Assembly: GCA_017625035.1 (NCBI GenBank)
Contig: JAGALX010000041.1
Location: 1 to 64,000 of the forward strand
From: Clostridia bacterium
Lineage (GTDB): Bacteria; Bacillota; Clostridia; TANB77; CAG-508
Direction: 5' to 3'
Length of the DNA: 64,000 bases
Of this stretch, positions 1 to 64,000 are shown piece by piece. Every line of letters starts with the position of its first letter. The stretch's first letter is position 1. The position numbers and the translations under genes are program-made. Below the pieces are notes generated by a model. The model had not been told where the DNA came from. It made no database searches and saw only the letters and a list, made by a program, of their open reading frames with translations.

Positions 1-1568
1 TTATTATTATTTTCATTATTATTATTTCCGTTGTTGCCTACTTCTGTTAAATATTGCTCTGCTATGTATCCTTGTGTTCCATTTGAAAGTTTTACTCTTA
101 CCCAATTATGTTCATTTAAATTGTTGTAAACACCTTTTTCAATTATTGTTACTGATTGTCCTGAAATTAATGTTGTAACAATAGCTGTTCCACTTGTTCC
201 TGGTCCGTTTCTTAAGTTTACACTTGTATTTGCAACTGCTGATATATTAGTATTTGTTACATCTTTTATTTGTGTTAAATAATTTCTTGCTATATATCCT
301 TTTGCTCCAGATGGTAATACAATTTTGTCCCAATAATATCCGCCTACCTCACTTGCAGCACATTCAATTCTTAGTACTACATCATCTTTCTTTAATTTTA
401 TAAGCACGGTTCCTAGTAATGATGGTGAATTTCTTACTTGAATATCATTTCCTGTTACTTTAACACTTTGTGTTACAATTGTTGAACTATCTGGTGAAGC
501 AGATACCTCCTCTGGCATATTTTCATATACTGGAATTAAAAATGTAAAGCTATTGTTTAACATTTTCATATCGGAATATGATTTTTTTACAGTTAAACTT
601 TCACTTACTGCTGCAGACACATTTTGCATGTATTGATGGTAATATAATTTTCCATCACTATTATCTACATCAAATTTTTGTAAATATACTGTGGATTGAC
701 CAACACTTATGTAACTTTGAGCAATATATAATGCAGCTCCTTTTATTGCAGTTTCTGGGTCTGTCCATTTTTTATTTTTAGCATAATTTAATGCATTTAC
801 TATTATTGCTGACTCGGAACTTCCAGATGCCCCTATATTACAATAATTATAATATCCTTCATAACCTTCGTATGTACCTTTAGCAGTAGAACTTGCTGTT
901 TTACCTGTTCCTTGTTCTTGCCTTATTCTTGATGCTAAATGGTATGGGCTCATGTTAGCTTGTTTTGATGCTTCCATTATTATTTGCGCATATGATTTAT
1001 TTATTGTCGCAGTAGTTCCATCTGTTTTTGTATATGTTATTGAACTACCTTGCATCCATGGGGCATCTGAAATTATTTTATTTACACCTTCTATCTTTTG
1101 AGTATTTGAATCGTATGATAAATTTTCAAATTGAAAAATATAATCTTCATTTAACCAATTACGTGGATCCATATAATATGAAACTGATACTTCTGATGCA
1201 CATTTCCATCTTCCAGTATCATATAATTTATCTCCACATGTGTTGCATATCCAAGAACCTGTTTTACTACTATCTACAATATTTCTTCCATGTGATGCAG
1301 ATGTTTCGTTTTTTATTACTTGGTTCCAATCAAGTCCTGTATATAGGATTTTGAATTTCCAATTTGGATATTTAGATTTTAAATTATCAATTAGTGCTTT
1401 ATATCCTGGATATTTACTTATTTTACTTGAAGAATAGCTTTCCGTTGTTTGTGCTGCATAAGATTTTATTTGTAATAATTGGCTTGCACAAATATATATA
1501 ATAAGAATTATCAACATAACTATACTTATAAATTTCTTTTTTTTCTGCAAAATGTTATTTTTTAACAT
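1..1568 (-). CDS. Secreted N-acetylglucosaminidase-like cell-wall hydrolase with SH3 domains (3' end outside window)
   Basis: The reading frame opens at an ATG at 1568, preceded by a GAGGAG ribosome binding site, and runs off the low end of the window, so the C-terminus is missing. Residues about 10-35 are a hydrophobic signal/anchor segment. A clostridial-type motif YPNWKFKILYTGLDW follows, then a glucosaminidase-like region with SRIRQEQG near residues 213-222, where the Glu is the likely catalytic acid. Two bacterial SH3 domains lie at about residues 360-433 and 439-509, and an Asn-rich linker starts at the cut. By family it should cleave peptidoglycan glycan strands outside the cell, with the SH3 domains binding the wall. 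Glucosaminidase rather than muramidase is an inference. Confidence 0.8.
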   Translation of the reverse strand, partial: MLKNNILQKKKKFISIVMLIILIIYICASQLLQIKSYAAQTTESYSSSKISKYPGYKALIDNLKSKYPNWKFKILYTGLDWNQVIKNETSASHGRNIVDSSKTGSWICNTCGDKLYDTGRWKCASEVSVSYYMDPRNWLNEDYIFQFENLSYDSNTQKIEGVNKIISDAPWMQGSSITYTKTDGTTATINKSYAQIIMEASKQANMSPYHLASRIRQEQGTGKTASSTAKGTYEGYEGYYNYCNIGASGSSESAIIVNALNYAKNKKWTDPETAIKGAALYIAQSYISVGQSTVYLQKFDVDNSDGKLYYHQYMQNVSAAVSESLTVKKSYSDMKMLNNSFTFLIPVYENMPEEVSASPDSSTIVTQSVKVTGNDIQVRNSPSLLGTVLIKLKKDDVVLRIECAASEVGGYYWDKIVLPSGAKGYIARNYLTQIKDVTNTNISAVANTSVNLRNGPGTSGTAIVTTLISGQSVTIIEKGVYNNLNEHNWVRVKLSNGTQGYIAEQYLTEVGNNGNNNNENNN

Positions 1569-1604
1569 TTTTCACACTCCTCTTTTGCAATTTTTTACAA
1601 AATT

Positions 1605-1634
1605 AGTATATCATTATTGATAAAGTAAAGTCAA
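1605..1634 (-). promoter_or_regulatory. Sigma-A-type promoter for the glucosaminidase gene
   Basis: TTGACT (-35) and TATACT (-10) are separated by 18 nt, about 35 nt upstream of the start codon. Assigned by eye. Confidence 0.6.
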
Positions 1635-1769
1635 TTCATACGGAAAAATTTATAAAATTAATCAAAATATGGAAATTTTTATTTGTAAAAGTCACATTTT
1701 TTATGAAAGTTGGAAATATAGATGGGTATATTCTTCAAAATAAAAAAATTTAAATTATTAACAGAATTA

Positions 1770-1850
1770 GAAAAAGCCACAAAATCGATATGTGAATTGA
1801 ATATCAAATAATATATAATCCCATTCACATATCGATTTTGCGGCTTTTTC
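1770..1850 (-). terminator. Large hairpin, likely terminator of the lipoprotein gene
   Basis: The arms at 1770-1797 and 1823-1850 are 28 nt each and complementary except for one position that would be a G:U pair. On the minus strand the structure ends in CTTTTTC. The arms are much longer than needed for a terminator, so this may also be a small palindromic repeat. Confidence 0.65.
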
Positions 1851-1907
1851 GGTAACTTTATTCATACTATCTTGATTTAAAAGATTTAACAAAGACTTAT
1901 AGATTCT

Positions 1908-2768
1908 CTAAATACTCAAATAATTTAATTCATTAACTACATCCGAATATTTTATAAAAAATATTTTTCTATCCTTTTTATTTGTACTATCTAACAGATT
2001 TTTAAATATCATTGTAATCTTACTTTCTATATTATCTATATTCTGTAAATAATTATTTGCAAGCTCTACATTATTTTTTGCTAAATCCCAATTTTCTTCT
2101 AAAACATTAGAATATGCTTCATAAATTGTTTTTTTCACTTTTAATACATATAATTTGTTTTTATCGTAATTTATTTTTTCTGCTATATCTATTATATTGT
2201 TATATATTTTTACAGATTCTTTTATAAAATTAACTTCATTTTGCTCTGTTGCATATATTAATAAATTATCAAAACTGCCATTTATCTCAATTAATTTTTC
2301 GTCACTAATACCTTCTTTTATGTTTATATCACTTTGAATTGTAGCCCATGATATATATAAACTTTCAATGCTTTCTTTAATTTCATCCCAATTTCTTTTG
2401 TTAGATTCACTTTGCTCTTTATATTGCATAGACATAGTTGTAACATCTGTACTATCACTGCTTCCTCCAGAACCACTTTCTCCACTGCTGCTACTACCTT
2501 CACTTGATTTTTGATTACTACTATTTTCTCCGCTATTGCTTTCACTACTTTTAACTTTTGTTTCTTCTTCAACTATGTCATATTTGGTTTCAATATTACC
2601 TGTAATAATATCTATAAAACTTGCAATTTGATCATCTAGAAAATCAATTTCAATAGCTATTTTTTTATCAATATCTTGGTTTTCTTGTTTATTATTACAT
2701 CCACTTAAACAAACCATTATAAGAAAAATCATTATACTAAAATTTAAAACTCTTTTTATCGTGTCCAC
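1908..2768 (-). CDS. Lipoprotein of unknown function with Ser/Gly-rich linker
   Basis: The N-terminus has a hydrophobic segment followed by the lipobox LSGC, so it should be lipid-anchored outside the membrane. A low-complexity Ser/Gly/Asn linker (about residues 72-106) leads into a helical, Lys/Asn/Glu-rich domain of about 170 residues with no recognised catalytic motif. The start is a GTG with AAAGGG directly against it. An ATA codon 9 bases further on has better spacing to that GGGG and would begin IKRVLNF, so the true start is uncertain. Divergent from the small plus-strand gene at 2888. I do not recognise the family. Confidence 0.7.
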   Translation of the reverse strand: MDTIKRVLNFSIMIFLIMVCLSGCNNKQENQDIDKKIAIEIDFLDDQIASFIDIITGNIETKYDIVEEETKVKSSESNSGENSSNQKSSEGSSSSGESGSGGSSDSTDVTTMSMQYKEQSESNKRNWDEIKESIESLYISWATIQSDINIKEGISDEKLIEINGSFDNLLIYATEQNEVNFIKESVKIYNNIIDIAEKINYDKNKLYVLKVKKTIYEAYSNVLEENWDLAKNNVELANNYLQNIDNIESKITMIFKNLLDSTNKKDRKIFFIKYSDVVNELNYLSI

Positions 2769-2887
2769 CCCTTTATATGAAAAAAATTAATTATATATAT
2801 TTTTTCACAAAAATTGGATTTTATTCTTATGAATATATAAATAAAAAAAACAAATACTAAAATTAAATATTTTTATGGAGATTTTTT

Positions 2888-3172
2888 ATGGATTCTACGG
2901 TAAAACTTTATAGCGAAAATTCGGAAGAACTTTGTAAATTTTTAGAAAAATTTTTTTCGGTTAAATTTACAATAAGTGATACACTTTATTGGGAAAAACA
3001 TTATTTAAATCCTATCGAAATAGCAGATATAGTAGCTGCTTTTGTGGATAATAAGGATAAATATTTAAATACAAACATGTGGGTTAGTTTGGATAAGGGA
3101 GTTTTTATAAATATAAAAGAAGATAATTATAATTTTTTTATTCAGTATCTTTTTGAGAGATATCCTTACTGA
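2888..3172 (+). CDS. Small hypothetical protein (94 aa)
   Basis: This is one of few plus-strand genes. An ATGGAG Shine-Dalgarno-like stretch lies 7 nt before the ATG. The product is soluble and acidic/aromatic, with no membrane segment and no motif I recognise. A hairpin with a T run follows the stop, consistent with a single-gene transcript. The ORF is not the shadow of any opposite-strand gene. Confidence 0.6.
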   Translation: MDSTVKLYSENSEELCKFLEKFFSVKFTISDTLYWEKHYLNPIEIADIVAAFVDNKDKYLNTNMWVSLDKGVFINIKEDNYNFFIQYLFERYPY

Positions 3173-3227
3173 AAGCATGAACTTTATTTATACTTAAGAA
3201 ATATTACTTAACTTGATGACACAAAGA

Positions 3228-3282
3228 GAGACAGATAAGATAATTCGCTTTATGGCAATCATCTTGTCCGTCCCTTTTTTAT
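3228..3282 (+). terminator. Terminator after the 94-aa gene
   Basis: GAGACAGATAAGATAATT pairs, with some G:U pairs, with the segment ending in CTTGTCCGTCCC, followed by TTTTTT. It lies about 55 nt after the stop. Confidence 0.6.
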
Positions 3283-3367
3283 ATAATAGAAAACACTATG
3301 AAACTTTTTAGTTTCACAATACAAATTGAAAATAAATTAAGATTTTATTTTAAAAAGAAAGTTCTAT

Positions 3368-4138
3368 TTAGAAGAAAAATAGCTTTTTTTTCGCTTTTAT
3401 TCCTTCTGGACAATCTATATATATGTCTAAGTCATTTATTATATTTTTTGGATTTGCTTCTGTTATTTCATTGATATATCTTTGATCACCAGATATATAT
3501 TCTAGTTTTTTTAATATTTCATTTATATTTTCATATATAAATCCTTGTTTGTGAGTATCAGTTCCTAAAAAATGAATTAAGTGATTTTCCAATAAAATTT
3601 CTGCTGTTTGTTTTGCAATTTTTCCATATTGTTCTATAAAGCTACCATAATTTGATTGTATTAGCACTCCTTGTTTTATTATTTCTATTATGTTATTAGG
3701 ATTTTCTTGTATATATGTATATCGCTCTGGATGAGCTAGTATAGGAATATATCCATTTGCTTTTAGTATATATATTATTTGTGCTAAATTTAACATTTTA
3801 TTTGAAAATGGTAATTCAAATAGAATATATCTACTATTTGCTAATGTAGATATTTGGGAATTTATTAATAGTTCTGGTGTTTTTTCTGTTAATAATATTT
3901 CATTTCCTTGATGTAACTCTGTTATTATATCCTCTTTATATACTTCTTTTTTTAGCTTTGCTATTTTTTCTTTTATTTGTTTTTTAGTATTTTCATAATA
4001 TTCTTCTATATAATGTGGTGTTAAAATAATATCTGAAAAGTCTGCTTGTTCTGCTTTTTTTAGAATATCTATACTATTATTCAAAGAATTAGATCCATCA
4101 TCTACATTATTAAGTATATGAGAATGTATATCAATCAT
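3368..4138 (-). CDS. CpsB/YwqE-type PHP tyrosine-protein phosphatase
   Basis: This 256-residue protein has the PHP-family metal-binding signatures: DIHSHILNNVDDGS near the N-terminus, TPHYIEEYYEN, HPERY and GTDTHKQG near the C-terminus. Family members are manganese-dependent phosphatases that dephosphorylate the partner bacterial tyrosine kinase during capsule or exopolysaccharide export. It starts 10 nt after the stop of the kinase gene, making it the third gene of a chain-length regulator / kinase / phosphatase operon. A CpsB-like role is confident. The substrate polysaccharide is unknown, because no glycosyltransferases follow. Confidence 0.9.
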   Translation of the reverse strand: MIDIHSHILNNVDDGSNSLNNSIDILKKAEQADFSDIILTPHYIEEYYENTKKQIKEKIAKLKKEVYKEDIITELHQGNEILLTEKTPELLINSQISTLANSRYILFELPFSNKMLNLAQIIYILKANGYIPILAHPERYTYIQENPNNIIEIIKQGVLIQSNYGSFIEQYGKIAKQTAEILLENHLIHFLGTDTHKQGFIYENINEILKKLEYISGDQRYINEITEANPKNIINDLDIYIDCPEGIKAKKKLFFF

Positions 4139-4147
4139 TTTACACCC

Positions 4148-5044
4148 CTACTTCTTATCGTTTTCTGATAAATATTGGCTTAATTGTTTTAAAACTGCAT
4201 TTATATCAACATCTTGTTTTAGATTTTCATTGTTTGAAGTTGTATTTTCTACTTCTTCTATTTTTCTTTTTACTTCATTTATTTCTTCATCTTCTATTTT
4301 CTTCTTTGGAGTTGATTTTGCACTAACAATTGGCCATGTTTTTTTACTTGCTACAATAGAATTTTCGTAATAATATCCTGTTACATTATCTTTTTTACTT
4401 GTTGGCATTTTATTTACTACAACACCTGCAATTTTTCCTCCAACGTTTAATATATTTCTTTTTACTTGATTTAAATCTTCTACTTTAGTTATTTTGTGTG
4501 CTGAAACTATTAATGTAGCATTCACAAATTTTGATAATATTATTGCATCTGTAACCATTGTACTAGGTGTTCCATCAAATATTACTATATCAAATATTTC
4601 TTCTAAATATCTTATAAGATCAATCATTTTTTGACTTGTTAATAATTCTGATGGGTTTGGTGGCATCATTCCAGCTGTCATTACATATAAATTATCAACA
4701 AATGTACTTTGAATATATTCGCCTATTGAATTTAAACTATCATTTTTTGTTGTCATTATTAAGTAATTTGATAATCCTTTTTCATTACTTACATCAAATA
4801 TATTATGTTGTCTACCTTTTCTCATATCGCTATCAACTATTAATACTCTTTTTCCAGCTTGAGCAAAAGTTATTGCTAAATTTGCTGATATCCAACTTTT
4901 GCCTTCTTCTGGAACAGTACTTGTTACTAGTACTGATTTCATTCTTTCATCTACATTCATAAATTGAATATTTGTTCTTAATGTTCTAAAAACTTCGGAT
5001 ATTTGTGTCTTTGGTGATATAAATGTTATAAGTTCATTTTTCAT
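4148..5044 (-). CDS. CpsD/CapB-type bacterial tyrosine kinase
   Basis: A cytoplasmic BY-kinase of 298 residues. The Walker A region reads STVPEEGKSW (about residues 42-51), the A' motif DSDMRKG and the Walker B region IVIFDGTP. The usual GKS-T position is Trp here, which is unusual. A YYY cluster lies near residue 219 in GYYYEN. The C-terminal tail is charged and Asn-rich, with only one further Tyr (SQYLSE). The family autophosphorylates on Tyr and works with a membrane activator, here encoded by the preceding gene 1 nt away. It regulates polymer length or export. Confidence 0.88.
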   Translation of the reverse strand: MKNELITFISPKTQISEVFRTLRTNIQFMNVDERMKSVLVTSTVPEEGKSWISANLAITFAQAGKRVLIVDSDMRKGRQHNIFDVSNEKGLSNYLIMTTKNDSLNSIGEYIQSTFVDNLYVMTAGMMPPNPSELLTSQKMIDLIRYLEEIFDIVIFDGTPSTMVTDAIILSKFVNATLIVSAHKITKVEDLNQVKRNILNVGGKIAGVVVNKMPTSKKDNVTGYYYENSIVASKKTWPIVSAKSTPKKKIEDEEINEVKRKIEEVENTTSNNENLKQDVDINAVLKQLSQYLSENDKK

Positions 5045-5045
5045 C

Positions 5046-5747
5046 TTAGTTTATACCTCCCTTTTTATTTTCATCATTTACATAAGGTATTGAAACTAAA
5101 GTAATAAGATCTGTATTACTTTCTATATCATCTGCATCTTTTATTGTATTGTCAAACATATTTGCAATTAACACATATGCTATTGATACCACAAGACCTA
5201 CTATTAGGAATATTAATATATCTCTTCCATGATTTATATTACATGGTGTTATTGATTCTTCTGCTTGATCTACTGTGTATACGTTGTCAATTTTGTATAT
5301 TTCAGCTACTTTTTTAGCAAATACATTTGTTACTTCATTTGCAACTTTCATTGCTTGTACTGGATTTTCATCTCTTACTGTTATTCTTAGCATTGCTGTA
5401 TTTTCTATTTCACTAACAGTTATTTTATCTTCAAGTATACTTTCAGTTTCATTAATTCCTAAATTGTTTATTGTTTCTCTTAATGTACTTTTGCTTTTTA
5501 CTAGTTTACTATATGTTCCAATTAGGTTTTTGGCTAATCCTAAATCTGAAGATGTTATTTCTGAAGATTCCTCTGTATTAGCTGTATCTTTAACTAATAC
5601 TACAGTTGTGTATGATTCGTACTTAGGTGTTACAAAATAAAAAGAATATATAGTTCCTATTACTACTGCAATTAATGAAATTATTATTATTTGTAATCTT
5701 TTGTTCCAAAAAATACTTATTAATTTTTTTAAATCTAACTCTTCCAT
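5046..5747 (-). CDS. Wzz/YveK-type chain-length determinant, kinase activator
   Basis: 233 residues with two membrane segments (about 18-38 and 172-194) flanking an extracellular domain, the Wzz topology. The N-terminal MEELDLKKLISIFW and the PKYESYTTVVLV stretch after the first segment are typical. The C-terminal cytoplasmic tail would contact the kinase encoded next. It is the first gene of the trio, with a GGAGGAG ribosome binding site and a promoter immediately upstream. Confidence 0.88.
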   Translation of the reverse strand: MEELDLKKLISIFWNKRLQIIIISLIAVVIGTIYSFYFVTPKYESYTTVVLVKDTANTEESSEITSSDLGLAKNLIGTYSKLVKSKSTLRETINNLGINETESILEDKITVSEIENTAMLRITVRDENPVQAMKVANEVTNVFAKKVAEIYKIDNVYTVDQAEESITPCNINHGRDILIFLIVGLVVSIAYVLIANMFDNTIKDADDIESNTDLITLVSIPYVNDENKKGGIN

Positions 5748-5778
5748 TACTCTCCTCCATAAACATTATGTATTTACT

Positions 5779-5808
5779 ATTATACATAATATATGTGGGG
5801 TTTGGCAA
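5779..5808 (-). promoter_or_regulatory. Promoter of the wzz-kinase-phosphatase operon
   Basis: TTGCCA and TATAAT are separated by 18 nt, about 32 nt before the start codon of the first gene. Confidence 0.6.
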
Positions 5809-5956
5809 GTACTTTTGAGAAAATAATTGATTTTTTGTAAACTAATGTCAACTAAAGTAATTATTTCTAATATTTTTAAATTACTAGTAAAATGAAATTG
5901 GTTCGCGCTTTATTCTACATTTTTCTCGGTAATTTGTTTCATATTCAAAAAAGTTA

Positions 5957-8101
5957 TTATACTATTTCAAATGAAATTCTTCTAAGTTCCTTATTTGCCT
6001 CTATTACTTTGATTCGTACTTTTTGTCCAATTTTATATATAGTATTACTTTGCTCTCCTATTAATAATTTGCGCTCTTGGTCATATATAAAGTATTCATT
6101 TCCTAAATTTTCAAATCTGATTAATCCTTCAACAGTATTTTCTAGCTGGGCAAACATTCCAAAAGATGTTATACTTGAAATAATTCCGTCATATTCTTCA
6201 CCAATTTTGTTTTGCATGTATTCAGCTTTTTTTATGTCTTCACTATCTCGCTCTACTTTTTGTGCTATTTTTTCTCTGTCAGAAGACCTTTCTGCATATT
6301 TTACTGATTGTTCAGAATATTTATTTATAGTGTCTTCATTTATATTATAATTATTTTGTAAATACATAGAAATAATTCTGTGTATATATAAATCTGGATA
6401 TCTTCTTATTGGTGATGTAAAGTGGCAATAATATTTACTTGCAATTCCAAAGTGACCTTTATTTGAACTTTCGTATCTTGCTACTTTTAATGTTCTTAAA
6501 ACTAAGTTTGATACAATTCTTTCTTCTGGAGTGCCTTTAATCTTTTCTAATATTTCTGCAAAAGATTTTGGGTGAATATTATCTTTATTGTATTTTACTT
6601 TATATCCTAAATTGAATAAGAATTTATTTAACTCATCTATTTTATCAGTTGCTGGCTCTTCATGAACTCTGTATATAAATGGTGCTTCTAACCAGAAAAA
6701 TTTTTCTGCAACAACTTCATTTGCAATAAGCATAAATTGTTCAATTATTTCATTTGCAAAAGTTGTTTCATATTTTTTTACATCTATTGCAATTCCATTT
6801 TCATCCAATGTTATTTTACTTTCTGGAACATCTAAATTTAAAGCTCCATCTTTGTTTCTTTTTTCTTTTAAAATTTGTGCTAAATCTTCCATTAATGAAA
6901 ATTTTTCTATATATGGCATATATTTTTGTATACTTTCAAGTTCTTCTTTTTCTAAGGTTTCGTTTTTAGCATATTTTAATATTTTAAATACATTTGTATA
7001 TGACATTCTTTCTTTTACATTTATAACACTTTTTTTAATATCTGAAGATATTACTTTTCCAGATTTATTAATTTCCATTATTACAGAAATAGCTAGTCTA
7101 TCTTCTTTAGCATTTAAACTACAAATTCCATTAGATAGCTCTTTTGGCAGCATGGGTATAACTCTATCCATCATATAGATACTGGTACCTCTTATTATTG
7201 CTTCTTTATCTAATTCTGAGTTTTCTTTTACATAATGACTAACATCTGCAATGCTTACAATAAGATTGTATGTTCCAGATTCAGTTTTTTCTACACATAC
7301 AGCATCATCTAAATCTTTTGCATCTTCACCATCTATTGTAAATATTACTTTTTTTCTAAGGTCTAATCTATTTTTTATTTCTTTGTTAGATATTTGCTTT
7401 TCTGTATTTTGAGCTTCTTTTATAACATTTTCTGGAAATTCATATGGTAAATCATATTCTTTAATTAAAGAAAGCATGTCTACTCCTGCCATATCAATAT
7501 TTCCTAATACTTCTGTTATTATTCCTTCTGCTTTTTTTCCATTTTCTGGATACTTAGTTATTTTTACAACTACTTTTTGTTTGTTTTTAGCTTTTCCAAT
7601 ATTCTTTTTGGATATAAATATATCTGATCCGAATTTTTTGTCATCTGGAATTACAAAACCAAAATTTCTGCTTGATTCAAAAACTCCTACTATAGTGTCT
7701 TTTCCTCGTGCTATTATTTTAATTATTTTACCTTCTCTGTGAGAATCTTTTTTTGAGTTTTCTATTATTTCTACTAATACTTCGTCTTCATTTAGACTAT
7801 TATTTATATTTTTTCCTGATATATAAATTTCTTCATCACTATCTTCTAATTTTACAAATCCAAATCCTCTTTCATTTACGCGCAATTTTCCTTTTTTGTA
7901 TTTTTTTGTGTCTACTAAACTATATTTTCCTTTTTTATTTACTGTTATTTTGTATTCTAGTGTTAATTCTTTTAGTATTTGCATAAAGTGTGAATATTCA
8001 TTTTTTGGAACACTCATTATTTCTGCAATTTGCTTAGCTTTCATTGGAACATATGATTTTTCTGATATAAAATTTAATATTTTTTCTTTTTGCTCTTGCA
8101 T
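5957..8101 (-). CDS. rnr: Ribonuclease R
   Basis: 714 residues, normal for RNase R. Domain order: N-terminal winged helix (QKEKILNFISE...), cold-shock domains (YKKGKLRVNERGFGFVKLED), RNB catalytic domain with TIDGEDAKDLDDAVCVE holding the catalytic Asp residues (about residues 255-271), and a C-terminal S1 domain (YDGIISSITSFGMFAQLENTVEGLI). It is a processive 3'-5' exoribonuclease acting on structured RNA and, with tmRNA, on stalled messages. AGGAGG precedes the ATG. It follows secG, a common Firmicutes order, but smpB is not next to it here. A short overlapping upstream frame may couple its translation. Confidence 0.95.
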   Translation of the reverse strand: MQEQKEKILNFISEKSYVPMKAKQIAEIMSVPKNEYSHFMQILKELTLEYKITVNKKGKYSLVDTKKYKKGKLRVNERGFGFVKLEDSDEEIYISGKNINNSLNEDEVLVEIIENSKKDSHREGKIIKIIARGKDTIVGVFESSRNFGFVIPDDKKFGSDIFISKKNIGKAKNKQKVVVKITKYPENGKKAEGIITEVLGNIDMAGVDMLSLIKEYDLPYEFPENVIKEAQNTEKQISNKEIKNRLDLRKKVIFTIDGEDAKDLDDAVCVEKTESGTYNLIVSIADVSHYVKENSELDKEAIIRGTSIYMMDRVIPMLPKELSNGICSLNAKEDRLAISVIMEINKSGKVISSDIKKSVINVKERMSYTNVFKILKYAKNETLEKEELESIQKYMPYIEKFSLMEDLAQILKEKRNKDGALNLDVPESKITLDENGIAIDVKKYETTFANEIIEQFMLIANEVVAEKFFWLEAPFIYRVHEEPATDKIDELNKFLFNLGYKVKYNKDNIHPKSFAEILEKIKGTPEERIVSNLVLRTLKVARYESSNKGHFGIASKYYCHFTSPIRRYPDLYIHRIISMYLQNNYNINEDTINKYSEQSVKYAERSSDREKIAQKVERDSEDIKKAEYMQNKIGEEYDGIISSITSFGMFAQLENTVEGLIRFENLGNEYFIYDQERKLLIGEQSNTIYKIGQKVRIKVIEANKELRRISFEIV

Positions 8102-8169
8102 TTATTACCTCCTTTTAGTTCTCGCCATCTCATCATTGATTCTGCATCTTTTTCGAAAACTTTCTTCAT
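8075..8169 (-). other. Possible upstream ORF (31 codons) overlapping the rnr start
   Basis: An ATG at 8169 opens a frame, MKKVFEKDAESMMRW..., that contains the rnr ribosome binding site as codons for KGG and ends out of frame about 25 nt inside rnr. No clear Shine-Dalgarno precedes it. It could be a leader that couples translation to rnr, or chance. No homology was recognised. Confidence 0.3.
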
Positions 8170-8231
8170 ATTCAAAAAACTTATAACTTAAAAAACATTA
8201 ATTGTAATGTTAGAAATGTGCAGATATAAAA

Positions 8232-8276
8232 TTTATAAAAAGGGGATTACATTATATTTGTAACCCCCTTTATTTT
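8232..8276 (-). terminator. Terminator after secG
   Basis: On the minus strand AAAGGGGGTTAC and GTAATCCCCTTTT form a stem with a short A+T loop, followed by a T-rich tract. It separates secG from rnr. Confidence 0.75.
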
Positions 8277-8303
8277 TACAATTTATATTAACATCATTTT
8301 TTA

Positions 8304-8555
8304 TTACATTAAATATAAAAAGCTTAATCCAACTGATCCAATTGCAAAAAGTATACCTAAAAATATAGTTGCTTTTTTTAGCGCACCTTCTTTTGTTCTA
8401 CCTTTATTTTTTTCATAGAAGTTATTAGTTGTAGAACCTGTAATTGCACCAGAAGCACCTTGACTATCTTTTGCTTGTACAGTTGCTAATATAATTAAAG
8501 CTACACAAACTATTATATATACTACCGTTAATATATTTTTAACCATTATTGTCAT
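8304..8555 (-). CDS. secG: Preprotein translocase subunit SecG
   Basis: 83 residues with two membrane segments (about 5-27 and 62-82) and the SecG-typical cytoplasmic loop rich in Gly/Ser/Asn/Lys. It is a small accessory subunit of the SecYEG channel. The chosen ATG has GAGGG 6-7 nt upstream. A second ATG three codons later is possible but worse spaced. It has its own promoter and terminator. Confidence 0.9.
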   Translation of the reverse strand: MTIMVKNILTVVYIIVCVALIILATVQAKDSQGASGAITGSTTNNFYEKNKGRTKEGALKKATIFLGILFAIGSVGLSFLYLM

Positions 8556-8594
8556 TTTTATCCCTCATTTCGTAATTTTATCTTTACCTGTATT

Positions 8595-8623
8595 ATTCTA
8601 TCATATCATTATTTTAAATGCAA
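8595..8623 (-). promoter_or_regulatory. secG promoter
   Basis: TTGCAT and TAGAAT are separated by 17 nt, about 40 nt before secG. The -35 lies next to the clpX stop codon. Confidence 0.55.
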
Positions 8624-8629
8624 ATAATT

Positions 8630-9943
8630 TTATGCAGTTTCTATTTTTTTATTTGTAGATTTTCGTTTTTGTTTGATATCTTGCCTATTGCTTAGGTTTT
8701 CGTTTATAATAATTTTTGGTGGTTCTCCATTTTCTATTGTTTGTTTTGTTATTATACATTTTTCTATTTTAGGATTTGATGGTATTTCAAACATTATGTC
8801 CCTCATAATTTCTTCTAAAATAGATCTTAATCCTCTTGCTCCTGTTTTTCTTTCGATTGCTTTATTTACGATTAATTCTAGTGCTTCTTCTTCAAATTCT
8901 AAATTAACATTATCCATTTCGAATAAACGTTTATATTGTTTTACTAAAGAATTTTTTGGTTTTGTTATTATATCTAATAGTGCTGTTTTATCAAGCTCTT
9001 TTAAAGTTGCTATTATTGGCAATCTTCCAACAAATTCTGGAATTAATCCGAATTTTAGCAAGTCTTGAGGTAGTAATTGTTTAAAAATTTCACCATTGTC
9101 TTTTTGTTCGATTGCTAAATTAGTTCCAAATCCTATTGTTTTTTTGCCTGTTCTATCTTTTATAAGATTATCTAATCCTTCAAATGCACCTCCACAAATA
9201 AATAGAATATTTTCTGTTTTTATTTGAATAAAATCTTGATGAGGATGTTTTCTTCCTCCTTGTGGTGGTACTGAAGCAACAGTTCCCTCTATTATTTTTA
9301 ATAGCGCTTGTTGGACTCCTTCTCCACTTACATCTCTAGTTATTGATGGATTTTCGGATTTTCTTGTTATTTTATCAATTTCGTCTATATATATGATTCC
9401 TTTTTCTGCTTTTGCTATGTCGTAATCTGCTGCTTGTATTAGTTTTAGTAGAATATTTTCTACGTCTTCACCTACATATCCTGCTTCTGTTAATGTTGTT
9501 GCATCTGCTATTGCAAAAGGAACCTTTAATATTCTAGCCAATGTTTGAGCTAATAGGGTTTTTCCACATCCTGTTGGTCCTAATAATAGAACATTGCTTT
9601 TTTGTATTTCAACATCATTAAATTCTTTACTTTTTTCTACATTATTAATACGTTTATAATGATTATACACTGCTACAGCTAGTGTTTTTTTAGCTTCTTC
9701 TTGACCAATTACATATTCATCTAATATTTCTTTTATTTCTGATGGAGTAGGTAATTTTTCGTTTTCGTCTAATGTATATTCATCTTCAAATTCATATAAC
9801 TCATCTTCTAAAATGCTATTACACGCTTTTATACACTCATCACAAATAAAAACTCCTGGTCCTGCAATTAATCTTTCTACTGCGTTTTGCATTTTTCCGC
9901 AAAATGAGCATTTTACACTATTGTTTTTACTGCTATTTGCCAT
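8630..9943 (-). CDS. clpX: ATP-dependent Clp protease ATP-binding subunit ClpX
   Basis: 437 residues. The N-terminal C4 zinc domain is visible (CSFCGK and CDECIKAC). It is followed by Walker A GPTGCGKT, Walker [10 protein letters not shown], the pore/IGF region KKTIGFG for ClpP docking, and the C-terminal small AAA+ domain with [10 protein letters not shown]. ClpX unfolds tagged substrates and feeds them to ClpP. It begins 25 nt after the clpP stop, so the two are co-transcribed. No strong terminator was seen after it. Confidence 0.97.
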
Positions 9944-9968
9944 TTTCCCTCCTAAAATTTATTTAAGA

Positions 9969-10574
9969 TTATTTTCTTGTATCCATAATTCCATCGATTA
10001 AACCATATTTTAGTGCTTCTTCTGCAGTCATATAATAGTCTCTTTCTGTGTCTCTTTGGATTGTTTCTAGACTTTGACCTGTTTTTTCACTTAATAATTT
10101 ATTTAATTTATCTCTTGTTTTTACCATATGGTCTGCATGTATTTTTATTTCTGTTGTTTGACCAGAAAGACCTCCACCACCAATTAATGGTTGATGTATT
10201 AATATTTCTGAGTTTGGTGTAGCAAATCTTTTTCCTTTTTCACCTGATGCTAATAATACTGCTCCCATACTTGCTGCCATTCCAACACAAATTGTTGATA
10301 CTGGACATTTTATATAGTTCATTGTATCTACTATTCCCATACCATCTGTAATAGAGCCTCCTGGGCTGTTTATATATAAAAATATTTCTTTTTCTGGATC
10401 TTCTGATTCTAGAAATAGTAGTTGTGCGATTACTAAGCCTGCTGATGCGCTGTTAACATCTTCTCCTAGAAATATTATTCTGTCTTTTAAAAGTCTTGAG
10501 AAAATATCATATGATCTTTCTCCTTTAGATGTTTGTTCAACTACATATGGAACTAAACTGTTTTTTTCTAACAT
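9969..10574 (-). CDS. clpP: ATP-dependent Clp protease proteolytic subunit ClpP
   Basis: 201 residues. The catalytic Ser sits in [11 protein letters not shown] and the His in ILIHQPL, and the N-terminal LVPYVVEQT is typical. It forms the tetradecameric serine protease chamber partnering ClpX. A GGAGG ribosome binding site lies 6-7 nt before the ATG. A MITE-like element and a terminator separate it from tig, its usual upstream neighbour, so tig and clpPX are probably separate transcripts here. Confidence 0.97.
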
Positions 10575-10679
10575 AATTTTCCTCCTTGTTTATATAATTA
10601 TATGAATTTTATAATATAAATATTTATTTTTCAATAGCTGTTCATAAGTTATTTATAAAAAATACGTATTTATGTTTTA

Positions 10680-10890
10680 AACAGTTACCGAAAATATATA
10701 AAATTAGGTCCTATGGGGGATTATATTATTTTTAAATTCACCCCAACTGCGAAGAGTTTGTAATTATCGACTTCACTATCGTTCGTATATAACAACAAAC
10801 TCTAGCTTGTCGGTCCCCACCCTAGTTCATTTTAAAATAATATAATCCCCCATAGGACCTAATTTTATATATTTTTCTAGTGTAGTACCT
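10680..10890. repeat. MITE-like palindromic element between tig and clpP
   Basis: Two arms of about 46 nt (10690-10735 and 10832-10877) are inverted copies of each other except for one extra T. They enclose about 95 nt containing a smaller inverted repeat (AGAGTTTGT and ACAAACTCT). Short imperfect complementarity continues outward (ACAGTTAC against GTACCTGT). No ORF is present. Its size, palindromic ends and G-runs (CCTATGGGGGATT) set it apart from the surrounding DNA. A non-autonomous mobile element is the simplest reading, but a structured RNA is possible. It fills most of the clpP-tig gap. Confidence 0.65.
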
Positions 10891-10914
10891 GTAAAAAAAT
10901 TTATACTAATAAAA

Positions 10915-10961
10915 AAAGTTAGAGACATAGATAATTTTTATTTTTGCCCCTAACTTTTTTT
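10915..10961 (-). terminator. tig terminator
   Basis: On the minus strand AGTTAGGGGCA and TGTCTCTAACT flank an A+T loop and are followed by TTTTTTT, immediately after the tig stop codon. Confidence 0.75.
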
Positions 10962-10964
10962 CAT

Positions 10965-12278
10965 TTATTTTTCAGTTTTTTCTGCTTTTTTTGTTGCTTT
11001 TATATTTGCATTATCTACTATAAATTGTATTGCTTTTTCTGTTGTTATGGTATTTTTTAAATGGTCTTTTAGATGTTCATTGTTCATAAGCTCTTCTTCG
11101 TTTCTACCATAGTTTGTAGCCATTTCTTTTATTTTTTCTTCTATTTCGCTATCTGTAGCTTCTATATTTTCTGCTTTTACTATAGCTTCTAATACTAATT
11201 TTGTTTTTACAGATGTTGCTGCTTGTTCTTCATATTCTTTTCTCATATCTTCTTCTGATTTGTTCATCATTTTTAAATATTGAGATAGGTTTAATCCTTG
11301 ATATGCTAATCTTCCATCTATATCTCTTAAGATATTGTCTATTTCTGTTTCTATCATTCCTGATGGAATATCTATTTCTGTGTTGTCACATACAGCTTTT
11401 ATTGCTGCATCTTCTGTTTGATATTTAGCTTGATTTTTCTTTTCTTCTGTTAATTTATCTTTTATGCTTGCTTTTAAATCTTTTAATGTATCAAATTCAC
11501 TAACATCTTTAGCAAATTCATCATCAATTGCTGGTAATTCTTTTACTTTTATTTCGTGTAATTTTACTTTGAATGTGGCATCTTTTCCGGCTAATTCTGT
11601 TGAGAAGTACTCTTCTGGGAATTTAACATTTATGTCTTTTTCTTCTTCGATTTTCATTCCAATTACTTGGTCTTCAAATCCTGGAATGAATGTTTTACTT
11701 CCTATTTCTAGTTCGTGTTTTTCTGCTTTTCCACCTTCGAAAGCAACACCATCAACAAATCCTTCGAAATCAATTACAGCTATGTCTTTGTTTTTTACTG
11801 CTCTGTCTTCTACACTTACTAATCTAGCATTTTTTTCTGCCATACGGTCTAATTCTTTTTTTACATCTGCTGCTAAAACTGTTGTATCTGCTTTTTCTAG
11901 CTCTATTCCTTTATATTTACCAACTTTAACTTCTGGTTTAGTTTGTACTATAGCTGTAAATATTAAGTCTTTTCCTTTTTCCATTTGTGATATTTCGATT
12001 TCTGGTCTGCTTACAGCTTCTATGTTATTTTCTTTTAATTCTTTTTCGTATATTTCTGGTACTATTTCGTTAAATGTATCTTCATAGAATATTGATGGTC
12101 CGTATGTTTTTTCGATTAATGACATTGGAGCTTTTCCTTTTCTGAACCCTGGTATGCTGAAATATTTAGCTGTTTTTGTATAAACTTTTTTCATACCTTC
12201 ATCAAATTTTTGTGCCTCTACTGTAAATGTTAATTTTAATTCATTTGTTTTATCTGTTTTTTCTACTTTAATACTCAT
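10965..12278 (-). CDS. tig: Trigger factor
   Basis: 437 residues, standard length. The N-terminal ribosome-binding domain contains FSIPGFRKGKAPMSLIE, the FKBP-type prolyl isomerase domain is at about residues 150-245 (VIDFEGFVDGVAFEGG), and a helical C-terminal chaperone domain follows. It is the ribosome-associated chaperone for nascent chains. The gene has its own promoter and terminator upstream of clpPX. Confidence 0.96.
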   Translation of the reverse strand: MSIKVEKTDKTNELKLTFTVEAQKFDEGMKKVYTKTAKYFSIPGFRKGKAPMSLIEKTYGPSIFYEDTFNEIVPEIYEKELKENNIEAVSRPEIEISQMEKGKDLIFTAIVQTKPEVKVGKYKGIELEKADTTVLAADVKKELDRMAEKNARLVSVEDRAVKNKDIAVIDFEGFVDGVAFEGGKAEKHELEIGSKTFIPGFEDQVIGMKIEEEKDINVKFPEEYFSTELAGKDATFKVKLHEIKVKELPAIDDEFAKDVSEFDTLKDLKASIKDKLTEEKKNQAKYQTEDAAIKAVCDNTEIDIPSGMIETEIDNILRDIDGRLAYQGLNLSQYLKMMNKSEEDMRKEYEEQAATSVKTKLVLEAIVKAENIEATDSEIEEKIKEMATNYGRNEEELMNNEHLKDHLKNTITTEKAIQFIVDNANIKATKKAEKTEK

Positions 12279-12315
12279 TATTATTCATCCTTTCAATCTC
12301 TAAACTAGCTTTCTC

Positions 12316-12343
12316 ATTATAACACATTTTTTTGATTTTGCAA
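12316..12343 (-). promoter_or_regulatory. tig promoter
   Basis: TTGCAA and TATAAT are separated by 16 nt, about 38 nt before the tig start. Confidence 0.6.
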
Positions 12344-12466
12344 TAGCTTGTTATATATAAATTGCATATTTATGCAAATTTTGGATTATATTTTAGGTAT
12401 TTTATGTGAATTTTGAGTGCTCATTTCACTACATTTTATCTTTTTGCAATATTTTATTTTTGTATT

Positions 12467-13393
12467 TTACATATTTTTTGCAATTTCTTCTATTTTTTGT
12501 ATAAGTATTTCATTTCTTTTAGTAAAGATTTGATTTAAACTTATATTTTGGTTTATATCTAGACTACAATCTATTTTATAAATTTTGTAATCTTTATACG
12601 TTTCTTCTATTTGCTTTATATTGCCAATTTTTTTCGTCCCTTCTATTGTAAAAGGCTCGCATATTATAACTTCTAATTTAACTTTTTTTATTTTTGCTAT
12701 TTCTTTTATTTGTTCATCTAAAAAATTATAATGATTATCATAATTTATATATAATAATATTTTTTCACTATTTATTATATCTTCTATTTTTTTTCTTAAC
12801 TCCATATAAACTTTAATATTATTTATTTCGTTTTTTTCAATCTGTTCATTTTTTAATAACTGTCTTACATTTATGCATTTAAACTCTATTTTTGATTCTT
12901 TATTTATTAAGTTTTTATCTATATCTTCATCAAAATATATAAGATTTATTTTTTTCTTTTCCTCTTTATTCCATTCTAATAAATATTTTGTTTCATTTGT
13001 ATTCTCTTCTGTTATTTCATCTACTTTTTTAAATCCATTTTTATAGAAAAACATTAATGCATTTTTATTATGACTAGGTACTTTTGTACTCAATTTTTTA
13101 TGTTTTTGCTTACTATTTTCTAATAAAATTGTACCTATACCTTCTCTTCTGATATTTGGTTTAACTGCAATTGACCATATTTCGCCACTTCCATTTATAC
13201 TTATGAAGGCGTCTATTTCTTCGTCTTCTGTATATATTACAGTTGATTCCAAATTATTAATAAATTTATTTCTTACTTTAGTATATATATCTACTAAAAT
13301 TTCATTTTTTAGAAGTTTAGTAGATTTTGTAAATTCGCTTTTCCATAGTTTCATTATATTATCTATGTTATCTTCTTTTAAATTTTTTAACAA
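12467..13393 (-). CDS. GNAT-family acetyltransferase with unrecognised C-terminal domain
   Basis: Residues about 1-145 are a GNAT domain. The acetyl-CoA-binding stretch is visible as IAVKPNIRREGIGTILLENS, followed by PSHNKNALMFFYKNGFKKVDE. Residues about 155-308 form a second Lys/Ile-rich domain that I do not recognise (KKINLIYFDEDIDKNLINKE...). The start is TTG, 18 nt after the phosphoesterase stop. It is last in the M50-tsaD-phosphoesterase-GNAT operon. Adjacency to tsaD recalls rimI, but the sequence is not obviously RimI, so substrate is open. Confidence 0.7.
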   Translation of the reverse strand: MLKNLKEDNIDNIMKLWKSEFTKSTKLLKNEILVDIYTKVRNKFINNLESTVIYTEDEEIDAFISINGSGEIWSIAVKPNIRREGIGTILLENSKQKHKKLSTKVPSHNKNALMFFYKNGFKKVDEITEENTNETKYLLEWNKEEKKKINLIYFDEDIDKNLINKESKIEFKCINVRQLLKNEQIEKNEINNIKVYMELRKKIEDIINSEKILLYINYDNHYNFLDEQIKEIAKIKKVKLEVIICEPFTIEGTKKIGNIKQIEETYKDYKIYKIDCSLDINQNISLNQIFTKRNEILIQKIEEIAKNM

Positions 13394-13410
13394 ATTATAT
13401 CCCTTCCTAT

Positions 13411-14118
13411 TTAACTAATGTTTAATAATTTGAAATTTAAATAGTCTGCACTTACTAAATTAAATTCAATTCCTTCAATATTTCCAATTACAGCATCTGC
13501 ATGTGATTTTCCATGTAAATGCCCATAGTAGCATTTTTTTATATCATATTTTTTTAGTGTTTTAAAAAATTCTAAATGATTATTTTCTAATAGTTGTTTT
13601 TCAATTAATGGTGGATAGTGCATAAGTGCAATAATTTCTTTTGAGTTTCCGGATTTATTAATAGCATCTTGTATTGATAGCTCTAACCTTTGATTTTCTC
13701 TGTTAATCATTTTTTTGCTATTTTCTGTTTCTTGAAATGACCATCCTCTGGTTCCTACAAAAACTTTATCTTCGTATTCTATTGAATTGTTGTATAGAAA
13801 TTCTATATTTTTAAATTCATTATCTTCTAAGTATTTTTTCATGCTTGTAATAGTGGTCCACCAATAATCATGGTTTCCTTTTAGTAATACTTTTTTTCCT
13901 GGTAAATCATTTAAATATTTAAAATCTAAGTATGTATCTTCTAGATATGTTGCCCATGAAAAATCTCCTGGTAGTAAAACCAGATCGTTTTCTTTAACTT
14001 TTTCTATCCAATCTTGTTTAATCTTTTCTTCGTGTTTTTCCCAATTTTTACCGAATATATCCATTGGTTTATTTTGGCTGAAAGATAGATGTAAATCTCC
14101 TATTACATATATCGACAT
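13411..14118 (-). CDS. Metallophosphoesterase (predicted phosphohydrolase)
   Basis: 235 residues with the calcineurin-like phosphoesterase signature in order: IGDLHLS, LLPGDFSWA, KGNHDYWW, a later LMHYPP, and YGHLHGKSH at the end. These residues bind two metal ions. The substrate is unknown. It is cytoplasmic with no signal peptide, and starts 12 nt after tsaD in the same operon. Confidence 0.85.
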   Translation of the reverse strand: MSIYVIGDLHLSFSQNKPMDIFGKNWEKHEEKIKQDWIEKVKENDLVLLPGDFSWATYLEDTYLDFKYLNDLPGKKVLLKGNHDYWWTTITSMKKYLEDNEFKNIEFLYNNSIEYEDKVFVGTRGWSFQETENSKKMINRENQRLELSIQDAINKSGNSKEIIALMHYPPLIEKQLLENNHLEFFKTLKKYDIKKCYYGHLHGKSHADAVIGNIEGIEFNLVSADYLNFKLLNIS

Positions 14119-14130
14119 TGTATTCTCCTT

Positions 14131-15120
14131 CTATTCTAATTTTAAATTAGGTATAGCATTTAGTGTTAGGTTAGATATTTTACCATTAATATAATTATAA
14201 TATCCTGCACTTGCAATCATAGCTGCATTATCTGTACACAATTTTATATTTGGATAAAAAATTTCATATCCATCTTTTTTTAGTGATTCAAAACTATTTC
14301 TTATATAACTATTTGCCGAAACGCCTCCTGCTAGTGCAATTTTTTTAATACCTAGACTCTTAGCTGCTTTTAGTGTATTATCTATTAATTCTTCTGTAAC
14401 TGTTTTTTCAAAACTTGCACATAAATTTGCTTTATTAATTTGCGGATCTTTATGATGTAAATTTATTACGGCTGTTTTTATTCCACTAAAACTAAAGTCT
14501 AAATTGTCAAAATGAGTTTTAGGAAGTGCTATATTGGCTTGTCCTTGTTTTGCAAGTTTGTCTACTTTAGGCCCTCCTGGATATCCTAAACCTATTACTC
14601 TTGCAACTTTATCAAAAGCTTCGCCTATAGCATCATCTCTGGTTTTCCCTAAGATTTCAAAATCTTTATAATTTTTTATATGTACTAAGTGTGTATGTCC
14701 ACCTGAAATTATTAAACATAAAAATGGTGGTTCTAAATCTAGATTTGTTATGTAATTTGCTGCAATATGTCCTTCAATGTGATTTGTTCCTACTAGAGGC
14801 TTATTTAGTGCGTAACTTAATGATTTTGCATATGATACACCCACTAATAATGCCCCTACTAGACCTGGACCATATGTACATGCAATTATATCAATATCTT
14901 CAAATGTCATATTTGCCTCTTTTAATGCTTGTTTGGTCACATTTGAAATGTTTTCAACATGTTTTCTTGAAGCAATTTCTGGAACAACTCCTCCAAATTG
15001 TGTGTGAATTTCTATTTGTGTATTTATGACATTTGAAAGAACTTCTCTTCCATTTTTTACAATAGCGACAGATGTTTCATCACAGCTAGATTCAATTCCT
15101 AAAGTTATTATATCTTTCAT
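14131..15120 (-). CDS. tsaD: tRNA N6-adenosine threonylcarbamoyltransferase TsaD
   Basis: 329 residues. Family motifs: [15 protein letters not shown] at the N-terminus, the metal-binding HIEGHIAAN (HxxxH), SGGHTHLV, and [13 protein letters not shown] toward the C-terminus. It transfers threonylcarbamoyl to A37 of ANN-decoding tRNAs with TsaB/TsaE, neither of which is in this window. Slightly shorter than usual but all motifs are present. Cotranscribed with the M50 gene upstream (25-nt gap). Confidence 0.96.
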
Positions 15121-15145
15121 TATTAATCCTTTCTATTTATATGAA

Positions 15146-15889
15146 CTATATTGATACTCCGAATATGGTTGCAGTTAACCTTAATATTCCAGAATATACA
15201 GCCTGTCTAGCAGGTAAAATAAGTGTTCCTGCTATTCTTGTAATCCACATTACTAAAAATATTATATAAAAGATTTGTTCATTATTTTTAAACCACATTT
15301 GAGCATTATATGGTAAAAAATGATTTAATACTTTTGAACCATCTAAAGGTGGTAATGGTATTAAATTAAATAGTCCAAGACCCACATTAATAACTATTAT
15401 ACTTTGTAATACTGTCATAATAGTTAGTGCAGCTCTTACACTACATGCTGCTAATAAATCAAATTTTATTACAAGAACTGTTATTATTGAGAAGACTATT
15501 GCTAAAATAAAGTTTGCAATTGGTCCAGCTATTGATACAATGGCTTCTGCTTTACTTACAGAAATATTTCTGTTAAAATTTCTAGAATCAATTTGAACTG
15601 ATTTCCCCCATCCGTATCCTAAAAATACTAGCATAACAATTCCAATTGGATCCATATGCTTTAACGGATTTAATGTTAATCTTCCTTGTAATTTAGCAGT
15701 ATCATCCCCTAATTTGTATGCAGCATATGCATGTGCGTATTCGTGAAATGTAATTGCTATTAGCACTCCTGGTATACTTAAAAGTAAACTTAATAGCTCT
15801 GCTGGGTTTGATAAATATCCCATAAACATGCTAAGCACACATATTCCCAAAATAATATAAAGTATTCTTTTGTCAAAACTAAAAAACAT
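15146..15889 (-). CDS. M50-family site-2-type membrane metalloprotease (YwhC-like)
   Basis: 247 residues with about six membrane segments. The zinc motif HEYAHAYAAYKLGD (HExxH) is at about residues 49-62. LNPLKHMDPIG and the distal FNLIPLPPLDGSKVL hold the third ligand region. It is an intramembrane protease of the SpoIVFB/RseP clan, in the housekeeping site-2 protease-like branch often seen near core genes. No PDZ domain. First gene of the four-gene operon with tsaD. Substrate unknown. Confidence 0.88.
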   Translation of the reverse strand: MFFSFDKRILYIILGICVLSMFMGYLSNPAELLSLLLSIPGVLIAITFHEYAHAYAAYKLGDDTAKLQGRLTLNPLKHMDPIGIVMLVFLGYGWGKSVQIDSRNFNRNISVSKAEAIVSIAGPIANFILAIVFSIITVLVIKFDLLAACSVRAALTIMTVLQSIIVINVGLGLFNLIPLPPLDGSKVLNHFLPYNAQMWFKNNEQIFYIIFLVMWITRIAGTLILPARQAVYSGILRLTATIFGVSI

Positions 15890-15925
15890 AACTCACCTAT
15901 CCTTTTTTATTTTTTTACAGAGAGT

Positions 15926-15954
15926 ATTATATATTAGATTTGTTAGAAAGTAAA
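15926..15954 (-). promoter_or_regulatory. Promoter of the M50-tsaD operon
   Basis: TTTACT and TATAAT are separated by 17 nt, about 37 nt before the M50 start. Confidence 0.5.
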
Positions 15955-16004
15955 GATTTTAGTTGTTTGTATCAGGATAAAGATATAAAACGTTTTTTCA
16001 GTTG

Positions 16005-17636
16005 CTAATTAGTGTTATAACGCATTTCTTTTGCATGCTCTAAAGCATTTTTTGTTATATCTCCACTTGATATTCTTGCGATTTCTTCTAGTACCTCCGC
16101 TTCGTTTAATAATTTTATATTAGTGAAAGTTTTTTCATTTTCTACTTTTTTACTTATAAAATAATTATAATCACCTTTTGCGGCAATATTAGCTTGATGT
16201 GTTATACATAATACTTGATGTTTATTCGAAATTATTTTAATTTTTTCACCAACTGATTTTGCTGCTTTACCACTTATTCCAGTATCAATTTCATCAAATA
16301 TTAAAACAGGAACTTCATCAGTATCTGCAAGTACTGTTTTAATTGCTAGCATAATTCTTGAAATTTCGCCTCCTGAGGCAATTTTTATTAGTGATTTTTC
16401 TTCATCACCAACATTTGTTGCAATCATAAATTCAATATCATTTAATCCATTTTCATTAAACTCTAAATTTTCATCATATTTTATACTAACATTAAATTTA
16501 GCATTTTTCATTTCTAGGTCTTTTAGCTCTTTGTTTATTTTTTCGTTTAGGATTTTAGAGTGCTCTATTCTTATTTCATTTAATATTTTTGATTTTTGTA
16601 GCATTTGTTTACTTATTATATTTAGCTCTTCTTTTAATTTATTATTATGATCTTCTAAATTTTCTATATTAAAGATTTCATCTTCAACTTCTTTTTTATA
16701 TTGTAATATTTCAGTTATACTATTTCCGTATTTTCGTTTTAAGTCATATATGTAATCTAGTCGCTTTTCTATTTCATTTCTTTTACCATCATCAAATGAC
16801 ACATCATCATTTAATCCTGATATGTCTCTTGCTAATTCTTGAACATCGTAATATATATTTTTTAGTGCTGTTAATTTTTCTTTATATTCATTGTCTATGT
16901 CTTCTATTTTTTCTAATGCTCTTATTGATGTATTTATTCCATCAATTACATTTTCACTTAAATTACAATCTACTTCTTTTAAACAAGTATATATTTTTTC
17001 AGAATTCAAGATTTTTTTTCTTTCTATTTCTAATAAATCTTCTTCGTCTTGCTTTAAATTTGCATTATCTATTTCATTGAATTGATATTTTAATAAATCT
17101 AATTTTCTTTGTTTTTCTTTATCATCACCATAACTTTCTTTTAGCTCTTTTTTTATTTCGTTATATCTGGTATATAATTTTATGTATTCTGTTTTTTCAT
17201 TTAATATTTTTTTGCCTATATAATTATCTAGATATTTTACATGCTCTTGCTTTGACATTATTGTTTGATTATCATTTTGGCCATGTATGTCTATTATTTT
17301 TTTCATGAATTCTTTTAGTTCATTTACGGTTACTAATCTTCCATTTATTTTGCATGAATTTCTGCCATTTAAATATACTTCTCTGCTTACAATTATATTT
17401 CCATCTATAGATTGTTCATTTTGTGGTAAATATATATTTAACTCCACTAAGCAAAAGTTTTCGCCTCTACGAATAATTTCTTTTGAAAATCGACCACCAC
17501 AGGCAATGCTTAATGAATCTATTATAAGAGTTTTTCCAGCTCCGGTTTCACCTGTTAATACATTAAAACCATTATTTAAGTCTACACTTAGGTCTTCTAT
17601 TATTCCTATGTTTTTTATATGTAATGTTGCAATCAT
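16005..17636 (-). CDS. recN: DNA repair protein RecN
   Basis: 543 residues, an SMC-like ATPase. Walker A is GETGAGKTLIIDSLS near the N-terminus. Two coiled-coil arms follow (about residues 150-370). The ABC signature region is IASGGEISRIMLAIK and Walker B is VPVLIFDEIDTGISG. It holds or processes double-strand-break ends in recombinational repair. Own promoter upstream. No clear LexA box was seen there. Confidence 0.95.
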   Translation of the reverse strand: MIATLHIKNIGIIEDLSVDLNNGFNVLTGETGAGKTLIIDSLSIACGGRFSKEIIRRGENFCLVELNIYLPQNEQSIDGNIIVSREVYLNGRNSCKINGRLVTVNELKEFMKKIIDIHGQNDNQTIMSKQEHVKYLDNYIGKKILNEKTEYIKLYTRYNEIKKELKESYGDDKEKQRKLDLLKYQFNEIDNANLKQDEEDLLEIERKKILNSEKIYTCLKEVDCNLSENVIDGINTSIRALEKIEDIDNEYKEKLTALKNIYYDVQELARDISGLNDDVSFDDGKRNEIEKRLDYIYDLKRKYGNSITEILQYKKEVEDEIFNIENLEDHNNKLKEELNIISKQMLQKSKILNEIRIEHSKILNEKINKELKDLEMKNAKFNVSIKYDENLEFNENGLNDIEFMIATNVGDEEKSLIKIASGGEISRIMLAIKTVLADTDEVPVLIFDEIDTGISGKAAKSVGEKIKIISNKHQVLCITHQANIAAKGDYNYFISKKVENEKTFTNIKLLNEAEVLEEIARISSGDITKNALEHAKEMRYNTN

Positions 17637-17666
17637 ATTTACCTCCGTATGCGAATCTTTGTTTGT

Positions 17667-17694
17667 ATTATATTACTTTTTTAAAATTTGTCAA
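17667..17694 (-). promoter_or_regulatory. recN promoter
   Basis: TTGACA and TATAAT, both consensus, are separated by 16 nt, about 30 nt before recN. Confidence 0.65.
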
Positions 17695-17736
17695 GCAATT
17701 TCATACAAATTTATCATTATTAATATAAACGAAAAG

Positions 17737-17773
17737 TGGAATTTAGAACAAATACATATTCCAAATTCCAGCA
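17737..17773 (-). terminator. Weak terminator after the WG-repeat gene
   Basis: TGGAATTT and AAATTCCA flank a 20-nt interior and are followed by CTTTTCGTTT on the minus strand. The T tract is poor. Confidence 0.4.
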
Positions 17774-17777
17774 AAAC

Positions 17778-19214
17778 CTACATCTCAGTACGTACATTAA
17801 TAGTATGTACTACAGAATTAACTCTATCAATAACATAATTCATATAATAATTTTCACTACCATTCTCAACTTTTTTAAACACTTCCATCAAAGATATTGC
17901 CATTTTTTCTCCTGTTTCAGCATTGTATAATCCGTATAAAGATTCTTCTGCATTATATAAGAATACAATTCCATTTACATTTTCTTTAACATTTGGAATA
18001 ACAACTACACTATCACCACTTTGAGCTATAGAGCATCCAATATCTTGATATTGAGGTTCAATTAACTTTTTGCCATTTATATCATATAATCCCCATAGAC
18101 CATTTTGCTTAGCAGGTATATATTTATCAGCAAAAACATATTTATTTGAAATATCTGTATATAAATTTTCATCAATTCCTATTTGTTCAAATAATGGATA
18201 TAATATAATTTTTCCATCAGAATTTATTATACCATATTTATTATTTTCATTAATCAAAAAATATTGAAAATTATTATCAATTTCGATTATATCACTATAT
18301 TGTGATGTAATACTTTTTACAACTTCCTGACTATCTAGATTTAAATATAATATACATTTTTGATTGTCATTACTTGTTACTACACTTAATGTTTTTGTCC
18401 CTTCATTAAACTCTATATTTGAATATTTACAACTCGCTACATAAGAATTTAACTTTTCATTATTTGTATAACTTGCAACACCAATATTTCCGTCAGAATC
18501 GTTTACTATACTCATTCCATATTTTAATAATCTTTTATTAGTATAACTATATTCCGTAGATGGGACAATATCTCCTCGGTTAGATTCTGCTAATAATTCT
18601 AAATAATCTAATGTATAAATTTCAATAGAATTTTGTTTTGAATCATAGAAAATAGATACATTAAATCCGATTTCTATAGCTTGAATACTTGCATATATTT
18701 TATCATTAACATATTTCACATTATTATTAAGTGTGAAGTATTCATATTTTATTTCATTATTCGTTATAGAATTTGATTCTTGTGTAGTATTATTTTTTTC
18801 ACTTTTTTTATTGATTATTGATTTGTAAATTTTATTAGAGCCTGAAATATATGATGTATATTCATTTTCTATTTTTATATGGCACTTTGTTTTATCTTCA
18901 CCTTTTTTCTTATATTCACTGTTATAATATTGATAATTTAGCAATGTGGATAATTGTTGAACAGAAAAATATATTTGGCCATTTTCTTCTATAATTTTAC
19001 CTTTTTCATCTTTTAATACTAATGAATCTTCTATATTTGTTTGCAAAATTCCATCTATTGAAAATTTTAATTTTTTTGATTCTTTTGTTTTTAAATAAAC
19101 TACTAGTATAATTCCTAAAATAATTAAAACTATTAGAATTTTTATTAATAGTTTAATTATTTTTCTTTTTTTATCATGTTGATATGCTAATTCATGTTCA
19201 TCTATAAGAGTCAT
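17778..19214 (-). CDS. Membrane-anchored WG-repeat protein
   Basis: 478 residues. A cytoplasmic Lys/Arg-rich start is followed by one membrane segment (about 23-44). Next comes a copper-amine-oxidase-N-like region (about 75-215, with QIYFSVQQLSTLLNYQYYNSE). The C-terminal half holds WG-type repeats: NKYGIINSDGKIILYPLFEQIG, cut by an insertion, then NGLWGLYDINGKKLIEPQYQDIG and SLYGLYNAETGEKM. The domain should be extracellular and is probably structural or ligand-binding. Monocistronic, between recN and tgt. The function is not known. Confidence 0.75.
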   Translation of the reverse strand: MTLIDEHELAYQHDKKRKIIKLLIKILIVLIILGIILVVYLKTKESKKLKFSIDGILQTNIEDSLVLKDEKGKIIEENGQIYFSVQQLSTLLNYQYYNSEYKKKGEDKTKCHIKIENEYTSYISGSNKIYKSIINKKSEKNNTTQESNSITNNEIKYEYFTLNNNVKYVNDKIYASIQAIEIGFNVSIFYDSKQNSIEIYTLDYLELLAESNRGDIVPSTEYSYTNKRLLKYGMSIVNDSDGNIGVASYTNNEKLNSYVASCKYSNIEFNEGTKTLSVVTSNDNQKCILYLNLDSQEVVKSITSQYSDIIEIDNNFQYFLINENNKYGIINSDGKIILYPLFEQIGIDENLYTDISNKYVFADKYIPAKQNGLWGLYDINGKKLIEPQYQDIGCSIAQSGDSVVVIPNVKENVNGIVFLYNAEESLYGLYNAETGEKMAISLMEVFKKVENGSENYYMNYVIDRVNSVVHTINVRTEM

Positions 19215-19356
19215 ATTCTACATCCTTTCAAAAAAATATTATTACTTATATTGTACTATTTGCAAAACATCTGCATTGTAACTTGGATTAGTCGTCCTTT
19301 TAATAATTGATTTAATAGTATTTTTTTATAAATTCAATGGTAATAATACTTTATTT

Positions 19357-20490
<1,134 letters not shown>

Positions 20491-20622
20491 CTACCTTTCT
20501 TCACTTTTAATTTTTGGATTTTTATATTTGTTTTTTGATGCTAACTTAAAATTTCTATTTTTTGGTTTAAATTTAGGAGCACCTTCTCTTAACGAGCGTA
20601 TAAATTTTTGTCGCTCTGTCAT
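20491..20622 (-). CDS. Small basic protein (43 aa) between tgt and the ART-like gene
   Basis: The ATG at 20622 lies 7 nt after the upstream stop codon. The upstream gene's own last codons supply a GGTGA Shine-Dalgarno with 7-nt spacing. The product is strongly basic (MTERQKFIRSLREG... then many Lys/Asn/Arg) with no membrane segment. Its spacing and ribosome binding site argue for a real gene in the operon. An RNA-binding role is conceivable from charge only. Confidence 0.55.
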   Translation of the reverse strand: MTERQKFIRSLREGAPKFKPKNRNFKLASKNKYKNPKIKSEER

Positions 20623-20629
20623 TTCCTGT

Positions 20630-21460
20630 TCACCGTGTTGTTTTTATTTTATTGTCTAAATCAGATTGATGTACTTCACCATTAAGCTCTTTATTTTTTT
20701 CACTTTTTTTTCTATGCTTAATAATATGCTTTATAGTAGGTAGAAGATTTTTGTCATTATATATCCCTTCTATTTTAAATAAGTGTTTGATTGTTTGCAC
20801 ACTATTTCTTAAATTTTTGAAAATCCCCTTATTTTTGTATCCTAATTTTATTGCTTCATTTTTTATAAAGTGTATATAATCTGATTTAGCATCATATTGT
20901 GTTTTTTTATCATTAAGCTCTTCGGGCAATGCTTCTCTAAACTTTATATCATATGTTCCTGTTTCTGGGTTTATTATTGGATTCCCATCTTCGTTATTTC
21001 TTACTAAATCTGGAACTAAGAAAATGGGCTTTACTTTATTATTAGGCAATGCGTAAACTCCTTCATGCATTATGACATCATCAAACGGTCTTACTTTAAA
21101 ATTCTCTAAGTCGAATTTATTAGTAGGTGAAATTTTTAATGCACTTACTACCATAGCTGGATTTAAAAAAGGATTAGTTTCTTTTTTTGTATTAGTTAAG
21201 TTCTTCATGTAATTTTCTATAGTAGGTGTTCCATTAAAGAAAAATACACAAGGTGCTCCATATGAAGTTATCATATCGGACGGTCTTAGGTGTTGAGATT
21301 CTACTATTTTATCAGTTATTTCTCTATTAGGTGTTATATGGTACAATCCATTTTCTATTATTAATTTTTTTTGTGTCTCATCTAAATTAGATCTTATACC
21401 TTTTAAAGCAGTTGCGATAACAGCCTTTACTGGTGTTGTAATAAAATTTCTTAATTTCAC
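20630..21460 (-). CDS. Putative ADP-ribosyltransferase-fold protein inside the queA-tgt operon
   Basis: 276 residues, GTG start with GGAG 6 nt upstream. Residues 39-60 read LYHITPNREITDKIVESQHL, resembling the opening of DarT/DUF4433 and other ART-fold enzymes (YHIT, then a helix and 'L.PS'). SYGAPCVFFFNGTP (66-79) fits the next strand-turn. A PFDDVIMHEGVYALP segment follows. The C-terminal 60 residues are Lys-rich and basic. ART membership is an inference from this pattern. No NAD-binding Glu can be assigned with confidence. It lies 32 nt downstream of queA and upstream of the 43-aa gene and tgt. Confidence 0.5.
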   Translation of the reverse strand: MKLRNFITTPVKAVIATALKGIRSNLDETQKKLIIENGLYHITPNREITDKIVESQHLRPSDMITSYGAPCVFFFNGTPTIENYMKNLTNTKKETNPFLNPAMVVSALKISPTNKFDLENFKVRPFDDVIMHEGVYALPNNKVKPIFLVPDLVRNNEDGNPIINPETGTYDIKFREALPEELNDKKTQYDAKSDYIHFIKNEAIKLGYKNKGIFKNLRNSVQTIKHLFKIEGIYNDKNLLPTIKHIIKHRKKSEKNKELNGEVHQSDLDNKIKTTR

Positions 21461-21492
21461 TTGTTACTCCTTTACATTCCAGATTTTGCTAG

Positions 21493-22518
21493 TTAACTTA
21501 TAAACATTGCATCTCCAAAACTAAAAAATCTATACTGTTCCTTAACAGCTTCATTATATGCATTTAATACAAACTCTCTTCCTGCTAAAGCAGATACTAA
21601 CATTACAAGTGTTGATTCTGGTAAATGAAAATTTGTAATTAATGCATTAATACATTTAAATTTGTATCCTGGGTATATAAAAATACTAGTATCACCTTCA
21701 ACTTCTTTTACAAATCCATTTTCATCTGCAACAGATTCCAATACTCTACAAGATGTAGTACCAACTGCTATAATTCTTCCTCCATTTTTTCTTGCATTGT
21801 TTATTTTTTCTGCATCTTCTTTTTTTATGTAATAATGCTCTGTGTGCATATCATGGTCTTCAATATTTTCTTCTTTTACTGGTCTGAATGTACCAATTCC
21901 AACATGTAGTGTAACATTTGCAATTTCTACACCTTTGGCCTTTATTTCATTGAATAGCTCTTCTGTAAAATGAAGTCCCGCTGTTGGTGCTGCTGCAGAA
22001 CCATCATATTTTGCATAAACAGTTTGATATCTTTCTTTTTTATCTAATTTTTCTTTTATATATGGTGGTAGTGGCATTAGTCCGATTTGATCTAATATTT
22101 CATTAAAAATACCATCATAAGAAAATTTTACTTTTCGACTTCCGCCTTCCATTTTATCTAATATTTCAGCTTTTAATAATCCATCACCAAAATTAACTTT
22201 TACTCCTGGCATTAATTTTTTACCTGGTTTTACCATTACTTCCCATGTATCGCCTTCAATTCTGTTTAATAATAGAAATTCTACATTAGCTCCAGTTTCG
22301 TCTTTAATTCCGTATAATCTTGCTGGAATTACTTTAGTGTTATTTCTTACTAGGCAATCTCCTGGTTTTAAATAGTTTAATATATCTTTGAAAATTTTAT
22401 GCTCTATTGTTTTATTTTGTTTATTTAATACCATTAATCTTGATTCATCTCTTTTTTCGATTGGAACTTGAGCTATTAGCTCTTTTGGTAATTCGTAGTT
22501 AAAATCTGATAATTTCAT
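21493..22518 (-). CDS. queA: S-adenosylmethionine:tRNA ribosyltransferase-isomerase QueA
   Basis: 341 residues from the chosen ATG, which gives the family start [18 protein letters not shown] longer start at 22539 (adds MKGFEIK) has no ribosome binding site. Motifs: [22 protein letters not shown], the PLPPYI segment, and [14 protein letters not shown]. It adds the epoxyqueuosine ring from SAM to preQ1-tRNA. Operon with the metalloprotease upstream and the ART-like gene, 43-aa gene and tgt downstream. Confidence 0.95.
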
Positions 22519-22543
22519 TTTTATTTCAAATCCTTTCATTATT

Positions 22544-23863
22544 CTATATTTTAGAGCTTATTGCTTTTATTAATACTTGTGTTTTTTCTATTACATTTTT
22601 TGGCTCTTCAAATTCAGTTAATTTTTTGCTATTAATAAAATTACTTTCATTTACTGGTTTATATTTGTAAATTTCGGGATTTAAACCAATATATTTGTTA
22701 TTACTTTGTATTTTTAAGCTCATATAATCTTTATACCAATTATATAAACTTTTTGATTTTTCTTCTTTATATCCATATTTTTCGTTATCGTGTAACACAG
22801 GAACATCATATCCATATGTTTGTGAATTTCGCTCTAAAGTATGTAAAAATTCGTGTACAAAAACTTCTTCTGGAAATTGGTTTATTTTTTTATTGTATAT
22901 AAATTCATAACTTTTGCTAGATGTTGGCATTCTAATATCAGAATAACCAATTCCTTTATATTCCATGCTACCTAAGCCAATCCAATCTTTGATTGGTATA
23001 CTTGATTTTTCATCAGTTAATCGTGCACAAACAAATATATGATCATAATCTTTTTTTGATAAGTATGAATCTATTTCATCTGATATATTTTCAGGACTAA
23101 TATAGTATCCTTTATCTTCATCATATGAAAGTGCTGTAATTGGGCTATTTATTTCTATGATATCACATGATGCAGTCATTAAATTATTAGAAAATTCTGC
23201 ACATGTTGTTTTAAATCTATCTATACAATTATGTAATTGTTCAATATCTTTTTCAGACATTTGGTATTTATAATTTCCTTCAGGTAATTTTACATTAGTT
23301 TCTTTAAAAATGAAACATACAAAGTTCCAATTATTATCTGAATCTAATGCTCCTTCTTCTATTTTTAAATCAGAAAACCATGCTGTTCCTTTTACATTTC
23401 CTTTTTCTGTATCTCCACCTAGCATAAATGCAATTTCTATTTCTTCAAGTTGTTTAGAATTGAACATTAAGGTTACCTTTTGCCAATCATTACTTCCGAT
23501 TATACATTCTGATTGATCAAAAGAATTTAATATGCTAATTTTGGCTCCACTATTATTTACTGTATTATCTAATACTTCTACATTTTCAGTTTTTATCATA
23601 CATGTTATTTTATATGGTGTGTTTTTGTTTACTTTTATTTTTTTATAAAATGTAGAGTTGTTGTAATTTTTATTTTCTATTTTATAACTATTTGTTTCAG
23701 AGCATTTTTCTTTACTATCTCTAGAAAAAATGGTATTATCTTTTATAGATACGGCTTTACTGAAATATCCGTAACCAAATTTGTTATATGCAATATTAAA
23801 TACTAATAGTGATATAGTAATTAATATTACTATGAATACTATGTTTTTTAGAAATTTTTTCAT
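22544..23863 (-). CDS. Membrane-anchored putative zinc metalloprotease
   Basis: 439 residues from the ATG that has GGAGG at good spacing (an in-frame upstream start adds six residues). One N-terminal membrane segment (about 5-22) is followed by a jelly-roll/carbohydrate-binding-like region (about 60-170: [20 protein letters not shown]-type strands, [13 protein letters not shown]). A C-terminal domain carries [15 protein letters not shown], an HExxH zinc site. The domain should face outside the cell. The third ligand is not clear. Head gene of the queA-tgt operon with its own promoter. Family not recognised. Confidence 0.65.
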
Positions 23864-23891
23864 ATTTCCTCCAATAATCATTATGTTATCT

Positions 23892-23920
23892 ATTATACTA
23901 AATTTTTCCTGAAATTACAA
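23892..23920 (-). promoter_or_regulatory. Promoter of the metalloprotease-queA-tgt operon
   Basis: TTGTAA and TATAAT are separated by 17 nt, about 28 nt before the metalloprotease start. Confidence 0.6.
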
Positions 23921-23997
23921 CACCTTTCTTGGAATTAGAAATGGACGGCAATGTCATTAGATTCATTATGTCAAGCCATATTTTTTAGTGTCGGAAA

Positions 23998-24046
23998 AGG
24001 GACATAGAAATCGATTCACTTGCAAGTAAATCAATTTTTATGTCCC
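23998..24046. repeat. Palindromic hairpin with GGGACAT ends
   Basis: GGGACATAGAAATCGATT... is almost perfectly complementary to the segment ending in ATGTCCC, with the centre at CTTGCAAG. It is followed by AATTTTTC on the plus strand. It is near the end of greA and may act as a terminator. The GGGAC/GTCCC ends resemble the dispersed repeat family elsewhere in the window. Confidence 0.5.
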
Positions 24047-24130
24047 AATTTTTCAATTCAGCTTCAGTTCAATTTTTAGCCAGTTTCGGATTTATCTGTC
24101 TGCGTTCGCGCTGTTTTTTGTTTTTCACTT

Positions 24131-24610
24131 TTATTTTGATATTCCTAAAATTTTATATTTTACAAGACCTGCTGGTGCTTCTACATCTACAGTTTGGTTC
24201 TTTTTAGCTCCTAGTAAAGCTTTTCCTATTGGAGATTCATTTGATATTCTGTTTTGTGTTAAATCAACTTCTGTTGATCCTACTATTGTATATGAAATTT
24301 CTTCATCAAATTCAATATCTAGTAATTTTACTGTATTTCCAACTTGTACTGTTTTTGTATCGATTTCTGATTCGTCGATTATTTTTGCATATCTTATTTT
24401 ATTTTCTAATTCACCGATTAGAGCCTCATTTTCTGCTTGTGCATTTTTTGCTTCATCATATTCTGAGTTTTCTGATAAATCTCCAAATCCTATTGCTATT
24501 TTTATTTTTTCTGATATTTCAGCTCTTTTTTCTGTTTTTAAATACTCTAATTGCTTTTCTAAATTATTATACCCTTCTTGAGTTAATATTACTTCTTTGT
24601 TTTCTTCCAT
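24131..24610 (-). CDS. greA: Transcription elongation factor GreA
   Basis: 159 residues, standard. The N-terminal coiled coil ends at the acidic tip SENSEYDEAKNAQ (about residues 46-58), which reaches the RNA polymerase active site. The C-terminal FKBP-like domain carries NRISNESPIGKALLGAKKNQ. It stimulates cleavage of backtracked transcripts. Single gene with its own promoter. Confidence 0.96.
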   Translation of the reverse strand: MEENKEVILTQEGYNNLEKQLEYLKTEKRAEISEKIKIAIGFGDLSENSEYDEAKNAQAENEALIGELENKIRYAKIIDESEIDTKTVQVGNTVKLLDIEFDEEISYTIVGSTEVDLTQNRISNESPIGKALLGAKKNQTVDVEAPAGLVKYKILGISK

Positions 24611-24671
24611 GTGTATTCAGTCCTTTCTTAATTTACAATTTCGTAATTACAAATCATTTTTGACCCAACAT

Positions 24672-24700
24672 ATATTAATCCTTTTTACTATATTTGTCAA
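24672..24700 (-). promoter_or_regulatory. greA promoter
   Basis: TTGACA and TAATAT are separated by 17 nt. The leader is about 60 nt long. Confidence 0.6.
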
Positions 24701-24727
24701 GTACTAATTTTACATAGATAATAGTAA

Positions 24728-25597
24728 CTATAATTCACCATTATTTAATATATCACCACTATTTCCTATTAAATAACTAATTTCACATTTATTATTAATA
24801 AAATTTGTTTTAAACTCTTTATAATTCATATTAATAGTGCAACTTTCATATAGTATATTTTTATCAAAACCTTCAAAATTTAATACACTATTTTCATTAC
24901 AATCATAATTTATCATTATATTTTCAATAATGGTTCCTTGATAGCTATTCTTCATTTTTAGTTTTTTATTATTTAAATTAATTATAATAGCATTCCTATT
25001 TAAATTAAATTTATCAAAAAACTTTTCATCATAATCAAAATTTACTATTATTTTAGCTTTTTTTAAACTTTTTTTAGTATTACTCGAAATTGTATATATT
25101 ATTTCTCCATTATTTTCTAATCTATTTTCCAGCCTTTTTAATTTTTTAATTTTATCTGTAACAATATTTATATATTTAAACTTTGTAGCCAAATCCATTA
25201 TTATTTCTTTATTTTTATCATTGCTTATGGCTATATGTAATTCATCTAATATCATATCTTCATTTTTATAAGAATATATGTAATTTAGTATCTGACCAAT
25301 TAAATTTTTCATTAAAATTTTTCCATTGAGACATTTAATATTTTGCTCTTCAAAATTTGATTTTTCAATTGCAAGTTTATTTGATATTGCTAACGCATCT
25401 ATATTATTATCATTCATGGATTTTTTTATTTTTATAAATTGTTTTTCTTTTATATCATAATTATTAATTAATATTTGAAATTTATTATCTTCAATTTTAT
25501 TTACTGAAATTTTAAAGAATATTTTATTAATTGCTTTTTTTAAAATATTTGTATTTAAATCATCTTTATAATTCAAATACCCTATTATATAATCCAT
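24728..25597 (-). CDS. Hypothetical protein, very Asn/Lys/Ile-rich
   Basis: 289 residues from the ATG at 25597 (MDYIIGYLNYKDD...). No signal peptide or membrane segment and no motif I recognise. The C-terminal part is strand-like (NLNNKKLKMKNSYQG, ISYLIGNSGDIL). The ribosome binding site AGGTG lies inside the 3' arm of the terminator hairpin that follows the GH18 gene, so expression may depend on whether that hairpin forms. A GTG three codons earlier lies within the hairpin and is unlikely. Confidence 0.6.
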   Translation of the reverse strand: MDYIIGYLNYKDDLNTNILKKAINKIFFKISVNKIEDNKFQILINNYDIKEKQFIKIKKSMNDNNIDALAISNKLAIEKSNFEEQNIKCLNGKILMKNLIGQILNYIYSYKNEDMILDELHIAISNDKNKEIIMDLATKFKYINIVTDKIKKLKRLENRLENNGEIIYTISSNTKKSLKKAKIIVNFDYDEKFFDKFNLNRNAIIINLNNKKLKMKNSYQGTIIENIMINYDCNENSVLNFEGFDKNILYESCTINMNYKEFKTNFINNKCEISYLIGNSGDILNNGEL

Positions 25598-25637
25598 AAA
25601 AAACACCTACACTTAAATATAGTATGTAGGTGTTTTT
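25598..25637 (-). terminator. Terminator after the GH18 gene, overlapping the next gene's RBS
   Basis: AAAAACACCTACA pairs with TGTAGGTGTTTTT and the T run continues to the next ATG. The AGGTG in the 3' arm (25604-25608) sits 6 nt before that ATG. Confidence 0.75.
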
Positions 25638-25640
25638 ATT

Positions 25641-27296
25641 TTATTCCATTAATTTTTGTTTAACTATAGTCCAAATAGATTCATCTTCATATCCTTTTTG
25701 CCAAAATGCTGCTCCTGCTAAGTTATATTTATTTACTAAATTTAATTTTTCACTTATTGATTGTTCATCTTCTATCCACATTTTATAAGTCACATTATTT
25801 TTATTATACTCAATGTAATTTTGCTTAGAGTCTTCTAACCATTGAACTTCTAAATCTGATGTAATATATTTATCTACATTTTTTGTTGCTACAAAATCAC
25901 CTTTTAGTTCATTATCTGATTGTTTCCATAATATTGTGTAAAATGGAATTCCTAAAATAATTTTACTTGGATCAACTTCTTCTTGATTTATAAATTTATT
26001 TATATTTCTTTCTACCCAATAATATGCAGCTGTACTTCCTGCTACTTCTGACGACTTTCCATGTTGATCATATGCCATGAAAACTATATAATCTGCTACA
26101 TCACCTATTAAATTTCGGTCAAAACATAAAGACCAATTTTCTGAACCATCTGGCTCTGTAACATCTACAGATAATTTAGCATTAACAGCTTCTAATTTAG
26201 GTTTTAGCTCTATTATAAATCTTGATAAATAATCTTTATCTTTTAAATAAATATTTTCGAAATCAATATTTATTCCATCTAAATTATATTTTTTTACGTA
26301 ATTTACAATTTGATTTATCATATTTTGTCTTTTTTTATAATCTCTTATCCATTCAGAAAATTCATCCATTTTTTCTTTATTATCGCTATTATTAGCTACC
26401 ATTGGCCATACTTCGTAATTATTTGCTTTTGCCCAATTTATATAATTTACACCTTCTGTACCCACATTTTCTTTTAGTTTACTATCTTGTATATAGAAAA
26501 AAGAAGGAGAAACAACATTTACACCATTATATTTTACGTTTTCGTCATTTTCAGGAGCTTTAGCGTATTCAGAAAAATATTCCCATACAAGGCTTATAGT
26601 TTTATTTTCTTTTACCGGTTCTTCTCTTTCTATTATTGATTCTGTTAAATTTTCATTTTTTATATATCCAATTTTTCCATTTTCAGTTTTAACAAGTGTC
26701 CATCCCTCGTAGTTAATAATTTCTTCGTTTGGGACAATTGATACTTTTGAGCCTTCATCTAATTTTTCTAAAGATTTCGAAAATTCTGTATTTTTATATT
26801 TTACATTTGTAGATTTGGTTGTTTTAGCCGTTTGTAGTTTTCTATCTAATGATTCTATGACAACAGTATTATTTTTTTCGATGTATTTTACATTTATATT
26901 GTATACCTCTTCGATTTTTGATATTGGAATATAATATGTATCATTTTTTTTTATAATTTTTGAATTGGATTTATTTCCGTTTATATCTAATATTTCATCA
27001 TCAATATGAAAACATGCTGTTTTGCCATTTGATGCTGCTATTATATAATTGTATTGTTCATCATAATATAGATATTTGTCGTAATAATTTTCAATATCTT
27101 GTTTAGATATATAAATTGTCCCATCATCTTCGATAATAACTTCACCTTTCTTTTTACTTGTTACATTTGTGTAATTTATAACTAAGTTTGTTACATTTTC
27201 AGTCCCATCTTTTTTATAATTTGGTGCTATGTATAAGCAAAATGATACAAATGTTCCGAATAATATTACTAAAATTATATTTTTTATTGTTTTCAT
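25641..27296 (-). CDS. GH18-family glycosidase with CuAO-N-like and SH3 domains
   Basis: 551 residues. An N-terminal membrane/signal segment (about 5-24) is followed by a copper-amine-oxidase-N-like region (about 45-150), an SH3-like domain (about 165-225, YEGWTLVKTENGKIGYI) and a GH18 barrel (about 230-551). The catalytic motif is LDGINIDFENIY (DxxDxDxE). YIVFMAYDQHG and GAAFWQKGYED are further barrel motifs. This layout matches spore or cell-wall glycosylases of the YdhD/YaaH type acting on peptidoglycan-like or chitin-like glycans. Extracellular. A sporulation role is inferred from the family only. Confidence 0.85.
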   Translation of the reverse strand: MKTIKNIILVILFGTFVSFCLYIAPNYKKDGTENVTNLVINYTNVTSKKKGEVIIEDDGTIYISKQDIENYYDKYLYYDEQYNYIIAASNGKTACFHIDDEILDINGNKSNSKIIKKNDTYYIPISKIEEVYNINVKYIEKNNTVVIESLDRKLQTAKTTKSTNVKYKNTEFSKSLEKLDEGSKVSIVPNEEIINYEGWTLVKTENGKIGYIKNENLTESIIEREEPVKENKTISLVWEYFSEYAKAPENDENVKYNGVNVVSPSFFYIQDSKLKENVGTEGVNYINWAKANNYEVWPMVANNSDNKEKMDEFSEWIRDYKKRQNMINQIVNYVKKYNLDGINIDFENIYLKDKDYLSRFIIELKPKLEAVNAKLSVDVTEPDGSENWSLCFDRNLIGDVADYIVFMAYDQHGKSSEVAGSTAAYYWVERNINKFINQEEVDPSKIILGIPFYTILWKQSDNELKGDFVATKNVDKYITSDLEVQWLEDSKQNYIEYNKNNVTYKMWIEDEQSISEKLNLVNKYNLAGAAFWQKGYEDESIWTIVKQKLME

Positions 27297-27422
27297 AAAT
27301 ACTCCTTAAAATTTATTTTTTAATACCGTATATATGATACCATAAATATTTTTTTTAGTGAAGTATTATTGAATATTTTGTCATATTTTCGTATTGAAGT
27401 TATAGGTAAAGTCGATTTTTTA

Positions 27423-28313
27423 TTATATTTGCTCAATCTCTTTTTTTGTTAATCCAGTACATTCTATAATAACATCTATGCTAATTTGCTGCGCCAACAT
27501 TTTTTTAGCAATTTCATATTTTTCTTTTGATTTTCCCTCTTCAAAGCCTTTAATTCTACCTTCTTCTTTGCCTTTTAAATATCCATATTTTCTTACGGAA
27601 TATTGATCTCGTATGTATTTATCTCTTAGCTCTGCAAGTTCCCTTTCATGCTCTGATTCGCTCAATTGTTTTAATTTTTCTTTTGCATCATTTATTGCTT
27701 GTTTTGTTTCTTTTACATCTTTACAATCATTTTCATTTACCATCATTATCACCTCTGGATTTTTTATAAATTTTACCCAAAGATTTATACATTTAGATTC
27801 TTGTTTTTGCACGTATTTACTGAACTTTGGTAATTCAATTATATAAATTTCTAAAACATCTGTCAATATGATTTTTGAGTATTCTTCTTCTCTAATATTC
27901 CATTTTGTCATGTACTTTTTTATTGGCTTTAGTGTGTCTAATTCAAAGTCTGCTATCAAAACTACTATTGATTTATTTAATATTCCATATCCTTCTCCTT
28001 TTGAAATTGTTTTTGTGTACATTTTGCTCCAATAAAACATTATTCTTTGCTCTATATCGCTTTGGGCTACCACTTGCATTTCTATGTCACATTGTATATT
28101 TTTGTTTACTACAGCTTTTATATCCATTATTCCTACTTTATCCGTTATTATTTCTTTTTCTGTTATAGTACTATTATCTAATTTTACATCGGTTACTTTT
28201 GTTTTAAATATATCTCGCAGAAAAATGCTCGTAACTCGCTCCGCTCCTTCATATCCAAATGTTCTTTTAAAAATATAATCATTTGTTAATTTTAATAATG
28301 TTTGATCTGACAT
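27423..28313 (-). CDS. Rpn-family PD-(D/E)XK nuclease / putative transposase
   Basis: 296 residues. The N-terminus (LTNDYIFKRTFGYEGAERV..LRDIF) and the nuclease core (GIMDIKAVVNKNIQCDIEMQV, with Asp and the E-x-Q strand) match the Rpn/transposase_31 family. Members promote recA-independent recombination and often vary in copy number between strains. The C-terminal third has charged helices and a Gly/Lys/Glu-rich repeat (KGKEEGRIKGFEEGKSKEK) before a terminal helix. A sigma-A promoter and a hairpin precede it. Confidence 0.85.
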   Translation of the reverse strand: MSDQTLLKLTNDYIFKRTFGYEGAERVTSIFLRDIFKTKVTDVKLDNSTITEKEIITDKVGIMDIKAVVNKNIQCDIEMQVVAQSDIEQRIMFYWSKMYTKTISKGEGYGILNKSIVVLIADFELDTLKPIKKYMTKWNIREEEYSKIILTDVLEIYIIELPKFSKYVQKQESKCINLWVKFIKNPEVIMMVNENDCKDVKETKQAINDAKEKLKQLSESEHERELAELRDKYIRDQYSVRKYGYLKGKEEGRIKGFEEGKSKEKYEIAKKMLAQQISIDVIIECTGLTKKEIEQI

Positions 28314-28364
28314 AAAATCACTCCTTAAAAAATTGGGCAGAATTGCCGGAATTAAAATTTTTTG

Positions 28365-28402
28365 AAAAAAATAAAGAGCTAGTTATACTTTTTTATATAA
28401 CT
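28365..28402 (-). terminator. Hairpin with T run in the leader of the Rpn gene
   Basis: AGTTATA and TATAACT flank an A-rich loop, followed by AGCTCTTTATTTTTTT on the minus strand. It lies between the putative Rpn promoter and its start codon, so it could attenuate, but it could equally be the terminator of the exchanger gene. Confidence 0.45.
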
Positions 28403-28421
28403 TTGCCCCTAAACATCTATT

Positions 28422-28450
28422 ATTATATAATTATCTGCGAGATTTTTCAA
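28422..28450 (-). promoter_or_regulatory. Promoter for the Rpn nuclease gene
   Basis: TTGAAA and TATAAT are separated by 17 nt, about 110 nt before the start codon. Confidence 0.5.
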
Positions 28451-28498
28451 TATAAATCATCCTACAAATTTTGACTTTATTTTTTCAAAATAGCTATT

Positions 28499-29491
28499 TT
28501 AAAGAGCCCATGCTTCTTGACACAAACTTAGCATATACATAACATAGATTCCAAAATATATCATTCCATTTGCTCTTGTCATCTCACCTTTTCTTCCAAC
28601 AAAAGGAAACACACATAACAACAATGTTGCCAATATCAAAATGGCAAAATCAACATTATAATCTACAGAATACGCAATTGGAGTAATACAAGCTGTAACA
28701 CCTATTATTAATACAACATTAAATATACATGACCCAATAACATTCCCAATAGCAATATCAATTTGACCTTTTCGAGTAGCCACAACCGAAGTAAAAAGCT
28801 CTGGTAAACTTGTTGCAATTGACACAATTGTTAAACTTATTATCTTTTCCGACATTCCCAATAATTTAGCAAGATTCGTTGCACTATTTACAACAAGATC
28901 TCCCCCAAACTTTAAAAATACAATGCCTAATATAATGAAAAAAATAGATTTGACCATATATCTTTTAGATTTCAATTTTATATCAACAATAATCAAATTT
29001 TTATTTATACCTTCGAACTCGTCTCCTTTTTTTGCTATAATAATATTATAGGTTACAAAAGCTGTACACACTGCCAATAATATTATTCCTTCAATTCTAT
29101 TTATAGTATTTGCTTGTCGAGTTATATAATTATTTGCTAATACGAATAATAATACTGTAACAATTAGAGCAAACGGACTTTCAAAATATTTAGTTTCACT
29201 TTTAAATTTTAAATTTTTTATAATAGCACATATTCCTAATATTAATAACAAATTAGATATATTACTTCCTATTGCATTTCCAACTGATAAATCAGAATGA
29301 CCATCTAATGCTGATGTCAAACTTACCATTAGCTCTGGCATTGATGTTCCAACTGACACTATTGTTAAGCCTATAACTAGCTCTGGAATATGGAATTTTT
29401 TTGCTATATTACTTCCACCATCTACCAGTAAATCAGCTCCTTTTACCAATAATATAAACCCAATTATCATAAAAACTACTTGTAATATCAT
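28499..29491 (-). CDS. Calcium/sodium antiporter (CaCA, YrbG-like), copy 2
   Basis: 330 residues with about ten membrane segments in two homologous halves. Each half carries the alpha repeat: VSVGTSMPELMVSLTSALDGHSDLSVGNAIGSN and SIATSLPELFTSVVATRKGQIDIAIGNVIGSC. These Glu/Asn residues bind the exchanged cations. It is a close paralogue of the next upstream gene with the same length and order, so a tandem duplication. It probably exports Ca2+ against Na+ or H+. Ion preference is not visible from sequence. Confidence 0.9.
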   Translation of the reverse strand: MILQVVFMIIGFILLVKGADLLVDGGSNIAKKFHIPELVIGLTIVSVGTSMPELMVSLTSALDGHSDLSVGNAIGSNISNLLLILGICAIIKNLKFKSETKYFESPFALIVTVLLFVLANNYITRQANTINRIEGIILLAVCTAFVTYNIIIAKKGDEFEGINKNLIIVDIKLKSKRYMVKSIFFIILGIVFLKFGGDLVVNSATNLAKLLGMSEKIISLTIVSIATSLPELFTSVVATRKGQIDIAIGNVIGSCIFNVVLIIGVTACITPIAYSVDYNVDFAILILATLLLCVFPFVGRKGEMTRANGMIYFGIYVMYMLSLCQEAWAL

Positions 29492-29690
29492 ATTATATCT
29501 CCCAAATTTACGTTGATGTGCTTTTTCTTTTTTTCGAAAATATTTTCTTGCTCTATTTTTTTGCTCTATTTTTTAACAGCGAACTTTACACTCTTTTTAT
29601 TTTTTACTTTTTTATCATTTTTATGTAGCATTTTCTAATAAATTATTCACAAAACAAGAGAAATCAGATTTTTTGTAAACTAAAAAAATA

Positions 29691-29747
29691 CAAACTATAT
29701 TTTATAGTATTGATAAATATTTTTATCACCTTAAAATATAGTTTGCA
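29691..29747 (-). terminator. Terminator between the two exchanger genes
   Basis: CAAACTATATTTTA (29691-29704) and TAAAATATAGTTTG (29732-29745) are perfect inverse copies. They stand directly after the stop codon of copy 1. Confidence 0.65.
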
Positions 29748-29753
29748 AAATTT

Positions 29754-30740
29754 TTATAAATTTGTAACAATTAAGTTTATAGTATACGCCAAATATGCTA
29801 ACAAATATATTATTCCATTAGCTTTTGTCATTTCATCTTTTTTTCCTGTAAATGGGAATAAAATTAATAATAAAGTAGCACCCATTAAAATTATAATATC
29901 TTTATTATAACTAACTGAATATGCTATTGGTGCTATAATTGCTGAAACACCTATTATTAATATAATATTAAATATACATGAACCAATTATATTTCCTATA
30001 GCCATATCAATTTCACCTTTTTTGGTTGCAACTACTGATGTAACAAGTTCTGGTAAACTTGTGGCTACTGCAATAATCGTTAAGCTAATTAGTTTTTCAC
30101 TCATTCCCATAGCTCTTGCAATTTCAGAGGCACTGTTTACAACAAAATCTCCTCCAAATTTTAGGCATACTATACCAATTATAACAAATAAGATTGCTTT
30201 TATTAAATATCTTGGAGAATTCATTTTTATATTAATAATTACTAATTCAGTACTTATTCCATCAAATTCGTCACCTTTTTTGGCCATAATTATATTATAA
30301 ATAATAAATGCTATACATAATATTAATAATATTATTCCTTCTGCCCTAGTTATAGTATTTGCTTGTCCTGCAAAATTATTGTTTGCTAATAAAAATAATA
30401 TTATTGTAACAATTAATGCAATTGGATTTTCTATAAATTTTGTTTCTTTTTTGAATTTTAAATTTTTCATAACAGCACATATTCCTAAAATTAATAAAAG
30501 ATTAGCTATATTGCTTCCTACTACATTACCTATTGACATATCTGAATGGCCTTGCAGAGCAGATGTTAAACTTACCATTAGCTCTGGCATTGATGTTCCA
30601 ATTGATACTATTGTTAATCCTATTACTATTTCTGGAATATGAAATCTTTTGGCTATATTGCTTCCACCTACTACTAAAAGGTCAGCTCCTTTTACTAGTA
30701 GTATAAATCCTATTATCATTAAAAATATTTGTAATATCAT
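29754..30740 (-). CDS. Calcium/sodium antiporter (CaCA, YrbG-like), copy 1
   Basis: 328 residues, about ten membrane segments. Alpha repeats: VSIGTSMPELMVSLTSALQGHSDMSIGNVVGSN and AVATSLPELVTSVVATKKGEIDMAIGNIIGSC. It is highly similar to copy 2 over the full length. A terminator and about 260 nt separate them, so they may be expressed independently. Inner-membrane cation exchanger of the CaCA superfamily. Confidence 0.9.
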   Translation of the reverse strand: MILQIFLMIIGFILLVKGADLLVVGGSNIAKRFHIPEIVIGLTIVSIGTSMPELMVSLTSALQGHSDMSIGNVVGSNIANLLLILGICAVMKNLKFKKETKFIENPIALIVTIILFLLANNNFAGQANTITRAEGIILLILCIAFIIYNIIMAKKGDEFDGISTELVIINIKMNSPRYLIKAILFVIIGIVCLKFGGDFVVNSASEIARAMGMSEKLISLTIIAVATSLPELVTSVVATKKGEIDMAIGNIIGSCIFNIILIIGVSAIIAPIAYSVSYNKDIIILMGATLLLILFPFTGKKDEMTKANGIIYLLAYLAYTINLIVTNL

Positions 30741-30792
30741 ATTATATCCCCTATTTCTTTTTATATTAAGTGTTTATGTAACTTTTTTGCCT

Positions 30793-30826
30793 TTTTAAAG
30801 ACTTATACTTAAATAAGTCTTTAAAA
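30793..30826 (-). terminator. mreB terminator
   Basis: TTTTAAAGACTTAT and ATAAGTCTTTAAAA flank a 6-nt loop just after the mreB stop codon. Confidence 0.65.
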
Positions 30827-30827
30827 T

Positions 30828-31835
30828 TTATCTTCTATTTCTTTTTGCGTCTAGTGAATCTAATGTATCTAGTGCTTTTCCTGTTCCTAAAGCTACACAT
30901 GAAATTGCATCTTGAGCTATCATTACATTTATTCCTGTTTTTTCTTGTAATAATTTATCTAGACCATCTACTAAACAACCTCCACCTGTCATATAAATAC
31001 CTTTATCGCTTATGTCTGCTGCTAGCTCTGGTGGTGTTCTTTCTAGTACAGAGTGAACTGCATCTACAATCATTAATGCTGGCTCTATTAATGCTTCTAA
31101 CATTTCGCTTGAACGCACTGTTACAGTTTTTGGTAAACCATCTATTAAATCTCTTCCTCTTATATCCATTTCGGTGTCTTGTATTTTAGGATATACACAT
31201 CCTATGTTTATTTTTAAATCTTCAGCAGTTCTTTCACCTATCATTATGTTATGTTTTTTCTTTATATATTTTACTATGTATTCATCAAATTTATCTCCTG
31301 CCACTTTTAATGATGTGCTTACAACTGATCCACCTAAAGAAATTACAGCTATGTCAGTTGTTCCTCCTCCTATATCTACTACCATATTGCCACATGGTTT
31401 TGATATATCGATTCCTGCTCCTATTGCAGCTGCTATAGGCTCTTCAATTAAGTATACTTTTCTTGCTCCTGCTTGTGTTGCTGCATCTATTACAGCTTTT
31501 TTTTCTACTTCGGTAACTTGTGATGGTATGCAAATCATTATTCTTGGTGCAAATACAAATCTACCGCATACTCGACTTATAAAATATTTTAACATTCTTT
31601 CTGTTACTGTATAATTTGATATTACACCTTCTCTTAAAGGTCTTGTTGCTACTATATTTCCTGGTGTTCTTCCAAGCATTCTTCTTGCTTCTCTTCCTAC
31701 TGCTAGTACGTCATTTGTATTACTGTCTACAGCAACTACTGATGGCTCTCTTAATACTATTCCTTTGCCTTTTACATATGCAATTACTGATGCAGTTCCT
31801 AAATCAATTCCTATATCTTGGCCCCAACCAAACAT
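30828..31835 (-). CDS. mreB: Rod-shape actin homologue MreB/Mbl
   Basis: 335 residues. Actin-fold nucleotide-binding motifs: DIGIDLGTASVIAYVKGKGIV, MVVDIGGGTTDIAVISLGG, and GIYMTGGGCLVDGLDKLL. It polymerises under the membrane to guide cell-wall elongation. It stands alone without mreC/mreD, as Mbl or MreBH genes do in Firmicutes, so the paralogue type is uncertain. Own promoter and terminator. Confidence 0.93.
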   Translation of the reverse strand: MFGWGQDIGIDLGTASVIAYVKGKGIVLREPSVVAVDSNTNDVLAVGREARRMLGRTPGNIVATRPLREGVISNYTVTERMLKYFISRVCGRFVFAPRIMICIPSQVTEVEKKAVIDAATQAGARKVYLIEEPIAAAIGAGIDISKPCGNMVVDIGGGTTDIAVISLGGSVVSTSLKVAGDKFDEYIVKYIKKKHNIMIGERTAEDLKINIGCVYPKIQDTEMDIRGRDLIDGLPKTVTVRSSEMLEALIEPALMIVDAVHSVLERTPPELAADISDKGIYMTGGGCLVDGLDKLLQEKTGINVMIAQDAISCVALGTGKALDTLDSLDAKRNRR

Positions 31836-31889
31836 TTTTCATCTTTCCTTTCGGTATAAATATTACACTTTTATTTCAATTTTATTACG

Positions 31890-31918
31890 ATTATATTACA
31901 TTTTGTGTAAAATAGCAA
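31890..31918 (-). promoter_or_regulatory. mreB promoter
   Basis: TTGCTA and TATAAT are separated by 17 nt, about 55 nt before mreB. Confidence 0.6.
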
Positions 31919-31980
31919 ATACTTTTTGATTTTTATGCATTTATTTTAAAAACCACATAGGAATAATAGTGGAATATAAA

Positions 31981-32004
31981 TAAAAATCATATATGATTTT
32001 TATT
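31981..32004 (-). terminator. Hairpin at the end of the FxLYD-like gene
   Basis: The palindrome ATAAAAATCATATATGATTTTTAT overlaps the stop codon and ends in a T run. Confidence 0.5.
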
Positions 32005-32497
32005 CCATATATGATTTTCTACCTTCTTCTATTTGTGTTATTATATTGTCTACCTGTGAATTTGATTTAAACAAACTTTGATTTTTTTCATTTTCGATAG
32101 CTTCTTTTTCTGCGGCATCTATAAATGATATTTTAAAATGTTTTACATTATCACAAGTAAAATCTACTTTAAAATCTTTTATAACACCTGAATATAAACC
32201 TTCTATTTTTATATACTCTTTTCCTAAGCTAACATTATTATCTGAAAATAATTCTACTTCCATGTATTTATTTGTTATTTCTTCATCTGTACTATTTGAT
32301 ATTTTACCTTCTATATGACCATCATCTTTTGAGGCTTTTGCACTTATTATTACTACTGTTGCGTCTTGTACATCTATATCATAAGAACTTATTTTATAAT
32401 ATGAAGTTTTTATATATGCAGATATTAAAAAATTACTTAGAATATAGAAGCCTACAAAAATGAGTAGATATATAAAAAAAGTTTTCATTCTTGCCAT
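32000..32497 (-). CDS. Membrane-anchored FxLYD-like protein
   Basis: 165 residues. One N-terminal membrane segment (about 5-28) leads to an extracellular domain. VQDATVVIISAKASKDDGHIEGKISNSTDEEITNKYMEVELFSDNNVSLG resembles the FxLYD immunoglobulin-like fold. The charged C-terminal helix ends in EEGRKSYME. It starts 14 nt after the lexA stop and is probably co-transcribed with it. No function known. Confidence 0.65.
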   Translation of the reverse strand: MARMKTFFIYLLIFVGFYILSNFLISAYIKTSYYKISSYDIDVQDATVVIISAKASKDDGHIEGKISNSTDEEITNKYMEVELFSDNNVSLGKEYIKIEGLYSGVIKDFKVDFTCDNVKHFKISFIDAAEKEAIENEKNQSLFKSNSQVDNIITQIEEGRKSYME

Positions 32498-32510
32498 ACA
32501 TTTTCTCCTT

Positions 32511-33179
32511 TTATAACTTTCTAAATACTCCTGCTACTTTTCCTAATATTTCACAATTTTTTACAATGATTGGCTCCATTGCACTATTTTCTGGTTGTAG
32601 TCTTATATGATCTTTTTCTTTATAAAATGTTTTTACTGTTGCTTCATCTTCTATTAATGCAACTACAATTTCTCCATTTCGTGCTACATTTTGTTTTTTT
32701 ACTAGAATATAATCACCATCTAAAATTCCTGCTTCTATCATGCTTTCTCCACTTACTGTTAGCATAAATGATTCTGAATTTCCTACAAAATCGATTGGTA
32801 TAGGAAATGTGTCGGTTACATTTTCTATTGCTAAAATTGGTGCTCCTGCTGTTATTTTTCCTATTACTGGAACTTCTACTAGTTCTTTGTTGGTATATAA
32901 ATTTTTACCGTTTTCTTGTACTTGTGTTTGATTTTTATTTTCTTTTTTTGTTCCTTTTAATAGCCTTAGAGTTCTTCCTTTTTGATTTTCTTTTTTTATA
33001 TACCCTTTTTCTTCTAATTTTGTTAGGTAGCCATGTACTGTTGCTGTCGAACTTAGTCCTACTGATTTTCCTATTTCGCGTACTGATGGTGGATATCCGT
33101 TTTGTTTTATTTGTTGCTCTATAAAATTTAGTATATCTTTTTCTCTTTTTCCTAGCTCTTCACTTTTTTTTCTTGGCAT
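32511..33179 (-). CDS. lexA: SOS repressor LexA
   Basis: 222 residues from the ATG giving [17 protein letters not shown]; a GTG four codons earlier lies in the GGGGTGA ribosome binding site. An N-terminal winged HTH ([25 protein letters not shown]) is followed by the Ala-Gly cleavage site [10 protein letters not shown], the catalytic Ser in [11 protein letters not shown] and the Lys in DEATVKTFY. It represses SOS genes until RecA-stimulated self-cleavage. A possible operator overlaps its own -35. Confidence 0.95.
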
Positions 33180-33211
33180 ATATATTATCACCCCTTATTC
33201 AATTTAAAATT

Positions 33212-33252
33212 ATGATAACATATATCTTGCCAAAAGTCAAACAAAAGTTTTG
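33212..33252 (-). promoter_or_regulatory. lexA promoter with overlapping dyad (possible LexA operator)
   Basis: TTGACT and TATCAT are separated by 17 nt. The dyad AAACTTTTGTTT (about 33239-33250) runs into the -35, where a repressor would block polymerase. It deviates from the GAACnnnnGTTC-type box, so operator status is tentative. Confidence 0.45.
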
Positions 33253-33259
33253 TTTTTGT

Positions 33260-33319
33260 AAAAAAGAGCTTCTTATGAGGAACTGTTATTGTTCCTTCAT
33301 AATGAAACTCTTTTTTGTT
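33260..33319 (-). terminator. Terminator after the AGES surface-protein gene
   Basis: A long imperfect hairpin with arms AAAAAAGAG...GAGGAAC and GTTCCTTCAT...CTCTTTTTT, about 60 nt past the stop codon. Confidence 0.65.
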
Positions 33320-33377
33320 TTAATATTATCAGTATTTTATAGAACTTTATTTTTTAGTATTATTTATAAAATTTTAA

Positions 33378-35153
33378 TTATTTTTTATGAATTTTCTTTT
33401 TAGCGATTATTGCAACTCCTCCTAATAGTGCTATTGCTCCTAGAATCATAATCGATTCTCCTGCTTTGACATTTACTGGTGGATTTTTTTCTGGCCAAGT
33501 TATTGATACTTTTGTATCATCTTTTTCACCTGTTCCATTTTGGAATACAGTTATATCTTCATTAATATCGTCGCCATTACCTCTTTTATATGTTTTTTGT
33601 GCTTTATGATTATCTGTACCAGGAACTATTGACCAACCATCTGGTAGCTTAGCTGGATCCATTGGTAAATTTGTTGTTATTGTTACTGTTACTTCTTGTG
33701 TATTTTCATCCATTTTGTCTTTTTCAGGGTCATATGTTACATCTATTATTCTGAATGGCCATTTTATAGAAGGTTTTTCATTACTTGTTAATCCAGCTTC
33801 ATTTCCTAATATAACTGTTTCTGTTACCATTCCATTATCTGTTGAATTATCATATTTACTAAATGGATATTGTTTGCTTATTGTTGTTTTATCACTTGGA
33901 TCAGAATAGTACCAACCATCTTCGTTTGGTTTTCCTGTTGGATCTAATTCTTTTCCATCTACAGTAACTATATCATCTCCATTTGTTGATTTTACTGTTG
34001 CTGTTACGTCTGCATCTTTCTTTGGATTATCTTTATCGTAGTTTGGTTTGAATGTTCCGTTTTTGTCTGTTCCGCCAACTTCTTTGCTATCGATTATTGC
34101 ACTGTATTCTATTGTAGTATCAAATGCTGCTGTATTATCTTCAGGAGCAAATGCTTTATCATTAACTAAATAGAAGTTCATATCTGTTCCAAGTGCAAAA
34201 TACCATGTATTGTTGTCACCATCTATTACTGTGAAATATACATCTTCTACGTCCATTGAGTAATTTTCTCTATAGTTTATTACAAATTTTTCGATATTTT
34301 TATTAAATTCAATTCTAGCTAGAGAATCTTTTATACTTGAATTACTAAATAAATCTATTTCCTTACCGTCTTTAGATATTTTTACATTTTCTGTTTTAAC
34401 ATAGAATTCTGAACTACTAAGATTTTCTGTATAAGTTTCATAATCCATAAATATTGCTTCTACAGAATTTCCTTCTTTATCTGTTACAATAAGATTTTTT
34501 TCTTTTACTTCTATTTTTACTATATTAGATATTTCTTTTGATGTTCCATCACTTAGCTTTGCTACAGCTTTTACTCCATCATTTGCAAATTCAATTATAG
34601 TTCCATTATCAATAATGTCACCTTCGAATATTTCTACTATTTCTTCCATGCTATAATCATTTTTTTCTGTACTAAGTTCATAGTTGTGTCCGTCTGAATT
34701 AACACTAGCAGTTAACTTTAAATTTTTTGTATTAATTCCAAGTTCTTTAAATGTAACAGCAAGTGGATTTTCCTCTGATAAAGTTTCATTACCTGTTAAC
34801 ACTGCAGATAATATTGCATACCATTGTAAAACAGCAGTAGCATCTGAAATTAGAATGTTACCGTCATTAAAATTATTGAATGAACTGTCGGTAGCTTTTT
34901 CAAAATTTAAGACATATTTTTCAGGCTCTTTAATAGTACTAATATCAAACCCATTTTTTTCAGCCCATTCCGTTTTATTTGCTATTCCTGCAGCTGATTC
35001 TGCATATATTGTTAGCAAATCTGTTGGATTAATAGTGGTTTCAGTTATTTCTTTTGATGCTGATGCTTTTTTAGAAAATAATACAGCAAATGCACTACAT
35101 AAAATAATTGAAATGATTAAAATTGATAGTATTTTTTTACTTTTTTCTTTCAT
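33378..35153 (-). CDS. Large surface protein with C-terminal membrane anchor
   Basis: 591 residues from the ATG with GGAAG 7 nt upstream. An N-terminal signal segment ends near SKKASAS. The long extracellular part is strand-rich and acidic. Its later half has Pro/Thr/Asp-rich stretches (ELDPTGKPNEDGWYYSDPSD, LPDGWSIVPGTDNHKAQKTY). It ends VKAGES, a membrane segment, then KKKIHKK. This resembles a sortase sorting signal with AGE in place of TGE. No enzyme motif seen. Monocistronic between obgE and lexA. Confidence 0.7.
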   Translation of the reverse strand: MKEKSKKILSILIISIILCSAFAVLFSKKASASKEITETTINPTDLLTIYAESAAGIANKTEWAEKNGFDISTIKEPEKYVLNFEKATDSSFNNFNDGNILISDATAVLQWYAILSAVLTGNETLSEENPLAVTFKELGINTKNLKLTASVNSDGHNYELSTEKNDYSMEEIVEIFEGDIIDNGTIIEFANDGVKAVAKLSDGTSKEISNIVKIEVKEKNLIVTDKEGNSVEAIFMDYETYTENLSSSEFYVKTENVKISKDGKEIDLFSNSSIKDSLARIEFNKNIEKFVINYRENYSMDVEDVYFTVIDGDNNTWYFALGTDMNFYLVNDKAFAPEDNTAAFDTTIEYSAIIDSKEVGGTDKNGTFKPNYDKDNPKKDADVTATVKSTNGDDIVTVDGKELDPTGKPNEDGWYYSDPSDKTTISKQYPFSKYDNSTDNGMVTETVILGNEAGLTSNEKPSIKWPFRIIDVTYDPEKDKMDENTQEVTVTITTNLPMDPAKLPDGWSIVPGTDNHKAQKTYKRGNGDDINEDITVFQNGTGEKDDTKVSITWPEKNPPVNVKAGESIMILGAIALLGGVAIIAKKKIHKK

Positions 35154-35214
35154 ATTGTATCTTCCTTTCTTTTTCATACGTTTTTTTTAGTTCTATACTA
35201 ATATTTGCAAATTT

Positions 35215-35243
35215 ATTATAAATTATTAATTTTTTTATTTCAA
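35215..35243 (-). promoter_or_regulatory. Promoter of the surface-protein gene
   Basis: TTGAAA and TATAAT are separated by 17 nt, about 60 nt before the start codon. Confidence 0.6.
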
Positions 35244-35287
35244 TACATTATAAAAAATTTTTTGATTTTTTTTGACATTTTTGTACA

Positions 35288-35345
35288 AAAAAATATAGCA
35301 TAGTGAAAATATAATAAAAATATCTTTTCATTATGCTATTTTTGT
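35288..35345 (-). terminator. obgE terminator
   Basis: AATAGCATAATGAAAAGAT pairs with ATTTTCACTATGCTAT (with G:U pairs) and is followed by ATTTTTTT on the minus strand. Confidence 0.65.
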
Positions 35346-35432
35346 TCGTTTAATTTTATAAAATAGGAAAGTAATTTCGGTTAAACTTTAATCTTATATT
35401 GTGTCTTTACTATTATATAAATCTATTATTAT

Positions 35433-36716
<1,284 letters not shown>

Positions 36717-36730
36717 CTATTTTTTTTGAG

Positions 36731-36868
36731 GGAATTGGGGACGGTTCTGTTTTCCCATTTTTGGGAATTTGGGACACTCTTAAAAATTTTTTATTTAATT
36801 AACATTTTTTCATAACTAAGAGTGTCCCAAATTCCCAAAAATGGGAAAACAGAACCGTCCCCAATTCT
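36731..36868. repeat. GGGGACGGTTCT palindromic repeat, full copy A
   Basis: Perfect 51-nt inverted arms (36732-36782 and 36817-36867) around a 34-nt A+T loop. Each arm carries GGGGACGGTTCTG, TTCCCATTTTTGGGAA and TTGGGACACTCTTA. It fills the obgE-trpS gap. Related copies exist at 41513 and, as halves or remnants, at 42700, 48560, 59590 and 63165. The architecture fits a small non-autonomous repeat mobilised in trans. Confidence 0.85.
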
Positions 36869-36876
36869 CTTTCCAC

Positions 36877-37896
36877 TTAATTTTTATCAAAATAATTTAA
36901 CATCATTGCTTCTTTTACTTTTTTCATAACTTCTTTAGCTGATTCTTGCGCCTTTTTTGTTCCTTCTTGTAAAATATTTTCTACTATTTCTGGATGAGTT
37001 TCATAATATGCTCTTTTTTCTTTTATTGGTTTTAATTCATCACATATATTTTTTATTAATTGTTTTTTACATGCCACACAACCTCTTGCTCCAGCTCTAC
37101 ATTCATCACATACTGTTTTTTGATCTGCTTCATTTGTAAATAATTTATGATAATACGAAACCATACAAACATCTGGATTTCCTTTGTCATCTTTTTTTAT
37201 TCTTGATGGATCTGTTAATGCACTCATTACTTTTTTTGATATTTCTTCATCTGAATCAGATAAATATATTGCATTTCCTAGTGATTTACCCATTTTTTCA
37301 TTTCCATCTAATCCTTTTATTCTTTTTTCTTTTGATAAAACTTCTTTTGGCTCTTTTAGAACTTCTCCATATATAGAGTTAAATTTTCTTACAATTTCTC
37401 TACATTGTTCTATTAATGGTAATTGATCTTCTCCAACTGGTATTAGTTCACCTTGAAGAGCTGTTATATCTGCTGCTTGACTTACTGGATATCCTAAAAA
37501 ACCATAAGTTACACTTTCTCCGAATAAATCTCTTTTCTGAGCTATTTCTGTTTTTACTGTTGGATTTCTTTGAAGTCTTGCTATTGTTACTAAGTTTGAA
37601 TAATATACTGTAAGTTCTGCTACTTCTGGAATCATTGATTGAATATATATTGTTGTTTTTTCTGGGTCAATTCCACAAGATAAATAATCTATTGCAAGTT
37701 CTCTTACATTTTTTCTTACTTTTTCTGGATTGTTAAAATTATCTGTTAATGCTTGAACATCGGCTATTAATATATATTGTTCATATTCTCCTGAATTTTG
37801 CAATTCTACTCTTTTTTTTAATGATCCAAAATAATGACCTATATGTAATCTTCCTGTTGGTCTATCACCTGTTACTATACGTTTTTTATTTTCCAT
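36877..37896 (-). CDS. trpS: Tryptophanyl-tRNA synthetase
   Basis: 339 residues from the ATG that follows TTGGAGGAAAATAGT, giving MENKKRIVTGDRPTGRLHIGHY. A longer frame adds 26 residues unlike the family. Class I signatures: HIGHY and KMGKSLGNAIYLSD. CDECRAGARGCVACKK near the end is a four-Cys cluster, possibly zinc-binding. It charges tRNA-Trp. No T-box was seen upstream, in contrast to argS. Confidence 0.95.
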   Translation of the reverse strand: MENKKRIVTGDRPTGRLHIGHYFGSLKKRVELQNSGEYEQYILIADVQALTDNFNNPEKVRKNVRELAIDYLSCGIDPEKTTIYIQSMIPEVAELTVYYSNLVTIARLQRNPTVKTEIAQKRDLFGESVTYGFLGYPVSQAADITALQGELIPVGEDQLPLIEQCREIVRKFNSIYGEVLKEPKEVLSKEKRIKGLDGNEKMGKSLGNAIYLSDSDEEISKKVMSALTDPSRIKKDDKGNPDVCMVSYYHKLFTNEADQKTVCDECRAGARGCVACKKQLIKNICDELKPIKEKRAYYETHPEIVENILQEGTKKAQESAKEVMKKVKEAMMLNYFDKN

Positions 37897-38109
37897 ACTA
37901 TTTTCCTCCAATTTTTTGTTTAAAACAAATTTTTTCATTTTAAAAATCTTATCAGTTAAAATTGAAGACGCCATCGCTTTCCTATCATATTATTTATAAT
38001 TAACTTCATAGATACTCCTTTTTTACAATTAATATATATTATAGTTTAAAGTTCATATTTTTTCAAGTGCTTTTTACTTTCCAATTTTCTACAATTTTTT
38101 CGTATTTTA

Positions 38110-38138
38110 TTGTCACATTTTGTAACTTATGTTAAAAT
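38110..38138 (+). promoter_or_regulatory. Promoter of the 96-aa membrane gene
   Basis: TTGTCA and TAAAAT are separated by 17 nt, about 50 nt before the ATG at 38189. Confidence 0.6.
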
Positions 38139-38188
38139 CATATTGGAATTTAATTTCTAAAAAAATATATAAAAAAGGAGGAGATTGT

Positions 38189-38479
38189 ATGGATAAGAAA
38201 ACAACTGGAATAGTTGGATATCTTACTTGGATTGGATTTATCATTGCTGTTTGTGCAGGTGATAAAGAAGGTGCAAAATTTCACTTAAACCAATCTTTAC
38301 TAATACAAATAGGTTTTACAATAGGATCTGTATTAATGATGATTCCAATTATTAGATGGATTTTTGGTATAGCATGGACATTAATTTGTCTTGCAGGCTG
38401 GTTTTTAGGTCTTATTGCTGCAATTAATGAAGAAGAAAAAGAAATTCCTTTTGTAGGACAAATTAAACTTTTAAAATAA
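38189..38479 (+). CDS. Small integral membrane protein, DUF4870-like
   Basis: 96 residues from the ATG after AAAGGAGGAGATTGT, giving MDKKTTGIVGYLTWIGF. Two to three membrane segments (about 9-24, 38-56, 62-82). FHLNQSLLIQIG and the LAGWFLGLIAAINEEEKEIPFVG ending match small DUF4870/TIC20-like proteins. A longer frame from 38129 is unlikely. Function unknown. On the plus strand with its own promoter and terminator. Confidence 0.75.
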   Translation: MDKKTTGIVGYLTWIGFIIAVCAGDKEGAKFHLNQSLLIQIGFTIGSVLMMIPIIRWIFGIAWTLICLAGWFLGLIAAINEEEKEIPFVGQIKLLK

Positions 38480-38505
38480 TCACAAATGACAACGGATTCA
38501 CAAAA

Positions 38506-38542
38506 GACAACTGTTTTAAATTAGCAGTTGTTTTTTTTATAT
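38506..38542 (+). terminator. Terminator after the 96-aa membrane gene
   Basis: ACAACTG and CAGTTGT flank an A+T loop, followed by TTTTTTTT. Confidence 0.65.
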
Positions 38543-38616
38543 AAAATTTGCATATCAAATTAAAATTTGTAAATACTACTATTATATTTTATTTATAGTA
38601 AATCGGAGGTATTAAT

Positions 38617-39003
38617 ATGGATTTTTTACAAAGTATTGATTGGATGCAAATTTTAAGATGTTTTGCTGTTGGTGGATTAATTTGTGTAATAGGACAAATT
38701 TTAATAGATAAAACAAAACTTACTCCGGCAAGAATTTTAGTTACTTTTGTTACTACTGGAGTTATTTTAGGAGCACTTGGAATTTATCAATATATAATCG
38801 ATTTTGCTGGTTGTGGAGCTACTGTACCTCTTACTGGATTTGGAGCTAACTTGGCCAAAGGTACTATTGAGGGAGTTAAAAATAATGGATTACTTGGTGC
38901 ATTTGTTGGAGGAGTAAAAGCTTCTGCTGGTGGAATAGCCGCTGCTGTATGTTTTGGATATATTGCATCATTAATTGCTAAACCTAAAATAAAAAAGCAA
39001 TAA
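38617..39003 (+). CDS. spoVAE: Stage V sporulation protein AE (SpoVAE/SpoVAEb family)
   Basis: 128 residues with four membrane segments. GGLICVIGQILIDKTKLTPARILVTFV and PLTGFGANLAKG are typical of the SpoVAC/SpoVAE family, part of the channel that moves dipicolinic acid into and out of spores. A GGAGG site precedes the ATG. It stands alone here without spoVAC/D, so it may be an extra paralogue. Confidence 0.85.
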   Translation: MDFLQSIDWMQILRCFAVGGLICVIGQILIDKTKLTPARILVTFVTTGVILGALGIYQYIIDFAGCGATVPLTGFGANLAKGTIEGVKNNGLLGAFVGGVKASAGGIAAAVCFGYIASLIAKPKIKKQ

Positions 39004-39011
39004 TCTAAAAA

Positions 39012-39051
39012 AATGCGATTTATGTTGGAAAACTCCAATATAAATCGCATT
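39012..39051. terminator. Bidirectional terminator between spoVAE and the HD gene
   Basis: AATGCGATTTATGTTGGA and TCCAATATAAATCGCATT are perfect inverted copies around a 4-nt loop, between convergent genes. Confidence 0.8.
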
Positions 39052-39055
39052 AATT

Positions 39056-39613
39056 TTATATATCAAAAAAATATGTTGCTTCTAAATCGGCTTCATGCAC
39101 TAATAATGCAAGCGGATATTTTTTATATGCTGCACCTATTGTGTTATATAATTCTTTTGGCTCTGTGTATCCCATGTGCCAACGAATGCTGTATTTTTCT
39201 TCAGGAGTAAGTTTTATATATTCTGAAATCATCATTACAGATTTTTCTCCATGTCCATATGGTATTGTGTCTTCGATTGTGTAATATGGAACTTTTTCCC
39301 ATTCTCCTAAACTGTTTTTGGCATTTCTATAGTCTACTTTATAAAAATTTAATTTACATATGTCGTGTAGTAAACTTACAATTTTTATTGTATCATCTGA
39401 AACTTCTAGATTTATGACATTGTTTTTTACTTTATAATCTAATATTTCATAAACCTTTAAACTATGTTCTACTAGTCCACATTCGTAAGATCCATGAAAT
39501 CTAGTACTTGCGGGTGCTGTGAAAAAGTCTGTTTTTTCTAAAAAAGATATTAATTCTTCTATACCTTCTCTATTTGTGCTTCTTAATAATTGTATAAATT
39601 TTTCTTTCATCAT
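39056..39613 (-). CDS. HD-domain hydrolase
   Basis: 185 residues. HD metal ligands: LVEHSLKVYE (first His), LLHDICKLNF (HD), PYGHGEKSVMM and IRWHMGYTE. Length and order fit small HD hydrolases related to the YfbR/YhaM-like phage-associated family. Substrate not predictable, with nucleotide or nucleic acid phosphoesters most likely. GGAGG is better spaced to the second Met, so the real start may be 39610. Confidence 0.8.
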   Translation of the reverse strand: MMKEKFIQLLRSTNREGIEELISFLEKTDFFTAPASTRFHGSYECGLVEHSLKVYEILDYKVKNNVINLEVSDDTIKIVSLLHDICKLNFYKVDYRNAKNSLGEWEKVPYYTIEDTIPYGHGEKSVMMISEYIKLTPEEKYSIRWHMGYTEPKELYNTIGAAYKKYPLALLVHEADLEATYFFDI

Positions 39614-39786
39614 TTTCCTCCATTTATTAGTTATTTATATATTTATAATTTGGAATATACTTTTTCAATATTGCTTTAAAATGGTTTATATGTATTTGAT
39701 ATATATATTCAACTAATTTAAGTTCATATTTCAAATATATGAGTTATCTTATATGAACATTTTTTGATTTTATTTAACTACATATT

Positions 39787-41493
39787 TTACATTTTTTCTG
39801 GAACTTCAATTCCTAATAAGTTTAAACCTTGTTTTAAAACTGAACCTACCATATTGCTTAAATATAAACGAGCATCTTGAATTTCTTTTTCTTCTCCTAC
39901 TATGTGATTTTCAGCATAAAAACTACTAAATGCTTGTGCTAAATCTATTAAGTATCTTGAAATTATTGATGGTTCGTTTTTGTCAGCTGCCATTTTTATA
40001 GTATCACCAAATGAATATAGCAATTTGATTATATTCATTGAAGCATTATCTATTATTTTTTCTACATTTACTTCTTCTAATTTTGGAACATATCCAGCTT
40101 TTTCTATTATACTTTTTGTACGTACATAAATATATTGAACATATGGTCCTGTTTCTCCTGCAAAGTTTAGCATTATATCCCAATCAAATACTTCATCTTT
40201 AATTCTATTATTATATAAATCATTAAATATAACTGCACCAATACCTACTTTTTTAGCAACTTCTTCTTTATTTTCTAAGTTAGGATTTTTTTCTTCTATT
40301 ACTTTGCTTGCTCTTGAAACTGCTTCTGATAAGATTTCGTCTAATTTAATAGCATTTCCTTCCCTTGTTGACATTTTCCCAGTTTTTAGTCTTACCATAC
40401 CAAATGGTATATGGTATAATCCTTTTTTGTATTTTTCATCCATATCTAATAATTGTGCAACTTCAAAAACTTGGTTAAAGTGTAAGTTTTGTTCATATGC
40501 TACAACATATAATATTTTTTCATAATCATAATTTCTTGCTCTGTATAATATTGCTGCTAAATCACGTGTATCATATGTTGTTGTACCATCTGATTTTATA
40601 ATCATACAAGGAGCCATTCCTTTATGTTCTAAATCTATGATTTTAGCACCTTGAGATTTAACTAACTTCCCTGATTTTTCTAACATTTCAACTATTTCTG
40701 GCATTTTATCTGTATAGAAAGCTTCTCCATTGTTTGAATCAAATGATATGCCTAATATATCATAAACTCTTTGAAATTCTTGCAAACTTAAATCTCTAAA
40801 TTTTTGCCAAAGTTCTTTGCAATATGGATCCCCATCTTCAAGCTTTTTGAAATTATTTCTACACTCTTCTAATATAGATTCATCTTCTTTACAAGCTTTT
40901 GATATTCTTACGTAAATTTTAGTAAGCTCTTCTATAGGATTTGAATCAATATCATATTCGTCTCCCCATCTTTTATAACCTTCTATAAGTTTACCAAATT
41001 GAGTTCCCCAGTCACCTAAATGGTTTACACTTATTGAATTATATCCTAAAAATTTATATATTTTATATAAAGATGCTCCAATAACAGTTGAACGTAAATG
41101 CCCTATATGAAATGGTTTTGCAATATTTGGTGCTGAATAATCTATAACTATATTTTTACCTTTTCCCTCTTCTGATGAACCAAATTTTTCTTGTTTTTTA
41201 TTAAATTCTTCTATAACTTCTTGTACTATCATTTTTTTACTAATATAGAAATTTAAATATCCACCTACAACTTCTACCTTCTCTATATTTTCATCTAATG
41301 TGATTTTTTCTTTTAATTCTGCTGCTATCATTTGAGGTGCTTTGCGCATTTGTTTTGCTAGTTTAAAGCATGGGAATGCATAATCTCCCATTGTAGAATC
41401 TTTTGGTATTTCTATAAAAGATTCTAACTCTTCAATTGATAATTGTACTTCTTTTGAAATTATTTTTGCAATTTCATTTTTTAAATTTTTCAT
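39787..41493 (-). CDS. argS: Arginyl-tRNA synthetase
   Basis: 568 residues. The N-terminal tRNA-recognition domain is followed by the class I HIGH region AKPFHIGHLRSTVIG, then GKMSTREGNAI (KMSKS equivalent) and the C-terminal anticodon-binding helical domain ending in the typical LGIEVPEKM. It charges tRNA-Arg. A T-box leader and a near-consensus promoter lie upstream, so expression should rise when tRNA-Arg is uncharged. A repeat element lies between the T-box terminator and the start codon. Confidence 0.96.
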   Translation of the reverse strand: MKNLKNEIAKIISKEVQLSIEELESFIEIPKDSTMGDYAFPCFKLAKQMRKAPQMIAAELKEKITLDENIEKVEVVGGYLNFYISKKMIVQEVIEEFNKKQEKFGSSEEGKGKNIVIDYSAPNIAKPFHIGHLRSTVIGASLYKIYKFLGYNSISVNHLGDWGTQFGKLIEGYKRWGDEYDIDSNPIEELTKIYVRISKACKEDESILEECRNNFKKLEDGDPYCKELWQKFRDLSLQEFQRVYDILGISFDSNNGEAFYTDKMPEIVEMLEKSGKLVKSQGAKIIDLEHKGMAPCMIIKSDGTTTYDTRDLAAILYRARNYDYEKILYVVAYEQNLHFNQVFEVAQLLDMDEKYKKGLYHIPFGMVRLKTGKMSTREGNAIKLDEILSEAVSRASKVIEEKNPNLENKEEVAKKVGIGAVIFNDLYNNRIKDEVFDWDIMLNFAGETGPYVQYIYVRTKSIIEKAGYVPKLEEVNVEKIIDNASMNIIKLLYSFGDTIKMAADKNEPSIISRYLIDLAQAFSSFYAENHIVGEEKEIQDARLYLSNMVGSVLKQGLNLLGIEVPEKM

Positions 41494-41512
41494 AAAATCT
41501 CCTTTCTTTCCG

Positions 41513-41653
41513 TGGAATTAGGGACGGTTCTCTTTTCCCATTTTTGGGAATTTGGGACAGTCTTAAAAATTTTAAGACGTTCAACAAATTATTAATGTTT
41601 TAAGACTGTCCCAAATTCCCAAAAATGGGAAAAGAGAACCGTCCCCAATTCCA
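41513..41653. repeat. GGGGACGGTTCT palindromic repeat, full copy B
   Basis: Inverted arms of 53 nt (41513-41565 and 41601-41653) with a single mismatch (A for G at 41520) around about 35 nt. The arms share TTCCCATTTTTGGGAATTTGGGACA and ACGGTTCTC with copy A. It stands in the argS leader downstream of the T-box terminator, so it is transcribed as part of the argS mRNA. Confidence 0.85.
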
Positions 41654-41657
41654 CACA

Positions 41658-41892
41658 AAAAAACGCACTTACTAGATTGCTCTAGAGGTGCGCTTTGCAT
41701 GGTACCACTCTAATTGACTATAAAAAATATATAGCCCACTCAAAATCTGTAACGTAGATGTACGAATTGCAATACTGTTATTTCCTGCAATTACTCTCAA
41801 GCTCTAATAATTACTAAATTTCTGCTGGACTTCCACTCTGTTCCAGCTCGCTAGAGAAATTTTGGGTTAGTGATTATTTTCTTGATCAACGA
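41658..41892 (-). promoter_or_regulatory. T-box riboswitch, tRNA-Arg, upstream of argS
   Basis: On the minus strand a stem I begins near 41890. Its lower helices pair TCAAG with CTTGA and AATAATCACTAA with TTAGTAATTATT, leaving AGAG as the internal loop, so the specifier codon is probably AGA (Arg). The apical part AGCTGG..AGTGG..CCAGCA is present. The antiterminator T-box core GAGTGGTACCATGC is at 41697-41710. It is followed by a terminator, CGCAC..CTAGA..TCTAG..GTGCG plus seven T, at 41658-41692. Uncharged tRNA-Arg should favour read-through into argS. Confidence 0.88.
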
Positions 41893-41915
41893 TTTTTTAT
41901 TTATTAATATTTAGT

Positions 41916-41944
41916 ATTATATTGTATTTGTAGTGTTTTGTCAA
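41916..41944 (-). promoter_or_regulatory. Consensus promoter for the T-box/argS transcript
   Basis: TTGACA and TATAAT, both exact consensus, are separated by 17 nt. The T-box begins about 25 nt later. Confidence 0.8.
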
Positions 41945-42000
41945 ATCTATTTTTTATATTTTATGTCAATGTTTTGATATTTCTGCTTAAATTTAATTAA

Positions 42001-42170
42001 TCTAAATATCGTTATTCTTATAAAGATGCTTTAAAACAACTTGGATTGGAGGATGATATCATATGAACTATTCTATATCATTCAAATCAGAGGCTTTGAA
42101 ATTTATACAAAAGCAATACAAAGATCAACAAATGAGATTAGTTGGATTAAAATCATTATTTATTTTATGA
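42001..42170 (+). pseudogene. Relic toxin-antitoxin module (RelB/RelE-like)
   Basis: The frame 42001-42066 encodes only an antitoxin-like tail, KYRYSYKDALKQLGLEDDII, with a stop codon just before it. The next frame starts by ATATGA overlap at 42063 behind a GGAGG site. It encodes 35 residues, MNYSISFKSEALKFIQKQY..., matching the first strand and helix of RelE/ParE toxins before it breaks off near the end of the opposite-strand NUDIX gene. Overlap and order are those of a type II module. Both genes are truncated, so it cannot be active as it stands. Confidence 0.6.
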
Positions 42171-42625
42171 ACTGGAAAAATATTATCTTTTAATACTTGT
42201 TTTATTACCTGTGGCATTATAATTTTATCATCTAAATCCTCTAAACTTATCCATTCATATTGTATTTGTTTTTCTTTATTTCCTTCTATATTTTTTAGGG
42301 TTGTTTCTATTTTTTTATCGTCATCGTTTATAAACTCAGCTTTATGAATAAACATTATTTCATGATATTTTTTATTTTTTAACTCAAAAAAGTTTTCAAT
42401 TGTTGAAATATATCCTGTTATTTCAATATCTTTTCCTAGCTCTTCTTTAATTTCTCTTTTAACTGCATCAGCTGAATTTTCACCAAATTTTACTCTTCCG
42501 CCAAGTAGGGCATAATATGTATCTTTAGTATTACGGTGCAATAATACTTTATTGTTATGTATAATAATTGCTGCTGCTCTACAATTTAATCTCCAATCTT
42601 TTACATCTACTGTTATATCTTCCAT
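42125..42625 (-). CDS. NUDIX hydrolase
   Basis: 166 residues. The NUDIX box is GGRVKFGENSADAVKREIKEELGKD (about residues 42-66), with the Glu residues that bind Mg2+ all present. It hydrolyses nucleoside diphosphates linked to some moiety. The substrate is not predictable. It ends against the relic toxin gene on the other strand. Confidence 0.88.
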   Translation of the reverse strand: MEDITVDVKDWRLNCRAAAIIIHNNKVLLHRNTKDTYYALLGGRVKFGENSADAVKREIKEELGKDIEITGYISTIENFFELKNKKYHEIMFIHKAEFINDDDKKIETTLKNIEGNKEKQIQYEWISLEDLDDKIIMPQVIKQVLKDNIFPVHKINNDFNPTNLIC

Positions 42626-42679
42626 AAAATTTTCCTCCTTTTATATTTGTTTTTACGCTGGAATCGCACACATGGCGCA

Positions 42680-42842
42680 CGTTGTGAACGCACATTGGGG
42701 GACGTTGCACATTGGGGACGCCCCCCAATGTGCGATTTTTCCTTTTTTGGTAATTTGGGTATTGACTTTTATAACAATAAATTCAAGCTCTGTCCCAATT
42801 TCCCAAAAATGGGAAATTAAAACCGTCCCCTTTTCCCTTTTT
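42680..42842. repeat. Degenerate copy of the GGGGACGG repeat with a G-rich hairpin
   Basis: 42790-42835 holds a half-copy (TGTCCCAATTTCCC, AAATGGGAAATTAAAACCGTCCCC). 42689-42734 holds a hairpin CGCACATTGGGGG / CCCCCCAATGTGCG with a second TTGGGGACG in its loop. The two parts look like diverged arms of one element. An ORF across it (42653-42853) is only the repeat read in frame. Confidence 0.65.
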
Positions 42843-42852
42843 TCTTTTCCCA

Positions 42853-45039
42853 TTATTTTAATAATCTGGTTAGTTCCCCTGTATAAAAAATATCTAATTT
42901 ACTCATTGCTCTTGTTATAGTTACATATAATAATTTTATGTCTAAACTACTATCTGTATATTTGCTATTACTTGCATCTGAAATAATAACACAGTCGAAT
43001 TCTAATCCTTTTGCTAAATATGATGGTACTATTGAAATACCAGAATTATATTCAGAATCTTTTCCTTTTATTAATTTTACATCTTTTCTAATTTTAGAAA
43101 ATTTCTTTTCTATTGTTTCACATTCATTCATGTCTTTTCCAATTATTGCAATTGATTTATATCCTTTTTCTAAATAATGTTCTATTCTACTATTAATATT
43201 ATTTAAAAGATTTTCTATATTCTCGCATTTTTGCATATTGATTGAATTTTTTCTATCAATTACTGGCTCTCCTAAAACTATATATTCCTTTTCATAATCT
43301 GGTAATTTATTTATTACAGAATTTGCAACATCCATTATTTCTTTTGTTGTTCTGTAAGTTTTTTGCAAAGTAGTATATGTTGTTTTTACATCTTTAAATT
43401 CTACATCTATAAATCGTTTCCAGTTTTCTATTCCTCTATAATAGTGAACTCCTTGTGCTATATCTCCTAGTATTGTCATTGAATTACTATTTAATATGGT
43501 TTTTAGTACATCAAATTGAAATTCTCCATAATCTTGAGCTTCATCTATTACAACATGTTTTATTCTACATTTTTCTTTTATTCCAAATATTTTTATTTGG
43601 ATATACATAAGTGGTGCTAAATCTTCAAATGAAATTTCGTTTTTACTTAAATTATTTAAGGTGTTTTGTTTTAAATATGTAAGTACTTCATTTGAATTTG
43701 TTAAGTAGTTATCTATAAAATCTTTATAATATTTTACTGGGTCCATTTTCGGAATTTGTCCTAAATATGTCGCTACAATTTTTTTGCTACCTTTTTCTAA
43801 TAGCTTAATTGTTTTATCATATTCATCATATACTTTAACTCTCTCTTCTCCGACTAGGTCTGCTATTTTCGCGCTTCTCTCGGCTTTTATTTTTTCTATT
43901 ATTTGTGGAGCTTTCTTTTTTAATGCTGAAACTAAATTCTTTTCAATTTCATTAATTCTTGTTGTATAATTGTACATTTTATAAGTGTTTTTAAACAAAT
44001 AATCTATGTCATTATATTTCATTATTGTATAATCCATAAAACAAAAATCATTTTTTGGTATGTAATTATTTTCTACTACACTTAAATATTCATCTAATAT
44101 TTTTTTAAAGGTTATTGATGATTTGAATTTTGCTTCTTTTATCATTACATCAACTTTACCTTTATTTATTTGATCAAACTCTTTATTGACTATAATAACT
44201 AATTTTTCGTTATTATCTGATATTTTTAATTTTTTACCTATAATATCATAAGCAAAATCTTCGAATGTGTATTGTTTTACATCATTTACACCTAAATCTG
44301 GAAGAATGTTTGATATATAATTTAAAAAGAATCTTGTTGGTGCTATTATCATAAATTCTTCTGGTTTAAATTCTTTTTCGTAGTTGTAAATTAAATATGC
44401 TATTCTATGAAGAGCTATTGTTGTTTTTCCACTTCCTGCAACTCCTTGCACAATTAGTGGAGAATTTATATCTGCTCTTATAATTTTATTTTGCTCATCT
44501 TGAATTGTAGCAACAATATTTTTTAATCTATCATCTGCCTTTTCTTCTAAAGCACTTTGTAATAATTCGTCATTACCTGTAACATTTATATCTACATATT
44601 TTAGTAGTTCTTGATTTTCTATAATATATTGCCTTTTTAGAATAATTTCTCCTTCAATTTGCTCTCCTAAACATTCATATGATGCTTTTCCAATTTTACC
44701 TTCATAATACAAATTTGATATTGGAGCCCTCCAATCTACTATTATTGGATATGCGGTTTTGTTATCTAATAAAGAAATTTTTCCTATGTACAGTTTTTCT
44801 AGATCTTTAGAATTTTCTTTAAAATCCATTCTTGCAAAATAAGGTTTATCTTTTATCTTTTTTATATCATCTAATTTTTTTATTTGAGATTGTAAGATAT
44901 TTGCTTTTGCAATGTTTTCTAAATCATAATTCATATCACTACTACTTAGTGAATTTTCAAGTTCGTTTTCTTCTTCGTTTATCTTTTTAACTATTTCTTT
45001 AAGTTTTTGTTTTTCTTGTGAAAAAACTTCCTCTTCCAT
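42853..45039 (-). CDS. helD: HelD-type UvrD-family helicase, RNA polymerase recycling factor
   Basis: 728 residues from the ATG with GGGAGG 9 nt upstream (a TTG six codons earlier is within the ribosome binding site). An N-terminal coiled coil (about 1-60) is followed by the HelD signature YIGKISLLDNKTAYPIIVDWRAPISNLYYEG. Walker A is VVQGVAGSGKTTIALHR, motif II HVVIDEAQDYGEFQ, and motif VI near the end is LLYVTITRAM. HelD clears stalled RNA polymerase. An orphan 5S-like RNA gene lies immediately upstream. Confidence 0.9.
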   Translation of the reverse strand: MEEEVFSQEKQKLKEIVKKINEEENELENSLSSSDMNYDLENIAKANILQSQIKKLDDIKKIKDKPYFARMDFKENSKDLEKLYIGKISLLDNKTAYPIIVDWRAPISNLYYEGKIGKASYECLGEQIEGEIILKRQYIIENQELLKYVDINVTGNDELLQSALEEKADDRLKNIVATIQDEQNKIIRADINSPLIVQGVAGSGKTTIALHRIAYLIYNYEKEFKPEEFMIIAPTRFFLNYISNILPDLGVNDVKQYTFEDFAYDIIGKKLKISDNNEKLVIIVNKEFDQINKGKVDVMIKEAKFKSSITFKKILDEYLSVVENNYIPKNDFCFMDYTIMKYNDIDYLFKNTYKMYNYTTRINEIEKNLVSALKKKAPQIIEKIKAERSAKIADLVGEERVKVYDEYDKTIKLLEKGSKKIVATYLGQIPKMDPVKYYKDFIDNYLTNSNEVLTYLKQNTLNNLSKNEISFEDLAPLMYIQIKIFGIKEKCRIKHVVIDEAQDYGEFQFDVLKTILNSNSMTILGDIAQGVHYYRGIENWKRFIDVEFKDVKTTYTTLQKTYRTTKEIMDVANSVINKLPDYEKEYIVLGEPVIDRKNSINMQKCENIENLLNNINSRIEHYLEKGYKSIAIIGKDMNECETIEKKFSKIRKDVKLIKGKDSEYNSGISIVPSYLAKGLEFDCVIISDASNSKYTDSSLDIKLLYVTITRAMSKLDIFYTGELTRLLK

Positions 45040-45170
45040 TATTAATTTACCTCCCAATATTTACTTTTAAATTTTTTTCTTTAATTCCTCCTTTACTAAT
45101 AAATTGACCAATCTCCATTAGTCTTATTGCAATAAATTTTCCTTCTTAAATATTTATTATATTTTGAGAC

Positions 45171-45206
45171 GCAAAAATACCAAGTATTTTATTTAATACT
45201 TGGTAT
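45171..45206 (-). terminator. Terminator of the 5S-like RNA
   Basis: ATACCAAGTATT and AATACTTGGTAT are perfect inverse copies with a 6-nt loop, followed by TTTTTGC on the minus strand. Confidence 0.75.
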
Positions 45207-45222
45207 CTATATGATTTTGTTT

Positions 45223-45360
45223 GTTTCGTAATATTTAATATAGACCAATCTAATTTTGCAATACTTAAAAATGATACATAAAATCATATAAATACTGAAA
45301 AAGTAGAGTTTGACTACTGTGTTCGGAATGGTTACAGGTATCCCTCTAAATTCACGACAC
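45223..45360 (-). rRNA. Orphan, divergent 5S rRNA-like RNA
   Basis: On the minus strand TTAGAGGGATACCTGTAACC and CCATTCCGAACACAGTAGTC closely match the conserved helix II/loop B/helix III/loop C part of bacterial 5S rRNA, followed by CTCTA to close helix II. The 3' half has lost the sequence but keeps a fold: CAGTATT pairs with AGTATTG (helix V position) around a hairpin ATGAT..ATCAT. Ends GTGTCGTGA and TTACGAAAC can pair as helix I. No 16S, 23S or tRNA is near. It has its own promoter and terminator. If the promoter is used, transcription starts a few nt inside helix I. A pseudogene or a 5S-derived regulatory RNA are both possible. Confidence 0.6.
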
Positions 45361-45362
45361 TT

Positions 45363-45391
45363 ATCTTAACATTGTAAAAGTCGTTTGTCAA
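45363..45391 (-). promoter_or_regulatory. Promoter of the 5S-like RNA
   Basis: TTGACA and TAAGAT are separated by 17 nt directly before the 5S-like sequence. Confidence 0.65.
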
Positions 45392-45400
45392 CAATTTTTT

Positions 45401-46294
45401 TTATTTTGTTTTTTCGAAATATCTTTTTAATAACTCTAATCCACATATTATAACGCCTCCGATTACGAATGCTATTATATTAAATGTTGAAAATGTCATA
45501 GCAGCTTGTGGAACATCTAATGTTGTTGGCCCCATGACAATAGAATACATAGATCCAATCATCATTCCTAGTATAGCAAAAACTGTTTGTGAACGATATT
45601 TTTCTAGGCATTTACGAATTAATTTTGTAAATGTTAATATTCCTGCAACCATACCTAATCCAAATACTATTAGTATTGGTAGAACTGAAAAATCAAATGA
45701 TATTAATGCTTTTGCTCTAGTCATTATTGGTATGTATAGTCCAAATATTAGTAATAATGTTGACCCTGATATTCCTGGTAATATCATTGCTGATATTGCT
45801 ATCATTGCTGCAATAAATACATATATTATTGTTCCTATGTTAAAATTATTGATATCTACATTCATTCCACCTGTAGAAGTTAAAAGTGAAATTCCTACAA
45901 CTACTGCAATTCCTAGTAGCAAAAATATTAAATGTTTATATTTTCCTTTTATAGTGTTTTTTTCTTCTCTTATAACTACTGGTATCGCAAATAGTATGAA
46001 ACCTAAAAATAATGAACTCATTGTATATATTTTAGTGTTAAAGAAATTAGCTAAAACACTTGCTGCTATTAAAAATCCAACTACCCATCCGCAACCAAGT
46101 TTAATTAAAAATTTAAGTGCTTCTTTTTTCTTTTCCATATTTCCTCTGAATAAATCATCAAGTGAACCTATAAATTTATCGTAAAATCCTAATAAAAATG
46201 CTATTGTTCCTCCTGATACACCTGGCACGCTGTCTGCTAGTGCCATGCAAAATCCGTTAATGAAATTCATTATAAAATCTTTTACTTTTTTCAA
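45401..46294 (-). CDS. DUF368 family membrane protein (PopT-like polyprenyl-phosphate transporter)
   Basis: 297 residues, about eight membrane segments. The family signature is NGFCMALADSVPGVSGGTIAFLLGFYDKFIGSLDDL at the N-terminus, with a second AMILPGISGSTLLLIFGLY repeat. DUF368 proteins have been linked to recycling of undecaprenyl phosphate across the membrane. The start is a TTG with GGAGAGG 8 nt upstream. It ends just before the 5S-like promoter. Confidence 0.85.
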   Translation of the reverse strand: MKKVKDFIMNFINGFCMALADSVPGVSGGTIAFLLGFYDKFIGSLDDLFRGNMEKKKEALKFLIKLGCGWVVGFLIAASVLANFFNTKIYTMSSLFLGFILFAIPVVIREEKNTIKGKYKHLIFLLLGIAVVVGISLLTSTGGMNVDINNFNIGTIIYVFIAAMIAISAMILPGISGSTLLLIFGLYIPIMTRAKALISFDFSVLPILIVFGLGMVAGILTFTKLIRKCLEKYRSQTVFAILGMMIGSMYSIVMGPTTLDVPQAAMTFSTFNIIAFVIGGVIICGLELLKRYFEKTK

Positions 46295-46338
46295 TTGTTA
46301 TTCCTCTCCTATTCTATATATTTTTTTACAGTGTAGAC

Positions 46339-46367
46339 ATTATTTCATAAAAGGACTTTAAAGTCAA
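46339..46367 (-). promoter_or_regulatory. Promoter of the DUF368 gene
   Basis: TTGACT and AATAAT are separated by 17 nt, about 45 nt before the TTG start. Confidence 0.5.
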
Positions 46368-46513
46368 TACTTTTTGTGGAATGAATAAACCAGGTTATAA
46401 TTTCGTACAAATTGCTTTTTCTTCATAGAATTGCTTTTAACTTTTACTTGATGGCTCAATTATAATCAAGCATTCCCGAGCTTATATTTTATTGAAAAAA
46501 ATTTTTTTGATTT

Positions 46514-46543
46514 TTGTATAATTTTTTTCTTTCTGTTTATAAT
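46514..46543 (+). promoter_or_regulatory. Promoter of the putative structured RNA
   Basis: TTGTAT and a consensus TATAAT are separated by 18 nt. Predicted start near 46550. Confidence 0.5.
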
Positions 46544-46549
46544 ATCTAT

Positions 46550-46952
46550 TGTAAGGTTAATATTAGTTGGACTAAGAGTATTATTAGTTTGAATATTTCA
46601 GATTTTTAATATTCGAGCAAAGATTATTTATGGCTTATTAAAAATAGGTTATAACTAGTCGGCGATGCGAGGAATATGTGTATTAATTTTATTGGTATAT
46701 ATTTTTTCAAAGTTATGAGTGTTCTTGTACAAAATAATGATTATTTTTAGTCCTAACTTTCAAAGGATGAATATAATTATTATATGTGCATTTGCATTCT
46801 AGTGAATGATTAATATGTTTGGCAATGAAATTTATTTATATAGTAATATATATTAGATTTTTGGTTTAGATATATTAGTTTTAACCGAAGATTAATATTA
46901 GCTTTATAGGATAATAGCATGTAAAATTTATTTTTACATGCTATTATTTTTA
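46550..46952 (+). ncRNA. Putative structured non-coding RNA, about 400 nt
   Basis: This interval between the DUF368 gene and znuB lies between a plus-strand promoter and a strong terminator and contains no ORF beyond a few codons. Stems are visible: GGTTAA (46555-46560) with TTAACC (46881-46886) could close the domain, GAATATT with AATATTC (46591-46614), and AAAGTTA with TAACTTT (46709-46760) enclosing AAATAATGATTATTT. A G+C-richer island, AGTCGGCGATGCGAGG, stands near 46660. It does not show the conserved cores of RNase P, tmRNA, SRP or 6S RNA that I looked for. Transcription is inferred. Confidence 0.4.
46913..46952. terminator. Bidirectional terminator, znuB / putative RNA
   Basis: AATAGCATGTAAAA and TTTTACATGCTATT are perfect inverse copies with a short loop. 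T-rich tracts stand on both sides. Confidence 0.8.
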
Positions 46953-46953
46953 T

Positions 46954-47766
46954 TTAAATATTTATCCTCTTAAATACATTAGCAATAATCAAAGCCACAA
47001 TATATACAGCAACTATACATGCACCTGTTGGTAAATTTAAAAAGAATGAAACTAATATTCCAAATATAAAACATATTACAGAAATTAACACAGAAAGTAT
47101 TACCATACTTTTAAAACTATTTGTTAATTTTCTGGCAATTATAGCTGGAAAAACAATTAAACTTGATATTAATAAAGTACCCATCATTCTCATTCCTAGT
47201 ACTACAACTATTGCTGTTATTAATGATATTAAAAATTGATAAAAAGTTACACTGATTCCGCAAACCTTCGCATATTTTTCATCATATGTTATCATAAATA
47301 ATCTGTTATAGAAAAATACATATATTATTACTAAAATAATTGATAATACAATACTTACTATAACATCTCCTGTTGTCATAGATAAAATACTTCCAAACAT
47401 GTAATTATATACATCTATATTAAAACCTTTTGATAATGATGTTATTATTACGCCAAATGCGAGAGCTGCTGTTGATACAAGTGCTATTGTTACATCACCT
47501 GAAGATCCTTTTTTTTGACTTATTAACAATATTATAAATGATGCTACAATTACTATTGGAATTGCCACATACATTTCTGGTAAATTAAAAACTAATGCTA
47601 GTGATAAAGCTGCAAACCCTACTTCTCCTAAACCATGTCCTATCATTGAATAATTTTTTAATACTAATATTACACCTATTAATGCTGCACAAAATGATAT
47701 TGTTATACCGCAAATTATAGCTCTTTGCATAAATGGATAATTTAATAATTCTATTATTGTATTCAT
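46954..47766 (-). CDS. znuB: Zinc ABC transporter permease ZnuB
   Basis: 270 residues, seven to eight membrane segments. YPFMQRAIICGITISFCAALIGVILVLKNYSMIGHGLGEVGFAALS is the typical ABC-3 permease N-terminus, and MMGTLLISSLIVFPAIIARKL is the conserved late region. It carries Zn2+ (or Mn2+) into the cell. Last gene of zur-znuA-znuC-znuB. The zinc preference comes from the neighbouring His-rich ZnuA and Fur-family regulator. Confidence 0.92.
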   Translation of the reverse strand: MNTIIELLNYPFMQRAIICGITISFCAALIGVILVLKNYSMIGHGLGEVGFAALSLALVFNLPEMYVAIPIVIVASFIILLISQKKGSSGDVTIALVSTAALAFGVIITSLSKGFNIDVYNYMFGSILSMTTGDVIVSIVLSIILVIIYVFFYNRLFMITYDEKYAKVCGISVTFYQFLISLITAIVVVLGMRMMGTLLISSLIVFPAIIARKLTNSFKSMVILSVLISVICFIFGILVSFFLNLPTGACIVAVYIVALIIANVFKRINI

Positions 47767-47844
47767 TTTACTATTATTTCCCCCTATATTATTGATAATA
47801 TAATTTTATTGGATATGTTTTTAAAATTAAATTTAGCAATATAA

Positions 47845-48507
47845 TTATAATCCTTTCCAATCCTCAATTTTACCATCAAATTTGATTTTTGTGGCCATAC
47901 ATACAACTCTTACATCCATTGATTTAATTTCTTCTAAATCATGTGTTACCATTATTATTGTCATATTATTTTCTTTATGCAATTTCCCTAAAATGCTGTA
48001 TAGCTCTTTTGTAATATTAACATCTAAACCACTGCATGGCTCGTCCAAAATTATTAGCTCTGGCTCTCTTATAATGGCTCTTGCAAGCATTACTCTTTGG
48101 CGTTGCCCCCCTGATAAATTTCCAATTTGGCTATTTACTATTTCTTTTATTTCAAGCATGTTGCAAACGTTATCAAATAGTTCCCAATCTGTTTTTGTAT
48201 AAAAAGGTAATTTTTTATGTCTTTGTACACCAGTCATTATAATTTCTTTCGCAGTTGCAGGAAAATCTAAGTCTTTCATATTATTTTGAGCTAAATATGA
48301 AATTTTATCATCTGAAATATTTTTTATTATTTCACCTGAATCTTTTTTGTGAAGTCCTACCATTGTTTTTATTAAGGTACTTTTTCCAGATCCATTTTCT
48401 CCTACTAAACAAATATAGTCGCCTTTTTTTACTTGTATATTAATATCTTTTATAGCTTCATGTCCATCATAAGAAGCTGTTAAATTTTTTATTTCTAGTA
48501 TATTCAT
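47845..48507 (-). CDS. znuC: Zinc ABC transporter ATP-binding protein ZnuC
   Basis: 220 residues. Walker A GENGSGKST, signature NLSGGQRQRVMLARA, Walker B ELIILDEPCSGLD and the switch His in VTHDLEEI. It powers uptake through ZnuB. A diverged repeat remnant (48556-48605) lies between it and znuA but does not break the operon order. Confidence 0.93.
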   Translation of the reverse strand: MNILEIKNLTASYDGHEAIKDINIQVKKGDYICLVGENGSGKSTLIKTMVGLHKKDSGEIIKNISDDKISYLAQNNMKDLDFPATAKEIIMTGVQRHKKLPFYTKTDWELFDNVCNMLEIKEIVNSQIGNLSGGQRQRVMLARAIIREPELIILDEPCSGLDVNITKELYSILGKLHKENNMTIIMVTHDLEEIKSMDVRVVCMATKIKFDGKIEDWKGL

Positions 48508-48544
48508 TAATATAAATCTCCTTTTATTTAGATTTTTGTAGTTT

Positions 48545-48608
48545 GAGGACGAAGGAAAAGAGCGGGAAAAGGGGACGGTTCTGATTTCCCATCCGTCCTT
48601 AAGCCTCC
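48545..48608. repeat. Remnant of the GGGGACGGTTCT repeat in the znu operon
   Basis: GGGAAAAGGGGACGGTTCTGATTTCCC is the left-arm core of the family. The right arm is lost or reduced to GTCCTTAAGCCTCCGCC. Confidence 0.65.
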
Positions 48609-48611
48609 GCC

Positions 48612-49601
48612 TTAGCTTAAAGCTATTTTTAAGTTTTCTAAATTTTTTCTCATTAAACTTATGTAGGTTTCGCCTCTATCAATTTCTTCTTGTGATGCAT
48701 TATGAACTGTGTGAAGCACTAGTTTAATTGCTCCTGTTTCGGATGCAATTGTGTCTGCAATTTTTCCTGATGATTGCTCTTGGTAAAAAATTACAGGTAT
48801 ATCATTTTGTTTCATATAATCTATAACTTTTTTTACATTTGCAGCACTAGGCTCTGTATCTTCGCCACAAGATTGGTATGCACTTACATATTCTAAATTG
48901 TATTTTTTTACAAAATACATGTATGCAAATGTACCACCAAAAGCTATTTTGTTTTTTTCAGATTGTTTAATTGTGTTTTGTATGTCTGCGTCTAATAAAT
49001 TTATTTGCTCTATGTAATTTTTTGCATTTGCTTTATAGTATGCAGAATTTTGTGGGTCAATATTACATAGCTCATCTGTTATATTGTTTACCATTCCTAT
49101 GGCGTTTTCAGGATTTAGCCATATATGTGGGTCATATTCATGATTGTGCGATTCTGATTCGATTTTTTCATGATTGTCATTTTGTTCATCATCATGTTTT
49201 TCATGGTTATCATGCTCTTCGGAGTGCTGTTCTAAAGATATTAAGTTTATGTTTTTTGAACAGTCTAGTATTATAGTATTTGAATCTATGCCTGATGCTA
49301 TTTTATCAGACCATGGCTCCATATATGCTCCTGTGTATATGAATAAGTCGGATTTGTTTACATTTATTATGTCTTGTGGTGTTGGCTCATATGTATGTGT
49401 TTCTGTTCCTGGTGTTAATAGTAGTGTTACATCTACTTTATCTCCTCCGATTTGTTTGGCAAAATCATATTGTGGAAATAATGTTGCAACTATTTTTATT
49501 TTTTCGTTATTAGCTTCTTTTGGTTTTATATTGCTTATTCCTAGAATAATTAAGGAAAAAATAACAATTATTGTAATTAAAAATATTATTCCTTTTTTCA
49601 T
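48612..49601 (-). CDS. znuA: Zinc-binding lipoprotein/solute-binding protein ZnuA
   Basis: 329 residues of the cluster A-I metal-binding family. The N-terminal membrane segment lacks an evident lipobox Cys, so it may be anchored by the uncleaved segment. Metal ligands: GTETHTYEPTP, a His/Asp/Glu-rich loop (about residues 127-156, many H-x-x-H), DPHIWLNPENA and the late FYQEQSSGKIADTIA. The His-rich loop points to zinc rather than manganese. The start codon has a weak ribosome binding site and follows zur closely. Confidence 0.92.
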   Translation of the reverse strand: MKKGIIFLITIIVIFSLIILGISNIKPKEANNEKIKIVATLFPQYDFAKQIGGDKVDVTLLLTPGTETHTYEPTPQDIINVNKSDLFIYTGAYMEPWSDKIASGIDSNTIILDCSKNINLISLEQHSEEHDNHEKHDDEQNDNHEKIESESHNHEYDPHIWLNPENAIGMVNNITDELCNIDPQNSAYYKANAKNYIEQINLLDADIQNTIKQSEKNKIAFGGTFAYMYFVKKYNLEYVSAYQSCGEDTEPSAANVKKVIDYMKQNDIPVIFYQEQSSGKIADTIASETGAIKLVLHTVHNASQEEIDRGETYISLMRKNLENLKIALS

Positions 49602-49627
49602 TTTCTGTTATTGTATAATGTTTGAAA

Positions 49628-50053
49628 TTATACAAAATCTCCTTTCTTTAAACATTTGCTGCACGTTCCGTATAGTACAGTTTTACATATATCTAATTCA
49701 AAACCATGCTCTTTAAAAATATGATTTTGTAGTTCTGATATTTCTTCACAATTTAAATGTATAAGGTCTCCGCATTTTGTACACTTCATGTGATAATGAT
49801 TAGTGCAAGTTTCGTTATTTTCTATGTATTGAAAACATGCACTGCCTCGCTCTTGGTTTATGTATTTTCTTATTATATTTTCGCAAACTAAACTATCTAA
49901 GTATCTGTATACAGTTGATTTTCCTATTGGATTTCCAATACTTTTAAAATGTTTAATTATTTGTTCTGCTGTTATGTGCTCTTTTTTATTTTGTTTTAAA
50001 TAATTTAATAAATTTTCTCTTTGTGTTGTTTTATATTTTAATATTTTTTTCAT
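49628..50053 (-). CDS. zur: Fur-family repressor, probable Zur
   Basis: 141 residues. Winged HTH (ITAEQIIKHFKSIGNPIGKSTVYRYLDSL), metal site CFQYIENNETCTNHYHMKCTKCGDLIHLNCEEI and a second CxxC (CSKC) at the end for structural zinc. It is the first gene of the zinc operon, so Zur is preferred over PerR or Fur. The 7-1-7 palindrome at its own promoter is the likely operator. Confidence 0.88.
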   Translation of the reverse strand: MKKILKYKTTQRENLLNYLKQNKKEHITAEQIIKHFKSIGNPIGKSTVYRYLDSLVCENIIRKYINQERGSACFQYIENNETCTNHYHMKCTKCGDLIHLNCEEISELQNHIFKEHGFELDICKTVLYGTCSKCLKKGDFV

Positions 50054-50075
50054 GACAAATTCCTTTGCTTTAATT

Positions 50076-50118
50076 TGAAACTGAGTTTCATTTTAGCATT
50101 TATGTACTTTATTGTCAA
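50076..50118 (-). promoter_or_regulatory. zur promoter with 7-1-7 palindromic operator
   Basis: TTGACA (50113-50118) and TAAAAT (50090-50095) are separated by 17 nt. The perfect 7-1-7 dyad TGAAACTnAGTTTCA (50076-50090) begins at the -10 and covers the start point. The 7-1-7 form is what Fur-family dimers bind. Confidence 0.7.
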
Positions 50119-50123
50119 GAGCT

Positions 50124-50158
50124 AAAAAGAAAAGAGATTTTGTCTCTTTTCTTTTTGG
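50124..50158 (-). terminator. Terminator after the 903-aa surface-protein gene
   Basis: AAAAAGAAAAGAGA and TCTCTTTTCTTTTT are perfect inverse copies with a 5-nt loop, just upstream of the zur promoter. Confidence 0.8.
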
Positions 50159-50172
50159 CTTTAAACATTAAT

Positions 50173-52884
50173 TTATTCTTTTTCTAGTTTAGCACAATGC
50201 CATGTGATACTTTCTTTTGTTTCTGTTGAATATACTATTTTATAACCCTCTTTGCATGTAGTTGTATCAGCAGATATTAAACTTTCTTGTTTTGCATAAA
50301 GTATTCCACCGCTAAAGTCTAAAGTAACACATCTAACCGCTTTAGTATCTTCACCAGCAGTTGTTATTGTTCCTCCTGATATATTAACAGTTCCATTACT
50401 GATTATACTAATAGTTTTTTCAGAAACTATTGTTCCCCCTGAAATATTTACCAATCCTTCTCCTTGGCTATTATCAATTATTGATCCTTTTGATTCTCCT
50501 GCTATTTTTTCGCCTGTATATTCAATATTTCCTCCACTTACATTTACTATTCCTTTATCTGAATTGTAAATTATTTTTGCCGTAGACGATGTTATAGTTC
50601 CACCTCTTACTTCTATTATTCCAGTTCCTATATCTTTCTCTTCAAGAGCAGAATTGTATATAACAGCATTCTTTCCTGCGTTTTTAATAGTTCCACCTGT
50701 TATAAGAATTTTTCCTGGATTTTCCTCTGTAGTAACATTCAATATTGTTGGATATGATTCTGTACTTTGGCAATTTATATCACCATTTTCTATATATACT
50801 AATCCAGTTGATGTTATTGCATTTATTATTGCCCCACGCTCTGTTGTTTTTATTGTTGTATCTCCTGTTATTTTTATTGCAGGTGTTGTTTCTGTATTTA
50901 AACTACTATTATTACGCATAGCATAATTTGTTGTGCTTATTGTTCCTCCTGATATTGTTACATTTCCTGTACCATCATTATTTATTCCCCTATAACTTGA
51001 CTCTAATGTTCCTGCACTCATTTCAAAAGTTCCACTATTATTTATTACATAATAATCTGTAGTTGATTTATTTGATATTGTTGTGTTAGTATTTTTAACT
51101 AATTTTCCTGTATTTTCAATTGTATTTGCACCATAACCTATTAATGTTCCTGATGTTCCTGATATTGTTAATGTTCCATTATTTGTTAAAGTGCTATTAT
51201 ATAAAGCTACTGCTTTCCCATTTAAATTAAATGTTATATTTTGGTTGTTTTTTATAGTTGCATTTTCCTCAACAACTGCATTTTTTCTTACTTTTATTGT
51301 TGATGCATTTGTTCCTGCTGCTTCAACTGTTTCTGCTAATGTTGCATAATTTTTCCATGTTTTTCCTTCATCTGTTGATAATGAAAAATTATCTTGATTT
51401 GCATATATACTTTCATAAATTAATGTTCCATTTAAGTAATCTTCTGCTTTTTCACCTGTTTCTTTATCAATAATACGTCCATCAAGCCCTAATACCTTAT
51501 ATTTCATTCTTGCTATATCAAATGCATTTATTGCTGGTAAACCATCTCGTCCTAAAAGAGGATTTCCATTATCATCAGTTTGATATTTTATATTTGCAGC
51601 TAATCTTTGTTCTTCTGTTAATGGTTTTGTTTCTATTTCTTCATTCTTTAATAAAAACTGTTTAATTCTTAATACATCTGAAGCCTCACATATTGTTCCA
51701 TTACCATTAACATCTCCAAATAATACAATTGTATATTCTTCATTGTTCGAATCTTTTAATATATCTCCTGTTTTTAATTGTATATCACTTTTATCTTCAC
51801 CATTAATTTTTGATATTTCTATCGAATTATCTGAAAATAGTTTTTCTAAATCATTAAACATTAATTTATCTCTATTTGTATCTTTTTCTCTGTAAAATTC
51901 ACTTCTTGGACTTACTGCTATTATAAGTTTATCTTTTATTAAATCATCAAAAATTCCTGCATCTATTCTGTCATTTGCATAGTCTATTTTATGATTTACT
52001 GTAATTGTTGAAGCATTTGATGCATGCGTTGCTACTGATACTGTTATTAATATTGGTAACATTACAAATAATTTATTGAATTTTTTATATTTTAAGCTTA
52101 CTATTACAGATGCAATTGCCATTGCTAATGCTATTATTAATAAGAACTTATTTTCACCGGCCTTAGCATGATCTTTATCTGCTGCTGAACTACTATTTTG
52201 TGTTGTTACTGCTTTTTTAGTTACAGTTACTTTTACTTGAGCTGTTTTTCCTAATTCATCTGTTACTGTTATTGTAGCTGTTCCTGCTGATTTTGCTGTT
52301 ATTTTTCCATTGTTATCTACTGCTACTATATTTTCATTGCTTGATTTCCATGTTATAGTTCCATTTCCTGTTACTGTTAATGTTTCTGATTCACCTTCTG
52401 TTAATGTAACTTCTGTTTTATTTAATTTTAACTCATTACTTGGGTTTATTGTTATATTTAATGGTATGTTTTCAAGGGTTTCTTCTGTACCATCAGCTTG
52501 TACTGTCGCTGTATCTGCAATTACTATTTTAGCAACAGTTTCTTTAGTAACATTTTTTGCAGTTGCATTTATTACTATTTCGTTTATTCCAACTGTATCT
52601 CCATTTTTTTCATAAATCCAAGATGCAGTACCTTTTGTATATTTTCCAGCTACTGCTAAATCAGCACTTGAATCTTCAATACTTATTAAATCTGAATCAT
52701 AGTCTATATAGCCATTTGCTACTATTAAATTTTTATCAAATTTCATTTTAATTTGAAAATTTTGCCCTGCTGTTACTGTTGTTGGTGTTTCTGTTGTAGA
52801 AATAGTTAGTGCTTCTGATTTTGTCATTGTTAATATTGCTATTATAATAATCGCAAATATTAATATCGATTTTTTTATTTTCAT
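50173..52884 (-). CDS. Cohesin/Big_2/dockerin-like/beta-helix surface protein with central membrane hairpin
   Basis: 903 residues. Signal segment 1-25. Cohesin-like domain about 27-148 (TVTAGQNFQIKMKFDKNL, GYIDYDSDLI). Big_2 domain about 151-223 (VTWKSSN-type core, ITAKSAGTATITV). Then AKAGEN (240-245) and two membrane segments (about 246-265 and 272-289) joined by KYKKFNK, the second ending like a signal peptide at ASNA. A dockerin-like segment follows (about 386-470: FGDVNGNGTICEASDVLRIKQFLL and AINAFDIARMKYKV). The long C-terminal part (540-880) has repeated ISGGTI/NISGG strands, a pectin-lyase-like beta helix. Third gene of the cluster. It looks like two secreted proteins fused. Confidence 0.75.
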   Translation of the reverse strand: MKIKKSILIFAIIIIAILTMTKSEALTISTTETPTTVTAGQNFQIKMKFDKNLIVANGYIDYDSDLISIEDSSADLAVAGKYTKGTASWIYEKNGDTVGINEIVINATAKNVTKETVAKIVIADTATVQADGTEETLENIPLNITINPSNELKLNKTEVTLTEGESETLTVTGNGTITWKSSNENIVAVDNNGKITAKSAGTATITVTDELGKTAQVKVTVTKKAVTTQNSSSAADKDHAKAGENKFLLIIALAMAIASVIVSLKYKKFNKLFVMLPILITVSVATHASNASTITVNHKIDYANDRIDAGIFDDLIKDKLIIAVSPRSEFYREKDTNRDKLMFNDLEKLFSDNSIEISKINGEDKSDIQLKTGDILKDSNNEEYTIVLFGDVNGNGTICEASDVLRIKQFLLKNEEIETKPLTEEQRLAANIKYQTDDNGNPLLGRDGLPAINAFDIARMKYKVLGLDGRIIDKETGEKAEDYLNGTLIYESIYANQDNFSLSTDEGKTWKNYATLAETVEAAGTNASTIKVRKNAVVEENATIKNNQNITFNLNGKAVALYNSTLTNNGTLTISGTSGTLIGYGANTIENTGKLVKNTNTTISNKSTTDYYVINNSGTFEMSAGTLESSYRGINNDGTGNVTISGGTISTTNYAMRNNSSLNTETTPAIKITGDTTIKTTERGAIINAITSTGLVYIENGDINCQSTESYPTILNVTTEENPGKILITGGTIKNAGKNAVIYNSALEEKDIGTGIIEVRGGTITSSTAKIIYNSDKGIVNVSGGNIEYTGEKIAGESKGSIIDNSQGEGLVNISGGTIVSEKTISIISNGTVNISGGTITTAGEDTKAVRCVTLDFSGGILYAKQESLISADTTTCKEGYKIVYSTETKESITWHCAKLEKE

Positions 52885-52991
52885 ATTTTTTCCTCCTTAC
52901 GTATCTTTAAATCAAAATATAACTTCAATTTTGTTTTATAAAAATATTATTTTATTTACAGTTTTACTTGTTATTATATTTGACTTTTTAA

Positions 52992-54494
52992 CTATCGTAT
53001 TCTACTTTTCTTTCTGAAAATTACAGATGCTACAATTAAAGTTATTATTGCTAATATTATTAATGTATCGGCAGTGTTTTCTCCTGCTTGAGGTGTAGCT
53101 TCATTTGCTGATGAACTTGAATTTCCAGTGTTTGATTGTGCACCATTTGATTGAGTAATGTTTGTATTTATAGAATTTTGTTTGTTTGCATTTGAACCAG
53201 TATTACCAGTTGCATTTCCTGTATTATTTGAACCTGCATTTCCATTATTATTGTTTCCATCATCAATTCCATCATTTGATGCCAACTTACTTACCGTAAC
53301 TGAAACTGTTGCTAAATTTCCATTTGCATCTTTTGCAGTAATAGTTGCTATTCCTTCTGCTATGGCTGTTATTTTTCCATTTTCTACCGTTGCTACTGAT
53401 GTATTATCTGAACTCCATGTTACTTCTACACCATTTGTTACTGTAATTTGTTGTGATTGACCAATATTTAATTTGACTTCATTTTCGCTTAATTTTGGTG
53501 ATATTATTTCTTCTATTATATCATTATTTGTTACTGTTACTTTTGCTGTTGCTGTTTTTTCATTACCTGTCGCAATAATATTTGCTGTTCCTTCTGCTAT
53601 AGCTGTTATTTTTCCATTTTCTACTGTTGCTACTGATGTATTATCTGAACTCCATGTTACCTCTACACCATTTGTTACACTAATATCTTTTGTTTCTCCT
53701 ATTTTTAGTGGTATTTCGCTTTCACTTAAAATTGGAGCTGGTGCTTCTTCTTGTATGTTATTTTTTACTGTTACTTTAACTGTTGCTGTTTTTTCATTAC
53801 CTGTTGCAGTAATAATTGCTGTTCCTTCTGCTATGGCTGTTATTTTTCCATTTTCTACTGTTGCTACTGATGTATTATCTGAACTCCATGTTACCTCTAC
53901 ACCATTTGTTATACTAATATCTTTTGTTTCTCCTATTTTTAACGAAATTTCACTTTCGCTTAACTCTGGATCTGGTTTTTCTTCTACTTGTTTTTCTGTT
54001 ACCTCTATATTAGCTGATAACTTTGAACCCGATTCTATACTACTGTATGATAAGTTTGTATTGTTCTTATCTGCTAATACAATTCCAAAATCATTGTTGT
54101 TTTCTATTTCGATAGTTCCTTTTCCAGCATTTTTTGCTTTAAATCTAAACGCAACACTATCTATTGCAGAATTATCAGTTCCAGTTGTAAAGTCCATGCT
54201 ATTATAAAATACAGCTATAGTTCCATCTTGGTATTTATTTGAAACTAAATACTGATTGCTTGTTAAACATGATACATATTCGAATTTTTCTTTGTCGTAA
54301 TTTACATAAAAAGTCATTATTGAAGCTTGCGCATCATTTAACTTAAAAGTCACATCGAATGTATTTCCTGACTCGACTGATGTTTGTGTAGCAGATAACT
54401 GGGCAGTAGCTCCATTTGTATTATTACTTATTATCATTACAACAATTAATATGGCAACCAGTATAATACATATTATCTTACCTGTTTTTTTCAT
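52992..54494 (-). CDS. Cohesin-like surface protein with three Big_2 domains
   Basis: 500 residues from the ATG with GGAGG 7-8 nt upstream (a longer frame adds 21 residues). Signal segment about 5-27. Cohesin-like domain about 30-165 (SVESGNTFDVTFKLND, MTFYVNYDKEKFEYV). Three Big_2 repeats, each with GVEVTWSSDNTSVATVENG and KITAIAEGTA, are nearly identical. Then an Asn/Gly/Ser-rich spacer, PQAGEN, a membrane segment and RKKSRIR. The end resembles a sortase signal with AGE replacing TGE. Extracellular, adhesive or scaffolding by domain content. Confidence 0.78.
   Translation of the reverse strand: MKKTGKIICIILVAILIVVMIISNNTNGATAQLSATQTSVESGNTFDVTFKLNDAQASIMTFYVNYDKEKFEYVSCLTSNQYLVSNKYQDGTIAVFYNSMDFTTGTDNSAIDSVAFRFKAKNAGKGTIEIENNNDFGIVLADKNNTNLSYSSIESGSKLSANIEVTEKQVEEKPDPELSESEISLKIGETKDISITNGVEVTWSSDNTSVATVENGKITAIAEGTAIITATGNEKTATVKVTVKNNIQEEAPAPILSESEIPLKIGETKDISVTNGVEVTWSSDNTSVATVENGKITAIAEGTANIIATGNEKTATAKVTVTNNDIIEEIISPKLSENEVKLNIGQSQQITVTNGVEVTWSSDNTSVATVENGKITAIAEGIATITAKDANGNLATVSVTVSKLASNDGIDDGNNNNGNAGSNNTGNATGNTGSNANKQNSINTNITQSNGAQSNTGNSSSSANEATPQAGENTADTLIILAIITLIVASVIFRKKSRIR
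53350..53945. repeat. Three near-identical DNA repeats encoding Big_2 domains
   Basis: The stretch encoding VTWSSDNTSVATVENGKITA recurs with a period of about 235 nt (near 53375, 53611 and 53846) and only scattered base changes. The sameness at DNA level suggests recent duplication or gene conversion. Confidence 0.8.
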
Positions 54495-54695
54495 ACTTTT
54501 CCTCCTTTGTTTTTCATTTTTTCCTCCTATGTGTATATTTGATAGTGTTTTTTGCATTTTTTAATACTTTACACTATCTGCATATTATATACATTAATTT
54601 TATATCTAATTATGACCTTTTTCAATATTAATAGACAAATGTAATGTAAATGTAATATGCTTGTAATATTATTGTAATATTATTTTTTTATATTT

Positions 54696-55250
54696 TTACT
54701 TTTTGTTTTTTAATATTATAATAGCGACAAGAACTATTGCAATAAATCCTATTAAAATAACTTTATTATTTTTTTTATTATTTACATTAATTGTTGTATT
54801 TCCTTGTGTATTATTCGTATCATATTCAGCTCCATCTACTCCTACAAATGCAAAATCTTCAAATTTTATTTGTGAAGCTCCATTTTCTTTTATTTTAAAT
54901 GTAAATTCTAAATTTTTTGTTCCAAATTTTTCTGAGTTTTCATTAACTTCTTCTGATACAAATAAATTTTCTTCATTTAAATATACCCATGCAACAGTCC
55001 CTTCTTCTGTAACTGCTGTTTCTAAATATTGTTGACTAGATTTCACAAATTCTACTTTTGATGAATCGTACTGTATATAACCATTTGCTATACTTATATA
55101 TTCATCTAAAGATACATTTACACTAAATTCTTCTCCTTTCTTTGCAGATACATCATTCATTGTAATAGTAAATGCATTTGTAAAGTTTTTTAATGTAAGC
55201 ATTATAAAACTAATTAATATTACAAAAATAATTTTTTTAATTTTCATCAT
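54696..55250 (-). CDS. Small cohesin-like membrane-anchored surface protein
   Basis: 184 residues. Signal segment about 4-25, one cohesin-like domain about 28-152 (DVSAKKGEEFSVNVSLDE, NGYIQYDSSKVEFV, FEDFAFVGVDG), an Asn-rich linker and a C-terminal membrane segment ending KNKK. No AGE motif, unlike its two neighbours. First of the three-gene cluster with a promoter upstream. The second Met has better ribosome-binding-site spacing and may be the true start (55247). Confidence 0.78.
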   Translation of the reverse strand: MMKIKKIIFVILISFIMLTLKNFTNAFTITMNDVSAKKGEEFSVNVSLDEYISIANGYIQYDSSKVEFVKSSQQYLETAVTEEGTVAWVYLNEENLFVSEEVNENSEKFGTKNLEFTFKIKENGASQIKFEDFAFVGVDGAEYDTNNTQGNTTINVNNKKNNKVILIGFIAIVLVAIIILKNKK

Positions 55251-55298
55251 TTTTCCTCCTTTTAAATTTTGTTAATTAATAATTTATAATTGTTTTTT

Positions 55299-55327
55299 AT
55301 AATAGTATAAAAAAAATTATATTTCAA
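55299..55327 (-). promoter_or_regulatory. Promoter of the cohesin-like gene cluster
   Basis: TTGAAA and TATTAT are separated by 17 nt, about 45 nt before the first gene. Confidence 0.5.
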
Positions 55328-55330
55328 TAT

Positions 55331-55372
55331 AAAAATCGAATTTGAAAAATTATTTTTTCAAATTCGATTTTT
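55331..55372. terminator. Strong hairpin after the 34-aa gene
   Basis: AAAAATCGAATTTGAAAAA and TTTTTCAAATTCGATTTTT are inverse copies around a 4-nt loop. Confidence 0.8.
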
Positions 55373-55385
55373 AATTTCTAATATT

Positions 55386-55490
55386 TTACATTGTATTTTT
55401 TTCTCGATTCTCTCGATTATTTAATATAATTGAATACAAAATTAAAGATACATTTGCACCTATTATAAATCCAATAAAAAAATTTATCAA
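55386..55490 (-). CDS. Very small membrane protein (34 aa), DUF3789-like
   Basis: A TTG start at 55490 has AAGGAG 6-7 nt upstream. The product INFFIGFIIGANVSLILYSI then a charged tail (NNRENREKN) is one membrane segment plus a short cytoplasmic end. Size and the GFxxGANV pattern recall DUF3789 proteins, common but uncharacterised in Firmicutes and their mobile elements. A strong terminator follows, supporting a real gene. Confidence 0.55.
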   Translation of the reverse strand: MINFFIGFIIGANVSLILYSIILNNRENREKNTM

Positions 55491-55629
55491 AATTATTCTC
55501 CTTACAAGATTTATTTAGGTTTTTGTAAGGTTTTACCTATAAACCTTTATAGTATTTTGTTTATAATAATTTGATTTGTGTTATATGAATTTAAGTTTAA
55601 TTTGTGCTATAAAAAGCTCTTTTATTCAA

Positions 55630-55662
55630 AAAAATGTAGTAACACTAAATTACTACACTTTT
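55630..55662 (-). terminator. Terminator after the 229-aa gene
   Basis: GTGTAGTAA and TTACTACA flank a short loop, followed by TTTTTTT on the minus strand. Confidence 0.75.
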
Positions 55663-55699
55663 TATATAACTTTTACTAGATTCTGTATTTTTATAAATT

Positions 55700-56389
55700 C
55701 TATTCTTCTTTTGTTATTTTTGTGCATATACCTTTTTTATTAAATGTTAATTCACTTAAATTTGTTGTTATGACACCTGTTGGGATTTCTATATTTTCGT
55801 AAGATTCTGCTTGTTCTTCAATAGTTGATTGATTCTTTTTTCCGTTTTTTTGTATTATAAAATCTAAATCACCATCAACAGTTGTTTGTACATATTTTTC
55901 GGTTTCTTTATATACTGTATAATTTGTTGAACTTTGTTTTAATAGATATTTTTTTGTTTTTGAATCATACTTTATATAAAAATTTTCTGCTTCTTCATTT
56001 GAAGTTTTTAGTTTTAAGTTGTTTGATTGTATTTTGTCTTTGCTATACTCTGTGCCAAAAATTTCGATTGTACTTTCTCCTGATTTTATATTGTTATATT
56101 CTTCTTTGGTAATTTCATATTCTTCGTATATACGACCTTTTACTATATATTTATTTTCTTCATTTTCGTTTAGCTTTATATTTGTTATAAATATTTTTTC
56201 ACCATTTTCAAAATTTTCACTTGTTAATTCTTCGTAACTAATTTCTGGTGCTGCATCTTGTACTGGTTGTGTGCTTGTTGGTGTTTCGTTTGTTGATCCT
56301 TTTAGTTTGTATTTCCAAAATCCGATAAAGTCTATTGCTAATATTACGACACATATTGCTATAAAAATCCATTTGATTGCGTTTTTCAT
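55700..56389 (-). CDS. Membrane-anchored protein of unknown function
   Basis: 229 residues. One N-terminal membrane segment (about 7-25) is followed by a Thr/Ser/Pro linker and an acidic, strand-rich extracellular domain with two similar stretches ending in YEEYEITKEEYNNI and NYTVYKETEKYV. No catalytic motif recognised. It lies downstream of the broken phosphate permease with a gap of about 140 nt. Its own terminator follows. Confidence 0.65.
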   Translation of the reverse strand: MKNAIKWIFIAICVVILAIDFIGFWKYKLKGSTNETPTSTQPVQDAAPEISYEELTSENFENGEKIFITNIKLNENEENKYIVKGRIYEEYEITKEEYNNIKSGESTIEIFGTEYSKDKIQSNNLKLKTSNEEAENFYIKYDSKTKKYLLKQSSTNYTVYKETEKYVQTTVDGDLDFIIQKNGKKNQSTIEEQAESYENIEIPTGVITTNLSELTFNKKGICTKITKEE

Positions 56390-56532
56390 ATAATTTTACC
56401 ATTTTCCTTCCTATGTATAAATTTTACTGTTTCGTATTATATCATTATCTTTATATTAATTACAACAATAATTTATAATTTCATAAAGATTTTCAAACTA
56501 AATTTACTTTTAAATTCATCAAATTTTAGTTT

Positions 56533-57535
56533 CTAAACTGCAATAAAATTTATTAAAAACTTTGCTATAGCAAATGATAATATAAGACAAACAGGAAATG
56601 TTAATGCCCAAGTTTCTATTATCTGAATAACTGATTTTTTACTTACAGAATTTTTTTCACTTTTTCCAACACCTATTATCGAAACTGTTTTTACATGAGT
56701 TGTACTTACTGGAATTCCATTTAAACTTGCTATTAACAATGTAGCAGATGTAGCTATATCACTACATAGTGCTTGTTTGTTATTTAAATTTGTCATATTG
56801 TTTCCTATATTTTCTACAATTTTTTGACCACCTATAGATACACCAATAAACATAACAACTGCAGTAAATAATATTATATGAATATGTTCCATAGGTATTA
56901 TGTTTTCTGGTACTGATAGACCTTTTAAAATGTAATTATAAATTATTAATATTCCTATAAATTTTTGACCATCCTGTGCTCCATGCATAAATGACATTGC
57001 ACACATTCCGGCAACTTGAAATTTTGAAATAATTTTGTTTTGTACTTTTGCCAAAAATTTCTTTAGTAATTTTGTTATTACATATGCCAATATAAAAGTT
57101 CCAAAAATTGACCATAATAAACCAATTCCAACATTTATCCATTCATCTGAATTAACTGCTGATATTCCATATATTGCAATTGCACTTCCTGTTAATCCGT
57201 GCTACTAATCCATGTGTTTCACTTGTTGGAATTCCAAACTGCATTGCAATTAGTGCAAATATTATTACAGATGACATTCCAGCAATTAAGCTTATTAATC
57301 CTTCTTTTCCAGCAGTTATATTAACCATTGAACTTATACAATCTGCTACTGAAATATTTACTAAGCTCATTACTATTATTCCTATAAGATTAAATATTGC
57401 ACTAATTATTGCAGCCTTTCTGAATTTCATTGATTTTGAACCAACTAATGTGGCTATAGCATTTGGGGCATCTGTAAGTCCATTTGTAAAAATTAATAAA
57501 ACAATTATTATTACAGTTATTGTATTAATAAACAT
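56533..57535 (-). pseudogene. pit: PiT-family phosphate permease, frameshifted
   Basis: The first half (from 57535) encodes the PiT N-terminal repeat NGLTDAPNAIATLVGSKSM up to GIPTSETHGLVA, then goes out of frame. Removing one base near 57199 restores GLVAGLTGSAIAIYGISAVNSDEWINVG and joins the second half, which carries the C-terminal repeat SFMHGAQDGQKFIG and GIPVSTTHVKT. So the gene is complete except for a one-base insertion. A sequencing or assembly error is as likely as a real pseudogene. Product, if intact: Na+ or H+/phosphate symporter. No PhoU-like partner gene adjoins it. Confidence 0.85.
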
Positions 57536-57545
57536 TTTTTCTCCT

Positions 57546-58271
57546 TTATTTATTACTTATATGAATATTTTCAACATTAACCCCAAGCTCTCTTTGAATT
57601 ATACTTTGAATTTGTGCAATTTCTGCTTCCTCTAATTTTTCAGCTCTAACAACAACACTTATACTTCCATTATTCGCAAAAATTACAACATCTTCAAAGC
57701 CCTTATTTTTAATTAAATTTTCAGCAATCATAATTGCATTTTTTTGACTATTTATATTACTTATTTCAGCTTGAGACGAACTTTTTTGTTCTGCAGAAAT
57801 ATTGCTACTTGCTAGTATTGTTTGATATGATTCTAACATTTCAGAATACATTTTTTCTCTTTCTAATTTAGATTCAGCAAAATATTTATCTAAATCTGCA
57901 CTAACTTGTGCTGAAGTTTCTTCTACATTATTTGAATTTTCATCATTCGGTGAACTCGCACTATTTGTTACTATATTGTTACTTGTAGCATTTTCAGCTA
58001 CACTGCTAACCATATTGTTAACAGAATTATTACTCACTAAATTTTCAGCCCAAACATTATTGCTACTTACTAATTTCGCATCTCCAATTCCTGCTATTTC
58101 TTCATTTTCAACCATTCCGGAAGTTTGCGCAGTTTCTTCTGATTGCATAGTATAATTTAAATACCCTGCAGTTATTAACATCAATGCAATTGCAAATATT
58201 ACAATCTGATTTCTTTTTAAAGCTTTCATCATACCCTTTTTACATGATATATACATGATACGTATAATCAC
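57546..58271 (-). CDS. spoIIIAH: Stage III sporulation protein AH
   Basis: 241 residues. One membrane segment near the N-terminus (about 23-40), a Ser/Asn/Val-rich variable region, then the conserved C-terminal ring-forming domain (EKMYSEMLESYQTILASSNIS... ending GVNVENIHISNK). It pairs with SpoIIQ across the two forespore membranes. The start is uncertain. The GTG used has AGGAG only 3 nt away, and ATGs at 58232/58229 would give MMKALKRNQIVIF, closer to the family start. Confidence 0.88.
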   Translation of the reverse strand: MIIRIMYISCKKGMMKALKRNQIVIFAIALMLITAGYLNYTMQSEETAQTSGMVENEEIAGIGDAKLVSSNNVWAENLVSNNSVNNMVSSVAENATSNNIVTNSASSPNDENSNNVEETSAQVSADLDKYFAESKLEREKMYSEMLESYQTILASSNISAEQKSSSQAEISNINSQKNAIMIAENLIKNKGFEDVVIFANNGSISVVVRAEKLEEAEIAQIQSIIQRELGVNVENIHISNK

Positions 58272-58300
58272 TCGCTCCTTTCTTGTTTCCTATCCCAATT

Positions 58301-58900
58301 TTAATTCATTTCAAAAACTTGAATTTTGTATGTAGACAGTCCTGTTGCTGCTTCTACAGCTTGTATTATATTAGATTTTACATTTACATCACCTGCTCCT
58401 TTTGCTATTATTACAGCTCCCTGTATTTGTGGGCTTGTTACACTTTGTGTAATTATTGTATTATCAGAATATACAACTTCTTTTTTGCTATTTGTAGTAC
58501 TTATTGTTCTTTTCCCACCATTAGTATCTTCTTCTTCTGTAACACTTTCTCCTAAATCTTCATTATATATTGGATTTATAACACTTGTTTGAGAATATGT
58601 TATTAATACTTCTACTTCTCCTACACCATTAATATTTGATAATATTTTTTTTAATTTTTGCTCTAAATCATTACTTGTATCTTCTATAGCTCTTTCTTCT
58701 ATTATATTAGTCTGTGCTAGTATTTTATTACTGCTAGACTGATTTTTCTTATTATCTCCTTTCCATATGTAATTTATTGCAATAATTGTTATTATTAAAA
58801 GTATTGCAAGTACAACTAAATTTTCAATATTTTTTTTATTATCCTTTTTTTCACTTTTTATTAAAGAATTTTTCAAGTTTCCTATTTTATCTTTAAACAT
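58301..58900 (-). CDS. spoIIIAG: Stage III sporulation protein AG
   Basis: 199 residues. A charged N-terminus is followed by one membrane segment (about 29-47) and the ring-building domain: LEQKLKKILSNINGVGEVEVLITY, a variable loop, then SPQIQGAVIIAKGAGDVNVKSNIIQAVEAATGLSTYKIQVFEMN. It forms the large ring of the mother cell-forespore channel. GGAGGTGATG ribosome binding site. Confidence 0.93.
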   Translation of the reverse strand: MFKDKIGNLKNSLIKSEKKDNKKNIENLVVLAILLIITIIAINYIWKGDNKKNQSSSNKILAQTNIIEERAIEDTSNDLEQKLKKILSNINGVGEVEVLITYSQTSVINPIYNEDLGESVTEEEDTNGGKRTISTTNSKKEVVYSDNTIITQSVTSPQIQGAVIIAKGAGDVNVKSNIIQAVEAATGLSTYKIQVFEMN

Positions 58901-58971
58901 TTAATTTTCATCACCTCCATATCTGTAAGTTAGCTGTTTTTATCGAATTTATATTAATGCTTTTAATTTTA

Positions 58972-59571
58972 TTAAGAAACATTAATTTTGCTTATATCCA
59001 CTTCATATGTAGTTTTTATATATTCTTTAATTTCATTTTTATCATTTTCATTTATTATTACATTATCTTGAGATTCATTATTTTCTATTTTTACTTTTAC
59101 AGATTTTATATTATCTACTATTGTACGTGTTTGCTTTTGCTCTTGTGCAGCAGCTATTTTTTCATCTATTTTTATATCTATTTTTTCTATATTATATGAT
59201 TCATCATTTGATATGATTATAGAAATACTTCCTGCTACATAACCTTTGGCTTTTAGTTTTGTTTTTAAATCATTTTCTAAGTTTTGTATATATATTTTTT
59301 TTATTGATGATGTAGTGGTTTGAGAAATTTCATTACTTTTAACTATATTGCTACTTGTTTCTACAAATTCACTTATTTCAATATATTCACTTATATCTTC
59401 ACCTGAAAATTGATTTATTACAGGCGATATTATTGTGTATACAATAAATATTCCTATTATTATTTTTATATATTTTTTTGATGTGTTATCTGGTAGAAGC
59501 ATTTCTATTATTGTGACTATTATTACAGCCATTACTATACCTTTGGACCAGGATCTAAACCAATCTATCAT
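58972..59571 (-). CDS. spoIIIAF: Stage III sporulation protein AF
   Basis: 199 residues from the ATG at 59571 (MIDWFRSWSKGIVMAVII), preceded by AAGAGG at 9 nt. A longer frame starting at 59649 only reads through a repeat element. Two N-terminal membrane segments (about 8-27 and 35-55) and a soluble domain ending IKTTYEVDISKINVS. A structural part of the SpoIIIA complex. Confidence 0.9.
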   Translation of the reverse strand: MIDWFRSWSKGIVMAVIIVTIIEMLLPDNTSKKYIKIIIGIFIVYTIISPVINQFSGEDISEYIEISEFVETSSNIVKSNEISQTTTSSIKKIYIQNLENDLKTKLKAKGYVAGSISIIISNDESYNIEKIDIKIDEKIAAAQEQKQTRTIVDNIKSVKVKIENNESQDNVIINENDKNEIKEYIKTTYEVDISKINVS

Positions 59572-59585
59572 ATGAAAATACCTCT

Positions 59586-59648
59586 TTTCTGGAAAAACTG
59601 TCCCAATTTCCCAAATATGGGAAATTAGAACCGTCCCCTTTTCCCACA
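59586..59648. repeat. Half copy of the GGGGACGGTTCT repeat inside the spoIIIA operon
   Basis: ACTGTCCCAATTTCCCAAAT, ATGGGAAATTAGAACCGTCCCC and TTTTCCC repeat the right-arm modules in order. It lies between the spoIIIAE stop and the spoIIIAF ribosome binding site. Confidence 0.8.
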
Positions 59649-59650
59649 AG

Positions 59651-60799
59651 TTATGTTATACTCACATTATTTGATATTTTTAATATCAAAGTTGTCCCAA
59701 TTATTATCATCACAGACATACTGCACATAAATGCTAATAACATTTTAAATGTATCGCCCATCTGATCTAACAATTTTACAACTTTTTCATCAGCAATTGG
59801 TTCACAAATTGCAGATCCTATGTAATAAATTCCCATTAAAATTAGAAGTTTTATTATTGGTGTTATTGAAATTGCTATTATTATTATTACACCAACTATT
59901 CCTACTGCATTTTTTAAAATACTACTACATCCTATTACAGAATCTACTGCATCTCCTAGTATTTTTCCTACCACTGGAATTAAGTTTGATACTGCTGCTT
60001 TTGTAGTTTTTGAAGTTACTGCATCTACACTACTACTTAATGTTCCATCAACAGATAATAAAGTTACAAATAAAGTTAATATTATTCCAATTATCCATAT
60101 AGTACTTGATTTCAGCCTTTTAGATAATCTATCTATTTGAACTTTATTTGAAATTTTTGATATTATCCCTAATGCAGTTGATACTAGTACTATTGGTATT
60201 GCTATATTATTTATAAAATTACCTATTAGAGATATCATAAAAACTAGTATTGGCTGTATCAATGTAGCTGTTGTTACACTTCCTGTTGTTATAATTAAAG
60301 TCATCATTATTGGTATAAGCATATTGGTAAAGTCTGTCATATTATTTATTGATTCTTTTATTGAATTTATTACACTAGAAAAGTTTGTTAGCACTATTGT
60401 TACGATTAGTATATATTGCACATAATAGGCTATTTTAGATACGCTTTTATTTTGGAGACCTTCTGTTATGCAATTTAGTATACTGTTTATAATTATTACG
60501 ATTATTATACTTCCTAAAATTGTAATTGCATTTTGTATTTCACTTCCAAATATTTTCCATACATTTTTTAGTAATTTTTTATTATCTACATTTCCTGATA
60601 TTGCTGATGTTAGTATTTCATTTAAATCTATATCATCAAATACATTTTCAGTATATTTGCTTGATTCTTGTATGAAATCTGTTACACCTATAGAATCTTC
60701 TTGACTTTTCATTATATCGTTCATTTCGGTTGCTTGTACCAGTTGGAAACATAAAAAATATATTAATATAATTGATAAAATTATTTTACATTTTTTCAT
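59651..60799 (-). CDS. spoIIIAE: Stage III sporulation protein AE
   Basis: 382 residues. A signal peptide (about 1-23, ending QLVQA) is followed by eight or so membrane segments. MLIPIMMTLIITTGSVTTATLIQPILVFM and SNLIPVVGKILGDAVDSVIGCSSILKNAVG are typical of SpoIIIAE. Largest membrane component of the feeding-tube complex. The stop is at the edge of a repeat element. Confidence 0.93.
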   Translation of the reverse strand: MKKCKIILSIILIYFLCFQLVQATEMNDIMKSQEDSIGVTDFIQESSKYTENVFDDIDLNEILTSAISGNVDNKKLLKNVWKIFGSEIQNAITILGSIIIVIIINSILNCITEGLQNKSVSKIAYYVQYILIVTIVLTNFSSVINSIKESINNMTDFTNMLIPIMMTLIITTGSVTTATLIQPILVFMISLIGNFINNIAIPIVLVSTALGIISKISNKVQIDRLSKRLKSSTIWIIGIILTLFVTLLSVDGTLSSSVDAVTSKTTKAAVSNLIPVVGKILGDAVDSVIGCSSILKNAVGIVGVIIIIAISITPIIKLLILMGIYYIGSAICEPIADEKVVKLLDQMGDTFKMLLAFMCSMSVMIIIGTTLILKISNNVSIT

Positions 60800-60836
60800 T
60801 TACACTCCATTCGCTATAACAATTTTTTTATATTCA

Positions 60837-61223
60837 TTATGGTAATACTTTTAATATTATTTCCAATAAACTAGATATTATTGGTATTGATGCTGCTATT
60901 ATCATTACTTTACTTCCTATATCTATTTTACTGGCAATTGCAGTTTCTCCTGCATCTTTGCATATACTTGTTGCAAATTCTGCTAGAATTGCAATTCCTG
61001 TTATCTTTAGTAAGACAGTTATAAATTTATTGTTTATAGATATTTTTTGAGAATAGCTTTGTATTAAGTTTATAATTTGCGAAATAGTATCAAATGTCAT
61101 CCCCAGAATTAATATTCCTGCTGCCAAAGAAACATATATTGCAAATTCTGGCTTGTACTGTTTTACTATAATAATTATTACTAGAGCAATAAGACCTATT
61201 CCAATTAATTTTATAATGTCCAT
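60837..61223 (-). CDS. spoIIIAD: Stage III sporulation protein AD
   Basis: 128 residues, four membrane segments. KQYKPEFAIYVSLAAGILIL and LAEFATSICKDAGETAIASKIDIGSKVMIIAASIPIISSLLEII are conserved. In line with spoIIIAC and spoIIIAE. Confidence 0.93.
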   Translation of the reverse strand: MDIIKLIGIGLIALVIIIIVKQYKPEFAIYVSLAAGILILGMTFDTISQIINLIQSYSQKISINNKFITVLLKITGIAILAEFATSICKDAGETAIASKIDIGSKVMIIAASIPIISSLLEIILKVLP

Positions 61224-61329
61224 TTAAATCCCCCAGAAAGTATGTATATTTTTTAAGTTAGATATGAAATTACTGTTTATATTTATGCTAGTTTAAACAA
61301 TAATTGGATACATATAGCTATATAAATAA

Positions 61330-61524
61330 CTATAAATTGAAAATTGTCCTTACTGTTGAAAATAAAGTACTTATTTCTTTTATTACTATAGTAAGTACAA
61401 TAATAACTCCAGCAAGAGTTGTCATCATTGCTTGATCTTCTCTTCCTGCTCTTACAAGAACTTGATGCAATACAGCAACTAATATTCCTATTGCAGCTAT
61501 TTTAAATAATAAATCTACATCCAT
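61330..61524 (-). CDS. spoIIIAC: Stage III sporulation protein AC
   Basis: 64 residues from the ATG with AAGGAG 6-7 nt upstream (MDVDLLFKIAAIGIL). An upstream start adds eight residues without a ribosome binding site. Two membrane segments and the VLVRAGREDQAMMTTLAGVIIVL signature. Confidence 0.92.
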   Translation of the reverse strand: MDVDLLFKIAAIGILVAVLHQVLVRAGREDQAMMTTLAGVIIVLTIVIKEISTLFSTVRTIFNL

Positions 61525-61688
61525 ATAAGGCTCCTTTCTATTATGCAAGGTAACTGGCTTGTTTTGGCAATTTTTCGTTATATTTCAATTTTTCTAACCT
61601 ATATAATATGTACAGTGCTCATTTTTAACGACCTCAATGAGCATATCTTCGATGTAAAAAAATTGCAAAAATGCTCCGTTCCCTTTAA

Positions 61689-62198
61689 TTATACTAATAC
61701 TATCACCACAGCTAATCCCACTATTATTCCTAATTTTTTATACATTTTCTCATTTTTATTTCGTGATTCTGTTGCTTCTTCTATTTGACTATCTAAAAAA
61801 GTATTAACCAATCTTAATTGGCTTATTTGCCCTTCTATATCTGTGTTTCCAAGCAATTTTCCTAATGATTTTAATGATTCTTTGTCATCTTCTAGTAATG
61901 CTAAATTTGAATTGTTAATACATTTTTCCCATGCTTCTCCAGCAAAATCTAATTGCATTTGTCGGCTAGCATCAAAAAATAATTTTCCTACATCTCCTTT
62001 TATTTTCTTCGATATTTCTAAAAATACATCTGGTATTGGTTCATATGTATATGTTATTTTTGCCTCAAATATGTTTAGTGCTTTTTTTATTTGCTTTAGG
62101 TTATTTGCCCTTTCTGCATATTTATTGGAAATTTTTACCCCTATCATAGAGATTGTCCCAAATACTCCTATGAGCAGTATGAATTTTAATATTAACAT
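61689..62198 (-). CDS. spoIIIAB: Stage III sporulation protein AB
   Basis: 169 residues with membrane segments at both ends (about 3-20 and 152-168) and a helical soluble middle. RANNLKQIKKALNIFEAKITYTYEPIPDVF, LGNTDIEGQISQLRLVN and the ending KMYKKLGIIVGLAVVIVLV are typical. It is thought to couple the SpoIIIAA ATPase to the channel. The 164 nt to spoIIIAC contain a hairpin GCTCATT/AATGAGC (about 61617-61640). Confidence 0.92.
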   Translation of the reverse strand: MLILKFILLIGVFGTISMIGVKISNKYAERANNLKQIKKALNIFEAKITYTYEPIPDVFLEISKKIKGDVGKLFFDASRQMQLDFAGEAWEKCINNSNLALLEDDKESLKSLGKLLGNTDIEGQISQLRLVNTFLDSQIEEATESRNKNEKMYKKLGIIVGLAVVIVLV

Positions 62199-62255
62199 GT
62201 CTATTTCTCCCCTATGTTATATATATTCACATTTTTGATAGATAGAACTTTAATT

Positions 62256-63140
62256 TTATATATTTATTATATTTTTTACTTTTCCTTTTTCTTTTTCATC
62301 TAAAAATATGATTCTTTTAAATAATTCTAAATTTATTATTTTGTGCATTTCTTCATTCTTAAGTAAATCTTCCATAGAACTTCCATGGGCTGTAAAAATG
62401 CATTTTACACCAGAGCAAATTGCATAATTTATTATTTGTACATCATCTTTATTTCCTATTTCGTCAGCTATAATTACTTTTGGTGCCATAGATCTAATTG
62501 CCATTCTTATTCCTATTGATTTTGGTACATTATCTAATATGTCAGTTCTTATTCCTACATCATTGTACGCAATACCTTTAGTCATTGCTGCAATTTCTCC
62601 TCTTTCATCTATTATAGAAACATCTATTCCTCTAAAATTTATTTCACTTATTCCATCACTTATTTTTTTTGCAAGGTCTCTTATAATTGTAGTTTTTCCT
62701 GCTCCTGGTGGAGATACGATTAATGTATTAAATACAGTGTTATTTTTTGTGTCCAAAATATAGCGCAGTAGTTCATTGCTTGCTCCATTTATTTGGTGTG
62801 CTATTCTGAAATTAAGTGAATATACATGACTGATATTAGATACTTGTCCATCTTTTATAACTATGTTTCCAGCAATACCTACTCTGTTTCCCCCTGGAAG
62901 TGTTATAAAACCATTGCATATTTGATTTTGATATGTATATATGGAATTATTGCAAATATTTTGCAGTATTCCAATGATTTCGCTACTGCTTATAATGTAT
63001 TTTAGAACCATTTCTACAAGACCTAATTTTAAGATGACCGATTTTCCTGCTCTGATTCTTATTTCTTCTAGTCTTTGTGTGTTATGCTCTAATATGATTC
63101 TGGATAATTGTGGTGGTAAACATTTTAATATATATTCCAT
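62256..63140 (-). CDS. spoIIIAA: Stage III sporulation protein AA (ATPase)
   Basis: 294 residues, a secretion-ATPase relative. Walker A VSPPGAGKTTIIRDLA, Asp box SIIDERGEIAA, and VIIADEIGNKDDVQIINYAICSGVKCIFTAHG as Walker B and His region. The N-terminal part has PGGNRVGIAGN. It is the only ATPase in the complex. First gene of the operon with TAGGAGG before the ATG. I could not see a clear SigE promoter upstream. Confidence 0.94.
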   Translation of the reverse strand: MEYILKCLPPQLSRIILEHNTQRLEEIRIRAGKSVILKLGLVEMVLKYIISSSEIIGILQNICNNSIYTYQNQICNGFITLPGGNRVGIAGNIVIKDGQVSNISHVYSLNFRIAHQINGASNELLRYILDTKNNTVFNTLIVSPPGAGKTTIIRDLAKKISDGISEINFRGIDVSIIDERGEIAAMTKGIAYNDVGIRTDILDNVPKSIGIRMAIRSMAPKVIIADEIGNKDDVQIINYAICSGVKCIFTAHGSSMEDLLKNEEMHKIINLELFKRIIFLDEKEKGKVKNIINI

Positions 63141-63159
63141 ATTGCCTCCTAAAATGCAA

Positions 63160-63245
63160 ATAAATGGAGGAAAAAGCGAGGGAAAAGGGGACGCTTCTGA
63201 TTTTCCTCGCTTTTCTCTCCGCCTTTTCCTAACGCATTTTCCCTT
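63160..63245. repeat. Diverged GGGGACG repeat before spoIIIAA
   Basis: AAGCGAGGGAAAAGGGGACGCTTCTGATTTTCCTCGCTT forms a hairpin (63174-63212) with the family's GGGGACG core, followed by a C-rich degenerate tail. Confidence 0.5.
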
Positions 63246-63257
63246 CTCCCAAACGTC

Positions 63258-63299
63258 AAAAAAGACATACTATATTAATATAGTATGTCCTTTTTTTTA
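63258..63299. terminator. Bidirectional-looking terminator after the yebC-family gene
   Basis: AAAAAGACATACTATA and TATAGTATGTCCTTTTT are inverse copies around a short palindromic centre, directly after the stop codon. Confidence 0.8.
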
Positions 63300-63312
63300 T
63301 TTTATGACTAAA

Positions 63313-64000
63313 TTATTCAGCCCAATTATGATATACGTTTAATACATCATCTAAATCGTCTAAGCTATCTAATAATCTTTGCATTTTTTCTGCAGATTTT
63401 TCGTCTAGTTCTACTGTTGTTGTTGGTACCATTTTTACTTCTGCTTCTAAGAATTCTAGACCTTGCTCTTCTAATTTTTCTCTTACTGCTGAGAAATCGC
63501 TTGGGTTTGTTGTTATTTCATATATTTCTTCTTCTGATGTGAAATCTTCTGCTCCTGCTTCCAACGCTGTCATCATTAAATCATCTTCTGACATATTTGT
63601 AGCTTCCTTGTCAATTACTATTACACCTTTTTTATTGAATAAGTATGATACACACCCTGATGTTCCTAAGTTTCCTCCTGCTTTGTCAAATACGTGACGT
63701 ACATCTGCTGCTGTTCTGTTTTTGTTGTCTGTGCTTGCTTCTACTATTACAGCAACTCCGTTTGTGCCGTATCCTTCATATACCATTTCTTCGTAGTTTG
63801 TAGCATCATTTGCTCCTGCTGCTTTTTTTATTGCGTTGTTTATTGTGTCATTTGGCATGTTTGCTGCTTTACATTTTGCTATAACATCTTTTAATTTAGA
63901 ATTACCTGCAGGATCTGGTCCACCTGCTTTTACTGCTATTAATAATTCTCTTCCTAATTTTGTAAATATTTTTCCTCTTGCTGCATCAGCTTTTCCTTTT
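63313..64000 (-). CDS. YebC/PmpR-family regulator (start outside window)
   Basis: The frame is open at the upper window edge, beginning [19 protein letters not shown], so the first residues are missing. YebC landmarks: [66 protein letters not shown], and the acidic C-terminal domain ([33 protein letters not shown]). The family is annotated as transcriptional regulators; recent work links members to translation of Pro-rich stretches. It lies upstream of spoIIIA with a terminator between. Confidence 0.93.

Follow-up and report, generated by a model that had tools for sequence, protein, structure and literature searches.

Does a stretch of 5S-rRNA-like sequence that carries its own promoter and terminator, upstream of helD in a Clostridia bacterium, represent an orphan RNA gene or a part of the helD message? 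Here, we analysed this locus within a window of 64,000 nucleotides (contig JAGALX010000041.1, positions 1 to 64,000), together with its counterparts in other genomes. The element, which we refer to as a 5S head mimic, is best read as belonging to the cis-acting 5' leader of the helD mRNA and not as the orphan 5S-like gene of the first-pass annotation, because it lies on the same strand as helD and is directed into it, and because at four loci in relatives (L013, L014, L038 and L039) the mimic leads directly into the helD ribosome-binding site, without an intervening terminator. Judging from sequence comparison and fold prediction, we consider it likely that this leader belongs to a previously undescribed family of rRNA-mimicry switches, in which the folded, protein-bound mimic would be the ON state and the unfolded mimic the OFF state.

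The helD leader of the window and its 5S-like core

The promoter and the terminator that had been described on either side of the element were both recovered (Table 1), and the mimic starts 14 nt past the -10 box. As had also been stated, no 16S or 23S rRNA lies nearby, none being among the Rfam matches of the window. The 195-nt RNA of the window folds 5.2 SD better than its shuffles. The helD product matches NCBIfam NF041464 (HelD_BACSU) with 488.2 bits, above the cut-off of 419, and the NUDIX hydrolase that follows helD is related to mimic-led NUDIX genes of a distant lineage (36% and 31% identity). Between the terminator and helD, most long leaders of the genus share a stretch that reads CUAAYGGAGRUUGGU..AAGGAGG; it repeats the AGAUUGG of hairpin H2 and could pair with the 3' strand of the mimic. 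Elsewhere in the window, a T-box leader (RF00230, 102.6 bits; 41681-41898, minus strand) is found upstream of an arginyl-tRNA-synthetase-like ORF (39787-41493, minus strand).

Table 1. Features of the helD leader and its downstream genes, in window coordinates
Feature	Position	Strand	Remarks
Promoter, sigma-70-type, TTGACA-17-TAAGAT, extended -10 TG	45363..45391	-	TTGACA 45386-45391, 17-nt spacer, TAAGAT 45363-45368
5S rRNA head mimic, 45 nt: helix II (UAGAG/CUCUA), loop B, helix III, loop C (CAUUCCGAAC)	45304..45348	-	
Competing hairpin H2, 64 nt	45245..45308	-	Predicted unbound fold: occupies the helix II 3' strand of the mimic, P 0.74
Antiterminator-like long-range pairing, 16 bp, 5' strand (GUAUUUAUAUGAUUUU)	45280..45295	-	
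Antiterminator-like pairing, 3' strand (AAAAUCAUAUAGAUAC)	45203..45218	-	6-nt overlap with terminator 5' arm
Strong intrinsic terminator hairpin (AGAUACCAAGUAUU..AAUACUUGGUAUUUUU)	45173..45208	-	~35 nt beyond H2
Post-terminator conserved stretch CUAAUGGAGAUUGGUC...AAAGGAGG	45083..45121	-	By eye, most long leaders of the genus
helD, RNA polymerase recycling motor	42853..45039	-	ATG at 45039; mechanical ORF extends to 45057
NUDIX hydrolase	42125..42625	-	Directly 3' of helD, probably co-transcribed

How much of 5S rRNA does the element retain? The claim that its 5' half keeps the 5S core stands for helices II and III: 26 of the 31 core positions (helix III/loop C) are identical to the true 5S of the same genome (G000:C26:48980-49096, 86.2 bits), a match for which the rough chance expectation within the window is 1e-4. 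The claim does not extend to membership in the 5S rRNA family, since the element scores only 18.0 bits against RF00001, the gathering score being 38, due to the absence of helices I, IV and V and of loop E. Indeed, in the cmscan alignment the window mimic consists of 5S helices II-III and loops B-C only, and by inspection the other leaders likewise contain neither helices I, IV and V nor loop E. An Rfam family at cut-off was found neither for the window locus nor for the 12 leaders searched. The pairing CAGTATT/AGTATTG, which had been taken for a drifted helix V, belongs to the separate leader hairpin H2 and is not a 5S helix.

Distribution, conservation and downstream genes

Is the mimic a feature of this locus alone? 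We found it at 49 loci in three genera of uncultured gut Clostridia, all from draft genomes and many of these MAGs. It is present in 13 of the 16 genomes of the window's genus (19 loci), in three of six genomes of a sister genus, and in a distant "Eubacterium" lineage in 23 of the 60 genomes of the genus, plus one from a family scan (27 loci used). This lineage was reached through L102 and L109, both from 'Eubacterium' MAGs, with a pattern scan of species genomes; the family scan added a single new mimic (L211), and elsewhere among the newly searched genomes the matches look like true 5S. Since true 5S genes match our models R1 and R2 too, a score alone was never counted as a mimic, and each locus was judged by its helix I and helix IV/V context. 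Across 391 genomes of the class, a first exact pattern gave matches that read as true 5S and missed the window's own imperfect -10 box, and a second gave the window's own mimic as its only match, which would make the family patchy or more divergent elsewhere in the class. The known spread is a lower bound, because the search tools were either exact patterns or models derived from the first genus. No exact match to the mimic was present in viral contigs, and in plasmids the matches were partial (80-90% identity, to records such as Clostridioides) and are probably ordinary 5S.

Absence or random decay of the element in close relatives, which had been named as the condition that would refute the earlier proposal, was looked for and did not apply, as 13 of the 16 genus genomes retain it. 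When 11 genomes of the window's genus were searched for helD, eight contained it, and all of these except G009 carry a mimic leader on the gene; in the three genomes that lack helD, no mimic linked to helD is present either. The helD leader of G009 (L250) contains a degraded mimic behind a promoter of the same kind, the one decayed copy and the sole mimic-less helD leader among the genus genomes checked.

Within the three groups, the mean pairwise identity of the mimic is 0.92, 0.82 and 0.88, compared to 0.27-0.40 for flanking stretches of similar length. Covariation in relatives, an earlier proposal for checking the fold, is found in helix II, where four of the five pairs show two-sided changes (27 sequences, 22 distinct); in type B leaders, for instance, UCAAG/CUUGA is replaced by UCGGG/CCCGA. 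Helix III is 100% paired and has one two-sided change. Over the whole structure, 26 cells carry two-sided changes and 88.4% of cells are paired, a value that none of 500 shuffles reached (79.8% in shuffles); kinship alone can exceed shuffles without any structure, and weight was put on the two-sided changes and on slid controls. By these comparisons, the mimic is under selection as an RNA fold. The earlier proposal of a 5S-derived RNA under selection is thus upheld as to conservation and covariation, with the correction that the RNA is best read as a cis-acting leader rather than a free RNA gene.

In the distant "Eubacterium" genus, the resident 5S reads ACCCGUUCCCAUCCCGAACACGGUAG, while the type A mimics found there mostly read ACCUGUUCCCAUUCCGAACACAGAAG. 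The type A mimics have a mean identity of 0.90 to the 5S of the first genus versus 0.83 to their own, and this greater nearness to a foreign 5S makes it less likely that they were copied recently from the resident 5S gene. Distant-lineage type A leaders (e.g. L163, L167, L170 and L171) also have a conserved small hairpin (~AUCAG-loop-CUGAU) ahead of the mimic.

Promoters across the 49 loci score 10.7 out of 12, compared to 8.25 in shuffles, with the predicted transcript start close to the mimic, and the distance from promoter to mimic is near-fixed inside each leader design.

Wherever the downstream gene is readable, the mimic heads a gene on the same strand. In the window's genus (19 loci) these are helD (10), an HD-domain hydrolase followed by helD (3), a DHH phosphoesterase (3) and an MsbA-like ABC exporter (3). 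In the sister genus, the mimic precedes an ABC-2-type ATPase. The 27 loci of the distant lineage comprise NUDIX hydrolases (10), a P-loop kinase of the 'DNA topology modulation' type (7; NUDIX-fused in the one tested), metallophosphoesterases (5), nucleotidyltransferases (3), one methyltransferase and one ambiguous gene; most of these calls are readings of the translation, with HMM tests on one example per kind. At L109 and L211, the metallophosphoesterase is followed by an ABC exporter. No ribosomal-protein gene was found downstream of a mimic, and the leaders do not head the gene or operon of a protein whose site they would copy. The suspected links, one to helD and one to transcription or ribosome status, are worth testing, but the element is not specific to helD, given the same mimic before many genes in three genera. 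In the sister genus, we also observed that each of the three ABC ATPase genes (L058, L153 and L081) appears frameshifted at Walker A (e.g. GGTGCACGGAAAATC in L058), for which a shared insertion, a programmed frameshift or an assembly artefact are options.

Leader designs and predicted switch folds

Type A leaders (18 loci) are short and include their own terminator in a length of about 100 nt. In all 18, the entire 5-nt 3' strand of helix II falls within the 5' arm of the terminator, and the ensemble predicted for the unbound state pairs it with downstream sequence (P 0.98-1.00). In the short helD leaders (five loci), the same CUCUA strand is predicted to pair with UAGAG of the Shine-Dalgarno region UAGAGGAGG, with P 0.97-0.99 in four of the five; in the fifth, L042, helix II is retained in the predicted unbound fold. 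As the helix II 3' strand is common to the mimic and to its terminator or Shine-Dalgarno partner, the folded mimic and the OFF structure would exclude each other in both designs, according to fold prediction. In type B leaders the competing fold differs and is less clear than in type A. Between mimic and terminator, type B leaders L198 and L200-L207 contain a conserved GAUGCUGUUACAUC, which can pair with the helix III 3' strand (ACAGC) and also looks like the beginning of a short ORF (MLLHRPV).

The long leaders, that of the window included, are predicted to place the helix II 3' strand in H2 when unbound. In 12 of the 15 long leaders, H2 can form an antiterminator-like pairing of 12-16 bp with the sequence that precedes the terminator; in L010-L012 no significant pairing is seen. 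The nucleotides that this pairing shares with the terminator arm number 6 in the window and in four relatives, and 0-3 in several long leaders. With the mimic forced in the window leader, the terminator stays in the best fold (-39.3 kcal/mol), and the addition of the antiterminator gives -36.0 kcal/mol, i.e. about 3 kcal/mol dearer. Because the forced mimic leaves the terminator standing, a mutually exclusive switch in the window's long leader is only a hypothesis carried over from its relatives, although a plausible one by analogy. Its ON state might combine the mimic with the antiterminator-like pairing of Table 1.

Candidate ligand, competing readings and known systems

What could hold the mimic in its fold? 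We propose that the OFF structure would prevail while the ligand is absent, and that a 5S-binding ribosomal protein in excess over 5S rRNA, most likely uL18 and perhaps together with uL5, would hold the mimic in the 5S fold, so that the terminator or the hairpin blocking the Shine-Dalgarno sequence could not form and the gene would be expressed. Since the bound state is the mimic and excludes the OFF structure, the sign of control would be activation. The bL25 site, which we take to be 5S loop E/helix IV, is missing from the mimic. The 5S-binding proteins of bacteria are uL5, uL18 and bL25 (PMC10931766), and within the ribosome the 5S head is flanked by uL18 and uL5 (PMC3614586); with helices II/III and loops B/C kept, the leaders would, going by this literature, copy the site at which a ribosomal protein binds rRNA. 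If the switch model is right, uL18 and/or uL5 are in our view slightly more likely than not to be the ligand, on the basis of which part of 5S is kept. Free uL18/uL5 could in turn report an rRNA supply that lags behind that of ribosomal proteins, e.g. when RNA polymerase is inhibited, a signal that would suit HelD as well as the exporter, hydrolase and transferase genes.

Alternatively, the mimic could be a ligand-binding leader whose ligand is a dedicated RNA-binding protein, a small molecule or a 50S precursor lacking 5S, which we regard as the less probable case but one to be taken seriously. Exporters, NUDIX hydrolases and transferases are kinds of genes often found behind small-molecule-responsive leaders, and in type B mimics helix III has no AA bulge, which means that some 5S features can be dispensed with. 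However, the universally conserved loop C/helix III and a covarying helix II are kept, as would be expected from mimicry of the site of a 5S-binding protein, and we know of no small molecule that binds 5S loop C/helix III.

The arrangement of promoter, mimic and strong terminator within about 220 nt in the window would also fit a stable, trans-acting RNA of about 185 nt, ending at the terminator, which would titrate uL18/uL5 or enter ribosome assembly. We find this improbable: the short helD leaders are terminator-free and continue straight into the gene, a same-strand gene follows at every readable locus, and in type A a strand of the mimic is part of the terminator, so that the 5S fold would be lost from an RNA that ends there. 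Slightly more improbable still is control at the level of DNA, by an operator at +1 or by convergent promoters like those that govern helD in B. subtilis (PMC12802891), instead of by an RNA fold. The compensating helix II changes of type B argue against it, as do terminator arms that follow the helix II strand. Convergent promoters of the B. subtilis type were rejected, as antisense promoters scored 8.27 against a shuffled null of 8.33 in a simple consensus scan. A stray 5S pseudogene that happens to lie near helD, a reading to which the low Rfam score and the 5S remnants of other Clostridia (PMC7812874) might lend themselves, is negligible in view of a mimic that is near-invariant at 49 loci beside unrelated flanks, covaries and keeps a near-fixed promoter spacing.

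A leader that senses a 5S-binding protein thus remains our preferred reading. Tentatively, and with a good deal less assurance than for the switch itself, we propose that a 5S mimic heading a whole defence-like regulon would let bacteria sense the balance of 5S-binding protein and 5S rRNA, so that an imbalance in ribosome assembly would alert the cell to inhibitors of RNA polymerase or of ribosome production. If true, this would tie the status of ribosome assembly to antibiotic defence, the genes being helD, drug-exporter-like and drug-modifying-like genes.

How do these leaders compare with known systems? We found no earlier report of a 5S-mimic leader family in the open-access literature. 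The 5S pseudogenes and remnants of Clostridia are also 5S-like with terminal parts missing (PMC7812874), but they usually lie downstream of a normal 5S at the ends of rRNA operons, whereas the element described here is conserved and precedes protein genes. In B. subtilis, HelD protects RNA polymerase from rifampicin, and rifampicin induces helD via a promoter-based alarm, whose promoters also precede hydrolases, transferases and ABC transporters (PMC12802891). The B. subtilis helD/pps alarm and the actinobacterial rifampicin-associated element thus control helD and similar gene classes, and this likeness suggests that the 5S-mimic family may answer a similar stress. Both are based on promoters or DNA, unlike the present leaders, which have no antisense promoter signal above the null.

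Known rRNA-mimicking leaders serve the self-control of ribosomal-protein genes. The leader of rplY (bL25) in relatives of E. coli differs from ours in that it mediates autogenous repression and in that loop E/helix IV, presumably the bL25 site, is absent from the present mimic. It is alike in being a case of mRNA control by a 5S-binding protein (PMC10931766), which would also apply here. Bacterial r-leaders (L20, S15, S4 and others) mimic rRNA and overlap the expression platform (PMC7247131). Likewise, the present leaders appear to copy the rRNA site of a protein, and an overlap with the platform is predicted in relatives (all of the type A and four of the five short helD leaders) and hypothetical in the window's long leader; the r-leaders govern ribosomal-protein operons, whereas here other genes follow, control would be activating and the mimicked rRNA is the 5S head.

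The closest parallel in terms of the mimicked RNA comes from plants, where the P5SM element in the TFIIIA pre-mRNA is a 5S mimic that is bound by L5 (= uL18) to set expression (PMC5972288). In both cases a 5S-mimic fold lies inside a message, as indicated here by sequence and covariation. P5SM is eukaryotic and acts on the splicing of the gene of a 5S transcription factor, whereas the present elements are bacterial leaders of defence-like genes with putative protein binding. If our reading is correct, the 5S-head leader family would be the bacterial counterpart of the plant 5S mimic.
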